Source: a virus. Taken from it: a stretch of 22,002 nt of DNA. Position 1 is the first letter of the stretch; each line of letters begins with the position of its first letter. The position numbers and the translations under genes are program-made. The notes under the pieces were generated by a model. That model did no database searches, was not told the origin of the DNA, and saw only the letters and a program-made list of their open reading frames with translations. This document shows positions 1-22,002 of this stretch, in pieces. The stretch spans positions 22,948 to 44,949 of the IMG/VR virus record IMGVR_UViG_3300030380_000254. One strand, 5' to 3'.

Positions 1-104
1 TAATCACAATTACGGCAGAACCCGCCGCTATCATAACTGTAATGCTTTAAGCGGTTGTAGTCCTCATGGTAGTGACCACACCGTAAACAAGTTAAGCCAT
101 CCAT
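1..104 (-). CDS. Small zinc-ribbon protein, 3' end cut by window edge
   Basis: Reading leftward from the ATG at 104, the frame stays open to base 1, giving 34 complete codons. The peptide has a C-x2-C pair (CLRC) near the start and a second pair (CRNC) about 22 residues later, with His and Tyr between them. This is a typical four-cysteine zinc-ribbon layout. An AGGAG Shine-Dalgarno lies 10 bases before the ATG, and the start overlaps the end of the previous gene by 13 bases, both supporting the start. No function can be assigned. Phage zinc ribbons of this size often bind nucleic acid or host proteins, but that is family-level guesswork here. Confidence 0.7.
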   Translation of the reverse strand, partial: MDGLTCLRCGHYHEDYNRLKHYSYDSGGFCRNCD

Positions 105-346
105 GTCCACTTATCTCCTGTTGGTTCTTTCTTGATAGCCACTGCCTCTGTTGTTTCTATCCAAACCTTAGCACCACACGACAACGGCTTGTCTGGTGAG
201 TAAACAACACGCCCAGATAAAAACTCTACACCATGTCCTGTGTAGTTCTTACCGTTAACCTTTACAGATATAACGGGCTTGTAATCACCTGTCTTGCTGT
301 TGTGGCGGATGTGATGTTGGTTGATGTGTATTCTTTTAATTGTCAT
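92..346 (-). CDS. Conserved phage hypothetical protein, 84 aa
   Basis: This is an 84-residue soluble protein with no membrane segment. Its middle (VVYSPDKPLSCGAKVWIET, about residues 47-65) and its start (RIHINQHHIRHN) match my memory of a small conserved family found in many marine phages without known function; I could not run a search. The composition suggests a compact beta-rich fold. A GGAG Shine-Dalgarno sits 10 bases before the ATG at 346. The start overlaps the upstream gene by 11 bases and the stop overlaps the downstream zinc-ribbon gene by 13, so it belongs to a small leftward early operon. Confidence 0.8.
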   Translation of the reverse strand: MTIKRIHINQHHIRHNSKTGDYKPVISVKVNGKNYTGHGVEFLSGRVVYSPDKPLSCGAKVWIETTEAVAIKKEPTGDKWTWMA

Positions 347-557
347 TTTCTACAATCTCCAAATTCATCTTAATTTCTGAATGGTCAGTTTCCCAACCCA
401 CACAATCCCAGCCTTCAGCGTCCCTGTCTTCTACATACGCTCTTCCCATTTCTTCTTGTATCTGGTCTGGTGTCATGCCTGTACAATCAAACTGATATTC
501 TTCGGTAACTTGTTTCATTACTCTTGCTTTGATAATTAATTTGTGATTTGAACGCAT
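336..557 (-). CDS. Hypothetical small acidic protein, 73 aa
   Basis: I do not recognise this protein. It begins with a basic stretch (MRSNHKLIIKARVMKQV) and continues acidic and Trp-containing, ending in EIVENDN. The frame is open upstream to an ATG at 626 and has another ATG at 596. I chose the ATG at 557 because AAGGA lies 7 bases before it and because a promoter-like element (592-620) sits inside the longer version, placing the likely transcript start near 585. It is the first gene of the second leftward transcription unit and overlaps the next gene by 11 bases. The short form is only moderately certain. Confidence 0.65.
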   Translation of the reverse strand: MRSNHKLIIKARVMKQVTEEYQFDCTGMTPDQIQEEMGRAYVEDRDAEGWDCVGWETDHSEIKMNLEIVENDN

Positions 558-591
558 CTGCTTTTCCTTCTGTTTGTTTGCAGTTTCATTA

Positions 592-620
592 CCCATACAG
601 TAAACTATTAAACGTGTCAA
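592..620 (-). promoter_or_regulatory. Sigma70-like promoter for the 557-to-left early genes
   Basis: On the minus strand a perfect TTGACA -35 box (620-615) is followed by a 17-base spacer and TATGGG (597-592) as a weak -10 box. It lies directly downstream of a terminator and upstream of the 557 start, where a fresh promoter would be expected. The spacer and -10 resemble the plus-strand element at 1346-1374: both have TTGACA, seven bases, TAGTTT, three bases, then GTATGG. That shared layout raises confidence that both are real. Confidence 0.6.
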
Positions 621-624
621 CCCC

Positions 625-659
625 AAAAGAAAACGGGGCTATCCAAAAGGACAACCCCG
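625..659 (-). terminator. Rho-independent terminator, minus strand
   Basis: Read leftward, CGGGG (659-655) pairs with CCCCG (638-634). An inner TCC/GGA pairing closes a TTTT loop, with a 3x3 internal mismatch between the two helices. The stem is followed directly by TTTTCTTTT (633-625). It sits 32 bases past the stop codon at 691 and just before the 592-620 promoter. It would end the transcript carrying the 691-1253 genes. Confidence 0.8.
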
Positions 660-682
660 CTTCCCAACCAACAGAAAGGACA

Positions 683-708
683 CCCTACGTCTATGCAACC
701 TCGTAGGG
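683..708 (-). repeat. Inverted repeat spanning a stop codon
   Basis: CCCTACG at 683-689 is the exact inverse of CGTAGGG at 702-708, with a 12-base loop that contains the TAG stop of the 691-939 gene. No run of T follows on either strand, so it is not an intrinsic terminator by itself. As RNA it could form a 3' stem-loop protecting the message upstream of the true terminator. Confidence 0.45.
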
Positions 709-939
709 CGTACTTAGTCTTAACACATAACCGGCATTAGTGTCAAGCCATTTTTTTGCTTGGCGTTCAGAATTTGTCACATGAACCGTGACCCACTTTG
801 TCAGGTCGACAGCTTCACCCTGTTTAACAAGTTCGCGGCTTGTCTCGTTTAGCCTTACCATACTAGCTGGCGTGAGGACTTGCCATTTCCCGTCAAACTC
901 TCGTTCGACTATCTCAGCCTTCAGTTCCCGTCTTCGCAT
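691..939 (-). CDS. Hypothetical basic protein, 82 aa
   Basis: I do not recognise this protein. It opens with an Arg-rich stretch (MRRRELKAEIVE), then a mixed segment with no membrane helix, and ends in LRLSTPYEVA. The longer frame starts with TTG at 957; I prefer the ATG at 939 because AGAGG lies 6 bases upstream, an excellent Shine-Dalgarno. The start overlaps the stop of the upstream ribbon-helix-helix gene by 26 bases, which suggests coupled translation. It is the last gene before the terminator at 625-659. The basic N-terminus would suit nucleic-acid binding, but nothing further supports that. Confidence 0.65.
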   Translation of the reverse strand: MRRRELKAEIVEREFDGKWQVLTPASMVRLNETSRELVKQGEAVDLTKWVTVHVTNSERQAKKWLDTNAGYVLRLSTPYEVA

Positions 940-1129
940 CTTCTTCCTCTTGTTCAATTACGTGGATGTATAGGTCGATTGCTTCCCGTATTAGGTCAGC
1001 AACACTGACTTGTTCTAGTTCGGTCTTTTGTCGTTTCTCTGATAGCGTAGCAAGTTTGTCATATTGGCTTACCGTCATCAGTAGATTGTACGTCTTTGTT
1101 TTCTCTTCTATCTTCGGTGGTCTTGCCAT
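914..1129 (-). CDS. Ribbon-helix-helix-like DNA-binding protein (candidate regulator), 71 aa
   Basis: The protein begins MARPPKIEEKTKTYNLLMTV: a short basic strand with alternating residues, as in CopG/Arc-type ribbon-helix-helix proteins. Two helices follow (about residues 20-33 and 42-57), the second reading VADLIREAIDLYI, close to the usual helix B pattern. The tail is acidic. Such proteins bind operators as dimers and commonly regulate early phage transcription; here that role is inferred from fold likeness and from its place beside a divergent control region. The frame opens at 1195, but MARPPK at 1129 is the natural start, with GAGG just before it. It overlaps the upstream gene by 71 bases, more than is usual here. 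Confidence 0.7.
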   Translation of the reverse strand: MARPPKIEEKTKTYNLLMTVSQYDKLATLSEKRQKTELEQVSVADLIREAIDLYIHVIEQEEEDAKTGTEG

Positions 1130-1253
1130 CTTCCTCGTCCATCCATTCAGCAACCCAATCGTAGGTTTCGTCCACGCCTCGTTTGTTAGGTACAACTTGT
1201 GTCCTATAAGTAGGGTTACGTATTTGTTTAGCTATAGGGTTTCTTTTCTTCAT
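1059..1253 (-). CDS. Small basic-then-acidic phage protein, 64 aa
   Basis: The N-terminus (KKRNPIAKQIRNPTYRTQVV) matches my memory of a small family common in marine phages whose members begin with a basic RNP-type segment. No function is known to me. The C-terminal half is strongly acidic and low in complexity (DEEDGKTTEDRRENKD), and its DNA is shared with the start of the ribbon-helix-helix gene. I chose the ATG at 1253 over the ATG at 1313 because the conserved segment begins there. No Shine-Dalgarno is visible, but a TATAAT sits about 20 bases upstream, so the leader would be very short. It is the first gene of the leftward unit. Confidence 0.65.
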   Translation of the reverse strand: MKKRNPIAKQIRNPTYRTQVVPNKRGVDETYDWVAEWMDEEDGKTTEDRRENKDVQSTDDGKPI

Positions 1254-1271
1254 AGTAATATATAATAAGTA

Positions 1272-1277
1272 ATTATA
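1272..1277 (-). promoter_or_regulatory. Possible -10 box (TATAAT) for leftward early genes
   Basis: A perfect TATAAT on the minus strand lies 18 bases before the ATG at 1253. No good -35 box is found at the right distance (ATATAC at 17 bases). A perfect 10-base palindrome, CCCTGCAGGG (1286-1295), falls between the two positions. The element is plausible because the leftward unit must start here, but it would need an activator or a weak -35. Confidence 0.4.
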
Positions 1278-1285
1278 GTAGGGTT

Positions 1286-1295
1286 CCCTGCAGGG
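1286..1295. promoter_or_regulatory. Perfect palindrome CCCTGCAGGG in the divergent control region
   Basis: This self-complementary decamer lies between the divergent primase and leftward early genes, inside the likely spacer of the leftward promoter. Position and symmetry fit an operator for a dimeric regulator such as the ribbon-helix-helix protein encoded next door. It is a single copy, so the operator idea is inference only. Confidence 0.3.
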
Positions 1296-1345
1296 TATAT
1301 TGGTTATTAGCACGTACTGGATTTGCCGTCAACAAAAAAATCATG

Positions 1346-1374
1346 TTGACAGTGTTTTTAGTTTGTCGTATGGA
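1346..1374 (+). promoter_or_regulatory. Sigma70-like promoter for the replication operon
   Basis: TTGACA (1346-1351), a 17-base spacer and TATGGA (1369-1374) precede the primase ATG at 1381. The spacer shares TAGTTT and the bases next to the -10 with the minus-strand element at 592-620. The expected transcript start is at about 1380-1382, at the ATG itself, implying a leaderless or nearly leaderless mRNA. If the primase is instead translated from a normal leader, the true promoter must be further upstream. Confidence 0.6.
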
Positions 1375-1380
1375 TATGTC

Positions 1381-2178
1381 ATGGCTAACTGGATTAAAGA
1401 TTTCGTGATGGACTTGCCTTTGCAACCGAATGGTCGGATGCGGATGGATTGTCCTGTTTGCGGAAAGAAGAACACGTTTAGTGTAGGAGAAGAGAATGGG
1501 CAACGTTTATATCATTGCTTCCATGCTGACTGTACTGCTTCTGGTCGTACAGGCTTCAGGTTAACCAAGGATGTAACAACACATCCTATGTTACTGAAAA
1601 GAAACAACAAGAGTGATGCTGCTGTTACGTACTGTGCTACTTTTGAAATGCCAAGCACGTTCGTTCCGATAACACGTAGCCAAGAATCAGTGGACTACCT
1701 CAAACGAGTACATGCTTACGATGCCTATTTAGATGGTCGGGTAGACTTGCGGTTCGATTTCCAACGTAATCGAATTGTCTACCTCATCACGGATGGCAAG
1801 CGTGTGGTCGATGCGGCAGGCCGAACATTAACTAACGAGAAACCGAAGTGGTGGAGATATGGAAAGTCAGGTAATCCTTTCGTTTGCGGCAGGGGACGTA
1901 TCGCTGTTCTTGTCGAAGATTGTGCTAGTGCTTGCTGTGTATCTGATGTTTTTTCGGGCGTAGCACTGCTTGGGACGAACCTTCTTGACACTCACGTCAA
2001 AGTATTGCAGAACTACGACAAGGTATTTGTAGCTCTTGATAAGGATGCTACCCAAAAGGCCCTAGAAATTGTAAGAAAATTACAAGGCATTGTGCCTACT
2101 AACATGATGATTTTAAATCAAGACATAAAGGACATGGATAATGCAACAAGAGAGCGAGTCCTCGCAAAGTACACTTGA
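1381..2178 (+). CDS. DNA primase (zinc finger plus TOPRIM)
   Basis: This would make RNA primers for phage DNA replication. Residues 24-51 hold a zinc-binding set, CPVC (24-27) and C46/H48/C51, as in DnaG/T7 gp4-type primases that read the template initiation site. A TOPRIM domain follows: the catalytic Glu is E179 in LVEDCASA, and the metal-binding Asp pair is D220 and D222 in ALDKDAT. At 265 residues it contains only the primase half; the helicase is a separate gene starting 38 bases inside its 3' end, unlike the fused T7 gp4. The frame is open back to 1300, but zinc-finger homology and the promoter at 1346-1374 favour the ATG at 1381. No clear Shine-Dalgarno precedes it. Confidence 0.9.
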   Translation: MANWIKDFVMDLPLQPNGRMRMDCPVCGKKNTFSVGEENGQRLYHCFHADCTASGRTGFRLTKDVTTHPMLLKRNNKSDAAVTYCATFEMPSTFVPITRSQESVDYLKRVHAYDAYLDGRVDLRFDFQRNRIVYLITDGKRVVDAAGRTLTNEKPKWWRYGKSGNPFVCGRGRIAVLVEDCASACCVSDVFSGVALLGTNLLDTHVKVLQNYDKVFVALDKDATQKALEIVRKLQGIVPTNMMILNQDIKDMDNATRERVLAKYT

Positions 2179-3379
2179 GCATCAGGTGTTGGGCTTCATG
2201 CTCAACCACGAGTTTTACAATAAAGTAAAGAACATTATTACAAAAGATATGTTCGCAGGACGGGATGCTACCATATTCGACGTGATTACCTATGGTCACA
2301 AGGAATACGGTGTCGATATGCACCCTCATCAGGTGGCGGCACTGGTCAGTGACCGCAACCCTGCCATGCCATCTAGCGCAGTACACGAAATATATACCAT
2401 ACTGGACAACCTATCCACGAACATATCTGAGGAGATGGCCCTCGAACACGATGTGGTTAAGAACTTCTGGGTTCGAGACAGAGCCAGACAGATTGGTGAG
2501 AAAGCGATTGCTATCTTCACTGGCGAATCAGAACACTTCGGCGAACTTAAGACGCTTATCGACATGGTTGAAGATGGGCGGATGACAGATAAGACAACGT
2601 ATAGTGAAATGGACAAAGACTTTACACAATTAGTGCAAGAAGAAACAGGTGACCCTGACTTCCCGTTTGATTGGGACTTGCTGTCAGAGCATTTGTCAGG
2701 CATGGACAGAGGCAACCTTGGCATCATCTTTGCTCGTCCAGAGGTAGGTAAGACAACGTTCTGTGCTTTTCTTGCCGCGAACTACGTTAGGCAGAAGCAC
2801 AAGGTGGTTTACTGGGCAAACGAGGAGCCTGCTGAGAAGATTAAGTTACGTATCATCCAATCGTTTTTCGAACGCACACGACAGCAGATGATAGAAGAAC
2901 AGCACACATTACAGCAACGCTACGACGAAGAGATAGCACCATACCTCGTTGTCATGGACTCTGTAGGTACATCTATGGAAGAACTAAACGAATACGCCCA
3001 GCTAAACGAACCGGACGTTATGTTCTGTGACCAGCTTGATAAGTTTAGGGTTTCTGGTGAGTTTAATCGTGGTGATGAACGCTTGAAGGAAACCTATGTA
3101 GTTGCGCGGGAGATTGCCAAGCGTAATAAACTTCTGATATGGTCAGTCTCACAGGCCAGCTTCGAAGCGCACGACAGACAGTTTATCGACTACGCCATGT
3201 TAGATGGTTCTCGAACTGGTAAAGCTGGTGAAGCAGACGTTATCATTGGGATAGGGAAGACAGGAACATCTGAGGAAGAGAATACAGCAAGACACATCTG
3301 TATCTCTAAGAACAAACTAAACGGGTGGCATGGCATGTTTACCAGCCACATAGATGTACATACGGGAGTATACTACTGA
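2141..3379 (+). CDS. DnaB-like replicative DNA helicase
   Basis: This is a hexameric 5'-3' helicase of the DnaB/RecA fold that would unwind the phage fork and work with the separate primase. Residues 1-110 form a helical N-terminal domain like the primase-interacting part of DnaB (LEHQVLGFMLNHEF). The ATPase domain has Walker A ARPEVGKT (198-205), close to ARPSMGKT of E. coli DnaB, a catalytic Glu in ANEEP (228), Walker B PDVMFCDQ (291-298), the sensor Gln in VSQAS (338), and a basic SRTGKAGEAD segment (357-366) near the subunit interface. At 412 residues it is slightly shorter than bacterial DnaB. Its start lies inside the primase end and its stop overlaps the next ATG (TGATG), so translation is probably coupled. 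Confidence 0.93.
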   Translation: MQQESESSQSTLEHQVLGFMLNHEFYNKVKNIITKDMFAGRDATIFDVITYGHKEYGVDMHPHQVAALVSDRNPAMPSSAVHEIYTILDNLSTNISEEMALEHDVVKNFWVRDRARQIGEKAIAIFTGESEHFGELKTLIDMVEDGRMTDKTTYSEMDKDFTQLVQEETGDPDFPFDWDLLSEHLSGMDRGNLGIIFARPEVGKTTFCAFLAANYVRQKHKVVYWANEEPAEKIKLRIIQSFFERTRQQMIEEQHTLQQRYDEEIAPYLVVMDSVGTSMEELNEYAQLNEPDVMFCDQLDKFRVSGEFNRGDERLKETYVVAREIAKRNKLLIWSVSQASFEAHDRQFIDYAMLDGSRTGKAGEADVIIGIGKTGTSEEENTARHICISKNKLNGWHGMFTSHIDVHTGVYY

Positions 3380-3660
3380 TGAATAAGTTACAAGATAAGT
3401 TTCAACAGTTTCATGACAATAATCCAAAAGTGTGGGAACTATTTAAGATGTTCTCTTTTGACGTAATACGTTCAGGTAGAAAGCACTATAGTGTTAACGC
3501 AATCTTTGAACGCATACGATGGCACACAGATATAGAAACAAAATCAAAAGATTCCTTTAAGCTGTCTAACAACCATAGGGCATACTATGCTAGAATGTTT
3601 AATGAAGAGTTTTCAGAGTATAACAACTTCTTTAAGACAAAAAAACTGAGGTCAGAATGA
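3379..3660 (+). CDS. Conserved phage hypothetical protein, 93 aa
   Basis: This is a small soluble protein. The segment ERIRWHTDIET (about residues 45-55) and NNHRAYYARMF (about 67-77) match my memory of a family seen in phages and mobile elements, often beside replication genes, with no assigned role. It has no membrane segment or recognised catalytic motif. The residue pattern suggests a helical, possibly winged-helix-like fold, which is a guess. The ATG at 3379 overlaps the helicase stop (TGATG), and the stop overlaps the exonuclease start (ATGA). Its place between helicase and polymerase suggests a replication accessory role. Confidence 0.8.
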   Translation: MNKLQDKFQQFHDNNPKVWELFKMFSFDVIRSGRKHYSVNAIFERIRWHTDIETKSKDSFKLSNNHRAYYARMFNEEFSEYNNFFKTKKLRSE

Positions 3661-4235
3661 GAGTCTTAACGTTTGACGTGGAGACAACCCACAAGGAGAA
3701 ACCCAATGGTTCATCTACACCCCTGCCGTACTTCGGTAACACACTTGTCTCTGTGGGCTACAAATGGTTGGGCATTGAAGAGGTACACTACCTTTGCTTT
3801 GACCACAGTACCCAGCAACCTAGCAAGGATGGCTTCAATATATTTCAAGATGCCCTAAACCTTGCTGACGTAGTTGTAGGTCACAATATCAAGTTTGACT
3901 TATCGTGGATACGTGAGTGCAACTTCAAGTACGAGGGACATGTGTACGACACGATGGTTGCTGAGTACATCCTTGCCAAGGCAAGACGTTGGTCACTTAG
4001 CCTTTCTGCTGTTGCTGATAAATACGGCGGCGTTCAGAAAGAGAAAGACCTCATCAGCCCCTACTTTAAGGAAGGTAAAACATTCTTTGACATACCGTGG
4101 GATACTATAGTAGAGTACGGGATTGCAGATGTAATCGCTACAGAAGATGTAGCACTAGCACAACTCAAAGCCTTTGGCTCATCGTTTGAGGAACTATTTT
4201 ATGACACTGATACCGACACTAAGATTATCGCTTGA
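3657..4235 (+). CDS. 3'-5' proofreading exonuclease domain of split family A DNA polymerase
   Basis: This is a DnaQ-like/RNase H-fold exonuclease that would remove mispaired 3' ends during phage replication. Exo I is FDVET (D7, E9), Exo II is GHNIKFD (about 75-81), and Exo III is the Y-x3-D pattern in EYGIADVIATED. At 192 residues it corresponds to just the N-terminal part of a Pol I-type phage polymerase. It stops with TGA at 4233-4235, one base before the ATG of the polymerase part, which is in the +1 frame. In HMO-2011 polymerases the two parts are, as I recall, a single chain, so this may be a natural split, an indel or a frameshift site. The start uses an ATGA overlap. Confidence 0.88.
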   Translation: MRVLTFDVETTHKEKPNGSSTPLPYFGNTLVSVGYKWLGIEEVHYLCFDHSTQQPSKDGFNIFQDALNLADVVVGHNIKFDLSWIRECNFKYEGHVYDTMVAEYILAKARRWSLSLSAVADKYGGVQKEKDLISPYFKEGKTFFDIPWDTIVEYGIADVIATEDVALAQLKAFGSSFEELFYDTDTDTKIIA

Positions 4236-4236
4236 A

Positions 4237-5733
4237 ATGACAAGCGTTCTGGCTCACATCGAACAGAACGGCATTAAGATAAACAAAGCAACCCTAGCTG
4301 AGATTCGCGAAGAATATGAACAAGAACTGTTTCAGCTAGAACGCAGATTAAATGAACTAGCCCAGTATGCTATGGGAGATACTCCCGTCAATCTTGACAG
4401 CCCAGACGACAGGTCTATGCTGATGTATTCTTGCAAAGTTGCTGACAAGAGGACGTGGGCTGAGATATTCAACCTTGGTCATGAGATGCGCGGTGCAACT
4501 AAGAAACCCAAGATGCGTAGGCGTATGTCCCGTGCAGAGTTCAAAGGGCATGTGTTGCGAGAGACTGATGTGGTCTACAAGACAGTAGGTTCACAGTGTT
4601 CTAACTGTAATGGCAAGGGTAGATACAACCCATTAAAGAAGGATGGAACTGTTGGAAAAGCTGTTAGAATATGCCGAACGTGTTCGGGTAAAGGTGTGGT
4701 TTATGAGAATACGGGTGAGGTTGCAGGTTTTAAGATGGTTCCTCGTGACGCATTTGATGTTGCGGCGGGTGGTTTTAAGACTGACAAGGAGACACTAGAA
4801 GACATGTCACTGTCCTTGCGGGGTGATGCTCGTGAGTTCGCGCAGTCTTATATACGATACTCTGCCCTGCGAACCTATCTGCGTTCCTTTGTTGAGGGGA
4901 TGGAGAATAACATGGATGGCAACGGATTCATCCACACAGAGTTTATGCAGTGCGTTACGGCAACTGGCAGGTTGTCTAGCCGCAACCCTAACTTTCAGAA
5001 TATGCCTCGTGGTTCTACCTTTGCTATCCGCAGAGCAGTAGAAAGCAGGTTCGAGGGTGGGCAGATATTAGAAGGTGATTATGCACAGCTAGAGTTTAGA
5101 GTTGCTGGTTACCTTGCTAACGACGATGGTATCTTAACGGACGTAGAAGCTGGCACAGACGTTCATAGCTACACTGCTAGTGTGATTGGTTGTACAAGAC
5201 AAGAAGCGAAAGCACACACCTTTAAACCTCTGTATGGGGGTGTTAGTGGTACAGATGACCAGCAACGCTACTACCGGGCGTTCAAGGAGAAGTATCGCGG
5301 CGTTACTGAATGGCACAAGTCCTTACAGAAAGATGCTGTTACCAAGAAAGAAATTACCTTACCATCAGGCAGACAATATGCTTTCCCAGATGCTAGGTGG
5401 ACTGAGTGGGGTACAGCTACCAATCGCACAGCTATCTGTAATTATCCTGTACAAGGCTTTGCTACTGCAGACCTGTTGCCTATGGCTCTTGTCAAACTAC
5501 ACCATGACATGAAGAACATGCAGTCTGTTATTTGCAACACAGTACACGATTCTATTGTAATTGATGTGTATCCCGGCGAGGAAGAGCAGTGTATTCAGGT
5601 TATGTCTAAGGCAATGTTGTGTTTGCCACAGGAGACAAAACGTAGGTATAACAAGGAGTACAGTATGCCTGTAGGAATAGAATTAAAAATGGGAAAAAAC
5701 TGGCTTGACTTAGAAGCTGTGTTTGAGGTATAA
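4237..5733 (+). CDS. polA: Family A DNA polymerase, polymerase part with DnaJ-type zinc finger
   Basis: This is the 5'-3' polymerase of the phage replisome. Motif A is GDYAQLEFRVAG (D281), motif B/O-helix is R321-x3-K325-x3-F329-x3-YG, and motif C is VHDS (H437, D438). TGRLSS (243-248) is also typical. The residue matching E. coli F762 is Phe (F329). Residues 121-153 carry CSNCNGKG and CRTCSGKG, the paired CxxCxGxG motifs of DnaJ, inserted where Pol I has thumb/exo-linker sequence; I know this from HMO-2011-type phages. The frame is open upstream to 4159. I use the ATG at 4237, since the only earlier start in frame is a TTG at 4174. No good Shine-Dalgarno is visible. The upstream in-frame LIPTLRLSLEM looks like conserved linker, suggesting the exonuclease gene was once joined. 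Confidence 0.93.
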   Translation: MTSVLAHIEQNGIKINKATLAEIREEYEQELFQLERRLNELAQYAMGDTPVNLDSPDDRSMLMYSCKVADKRTWAEIFNLGHEMRGATKKPKMRRRMSRAEFKGHVLRETDVVYKTVGSQCSNCNGKGRYNPLKKDGTVGKAVRICRTCSGKGVVYENTGEVAGFKMVPRDAFDVAAGGFKTDKETLEDMSLSLRGDAREFAQSYIRYSALRTYLRSFVEGMENNMDGNGFIHTEFMQCVTATGRLSSRNPNFQNMPRGSTFAIRRAVESRFEGGQILEGDYAQLEFRVAGYLANDDGILTDVEAGTDVHSYTASVIGCTRQEAKAHTFKPLYGGVSGTDDQQRYYRAFKEKYRGVTEWHKSLQKDAVTKKEITLPSGRQYAFPDARWTEWGTATNRTAICNYPVQGFATADLLPMALVKLHHDMKNMQSVICNTVHDSIVIDVYPGEEEQCIQVMSKAMLCLPQETKRRYNKEYSMPVGIELKMGKNWLDLEAVFEV

Positions 5734-5734
5734 T
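5705..5734 (+). promoter_or_regulatory. Internal sigma70-like promoter before the 5771 gene
   Basis: TTGACT (5705-5710), an 18-base spacer and a perfect TATAAT (5729-5734) lie at the very end of polA. A transcript starting near 5741 would have a leader of about 30 bases with GGAGA before the ATG at 5771. This fits a second dose of transcription for the nuclease, MazG and RNR genes. Confidence 0.55.
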
Positions 5735-5770
5735 CCTTTTACGTTCAACTTTAGCCCAATGGAGAATGAC

Positions 5771-6607
5771 ATGGGTAACTTAGAAACTGTAGAAAATGAA
5801 TTTGCGATTAGTATTTCTGATGATAAAAACGCTTTGTTGGCAGCACTTGGTCAGGATGGCGTTGCGGAGAGCAGGCAATCTGGCCCGTCTAGTCTTCGTA
5901 TTAACTACGATGCGGACACTGAAGAGGGTCACACGTTAAAGCGTGGTACTTGGAAAGTTTATAATGGAACAGAGATGGTCTATGCTGACTCTGTGTTTAT
6001 CAATCCGATGCTACGAACCTACGAGTATTCTATCTATGACCAAGAAGAGGGGGCATTTACTTGTCGCTCTGTTCAGCGAAAAAAGATGACGGAGACTTTC
6101 CCAGATAATTCTGGTGGGTTCAAGTGTGGTAGACTGGTTCGTTCTGAAGAAGAAAGTCTAACAGACGATGACCCAAGGTTGTTGCTGAGTAAGTCAGTAA
6201 CGTGTAACATCATTGTTTATGGGCAGCTTGATATGCCAAACGCCGTCAACGCTGCTGGGGAAGCCTCTCCTGTAGAGAACCTTCCGTTTGTTGGTTACTT
6301 CAAGCGTTCTGGTTTCCGCCCTATCAATGACTTTGTACAGCAGAAGTTGGGTAATAAGATACCGTTGCCTACTGCGTATATTGAACTGAAGACTAAGCGA
6401 ATGGCTAACGGCGGTGTTACCTACTGGATACCGCAACCTGAGTTGGTGAAGGAAGTTCAGTTCACACCAGAACGCAAGGAACTAATGCAGAAGTTTTACG
6501 ATACCGTAGCTGCTGCGAACTCCAAGCTTCTTGGCGAACATAAAGATGCCGTCAAGCAGAACGTGTCTAATGAAGATATCGACCTTGCTAATCGGTTAGC
6601 GGGATGA
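5771..6607 (+). CDS. Conserved replication-module protein of unknown function (possible DNA-binding accessory), 278 aa
   Basis: I recall similar proteins beside the polymerase in marine phages, beginning with a short acidic segment, then KNALLAALG (about 19-27), a mainly beta-type core and a final helical tail; none has a firm function to my knowledge. No nuclease, ATPase or helicase motif is visible, nor a zinc site or membrane segment. Its place between polymerase and a RecB/Cas4-like nuclease is where a single-strand-binding or annealing protein would be expected, but this is context only, and the C-terminus (DLANRLAG) is not the acidic tail of SSB or gp2.5. GGAGA 5 bases upstream fixes the ATG at 5771 rather than the TTG at 5723. 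Its stop overlaps the next start (ATGA). Confidence 0.8.
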   Translation: MGNLETVENEFAISISDDKNALLAALGQDGVAESRQSGPSSLRINYDADTEEGHTLKRGTWKVYNGTEMVYADSVFINPMLRTYEYSIYDQEEGAFTCRSVQRKKMTETFPDNSGGFKCGRLVRSEEESLTDDDPRLLLSKSVTCNIIVYGQLDMPNAVNAAGEASPVENLPFVGYFKRSGFRPINDFVQQKLGNKIPLPTAYIELKTKRMANGGVTYWIPQPELVKEVQFTPERKELMQKFYDTVAAANSKLLGEHKDAVKQNVSNEDIDLANRLAG

Positions 6608-7491
6608 TTGCTCTTGTAGAAATACAGGACTTCTTAAAGAAAGCAGGGCGGGGGGAGATTGACTCTTCCCGCTTTGACGACCTGATAGAGCAGTTTGGGG
6701 AAGATTGTAAAGACTCCTTGCGAAAGCAATTGTCATCTCGTGGTGGCTATCGTATTCGTATGTCAGGTCTGGGCCGTCCTCTGTGTCAACAGAAGATGGA
6801 ACAGCAGGGCCACACTCAAGAGGTTGCGTATAATGATATCATGCGTTTTCTTATGGGCGACCTTGTTGAGGCGATTGCCGTATTTGTTATGAAGGCTGCT
6901 GGTGTTAAGGTGGTTGATACCCAAACACCTTGCGAACTTCAACTGGGTGAGAAGAAGATTAAGGGTACTCTTGACCTCATCATGGATGATGGAGAAAAGA
7001 AAGTTTGGGATATCAAGTCTACTAGCCCGTGGTCTTTTGACAATAAGTTTTCAGGACGAGGTGGTTACGATGTAATCAAGGAAGATGACCCTTTTGGTTA
7101 CATCATGCAGGGCTATCTATATTCAGAATCACAGGACATGCCCTTTGGCGGTTGGATAGCAATTAATAAGTCGTCTGGCGAGTGGGATTTTGTTGAAGCA
7201 CCTGCTGACCAAGAAGAGGACCGTAAAACGTACATTGCTGACGCTAGGAGCCGCGTGGAGAGCCTTCTTAAGGATAATAAGTTCAAGATACCTTTCGAGG
7301 CAACTGACGAATCCTACACCGTTAAAGGCGAGAAGATTTTTACGGGTAACAAACTAATGCCAAAGACCTGCACCTTCTGTTCATTCAAGGAGAACTGCTG
7401 GAAGAACGCAGAATACCACGATAAGATTACGTCTAAAGCTAAGTTCCCACCGAAGGCTTGGTACACTAAGATAGTCAACCGGAGTATCTGA
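6604..7491 (+). CDS. Cas4/RecB-like PD-(D/E)XK exonuclease with four-cysteine (Fe-S type) set
   Basis: The core follows the RecB-type nuclease pattern: GDLVEA (85-90), GTLDLIMD (121-128, D124), VWDIKST (134-140, D136 and K138) and the QGYLYS Gln/Tyr motif (169-174). One Cys lies before the core (C61 in GRPLCQQK) and three follow it (C256, C259, C265 in CTFCSFKENC). This one-plus-three spacing is that of Cas4 and AddB, where the cysteines hold a 4Fe-4S cluster; the cluster here is inferred. There is no helicase domain and no CRISPR array, so a role in phage recombination or host DNA breakdown for nucleotides is more likely than spacer capture. HMO-2011-type phages encode an exonuclease in this position as I recall. 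Length is 295 residues; the start is an ATGA overlap. Confidence 0.87.
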   Translation: MIALVEIQDFLKKAGRGEIDSSRFDDLIEQFGEDCKDSLRKQLSSRGGYRIRMSGLGRPLCQQKMEQQGHTQEVAYNDIMRFLMGDLVEAIAVFVMKAAGVKVVDTQTPCELQLGEKKIKGTLDLIMDDGEKKVWDIKSTSPWSFDNKFSGRGGYDVIKEDDPFGYIMQGYLYSESQDMPFGGWIAINKSSGEWDFVEAPADQEEDRKTYIADARSRVESLLKDNKFKIPFEATDESYTVKGEKIFTGNKLMPKTCTFCSFKENCWKNAEYHDKITSKAKFPPKAWYTKIVNRSI

Positions 7492-7492
7492 G

Positions 7493-7888
7493 ATGCCCTT
7501 ACTTTACACAGAGACGTACCCACGAAAGCTGATGACTATGAATCCAGCCCTGCGGTGTATCTATGTGGAATCACATGAGGAGAGAGGCGGTGACCCAGCA
7601 ACCGTGCATGTTCGCGGGTTGGAAACCTCGCTACCTCTTACTCTACGTAATAACTATAGCGACACTGGCTATCTTATTTCCGACACAGAAGCTAGGGATA
7701 TAGTTCTTATCGAAGAACAATTTCAACAAATCAATCACAACTTGAGGATGGGCGTTACTGTATGTCTACCGACAATGCTGTTAAGCGAAGAACTAAACTA
7801 CCTAGAAAAGCATACACCAAAAGTAGAACAGTATCTCTTAAAAAGGCTAAGTCTGGCAAAAACATCATTTCCCCTGCTAGAATTATGA
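7493..7888 (+). CDS. Hypothetical protein, 131 aa
   Basis: I do not recognise this protein. It starts one base after the TGA of the nuclease gene. Residues 1-80 are mixed, with no membrane segment. The last 50 residues are Leu-rich and helical (LLSEELNYLEKHTPKVEQYL), compatible with an amphipathic helix. That tail is encoded in the 127 bases shared with the N-terminal extension of the next gene, so either this tail or that extension could be a by-product of overlap. The stop TGA (7886-7888) overlaps an ATG at 7885 that is an alternative start for the resolvase. Its operon position suggests a small recombination or nucleotide-metabolism accessory. Confidence 0.65.
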   Translation: MPLLYTETYPRKLMTMNPALRCIYVESHEERGGDPATVHVRGLETSLPLTLRNNYSDTGYLISDTEARDIVLIEEQFQQINHNLRMGVTVCLPTMLLSEELNYLEKHTPKVEQYLLKRLSLAKTSFPLLEL

Positions 7889-8256
7889 GAAACACTAGAT
7901 ATAGGTCTATGTTCGAAATCAACATAGCCAAGGCCCTTGCAGAAAAAGGCATCACATTCGAATACGAATCGAAGAAACTAACGTATATACCTAAGCCTCG
8001 TAACTATACGCCTGACTTCTACATCCCTCACAAAGACTTGTATATCGAAGCTAAAGGTCACCTAGATAAGGGGGACCGTGTTAAGATGTTGCTGATTAAG
8101 CAGCAATACCCAGACCTCGATATTCGATTTGTATTCCTCAACGCTAACAATAAGATTTACAGGGGTAGCAAGACCACCTATGCAGCTTGGGCAACTAAGC
8201 ACAACTTTGTGTGGGCAGAGAAAACAATTCCAGAGGAGTGGTTGAAAGATGGATGA
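7762..8256 (+). CDS. T7 endonuclease I-like Holliday-junction resolvase
   Basis: This would cut branched DNA (four-way junctions) before packaging and help degrade host DNA. It lines up well with T7 gp3: RYRSMFEINIAK matches the T7 helix holding catalytic E20 (here E52), YTPDF matches D55 (D85), and YIEAKG matches E65 and K67 (E96, K98). Downstream, PDLDIRFVF, RGSKTTY and IPEEWLKDG also match. Counted from 7762 it has 164 residues with a Lys/Arg-rich 41-residue extension. A start at the ATG at 7885 (123 residues, ATGA overlap with the previous stop) keeps the whole catalytic core and avoids a 127-base gene overlap. Neither start has a strong Shine-Dalgarno, though codons of the extension look protein-coding. 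Confidence 0.9.
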   Translation: MSTDNAVKRRTKLPRKAYTKSRTVSLKKAKSGKNIISPARIMRNTRYRSMFEINIAKALAEKGITFEYESKKLTYIPKPRNYTPDFYIPHKDLYIEAKGHLDKGDRVKMLLIKQQYPDLDIRFVFLNANNKIYRGSKTTYAAWATKHNFVWAEKTIPEEWLKDG

Positions 8257-8605
8257 CATAAAGAACCAGATGGAACGAGCTAGTCTGCTCCCAGACAGGT
8301 ATTACCTCATTCTTAACTACGAGGATGAAGACTCGTTCTCGATGACAGCCTACGATACAACACAAGGTGACGTAGTTGATTTAGAAAGTGTTCCTGCTGG
8401 CATGGTAATCTTGTCAGGTATTATAGAGATGATGGAGAATGACTTCGACCGTGTGTGGGATGCTGGCATGGCTCGACTTAGTTTTGTAGCTATGGCAAAC
8501 TCGTTCAAATCAGAGTTAAACAGTAACAAGGCTGATGAGATTATAGATAAGGTAGTTGCCCGTGAGGACAACATAGTTAAGGTAAACTTTGGAGAGAAGC
8601 AATGA
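8249..8605 (+). CDS. Conserved phage hypothetical protein, 118 aa
   Basis: This is an acidic soluble protein that I recall as a conserved family near nuclease and MazG genes in marine phages. The typical segments are YYLILNYEDEDSFSMTAY (about 18-35) and MMENDFDRVWDAGMARLSF (about 61-79). No catalytic motif or membrane segment is visible, and no function is known to me. The ATG overlaps the end of the resolvase gene by 8 bases and the stop overlaps the MazG start (ATGA), so it is translated as part of the same chain of coupled genes. GAGGAG lies upstream of the start at a longer than ideal distance. Confidence 0.82.
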   Translation: MDDIKNQMERASLLPDRYYLILNYEDEDSFSMTAYDTTQGDVVDLESVPAGMVILSGIIEMMENDFDRVWDAGMARLSFVAMANSFKSELNSNKADEIIDKVVAREDNIVKVNFGEKQ

Positions 8606-8943
8606 GAGACCAGTGGAGCTTAAATTACTATCAGAAAGAAGCAGCTAAGACTGCTATCTATCCTGAGAGCCATCAGATAATCTATCCTGCCCTTGGCCTA
8701 GCTGGTGAAGCTGGCGAGGTTGCTAACAAGGTAAAGAAGTTTGTTCGCGACGGTTACGACCAAGAAGGGTTCGAAATCAAGAAGGGAGAGCTTGCAAGTG
8801 AGATTGGTGATGTGCTATGGTATTGTGCAGCACTGGCTCGTGACATTGGTTACGACTTGCAGCACATAGCGCAAGGTAATATTGTTAAGTTAAATGACCG
8901 TGCTAGACGTGGTAAGATAGGTGGAGATGGAGATAACCGGTGA
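8602..8943 (+). CDS. mazG: MazG-like nucleotide pyrophosphohydrolase
   Basis: MazG-family enzymes split nucleoside triphosphates to monophosphate and pyrophosphate with Mg2+. The metal-binding pattern ExxE...ExxD is clear: E36 and E39 in LAGEAGEVANK, E67 and D70 in SEIGDVLWYCAAL, on two helices of the all-alpha NTP-pyrophosphatase fold. At 113 residues it is a single-domain phage type, not the two-domain bacterial MazG. In marine phages the gene is common; roles in changing host nucleotide pools or the (p)ppGpp response have been proposed, and here it sits with the ribonucleotide reductase, so nucleotide supply is the safest reading. The start is an ATGA overlap. The end overlaps the next GTG (GTGA). 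Confidence 0.9.
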   Translation: MRDQWSLNYYQKEAAKTAIYPESHQIIYPALGLAGEAGEVANKVKKFVRDGYDQEGFEIKKGELASEIGDVLWYCAALARDIGYDLQHIAQGNIVKLNDRARRGKIGGDGDNR

Positions 8944-9224
8944 CGAGTTATATGAACATTATGAAAGATATAGAAGATAAATACGAACAAGCAGGCAAAG
9001 AGGCATACAGCGGCTATGATATGGTCAACAAACCAATTCACTATAATCAAGCAGGTATCGAGTGCATTGAGGCAATCAGGGCGGCGACGGGTACAGGCTT
9101 TGAACAATACCTACAAGGGAACATCATCAAGTACGTCTGGAGATACAGATACAAAGGCAAATTACAAGACCTCAAAAAAGCCCGGTGGTATCTCGAAAAG
9201 TTAATTGATGAGAAGACAGAATGA
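8940..9224 (+). CDS. DUF3310-family phage protein, 94 aa
   Basis: The second half (VNKPIHYNQAGIECIEAI, then GNIIKYVWRYRYKG and KKARWYLEKLI) is the full DUF3310 pattern, a small helical family (SaV-like) widespread in phages. Its function is unsettled; it is often found beside MazG and nucleotide-metabolism genes, as here. The first 25 residues are variable and acidic. I chose the GTG at 8940 because GGAG lies 7 bases upstream and the GTGA overlap with the mazG stop is typical of this operon. An ATG at 8952 is the alternative and would remove only four residues. The stop overlaps the next ATG (ATGA). Confidence 0.88.
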   Translation: MTSYMNIMKDIEDKYEQAGKEAYSGYDMVNKPIHYNQAGIECIEAIRAATGTGFEQYLQGNIIKYVWRYRYKGKLQDLKKARWYLEKLIDEKTE

Positions 9225-9379
9225 ACTGCTGGCATTGTAGAACAGAATTAATTTGGGGCGGAGACCACGATATATCAGAAGAGGATTCTGAGTATAGCAT
9301 AGTAACTAATTTACACTGTCCAAATTGTAACAGTGATGTAAATGTATATTATCCAAAAGAAAGAGAAGACGATGAGTAA
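9221..9379 (+). CDS. Small zinc-ribbon protein, 52 aa
   Basis: This short gene has C-W-H-C at residues 3-6 and C-P-N-C at about 34-37, a treble-clef/zinc-ribbon arrangement, followed by VNVYYPKEREDDE. The CWHC plus LIWGGDHD pattern (about 10-17) matches my memory of a small family found in many marine phages. It has no known function; zinc ribbons of this type are thought to bind nucleic acid or protein. The ATG overlaps the DUF3310 stop (ATGA), and the TAA lies 8 bases inside the start of the ribonucleotide reductase gene, so it fills what would otherwise look like an intergenic gap and fits the coupled chain. Confidence 0.85.
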   Translation: MNCWHCRTELIWGGDHDISEEDSEYSIVTNLHCPNCNSDVNVYYPKEREDDE

Positions 9380-11300
9380 TATGTTACCTACCACTTACCA
9401 ACAATTTATCCACAAGTCACGGTATGCACGTTGGCTGGATTCCGAGCAACGTCGTGAGGATTGGCATGAGACAGTTGACCGTTATGTTGACTTTATGGCT
9501 AATCAAGTTCGCGGGAAGCATAACTTCAAACTGCCTGAGAAGGATGTAGAAGAGATTCGCGAGGCCGTCTTAAACCTCGAAGTAATGCCGTCTATGAGAG
9601 CTATGATGACTTCAGGTCCTGCTCTTGCTCGTGACAATATCTCAGGGTACAACTGCTCGTATATACCTGTAGACAGCCCACGTTCGTTTGACGAGTGTAT
9701 GTATATTCTTATGTGCGGCACAGGCGTAGGATTTTCAGTAGAGCGTGAGAACGTAGACAAGCTGCCTGTGGTTAGCGACGCTATGCACGAGACAGATACT
9801 GTAATCAAGGTTGGCGATTCGAAACCCGGCTGGGCCAAGTCACTTCGCGAACTAATTGCGTTGCTGTATGCAGGACAGATTCCTACGTGGGATATGTCAC
9901 AGGTTCGTGCTGCTGGTGAGCGTCTAAAAACAATGGGCGGTAGAGCATCTGGGCCACAGCCTCTTGATGACCTGTTTCGCTTTACTGTAGAGACATTCAA
10001 GAAAGCACAGGGACGTAGACTATTTCCTATCGAGTGTCACGACTTGATGTGTAAGATTGGCGAGATTGTAGTTGTAGGGGGAGTCAGACGGTCAGCTTTG
10101 ATTAGTCTGTCGAACTTAAACGACGACCAAATGGCACATGCTAAGTCTGGTATGTGGTGGGAGAACGAGGGCCAACGTGCTTTGGCTAACAACTCTGTAG
10201 CCTACAAAGGTAAGCCAGAGATTGGTACGTTCATGAGAGAGTGGGTTGCTTTGTACGAAAGCAAGTCTGGTGAACGTGGTATGTTCAACCGTGAGGCTGC
10301 TGACAAACAGGTTGCTCAGAATGAACGGCGGGAGACAGGACATATGTGGGGTACTAATCCGTGTTCTGAAATAATTCTACGTCCGTATCAGTTCTGCAAC
10401 CTATCAGAGGTGATGGTTCGTGAGACAGATGACCTAGATAGCCTGAAGCGTAAGGTTCGCCTAGCAACCATACTAGGAACCCTACAATCTACCCTAACAG
10501 ACTTTAAGTATCTGAGGAGCGTATGGAAGAAGAACACAGAGGAAGAACGTTTATTGGGCGTATCCTTGACTGGTATTATGGACCACGCAGTCTTGTCAAA
10601 GAACGTAGACAGCAAGAAGTGGCTACAAGAGATGCGAGAAGAGGCCGTCAAGACGAACGACAAGTATGCGAACATGCTTGGAATCCCAGTGTCCGCTGCA
10701 ATCACCTGTGTAAAGCCGTCGGGTACTGTGTCACAGCTAACCGACACCGCTAGTGGTATTCACGCACGGCACAACGATTATTATATCAGGACAGTTCGCG
10801 GCGACAACAAAGACCCGCTAACTCAGTTTATGATTGAAGCGGGTGTACCACACGAACGCTGCGTGATGAAACCAGACTCAACTACTGTGTTTTCGTTCGC
10901 TATGAAATCTCCCGGCAACGCCGTAACGCGAACCCAGATGTCAGCCATAGAACAACTAGAACTGTGGAAGACATATGCTATCCACTGGTGCGAACACAAG
11001 CCCTCTGTAACTATCTCTGTCAAGGAAGACGAGTGGATGGATGTTGGTGCGTGGGTGTATAAGAACTTTGATGTAGCCTCTGGGGTATCGTTCTTACCGC
11101 ATAGCGACCACACCTACCAGCAGGCCCCCTATCAGGATATTGAAAAAGAAGACTATCTTGAATGGCAGCAAACATACAAAGGCGTGAAGCTAGATTGGAA
11201 CCAGCTAAGTTTATTTGAGAAAGAAGACAACACTAGCGGTTCCCGCGAACTTGCTTGTACAGCCGGTGTGTGTGAAGTTGTTGACCTGAGTGCTGCGTGA
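9372..11300 (+). CDS. nrdJ: Class II (B12-dependent) ribonucleotide reductase
   Basis: This reduces ribonucleotides to deoxyribonucleotides using adenosylcobalamin as radical source, supplying dNTPs for phage DNA. It resembles the monomeric Lactobacillus leichmannii RTPR type. Visible active-site parts are C95 in GYNCSY and C342 in QFCNLSEV (the reducing pair), NPCSE at 329-333 (N329, radical C331, E333) and PSGTVSQL (449-456). The C-terminal CTAGVC (C629, C634) has the same five-residue spacing as the RTPR electron-shuttle pair. Length is 642 residues, somewhat shorter than RTPR. No small subunit or activase gene is nearby, as expected for class II. I use the ATG at 9372, with GAGAAG just before it, over the ATG at 9342. 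The enzyme needs oxygen-independent B12 supply from the host cell. Confidence 0.93.
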   Translation: MSNMLPTTYQQFIHKSRYARWLDSEQRREDWHETVDRYVDFMANQVRGKHNFKLPEKDVEEIREAVLNLEVMPSMRAMMTSGPALARDNISGYNCSYIPVDSPRSFDECMYILMCGTGVGFSVERENVDKLPVVSDAMHETDTVIKVGDSKPGWAKSLRELIALLYAGQIPTWDMSQVRAAGERLKTMGGRASGPQPLDDLFRFTVETFKKAQGRRLFPIECHDLMCKIGEIVVVGGVRRSALISLSNLNDDQMAHAKSGMWWENEGQRALANNSVAYKGKPEIGTFMREWVALYESKSGERGMFNREAADKQVAQNERRETGHMWGTNPCSEIILRPYQFCNLSEVMVRETDDLDSLKRKVRLATILGTLQSTLTDFKYLRSVWKKNTEEERLLGVSLTGIMDHAVLSKNVDSKKWLQEMREEAVKTNDKYANMLGIPVSAAITCVKPSGTVSQLTDTASGIHARHNDYYIRTVRGDNKDPLTQFMIEAGVPHERCVMKPDSTTVFSFAMKSPGNAVTRTQMSAIEQLELWKTYAIHWCEHKPSVTISVKEDEWMDVGAWVYKNFDVASGVSFLPHSDHTYQQAPYQDIEKEDYLEWQQTYKGVKLDWNQLSLFEKEDNTSGSRELACTAGVCEVVDLSAA

Positions 11301-11593
11301 TGAATAAGTTTATACACGATACTTGGAACACGGTTATGAATAGTAAACATAACCCCTTGAGAAATATACCTGATATGAGTACCCGACATCTTGTTATGCA
11401 ACTTCTCGCGTGGATGTGGTGTATCATCTTTTCTATGTATTTAGGGTCTATCACTGTATTTGGTGTAAGTGCGCTATTGCATAGTATCCTAATAGCTGGT
11501 ATAGTAATAACCGTAGCCACGTTTGAGGTTGCACGTAAAAGGCCGCAATACTTTGGTGGTCTTGGTAGAGGAACAGGGGGAGAGCATGAGTAG
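11300..11593 (+). CDS. Small membrane protein with two predicted helices, 97 aa
   Basis: Residues about 32-75 hold two hydrophobic segments (LLAWMWCIIFSMYLG and ALLHSILIAGIVITVATF) separated by a short turn. The N-terminus (HDTWNTVMNSKHNPLRNIPD) is polar and the C-terminus is Lys/Gly-rich. The sequence fits a small conserved phage membrane family I recall without known function. Two short helices would also fit a holin-like protein, but there is no endolysin beside it and its place in the replication operon speaks against that. The start is the ATG in TGATG overlapping the reductase stop; a GTG one codon earlier is possible. Confidence 0.75.
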   Translation: MNKFIHDTWNTVMNSKHNPLRNIPDMSTRHLVMQLLAWMWCIIFSMYLGSITVFGVSALLHSILIAGIVITVATFEVARKRPQYFGGLGRGTGGEHE

Positions 11594-11714
11594 ACCAGAG
11601 TGGGAACGAATGTCAGATGATGGCATGAACAAGTTTTTAAAGGTGTGTGTCACTGCGCTGTTTTTGTACGGTGCGTATGAAGTTGCGATTGCATTGATAG
11701 GTAAATTCTCATGA
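11586..11714 (+). CDS. Very small single-pass membrane protein, 42 aa
   Basis: The protein starts MSRPEWERMSDDGMNKFLKV and continues into one hydrophobic segment (about residues 21-38, CVTALFLYGAYEVAIALI). A strong GGGGGAG Shine-Dalgarno lies just before the ATG at 11586, inside the end of the previous gene, with which it overlaps by 8 bases. The stop overlaps the next start (ATGA). I prefer this start to the longer frame from 11523, which has no such signal. No function is recognised. Pairing with the two-helix protein just upstream suggests the two may act together in the membrane. Confidence 0.7.
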   Translation: MSRPEWERMSDDGMNKFLKVCVTALFLYGAYEVAIALIGKFS

Positions 11715-12130
11715 GTATGGAACCGTGTGTAGCAGACCGTAAGAAGTTTGATTTAGACTTGCAGTACGGAAAGGTACGTGAAAAGCGTGTTGCTAACATG
11801 CTGCAGGATAAGAAGATAGAGGTCAAGTCAGAGCGAGACATGTGGGTTCGAACGGGCAACATAGCCATAGAGTATGAGTGCTATGGTAAGCCTAGTGGCA
11901 TCAACGCAACCAAATCTGACTACTGGTTTCACAACCTCTGTATTGGCGACGAGACTTTTGCAACGCTCGTGTTCGATGTCCCATCCCTCAAACGTATCAT
12001 AGACAACCTAGACGAAAAACGCACCGTATCCGGAGGGGATAACGGTGCGGCTCGTATGTATTTACTCAGCCTTCAGAAACTGTTTTCCACCGACGTATTT
12101 AAGGCATACAAAGATGGCAAAGAAAGCTAA
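11711..12130 (+). CDS. Conserved phage protein, possible PD-(D/E)XK-type nuclease, 139 aa
   Basis: Residues 33-75 (DKKIEVKSERDMW, then TGNIAIEYE and GKPSGINATKSDYWFH) match my memory of a conserved phage family. The E-V-K triplet (E37, K39) at the end of a strand, a preceding helix (VREKRVANML) and a following Glu (E54 or E56) resemble the PD-(D/E)XK nuclease core, and GKPSGI-x-T-x-SDYW resembles patterns in some restriction-like enzymes. This is fold-level inference; the expected Asp before EVK is not certain. It sits at the end of the replication operon with an ATGA start. Bases 12015-12049 inside the gene also form a strong terminator for the opposite strand. Confidence 0.75.
   Translation: MSMEPCVADRKKFDLDLQYGKVREKRVANMLQDKKIEVKSERDMWVRTGNIAIEYECYGKPSGINATKSDYWFHNLCIGDETFATLVFDVPSLKRIIDNLDEKRTVSGGDNGAARMYLLSLQKLFSTDVFKAYKDGKES
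12015..12049 (-). terminator. Rho-independent terminator for the late operon, inside a plus-strand gene
   Basis: On the minus strand, bases 12049-12037 pair with 12031-12020: a 12-base-pair GC-rich stem with one bulged base and a five-base CCTCC loop (12036-12032). It is followed at once by TTTTT (12019-12015). There is no T run on the plus-strand side. It lies about 270 bases past the last minus-strand stop (12319) and would end the virion transcript within the 11711-12130 gene. Confidence 0.8.
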
Positions 12131-12335
12131 AGCTGAGTTATTTAACCTGACATGTGTTATGAACACTGATGGGCATATCGAACTGGACTATCAGGCAGTA
12201 GACCCAGAGGAGTTTGTAAAAACAATGGAACGTGGTTTTCCAGAGTATGAAGGGACCTTTAAGGTTGCTAGTCTCGTTCGCTACCTAAGAGAGGTAGGGG
12301 ATGACGTGATGGCAAATTCTAGTAGGTACGTTTAG
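12114..12335 (+). CDS. Hypothetical small acidic protein, 73 aa
   Basis: This is the last gene of the plus-strand operon. It begins MAKKAKAELFNLTCVMNTDG and continues acidic, with a segment GHIELDYQAVDPEEFVKTM (about 20-38) and a helical tail. There is no membrane segment or known motif, and I do not recognise it. The ATG at 12114 overlaps the previous gene by 17 bases and has AGG about 10 bases upstream. The longer frame from 12045 reads through the previous gene and looks like chance. Its stop at 12333-12335 lies 17 bases inside the converging 12319-12597 gene. Confidence 0.7.
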   Translation: MAKKAKAELFNLTCVMNTDGHIELDYQAVDPEEFVKTMERGFPEYEGTFKVASLVRYLREVGDDVMANSSRYV

Positions 12336-12597
12336 ACTTCATCTTTCCGCCATATGCCATATAACCCATCTTGTTACGCACGGGCTTTGGCAACTTCTTC
12401 AGGCCGGGATTGTTAGGTTCTTTTAATTCACCACCACCTGCCATCTTCGGCATACCCATAGCTGTAGGCATACCTGTTTGTCGGCGTGGTTCCATAGGAT
12501 TAGCGGACATTGCCATGCCACCCATCTGCATTGGTTTTCTAACCATAGAGCCGTAGGCGTATGCTTTACGGCCTTTTTTATTCTTGTTCATCATCAT
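12319..12597 (-). CDS. Met/Gly-rich small basic protein, 92 aa
   Basis: This is a low-complexity protein of Met, Gly, Lys and Pro. It begins MMMNKNKKGRKAYAYGSM, has a middle rich in Met-Gly (MQMGGMAMSANPMEP), and ends GYMAYGGKMKSKRTY. Marine phages often carry such YGGK/GGM-type proteins among virion genes; they are usually called hypothetical or minor structural. The first in-frame start is a GTG at 12603, but AGGG lies 5 bases before the ATG at 12597, so I use that. It overlaps the 3' end of the giant gene by 20 bases and is the last gene of the late operon. A plus-strand terminator is embedded near its 5' end. Confidence 0.75.
   Translation of the reverse strand: MMMNKNKKGRKAYAYGSMVRKPMQMGGMAMSANPMEPRRQTGMPTAMGMPKMAGGGELKEPNNPGLKKLPKPVRNKMGYMAYGGKMKSKRTY
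12550..12579 (+). terminator. Rho-independent terminator for the replication operon, inside a minus-strand gene
   Basis: GCCGTA (12550-12555) pairs with TACGGC (12567-12572). The GC/GC inner pairing around GTAT nearly continues the stem. CTTTTTT follows (12573-12579), then ATT. It lies about 215 bases past the last plus-strand stop (12335), within the early codons of the Met/Gly-rich minus-strand gene, and no other T-run hairpin is visible between them. Confidence 0.75.
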
Positions 12598-15500
12598 TTT
12601 CACCCTTTATAATCTGAACCATCTCTTCTTGTTCTTCTTGTTTTTCAGCCTCTATCACATCTTCTGGTGTTGATATATCAGGCCGTTCACCCAACATAAT
12701 ATCTAAGTTAGGTATTTCTCCTCCGCTAGTTATCAAGTCAGTTGCTATATAGTTCTGCATACGTGCTGCCAGAGCCTCTAATTCAGAAACAGGTATCTCT
12801 GCAGATTCAGGTCTCACCAATATGTTGTTTATAATTCTAGCAGCTTCTCTGTCTGTTAAGGCTAGGTTAACAAGAGTTTGATTTCTAGCAAGCATTATTC
12901 GTGCAGATACTTCAGTAGCCAAGTAAAGAGGGCTAACCATACCTCTAGCTAGGTTGAAGACTCTAGCAAACATGCTGTCTATTGACATACCTCTTGTATC
13001 AGGACTCGCTCTAAAACCGTAGCCATCTCCCGATGCAAACTTAGCCCACTCAGCCATGTCTTTCAATTCTTCTGTGTGGTCTTCTCCAAGAACACGAGAC
13101 ATAATTCTTCTTTTTGTAGGGTCATTAACATGGTCTATTAGTACGTTGATATCTGCAACTTCTTGAATAGCGTCGGTTTGACCTACCATTTTGTTATATG
13201 TCATACCTGCCTTACCATACAAGCCGCGAATATACATATACTTCAAGCCTTGTTGAATTTCCTGTTCAGACATGCCACCAGCTTTAAATCTAGCTACAAC
13301 ACCATCTAAACTATCCACTGTTTGACCTTCAAACACACGGTCAAAGAAATCCTGCGGTCTTTGTGTTAAAGCTTCTATTTGCTCCATCTTTTTAAGTGCG
13401 GCGTTGGATACGTCTACTTCTTGCTGGGCAGCAATTCTTATAATGCTACCAGTATTTTCTACGTCTGCTTTAATATTCCTAAACTCAATTTTAGCTTTGT
13501 CACTCTGGCGAAGCAGGTCGTCTGTAGTTGCGGTAAAACCCCGCACTTGGTCGCTCATACCTAACACACGAACACCATCACTACCATCTGTTTCTATGAC
13601 AGGAACAGTAAGTATTTTCTCTGCATCTGTAATTCGTTTAGCACGGCTAAAATCATACTTAGCACTTCCTTCTTGAACAGCCATCACCGCATCTCTAGCA
13701 GTCTCAGGACTCTCTCCACTTAATAGTGTGCGAACTTCTGACATGGCCTTTGTTTCATTTCTATACTGAGCTATCATACGCTTCCCTATAAGGGCTTCCA
13801 TCATAGATTGCGCGGCATCTGCTGCTCTACGCTGCCTAGAATTTCTAAGGTCAAATACGTACTCTCCAGCACTATTTCTTTCAGCTCCCAAAAAGAACAT
13901 TATCCTATTCTTTTGTTCTGCTATCTCATCTTTTAATTCAGAAATTTTCACTTCATCTGTAGTGTCTGCCAGCTTTTGAAATGCTTTTGATATACGTATA
14001 AAAGGTGCTTCAGGACGACCTTGAATGTTTCTATAAAAATGTGCGCCTTCTTCTGGTGCTTGTTCTGTTACATTTCTGCGCTGTCTAGAGTTTAAAACAT
14101 CACTCATATACCTTCCCTTGTCCATCTGATAGCCCATAACTTTTTGATAGTTATCACGAGCTTCTCTTACAAGACGGGCAAGTTGTGGGTCTGTATCTTC
14201 GAACGCTTTGTTAATAACACCGGTAAATGACCTAGCAATTTCTCCAGATTTGTCAGGGTCTAAAGATGCGGCTCTGTCTCTAAAATAACGATAAACATCT
14301 TCTGCTTCTTCAGGAGTAGCTTTAAAATACTTAAATATATCACCACTTTCTTCGGCTGCATTATCTATCATAAACATTGCCAATTCAGCATAACTAGCTC
14401 TTGTTATGTCACCATTTTCTAACGCTGCACTTAACATGAGTTGAGCAGCTTGTTCTCCGGTGGTCCCTGTGGCTTCTGCCGTTGCTTGAAAAGTTTCCTG
14501 TAGACCCTTCCTAGCCATGTTTTCAAATGTCTTTTCTAATGCGTCACCGCCTGCACGACCAAAGAATTGACGACCTCCACTAAACATAAAGCTCAAGGGC
14601 TTCCCGCGCAAATCATCGGATAAGTTGGTAAGCTCTCGTACAACATTAGTCATGTCTACAGAAACAGGTTGGTCAGAACCCTCCGGTACATATCTGTTCG
14701 CTTTTCTATAGCCTACAGAACCTAACGCTCTCCTACGTCCGTGTTCTATATCAAACAACTTATCAGCAATAGGGCGGATGCTTTTCAACACGCCTTTTTC
14801 GTCCATTGTTTCAGCAGCAGCAAGGAGAGTGCGTCCTTGTACACGGGCTGCTTCTGTTAGTTTTAAGGAAACCTCTGCAGCTTTCTTACTTCTGTCAATA
14901 GTATCTCTTATAGCAGAATCCTCTAAAGCAATCTCTAGGTCTACTATTCTTTTAACTGTGTCTTCATCTATAGTTTCAGTGCTGTTGTAAAACTGATTTA
15001 GCAGTTTTTGCATCTCTTGTTTCTTAACGTTAACACCAACTCTACCATCTACGACAACCTGTTCTATCTGAGCCATCATAGCTTGCAGAGGTTCGTTGCT
15101 GTCTAATTCTATGCCTTTCTTTGCAAATCTTCCTTGCATCGTTTTGAGGAGAGTATCCATGCCTCTGTAGTTGTCTTCTTCTCTAGCAAGTGCAGATAAA
15201 ATGTCGTCCATAGTTCCGGGCTTGGTTAAATCACTTGGCTTTAGTTGATTTCCCTTTATGTACTGGACAGATATCAATGGAGCGAGTCCTGTTGCCTTTG
15301 CCAGACTTAAATGTAAGGTACGCATGTTAGCTGCTATTTCAGTGTAGGATTCCTGTATGGCTTTCTCATCTGTTATAGGCATACCGCTAGCATCAGTGAG
15401 ATACAACTCTTCCATGCGTTTTTGAGTTCGAGACATTAAGTCGTTGTATTGACGCAAAGCATTATAACTTCTAATACGTGCTTCTGGTTTCATAGTTTTA

Positions 15501-17404
15501 AAGATACCAGCCATTGTTGTAAACGACTGTATTTGTTCGTCTGTTACTTCTTCGCCAGCATCTGCCATCGCTCTACGCATAGCACCCTCATCACCTCTGA
15601 CGAGCATACCCTCTGTTATAAACGGCAGATAGTTTGCGTTTTCAAAAGTTAGAGCTATGTCTTTTATTGTTCCGTCTGTAAACTTATTAGTTACAGATAC
15701 GCCTACAGATAGGAGTCCTCTACCTGCGGGTAACATTGCAGGAGTTACCAGAGGAGTAACTATTCCTGTTAAAACTTCTGCTGTACCCTCATCTAAACCT
15801 ATACCAGACCAATCAAGAATGGTAGGTGCATAGCCTATAGCCGTAGATATAACTACATCATCAGCAATCAAACCCCTAGTATAAGGATTATCAAAGTAAC
15901 CTCTACCCTTGCCCCTAGTGTAGCTTTTCAAACCCTTCTCTAAGGTTTGCAACTCTTTATTAGCATCTTCTAGTTTTCGTGCAGTATTTAATTTGGACCA
16001 CGGACCTGCTACTTCAATATCGTTTTTTAATCTGTTAATATTTGTTGTATACTCATCTAAAACTTTTAGATGGTCATTAACACGAGCAGCACGAGTCATC
16101 GATTCTTTTTTACCTGCTCTGGCAATCTTACCAAGAGTAGCTGCTGCCCACCCCTTTTGAAAAGTTCGGGTAATTATGTTGCCTTCTTTTTTTGACAAAG
16201 CTACAAAAACATCATAGTCGGACATATCTGAACCATATGTTCCGGGCTTTTGTTTACGTGCTTCTGTAACCTTATCTATATATTTCTGTCCTTTAGAAAT
16301 ACTACGCATAGTTAATCCCAAAGTAAAAGGTGCTTGTGTAGCAAATATTGATACGGCCTTTTGTGTGCCAGTAAGTTCGTTATATGCCATCTCAACAAGA
16401 CTAGATGCAATTTCAGGAGGCAACCCTACATCTTCCATAACGTGCTTACCATCTGCATTTAAAATAGGCTCTACAGATTTATTGCCCTTTTCGTCTTCTT
16501 CTATCTTATAGGAAGGACGTTGATGTGCAACCGTCCAAGCATCTTGCCCAAACCTCTTGATAAAGCTATCTTTATACCATTCCTGTACACGTTTTTCAGA
16601 GTTACGTAGTATAACACTGTTTTGCAAGGCTTCTTCATACGCCTGTACGGTATCGAAAGAACCGTAGGATGTCATAACGCCCTCGAATGTTTCTGTAAAA
16701 TCTTCTTTAAAACCCGTGTCTGGATTGTCGTTCATCTTAGCGTTGTATAGTCCTGCTGCAGCACCCCCCGCTGCAACAGCTAAAGTAGGAAGCCTTGCAA
16801 AATCTCCGGGTATAGATTTTAGTGAACGAGCTACCTCTTCTCCTAAACTGCCTGTTTTAAAGTCGTCTAAGATAATCTTCTGCCCTGCCAACGGAATAGG
16901 AGAATCTTGTTGAAATATCTTTGCTATGTTTTGACTTCTAGTTACAGCCCTGTCAAAAGTATCTTGAACCCACTGTGGTTGCGATTGTATTTCGGCAGGT
17001 CTACGTATTTTAGTTAAGTCAGGAGAGGAGAAGGGAACAGCAAGTCTATCTTCTTCTATGGTAGGAACCGCGTCAGACCTTACATAACTTTCGTACAGCT
17101 TTGCTTTGAAAGCTTTGTCTTCTCTCGCTTTCTGAAGAATGATGGGGCTAATAGGCGTGTTGCCCAGCATGGTAACCCCCTTGGAGGTTATCTCTTCGGC
17201 GGTAGTGGACGATATTAAATCTTCGAATGAACTACGAGTGTCCTGTGTTTGTGCGCCTGTTTGTACTGCAATGTCTTTTTCTGCAAGAGTAGGCAAGTCA
17301 ACCAATACAGGACCCATGCCACCTAGACCTCTGATTGGCTGTTCAAACGCTGTAGGTAATCGTGCTGTGTCTTTTCTCTGTGGTATTTGAGAAATGTCAA
17401 CCAT
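12578..17404 (-). CDS. Giant internal virion (ejection-type) protein, 1608 aa
   Basis: This is a very large, mostly helical and charged protein in the virion gene block. Podoviruses of T7 and HMO-2011 type have internal core proteins of about 1000-1600 residues that leave the capsid with the DNA and build a channel through the cell envelope; size and context suggest that role. I see no clear lysozyme or transglycosylase motif. Hydrophobic stretches lie near residues 206-222 (LAVAAGGAAAGL), 351-364 and 543-570, and could contact membrane. The motif NSRQRR occurs twice (N1105, N1188). The tail is very acidic (EKQEEQEEMVQ). GAGG lies 7 bases before the ATG, which overlaps the upstream stop (TAATG). 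Sampled lines are more AT-rich than flanking genes. Confidence 0.85.
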   Translation of the reverse strand: MVDISQIPQRKDTARLPTAFEQPIRGLGGMGPVLVDLPTLAEKDIAVQTGAQTQDTRSSFEDLISSTTAEEITSKGVTMLGNTPISPIILQKAREDKAFKAKLYESYVRSDAVPTIEEDRLAVPFSSPDLTKIRRPAEIQSQPQWVQDTFDRAVTRSQNIAKIFQQDSPIPLAGQKIILDDFKTGSLGEEVARSLKSIPGDFARLPTLAVAAGGAAAGLYNAKMNDNPDTGFKEDFTETFEGVMTSYGSFDTVQAYEEALQNSVILRNSEKRVQEWYKDSFIKRFGQDAWTVAHQRPSYKIEEDEKGNKSVEPILNADGKHVMEDVGLPPEIASSLVEMAYNELTGTQKAVSIFATQAPFTLGLTMRSISKGQKYIDKVTEARKQKPGTYGSDMSDYDVFVALSKKEGNIITRTFQKGWAAATLGKIARAGKKESMTRAARVNDHLKVLDEYTTNINRLKNDIEVAGPWSKLNTARKLEDANKELQTLEKGLKSYTRGKGRGYFDNPYTRGLIADDVVISTAIGYAPTILDWSGIGLDEGTAEVLTGIVTPLVTPAMLPAGRGLLSVGVSVTNKFTDGTIKDIALTFENANYLPFITEGMLVRGDEGAMRRAMADAGEEVTDEQIQSFTTMAGIFKTMKPEARIRSYNALRQYNDLMSRTQKRMEELYLTDASGMPITDEKAIQESYTEIAANMRTLHLSLAKATGLAPLISVQYIKGNQLKPSDLTKPGTMDDILSALAREEDNYRGMDTLLKTMQGRFAKKGIELDSNEPLQAMMAQIEQVVVDGRVGVNVKKQEMQKLLNQFYNSTETIDEDTVKRIVDLEIALEDSAIRDTIDRSKKAAEVSLKLTEAARVQGRTLLAAAETMDEKGVLKSIRPIADKLFDIEHGRRRALGSVGYRKANRYVPEGSDQPVSVDMTNVVRELTNLSDDLRGKPLSFMFSGGRQFFGRAGGDALEKTFENMARKGLQETFQATAEATGTTGEQAAQLMLSAALENGDITRASYAELAMFMIDNAAEESGDIFKYFKATPEEAEDVYRYFRDRAASLDPDKSGEIARSFTGVINKAFEDTDPQLARLVREARDNYQKVMGYQMDKGRYMSDVLNSRQRRNVTEQAPEEGAHFYRNIQGRPEAPFIRISKAFQKLADTTDEVKISELKDEIAEQKNRIMFFLGAERNSAGEYVFDLRNSRQRRAADAAQSMMEALIGKRMIAQYRNETKAMSEVRTLLSGESPETARDAVMAVQEGSAKYDFSRAKRITDAEKILTVPVIETDGSDGVRVLGMSDQVRGFTATTDDLLRQSDKAKIEFRNIKADVENTGSIIRIAAQQEVDVSNAALKKMEQIEALTQRPQDFFDRVFEGQTVDSLDGVVARFKAGGMSEQEIQQGLKYMYIRGLYGKAGMTYNKMVGQTDAIQEVADINVLIDHVNDPTKRRIMSRVLGEDHTEELKDMAEWAKFASGDGYGFRASPDTRGMSIDSMFARVFNLARGMVSPLYLATEVSARIMLARNQTLVNLALTDREAARIINNILVRPESAEIPVSELEALAARMQNYIATDLITSGGEIPNLDIMLGERPDISTPEDVIEAEKQEEQEEMVQIIKGENDDEQE

Positions 17405-19512
17405 TATTGAGCCTCATATCCGGTTATTACACCTTCAGTTAACACGGGTTTATACAGTATATCGTCACCCTCAAATTTAACAAGACCATTTGCAACAGGA
17501 GTCTGCATCTTCCCAGCAAACATTTTAGGGTCTATCACACCGCTTTGAACTGGTTGAGCAGGGACTTGTGGGGTAACATCTTGTTTAGGTTGAGCAACGA
17601 CAGGAGATGCTGCTGCAGCATTATCTTTAGGTGTCTCTTTATAAATGGGTCTGTTTTCATCTGTAACCGCAACAGCCTCGCCATCTGTAACTAAGAAACC
17701 ACCCTCGTCGGTTACAAAATATTCAGTGCCTTGAGGTAGGTCATAGTCTGCGGTAACATTTGTGCCACCTGTAACTGCGTTTACATCTACAGGGGGTTTG
17801 GCAATTTCAACTTCCGGTGTTGTTGCTACAGAGTTTTGTTTGTTTAACTTTATTACATCTTTAATTATTGTCTCGTGTATTTCTAGAGCAATCTTGTCTT
17901 CTCTTTCCACGACGTTTTTGTTTGTCAGGTCATATACCCTCTGGAGCTTTTTCTTCTTATCTCTATTGACCTCTATTGTAGTTTTTAACGCACTGAGGTC
18001 TGTTTCTAAACTAGCAAACGCACCTGCTCTACCTACTTGCTTCAAGGCATTTTCGAAATCTTGGTTAGACAGACGACCGCTAGGGTCAGCAGCACGGGCA
18101 ATTTGAACAGCTAGGTTAAATTCTAGAGCTTGCATCTCACCAATACGTTCAGAGGCACTATAGCCATATTTTGTTGCAATGGCTGCAATACTTTCGGCGG
18201 TTGTTTGAGTGTAATTTTTTCCGTCTATAGAAACAATATTTCTTGCGTCATTTGCGTCTGTAACTCCAGAACCCATGCCTATGACGGATTGCGAAAATTG
18301 AGATAGCTGCCCTGTGCTAGAAGTCAAGCCTACTATACCCTCAGTAACTGCTCTCCAAATTCCAGAAGTTTTACCTTCAGACCTAAGTTTAAAAAGCCGT
18401 TCACCTAATTTATCTACATTATCAGCAGCTTCGTATGTACCTCTGGTATCATTATATCTTTTAGTACCCAAATATTCCATCGGTGTCTGCGTACTTCCTA
18501 GTAGGTCATCCATAGCATCCACTTGGAAATTTTTCTGATATATGGGGTAGATTGCTGCTATTAGCTTATCTACATTTGCATCTGGGTCACCTTGTGCAAC
18601 AGTGTTTATTAGATAATCTGATACTGCTGCTCTCGCATCTGGGCTTTTTTTGAAGTCTTGAATACCTAATTGTAACAACGCTGCTGAGTGTATCATTCCT
18701 TGCGCTTGAAGATTAGGATTTTCATTATAACTAAACTCACCCATTCGTGACATTAAATGATGTCGACTTCCACCCTTAGGAAGTATAACATTAGCGAGAT
18801 TATCCAACTGCTCTGCTTGCTCCGATTGAGTTGGGAGTATGAAGTTATTATCTTGATTAGGCAACATAACTAAAGTTTCGTGTTGACCTATATCGTTATT
18901 TGTTGTGTGTAGGTCTAACATATTATCTACGTCGTCTCTAAACTGACCCCCTATAAACTTTGTAAGGTCTTGTTTAAAAGCATACAGTTCAGGAAATCCT
19001 TTTTCTAAACTCACCTTAACTGATTTACCACCTTGCGGGGGTGCATAATTTGCAAGAAGAAAGTTTTTTTCAAAAGAGTCAATCTGCGCTAATGCAGCTT
19101 TAGCATCACCTTTTTCTTTATAGAACTGTATGGCAGAAGAACGAGTTTCTGGAGTTGCGAACTGTGTGTTCCAAGTAGTAAGGTAGTTTTCTGCTTTTTG
19201 GTCTGGGTTGTTTATGTCATCAAAGTTGTTTTTTAATTTAAACCCACCCAACAGATGTGAGTTACCAACATCTTCTACCATATTAACCATGCCAGCAATA
19301 TCTGCTCGTGTCAGGTCGCTTCTTCCCAGCAACTCTGACCCTTGGTCCCCTGTAAGTTTACCGTCTTTAATCAGGTCAAATACAATCGTACCCAGCTTGT
19401 CTCGCCGTTCATTATCTGTCTTTTGCTGTTCTAATTCCGCAGCAGCCTTTTCTTTTTGAACCTGAACAGAACCCTCTAGGAAACCTGTAGCAAAGGATGC
19501 AAAAATACCCAT
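17404..19512 (-). CDS. Internal virion-type protein, 702 aa
   Basis: This is a large, mainly helical protein directly upstream of the giant one. It starts with a short hydrophobic segment (GIFASFATGFLEG, residues 2-14), then a charged coiled-coil-like stretch (VQKEKAAAELEQQ). The middle is soluble helical, and a Pro/Gln/Val-rich linker (about residues 635-660) leads to a small C-terminal unit ending TEGVITGYEAQ. This layout fits T7 gp15-like internal core proteins, but no sequence motif proves it. A GGGGAG Shine-Dalgarno lies 7-8 bases before the ATG at 19512, which overlaps the previous stop (TGATG). The two large genes are probably translated together and share low GC in the lines I sampled. 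Confidence 0.8.
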   Translation of the reverse strand: MGIFASFATGFLEGSVQVQKEKAAAELEQQKTDNERRDKLGTIVFDLIKDGKLTGDQGSELLGRSDLTRADIAGMVNMVEDVGNSHLLGGFKLKNNFDDINNPDQKAENYLTTWNTQFATPETRSSAIQFYKEKGDAKAALAQIDSFEKNFLLANYAPPQGGKSVKVSLEKGFPELYAFKQDLTKFIGGQFRDDVDNMLDLHTTNNDIGQHETLVMLPNQDNNFILPTQSEQAEQLDNLANVILPKGGSRHHLMSRMGEFSYNENPNLQAQGMIHSAALLQLGIQDFKKSPDARAAVSDYLINTVAQGDPDANVDKLIAAIYPIYQKNFQVDAMDDLLGSTQTPMEYLGTKRYNDTRGTYEAADNVDKLGERLFKLRSEGKTSGIWRAVTEGIVGLTSSTGQLSQFSQSVIGMGSGVTDANDARNIVSIDGKNYTQTTAESIAAIATKYGYSASERIGEMQALEFNLAVQIARAADPSGRLSNQDFENALKQVGRAGAFASLETDLSALKTTIEVNRDKKKKLQRVYDLTNKNVVEREDKIALEIHETIIKDVIKLNKQNSVATTPEVEIAKPPVDVNAVTGGTNVTADYDLPQGTEYFVTDEGGFLVTDGEAVAVTDENRPIYKETPKDNAAAASPVVAQPKQDVTPQVPAQPVQSGVIDPKMFAGKMQTPVANGLVKFEGDDILYKPVLTEGVITGYEAQ

Positions 19513-20027
19513 CAGTCTTCTCCCCGCTTCATGTTCATAAAGTTAGACTCCATAGGACGATTGCCAGCACGAAGGGCAGCATTTAGGTTTTCGCGAACGT
19601 ATTCGAACATCTGTGGGTTGTTATCTTTCATCATGCGAACAAAAGTTTCGTCATTCATCTCGTCCTTATCAAGTTCGTTGTCGTTCTCGAACAGGCGATA
19701 CGGTATATTCGCTTCTTCAGCCATATCCGCTATCATTATACCAAGCGGAGCCTTGAGGAGCAAGCCTACATCTGGGGTGTACTTGCCGTCACGAAATGCA
19801 GTGAATATCATGCCCTCAACCATAGTTTCAACAGACACACCCACCATCAGCAGCTTAAACATCTCCTGCTTCTTCTTTGGGTCCATCAGTTGTTCGATAG
19901 TCGCATCCAAAGCCTCGTCTGGGTCTACCATCTCAGGCGGACGACCCCAAGGCCACTTGCTGTTGTCCTCAGTCAAAGAGTGACCGGGTGGTGCAACGTT
20001 AAAATCGTCAAAGTATTCTTCTGCCAC
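19512..20027 (-). CDS. Conserved phage protein of the virion block, 171 aa
   Basis: The start (APPGHSLTEDNSKWPWGRPPE, about residues 12-32) and the central helix (VETMVEGMIFTAFRDGKYTP) match my memory of a conserved family in marine podo- and myoviruses that sits among structural genes with unknown role. The protein is acidic and helical, with no membrane segment. The C-terminal part has an extra acidic segment (NDNELDKDEMNDE). The start is a GTG at 20027, supported by AGGAG 6 bases upstream. The stop overlaps the ATG of the internal protein gene by one base (TGATG). Likely a virion assembly or minor structural protein, inferred only from context. Confidence 0.8.
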   Translation of the reverse strand: MAEEYFDDFNVAPPGHSLTEDNSKWPWGRPPEMVDPDEALDATIEQLMDPKKKQEMFKLLMVGVSVETMVEGMIFTAFRDGKYTPDVGLLLKAPLGIMIADMAEEANIPYRLFENDNELDKDEMNDETFVRMMKDNNPQMFEYVRENLNAALRAGNRPMESNFMNMKRGED

Positions 20028-20036
20028 GTCAGTCTC

Positions 20037-20531
20037 CTACGTGATAACTTTAGCTTTTGTTGTGCGTGTGATGGTTGTTGTGCCGGGTTTTTCTGCGGCT
20101 CTGCGTCGTGTGGTTGGGCGAACTGTTGTTGAGTCGGTCATACGCTGTAAGTTACTTTCAAAGTTTACCTGCTTCATGCGGCGGATGATAGCATCACGAT
20201 ACATCTGATTGGTTGGTCTCCAACCAGTTTGTCCGGTAAGACCGCCACGACCCGCACGACCACCACCAGTTCCAACACGTCTAATTTCTGGTCCGCGAAA
20301 CTCTGGGGTTTCGAAGACGTTGCCATCTGGGTCATCTTGCATGGCTCTGTATGCCTTTGCACCTGTCGATACTAATCCCAAAGCTGTGTCGAGAAAACCA
20401 CCACCTCTGCTCGAAGTATCTATATATTTTCCCGTGCCTGTATCGTAAACTCCACTTTCGATAACTTCACCTAAAAGATAGTCCTTACCAAAATCAAACG
20501 CTGTTTTTAATGCTTTAGAAAAATCAAACAT
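20037..20531 (-). CDS. Small virion-block protein, 164 aa
   Basis: I do not recognise this protein with certainty. The N-terminal part (FSKALKTAFDFGKDYLLGEV) is helical and amphipathic. The middle is Gly/Arg-rich (VGTGGGRAGRGGLTGQTGW, about 87-105), and the C-terminus is Thr/Arg/Lys-rich (TTRRRAAEKPG, TRTTKAKVIT). Its length, context and flexible basic regions suit a tail or internal accessory protein. The ATG at 20531 has AGGA 7 bases upstream; that AGGA directly follows the stop codon of the 20541 gene. It ends 10 bases before the GTG of the 19512-20027 gene, so the spacing is tight but not overlapping. Confidence 0.72.
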   Translation of the reverse strand: MFDFSKALKTAFDFGKDYLLGEVIESGVYDTGTGKYIDTSSRGGGFLDTALGLVSTGAKAYRAMQDDPDGNVFETPEFRGPEIRRVGTGGGRAGRGGLTGQTGWRPTNQMYRDAIIRRMKQVNFESNLQRMTDSTTVRPTTRRRAAEKPGTTTITRTTKAKVIT

Positions 20532-20540
20532 CTACTTTTC

Positions 20541-22002
20541 CTATGAGAATATCCGTGCTAACCAGTTGCCTACACCCCTTGCAAGAGCATCTTTCTGTTT
20601 CTTATCGTACAAGGCTTCCGAGTTTGCATACTGCATAGCCAATGAGCCAAGGTCGTGGTCACGAGCGAGGGCTGACTCACTCTTCTGAAAGTTCCACGAA
20701 GCGTTGTCGCGATACATTTGCCACAGGTTATTTAAAGCGTTCTGATTCGCGTTGTACTCGTTCTGTACGTTGATACGGTTTGTTTCATTTTGCAGGGCTG
20801 TGTTTGATGTATTAACCTCGCGTCTCCAGACGGCGTTCGATTGGTCGACTGCGAATTGCATCTGCGAATTGAACTTGTCCCGCGAATCTCGCAGGGTAGC
20901 CCCAAACTGTGTCATCGAGTTTGCCTCAGATACGTTGAACTGTTGCATAGATGAGTTGCGGTTTGCATTGGTTGTTTCGACTTGTGCGCCTAGTTCAGCA
21001 AAGAACTCTTCTACCTGCAACTCGTTCTTAGCGTTGAACTGTTGACGGGCGTTCTCTTCGGCTGTGTCCTTGAATAGACCCTGCAATAGCCCTTGATATG
21101 TTAATGTATCACTTTTTTGCTGATTGTCAAGATTCTTCAGGTCGATAGACAGGAACGCCTGTGCGTTAGTAACTTCAGCCTTGAGGCGATTGTTTAGGTT
21201 TGCAGTGTCCATTGCAGCGACTGTTGCGGCATTACGCAGGGCTGTCTGCTGCTTATTGTTCAGGTTGGTTAGTTGGATAGCTGCGTACTTGTTAGCATCC
21301 TGTGCGGCAATCTGAACCCCCGACTCCATGAGGGCTGTGGTGATAGCTGCTGCAGCCATTGACGATGCGCCAAGGCCGCGCTGCTGCATGACGGCATTTA
21401 CTTTGCGAACTGCTGGGGATGCCCAAGGCGGCATTGGTCCACCCGACTGAAGCGAACTCATCAGTTGCCCAAGCTGGTACTGAACGGTTGCTTGAGGGTC
21501 AAGGGTGTCAGTTTGTGCTGTAGCTAAAGCCCCTGCGGATAACTGACCTTGAACGTTTGTCGGGTCGACATAGGGGCCTGTAGGGGTTAGTTGTGCGGCT
21601 TGTGCGCCACCTAACTGCTGAAGTTCGGGTATGTTTTCTGATGTGGTCGCAATCTGACCCACTTGTGCTGCAGGAGCTTGGGGAACAGTGGTGGTTATGC
21701 CCACCATTGGAGCCTGAGACACCGCTGTTGTAGGTGCAACTCCTAATTGACCAGACTGAGTTCCCAGCAACTCCGCCTGTTGAACCTGCTGCTGAGTTGT
21801 TGTTGCAGCAGGAAGTCCAGCACCTGCAAGGGTTCCAACTTCAGTTTCTAGCTGCTGGTCAGTTGTTATTGTTTTAGCCACGGTGTTACTTCCTTGGTTA
21901 CTTGCTTGATTAGCTGTGTTTGTCTGCGCTGTAAAATAATTTTTAGCTACCTCAACTCGTGTTCCATCTGCTTTAAATGCAAATATGTTTCCGGGGTTTG
22001 GA
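20541..22002 (-). CDS. Ala/Asn/Gln-rich virion or tail protein, 5' end beyond window
   Basis: The frame is open from the TAG at 20541 to the window edge, so the gene is probably cut at its 5' end. The 40 codons above the GTG at 21881 (including FAFKADGTRVEVAKNYFTAQ) look coding. AAGGA lies 9 bases before that GTG, so a 446-residue form starting there cannot be excluded. The N-terminal part is Gln/Thr/Ala-rich and probably extended. From about residue 160 of the GTG form, the sequence is long helices rich in Ala, Asn and Gln (RNAATVAAMDTANLNNRL), coiled-coil-like and without membrane segments. The composition is typical of elongated tail or internal structural proteins. It is the first visible gene of the late operon. 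Confidence 0.78.
   Translation of the reverse strand, partial: PNPGNIFAFKADGTRVEVAKNYFTAQTNTANQASNQGSNTVAKTITTDQQLETEVGTLAGAGLPAATTTQQQVQQAELLGTQSGQLGVAPTTAVSQAPMVGITTTVPQAPAAQVGQIATTSENIPELQQLGGAQAAQLTPTGPYVDPTNVQGQLSAGALATAQTDTLDPQATVQYQLGQLMSSLQSGGPMPPWASPAVRKVNAVMQQRGLGASSMAAAAITTALMESGVQIAAQDANKYAAIQLTNLNNKQQTALRNAATVAAMDTANLNNRLKAEVTNAQAFLSIDLKNLDNQQKSDTLTYQGLLQGLFKDTAEENARQQFNAKNELQVEEFFAELGAQVETTNANRNSSMQQFNVSEANSMTQFGATLRDSRDKFNSQMQFAVDQSNAVWRREVNTSNTALQNETNRINVQNEYNANQNALNNLWQMYRDNASWNFQKSESALARDHDLGSLAMQYANSEALYDKKQKDALARGVGNWLARIFS

Follow-up and report, generated by a model that had tools for sequence, protein, structure and literature searches.

The DNA polymerases (DNAPs) of HMO-2011-type phages, among them those of HMO-2011, HTVC033P and CRP-1, carry an exonuclease domain, a DnaJ-like insert with a double CXXCXGXG motif and a polymerase domain, in this order. 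In all eight HMO-2011-type isolates compared here the enzyme is a single chain of 678-716 aa, which agrees with what the earlier note on this DNA had said of the type. A survey of HMO-2011-type DNAPs considered only those longer than 540 aa with at least 80% coverage, as stated in the passages of PMC9038755 that were covered.

Family A polymerases in two ORFs have been described in other phages. The OM43 phages MEP401 and MEP402 encode such an enzyme, and split polymerases occur in most group I genomes of the same study, whose authors think an intron possible (passages of PMC10580990). The DNA polymerase gamma of cyanophage Mic1 lies in two ORFs with 298 bp between them, which the authors call an intron (passages of PMC7156551). 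Split Pol III alpha has been described in jumbo phages, in the portions of the literature covered.

The locus described here lies in a stretch of 22,002 nucleotides of IMG/VR virus record IMGVR_UViG_3300030380_000254, which is referred to as the window and to which the coordinates refer. Its domain order is that of the HMO-2011-type DNAPs, but in place of their one chain it has two genes in two frames (Table 1).

Table 1. Features of the exonuclease-polymerase locus, in positions of the window
Feature	Position	Strand	Remarks
Exonuclease gene, 192 aa	3657..4235	+	Pol I-kind 3'-5' exonuclease; PF01612, E 1.6e-9
Exo I, D7-V-E9	3675..3683	+	read from sequence
Exo II, N77-IKF-D81	3885..3899	+	read from sequence
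Exo III, Y154-GIA-D158	4116..4130	+	read from sequence
Shine-Dalgarno GAGGA for the polymerase, inside the exonuclease gene	4188..4192	+	GAGGA in 139/139 distinct junctions
Polymerase gene	4201..5733	+	510 aa, family A without exonuclease domain; PF00476, E 1e-48
Start codon ATG of the polymerase gene	4201..4203	+	polymerase frame; ATG in 135/139, GTG in 4/139
Overlap of the two genes, 35 nt	4201..4235	+	polymerase frame conserved, IPTLRLSL; exonuclease-frame tail variable in most of the clade
Internal Met codon, the start in the earlier note	4237..4239	+	non-ATG in 21/79 loci and 16/139 distinct junctions
DnaJ-like zinc motifs CSNCNGKG and CRTCSGKG in the polymerase subunit	4597..4695	+	pair in 152/164 distinct relatives
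Catalytic Asp of motif A, DYAQLE	5077..5079	+	read from sequence
Motif C, HDS	5545..5553	+	read from sequence

The two products and the conservation of their layout

Frame 0 runs from ATG 3657 to TGA 4233-4235 and bears Exo I, II and III, and the +1 frame relative to it, which is open from 4159 to 5733, encodes the polymerase. The start codon of the exonuclease shares bases with the stop of the preceding ORF (3325-3660), in the sequence ATGA. Shortly behind the polymerase, at 6604-7491, lies a homologue of a Cas4-domain exonuclease (phrog_1990, E 1.2e-26). Farther along, between 12578 and 19512, the minus strand holds two very long ORFs of 1608 and 702 aa, for which no PHROG match was found at E 0.001.

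In Pfam the first product is assigned to DNA_pol_A_exo1 and the second to DNA_pol_A, with a below-cutoff match to DnaJ_CXXCXGXG. Both products match the DNA polymerase family phrog_17 at successive profile positions (670-827 and 842-1235), and this family is the best PHROG match of the exonuclease (E 9.2e-27). We take the exonuclease to be of the DEDDy type. The Exo II and Exo III patterns are found in all 136 distinct exonucleases and the Exo I pattern in 131, the other five having YDVE or IDVE. All 164 distinct polymerases show motifs A, B and C, and each has Phe at the O-helix position. Twelve polymerases (L372-L383) miss the double CXXCXGXG pattern at the second motif; the three of these that were inspected keep the four Cys and have lost one Gly of that motif. 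In the parts of either gene that are read in one frame only, most base differences fall on third positions of codons. Since the catalytic motifs are kept in both proteins, both look active.

A structure was modelled for one chain made by artificially joining the two frames at F181. The model has a mean pLDDT of 88.8 and a pTM of 0.82, with pLDDT at 77 for residues 171-180 and at 75 for residues 181-190, the two blocks next to the junction, which is flanked by predicted helices at 148-173, 177-183 and 186-204. The best PDB match in Foldseek is Klenow (1kfs; TM 0.73 by target and 0.64 by query, rmsd 8.6, 20% identity), so the artificially joined chain is predicted to take a Klenow fold, a result that cannot bear on whether the subunits meet because the chain was joined by hand. 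As the model and its Klenow match place the junction there, the cut in the modelled chain falls between the exonuclease and polymerase domains.

The layout was followed through IMG/VR. The first-round relatives were the best 80 of more than 600 stretches, with polymerase identities of 74-96%, a choice that favours near relatives. Both parts lie within the contig in 77 of these 80, the remaining three being cut by a contig end, and every one of the 77 complete loci places the polymerase in the +1 frame relative to the exonuclease. A second scan, with the most distant first-round relative as query, gave 79 new loci, some of them on contigs already in the first set; both parts are present in 76, all with the +1 relation. 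A pattern scan covered at least 120 stretches, of which L276, L284 and L319 contain neither of the two parts and are regarded as chance matches, and L314 has the exonuclease part only, its stored stretch ending there. Taken together, the scans gave 334 split loci, among which 139 distinct junctions can be told apart, a count from which L161 (see below) and loci cut near the junction were dropped. Counts are given as distinct junctions, genes or proteins, the same contigs having been returned by several scans, and they are counts of related sequences, not of independent events. The two-frame layout is thus real and natural and is no sequence error, because it is found in 139 distinct junctions. 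The earlier note had read the exonuclease part as closing at TGA 4233-4235 and the polymerase as lying in the +1 frame open from 4159, and had named relatives with the same layout as the mark of a natural split; the reading is confirmed and such relatives were found in 77 of 77 and 76 of 76 complete loci. Of the explanations that it offered, the one-base error is excluded and the true two-subunit polymerase is the one that the data favour.

The polymerase start and its Shine-Dalgarno sequence

GAGGA stands 5, 8 or 11 nt before an in-frame start in all 139 distinct junctions, the spacing to ATG 4201 in the window being 8 nt. The four GTG starts were recognised by reading frame, and the replacement of ATG by GTG in these junctions supports the function as a start because GTG is still a start codon. 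In the first set, which comprises 79 junctions (window included, the two cut loci L075 and L076 dropped), GAGGA and an in-frame ATG are present throughout, with a spacing of 8 nt in 78 and of 5 nt in one. As a control, 60 distinct intact junctions were scanned for six Shine-Dalgarno-like motifs; in 4 of them one of these motifs precedes an in-frame ATG or GTG by 4-12 nt. The window itself has 362 plus-strand ATGs, with GAGGA at about that distance in 5 and AGGA, GAGG or GGAG in 27. The Glu that follows Phe in the exonuclease tail is encoded by GAG in all 147 distinct full-length exonuclease genes, compared with 914 of 2059 Glu codons elsewhere in the same genes, a tally that, the genes being related, is not to be read as a probability. 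The codon behind this Glu is GAA in 109, GAG in 30 and GAT or GAC in 8 of the 147. The polymerase frame is conserved from the start codon onward, as (L/I)PTLRLSL, ahead of the exonuclease stop, and the polymerase aligns with its intact relatives from the start residue on. On sequence grounds, ATG 4201 is the supported start of the polymerase.

The earlier note had placed the polymerase ATG at 4237 and had found it without a clear Shine-Dalgarno sequence. A start at 4237 is rejected since the codon is not kept: it is ATG in just 58 of the 79 first-set junctions. The Shine-Dalgarno sequence seemed absent because the wrong ATG had been picked. Taken as a whole, the two-frame split described in that note stands and its start codon does not; of the two readings that it thought worth testing for want of a Shine-Dalgarno sequence, the error is excluded and the frameshift is unsupported. 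A start at TTG 4174, which the longest ORF call would give, is less likely since GAGGA is spaced for ATG 4201; in-frame TTGs further upstream are frequent among the relatives, for of 148 distinct sequences 109 have one at -27 and 108 have one at -15.

The exonuclease and polymerase genes overlap by 8-68 nt in all 147 distinct full-length exonuclease genes. In the groups with overlaps of 35, 38 and 41 nt (20, 22 and 66 sequences) the exonuclease frame is clearly more variable than the polymerase frame. Both frames are well conserved in the 44-nt group (37 sequences), where the exonuclease tail nearly equals the polymerase frame in conservation, a point that counts against the two-gene reading preferred below.

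Relation to HMO-2011-type phages

The contig of the window, 47 kb in length, encodes homologues of the DNAP, capsid and TerL by which HMO-2011-type phages are recognised in the passages of PMC9038755 covered, and CSNCNGKG and CRTCSGKG correspond to the partial DnaJ domain with two CXXCXGXG motifs given there. Identity to HTVC033P is 62% for the coat, 53% for the portal and 50% for part of TerL; in the DNAP it is 46% for the polymerase part and 35% for the exonuclease part. With 192 and 510 aa the two proteins lie below the length cut-off of the HMO-2011-type DNAP survey. Since the polymerase subunit of 510 aa is shorter than 540 aa, we infer that this filter left the split clade out; a length filter of this kind, as given in the passages of PMC9038755, can omit an entire clade. 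The exonuclease and polymerase of single-chain phage Pol A share one reading frame, but those of the window are in two frames and the polymerase has a separate start with a Shine-Dalgarno sequence.

The polymerase is intact in 79 of 80 HTVC033P-like IMG/VR loci. The exception, L161, is interrupted by a private frame break that lies within the exonuclease domain (L161:1990-2620), away from the domain border. A tree built from 52 representatives unites the 42 split rows (L161 aside) in one clade with an SH-aLRT of 100, which adjoins the HTVC033P group, the other isolates lying outside. The tree was built quickly and three isolates sit on long branches in it, so that only the split clade itself is relied on. 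With one split clade beside the HTVC033P group, a single loss of the one-chain form would explain the pattern. The sampled set contains no locus at about 50-58% identity to the window, and an intact intermediate could fall there. In the intact polymerases of CRP-345, CRP-1 and CRP-235 (L084, L085 and L087) GAGGA occurs in a Glu-Glu codon pair near the exonuclease-polymerase border, with no in-frame start 4-12 nt behind it. This GAGGA is possibly a pre-adaptation for the split.

The GC content of the contig is 44.5%, whereas that of the putative SAR11 subgroups is 31.9-35.4% (passages of PMC9038755), which would make SAR11 an unlikely host. A host search in bacterial genomes was uninformative: one of 18 stretches, from a Planctomycetaceae MAG, encodes a distant relative. 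The label 'marine' rests on the cultured relatives and the papers, not on the sample data of the contigs.

Alternative readings, proposed enzyme and comparison with known systems

A one-base error of sequencing or assembly, in a gene that is normally intact, would give such a layout in a single contig, and private breaks do occur in this material. The contig of the window has one in a tail gene, a homologue of HTVC033P gp67, that lies beyond the window on the minus strand (G000:C1, about 594-2064) and is broken over two frames; the break in L161 is another. The tail-gene break is found in none of 80 relatives, all of which read the gene in one frame without a stop; it is a private indel and perhaps an assembly error, and it illustrates how a private error or mutation looks, unlike the exonuclease-polymerase junction. 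Against the 139 distinct junctions with two frames and a tree in which all 42 rows of the clade are split, an error at the junction has practically no chance of being the explanation. A programmed +1 ribosomal frameshift is a weightier alternative and on balance a quite improbable one. Some or all of the polymerase would then be made as an exonuclease-polymerase fusion, with the shift in the overlap or at GCU UGA. Such a shift would fit a polymerase frame that is open 15-93 nt upstream of the start in all 148 distinct junctions, with a zone open in both frames that is never shorter than 41 nt. It would also fit the position of the exonuclease stop, which relative to codon 4237 is -4 in 130 of 139 junctions. 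In the polymerase frame the Leu before this stop is CTT in 132 of 141 rows, whereas CTT makes up 20% of Leu codons in these genes, a stronger retention of the stop than the polymerase frame by itself would require. We read this bias as selection for the exonuclease end; it would also fit a stop used in frameshifting. Shine-Dalgarno-like motifs inside genes can themselves stimulate frameshifting, as in RF2 and dnaX. However, the stop is not fixed, being at -16 in four junctions, at -37 in one and at +23 in four; a CTG codon abolishes the usual stop in L185, L186, L188 and L238, whose exonuclease is nine residues longer, and in L196 the stop begins only 5 nt behind the first base of the polymerase start, there GTG. 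The start is kept in all junctions even though the exonuclease stop moves in 9 of 139, which indicates that the exonuclease end is free to shift. The stretch between GAGGA and the start is varied, with 37 different octamers among 63 distinct 27-mers with a spacing of 8; TTT occurs in 15 and TTTT in 2, there is no run of A, C or G, and no conserved run precedes the polymerase start. Nor would a frameshift need a start at a fixed distance from GAGGA. An internal start is favoured because GAGGA with an in-frame ATG or GTG behind it persists in every one of the 139 junctions while the exonuclease stop moves, and the frameshift at GCU UGA A that the earlier note had considered is unsupported, the stop being missing or elsewhere in 9 of 139. 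To judge from the sequences the layout is most likely no frameshift product; a minor fusion product from frameshifting is possible.

The remaining alternative grants two separately made proteins and holds that the polymerase acts alone, the exonuclease being a free nuclease with another task, so that no holoenzyme forms. In its favour, the exonuclease tail is variable in most of the clade. In addition, PHROGs families named 'DNA polymerase exonuclease subunit' exist, and a published gene table lists, in the part covered, a 'DNA polymerase exonuclease subunit' beside a separate DNA polymerase gene. We nevertheless consider a free nuclease unlikely, for the exonuclease domain is shared with the single-chain relatives, where it takes the same place in the domain order, it is adjacent to the polymerase in all 77 complete loci among the best 80 of more than 600 stretches, and Exo I-III are kept in all 136 exonucleases, if the five with YDVE or IDVE at Exo I are included.

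The reading that we prefer, and regard as highly probable, is that two overlapping genes, each translated on its own, encode a family A replicase whose two proteins probably re-associate into a Klenow-like holoenzyme. Ribosomes would translate the 192-aa 3'-5' exonuclease up to TGA 4233, and other or translationally coupled ribosomes would begin the 510-aa polymerase at ATG 4201 in the +1 frame, served by the Shine-Dalgarno sequence that lies within the exonuclease gene. The two proteins would probably re-associate non-covalently, and proofreading would then be carried out by a separate subunit, as by epsilon for Pol III. Expression, coupling, association and proofreading are what we infer from the sequences, and the likely function would be that of a two-subunit enzyme that proofreads in trans. 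A wider reading, plausible although somewhat short of probable in our judgement, is that a widespread clade has a natural two-subunit family A replicase proofread in trans by a separately translated exonuclease, in which the strength of editing could be set by the protein ratio. A Pol III-like arrangement would thereby have been reinvented in the Pol I family, one ancestral frame break having made a ribosome binding site out of a Glu-Glu codon pair.

In this phage family A polymerase proofreading appears cleanly separated from synthesis at the domain border, and the split persists throughout a clade that comprises at least 164 distinct polymerase proteins, the most divergent of which share about 60% identity with the window. 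The system is suited to testing proofreading in trans and the effect of the exonuclease-polymerase ratio on phage mutation rate. In E. coli Pol III the polymerase alpha works with epsilon as a separate proofreading subunit, as is proposed here, but that polymerase belongs to family C and its exonuclease is of the DEDDh type. The exonuclease of the window also matches phrog_403 (E 2.7e-14, residues 2-174) and phrog_192 (E 1.9e-7), both more weakly than phrog_17; these two families are named 'DNA polymerase exonuclease subunit' and were compared by profile match and name alone.

Among split polymerases, that of the ICP2-like Vibrio phage Saratov-15 (MT767883; L442:2456-4549) has its polymerase region in two adjacent hypothetical CDS of about 400 and 295 aa. 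The likeness lies in the two adjacent CDS, but by their coordinates these are in the same frame, unlike the genes of the window, and from their lengths the cut is probably inside the polymerase domain. MEP401 and MEP402, which are marine phages, resemble the window in having a family A polymerase in two ORFs; in the passages of PMC10580990 covered, however, their cut is inside the polymerase domain with a small ORF between the parts, whereas that of the window is at the exonuclease-polymerase border and the genes overlap. Mic1 likewise has a family A polymerase in two ORFs, but according to the passages of PMC7156551 it is cut inside polymerase motif A, whereas the polymerase of the window is cut between domains with no gap. 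An insert of the intron or inserted-ORF kind seen in MEP401 and Mic1 is absent from all 147 distinct full-length genes, where the parts overlap. No description of a cut between exonuclease and polymerase domains with overlapping genes was found in the passages searched. For HMO-2011-type phages an exonuclease-polymerase cut is undescribed in the passages of PMC9038755, PMC10580990, PMC7824862, PMC9069017 and PMC11348598, and likewise in those of PMC3853054, PMC11163716, PMC12926913, PMC7156551 and PMC6918029. As far as these passages reach, family A polymerases cut inside the polymerase domain are known, and what is new is a cut at the domain border with overlapping genes.
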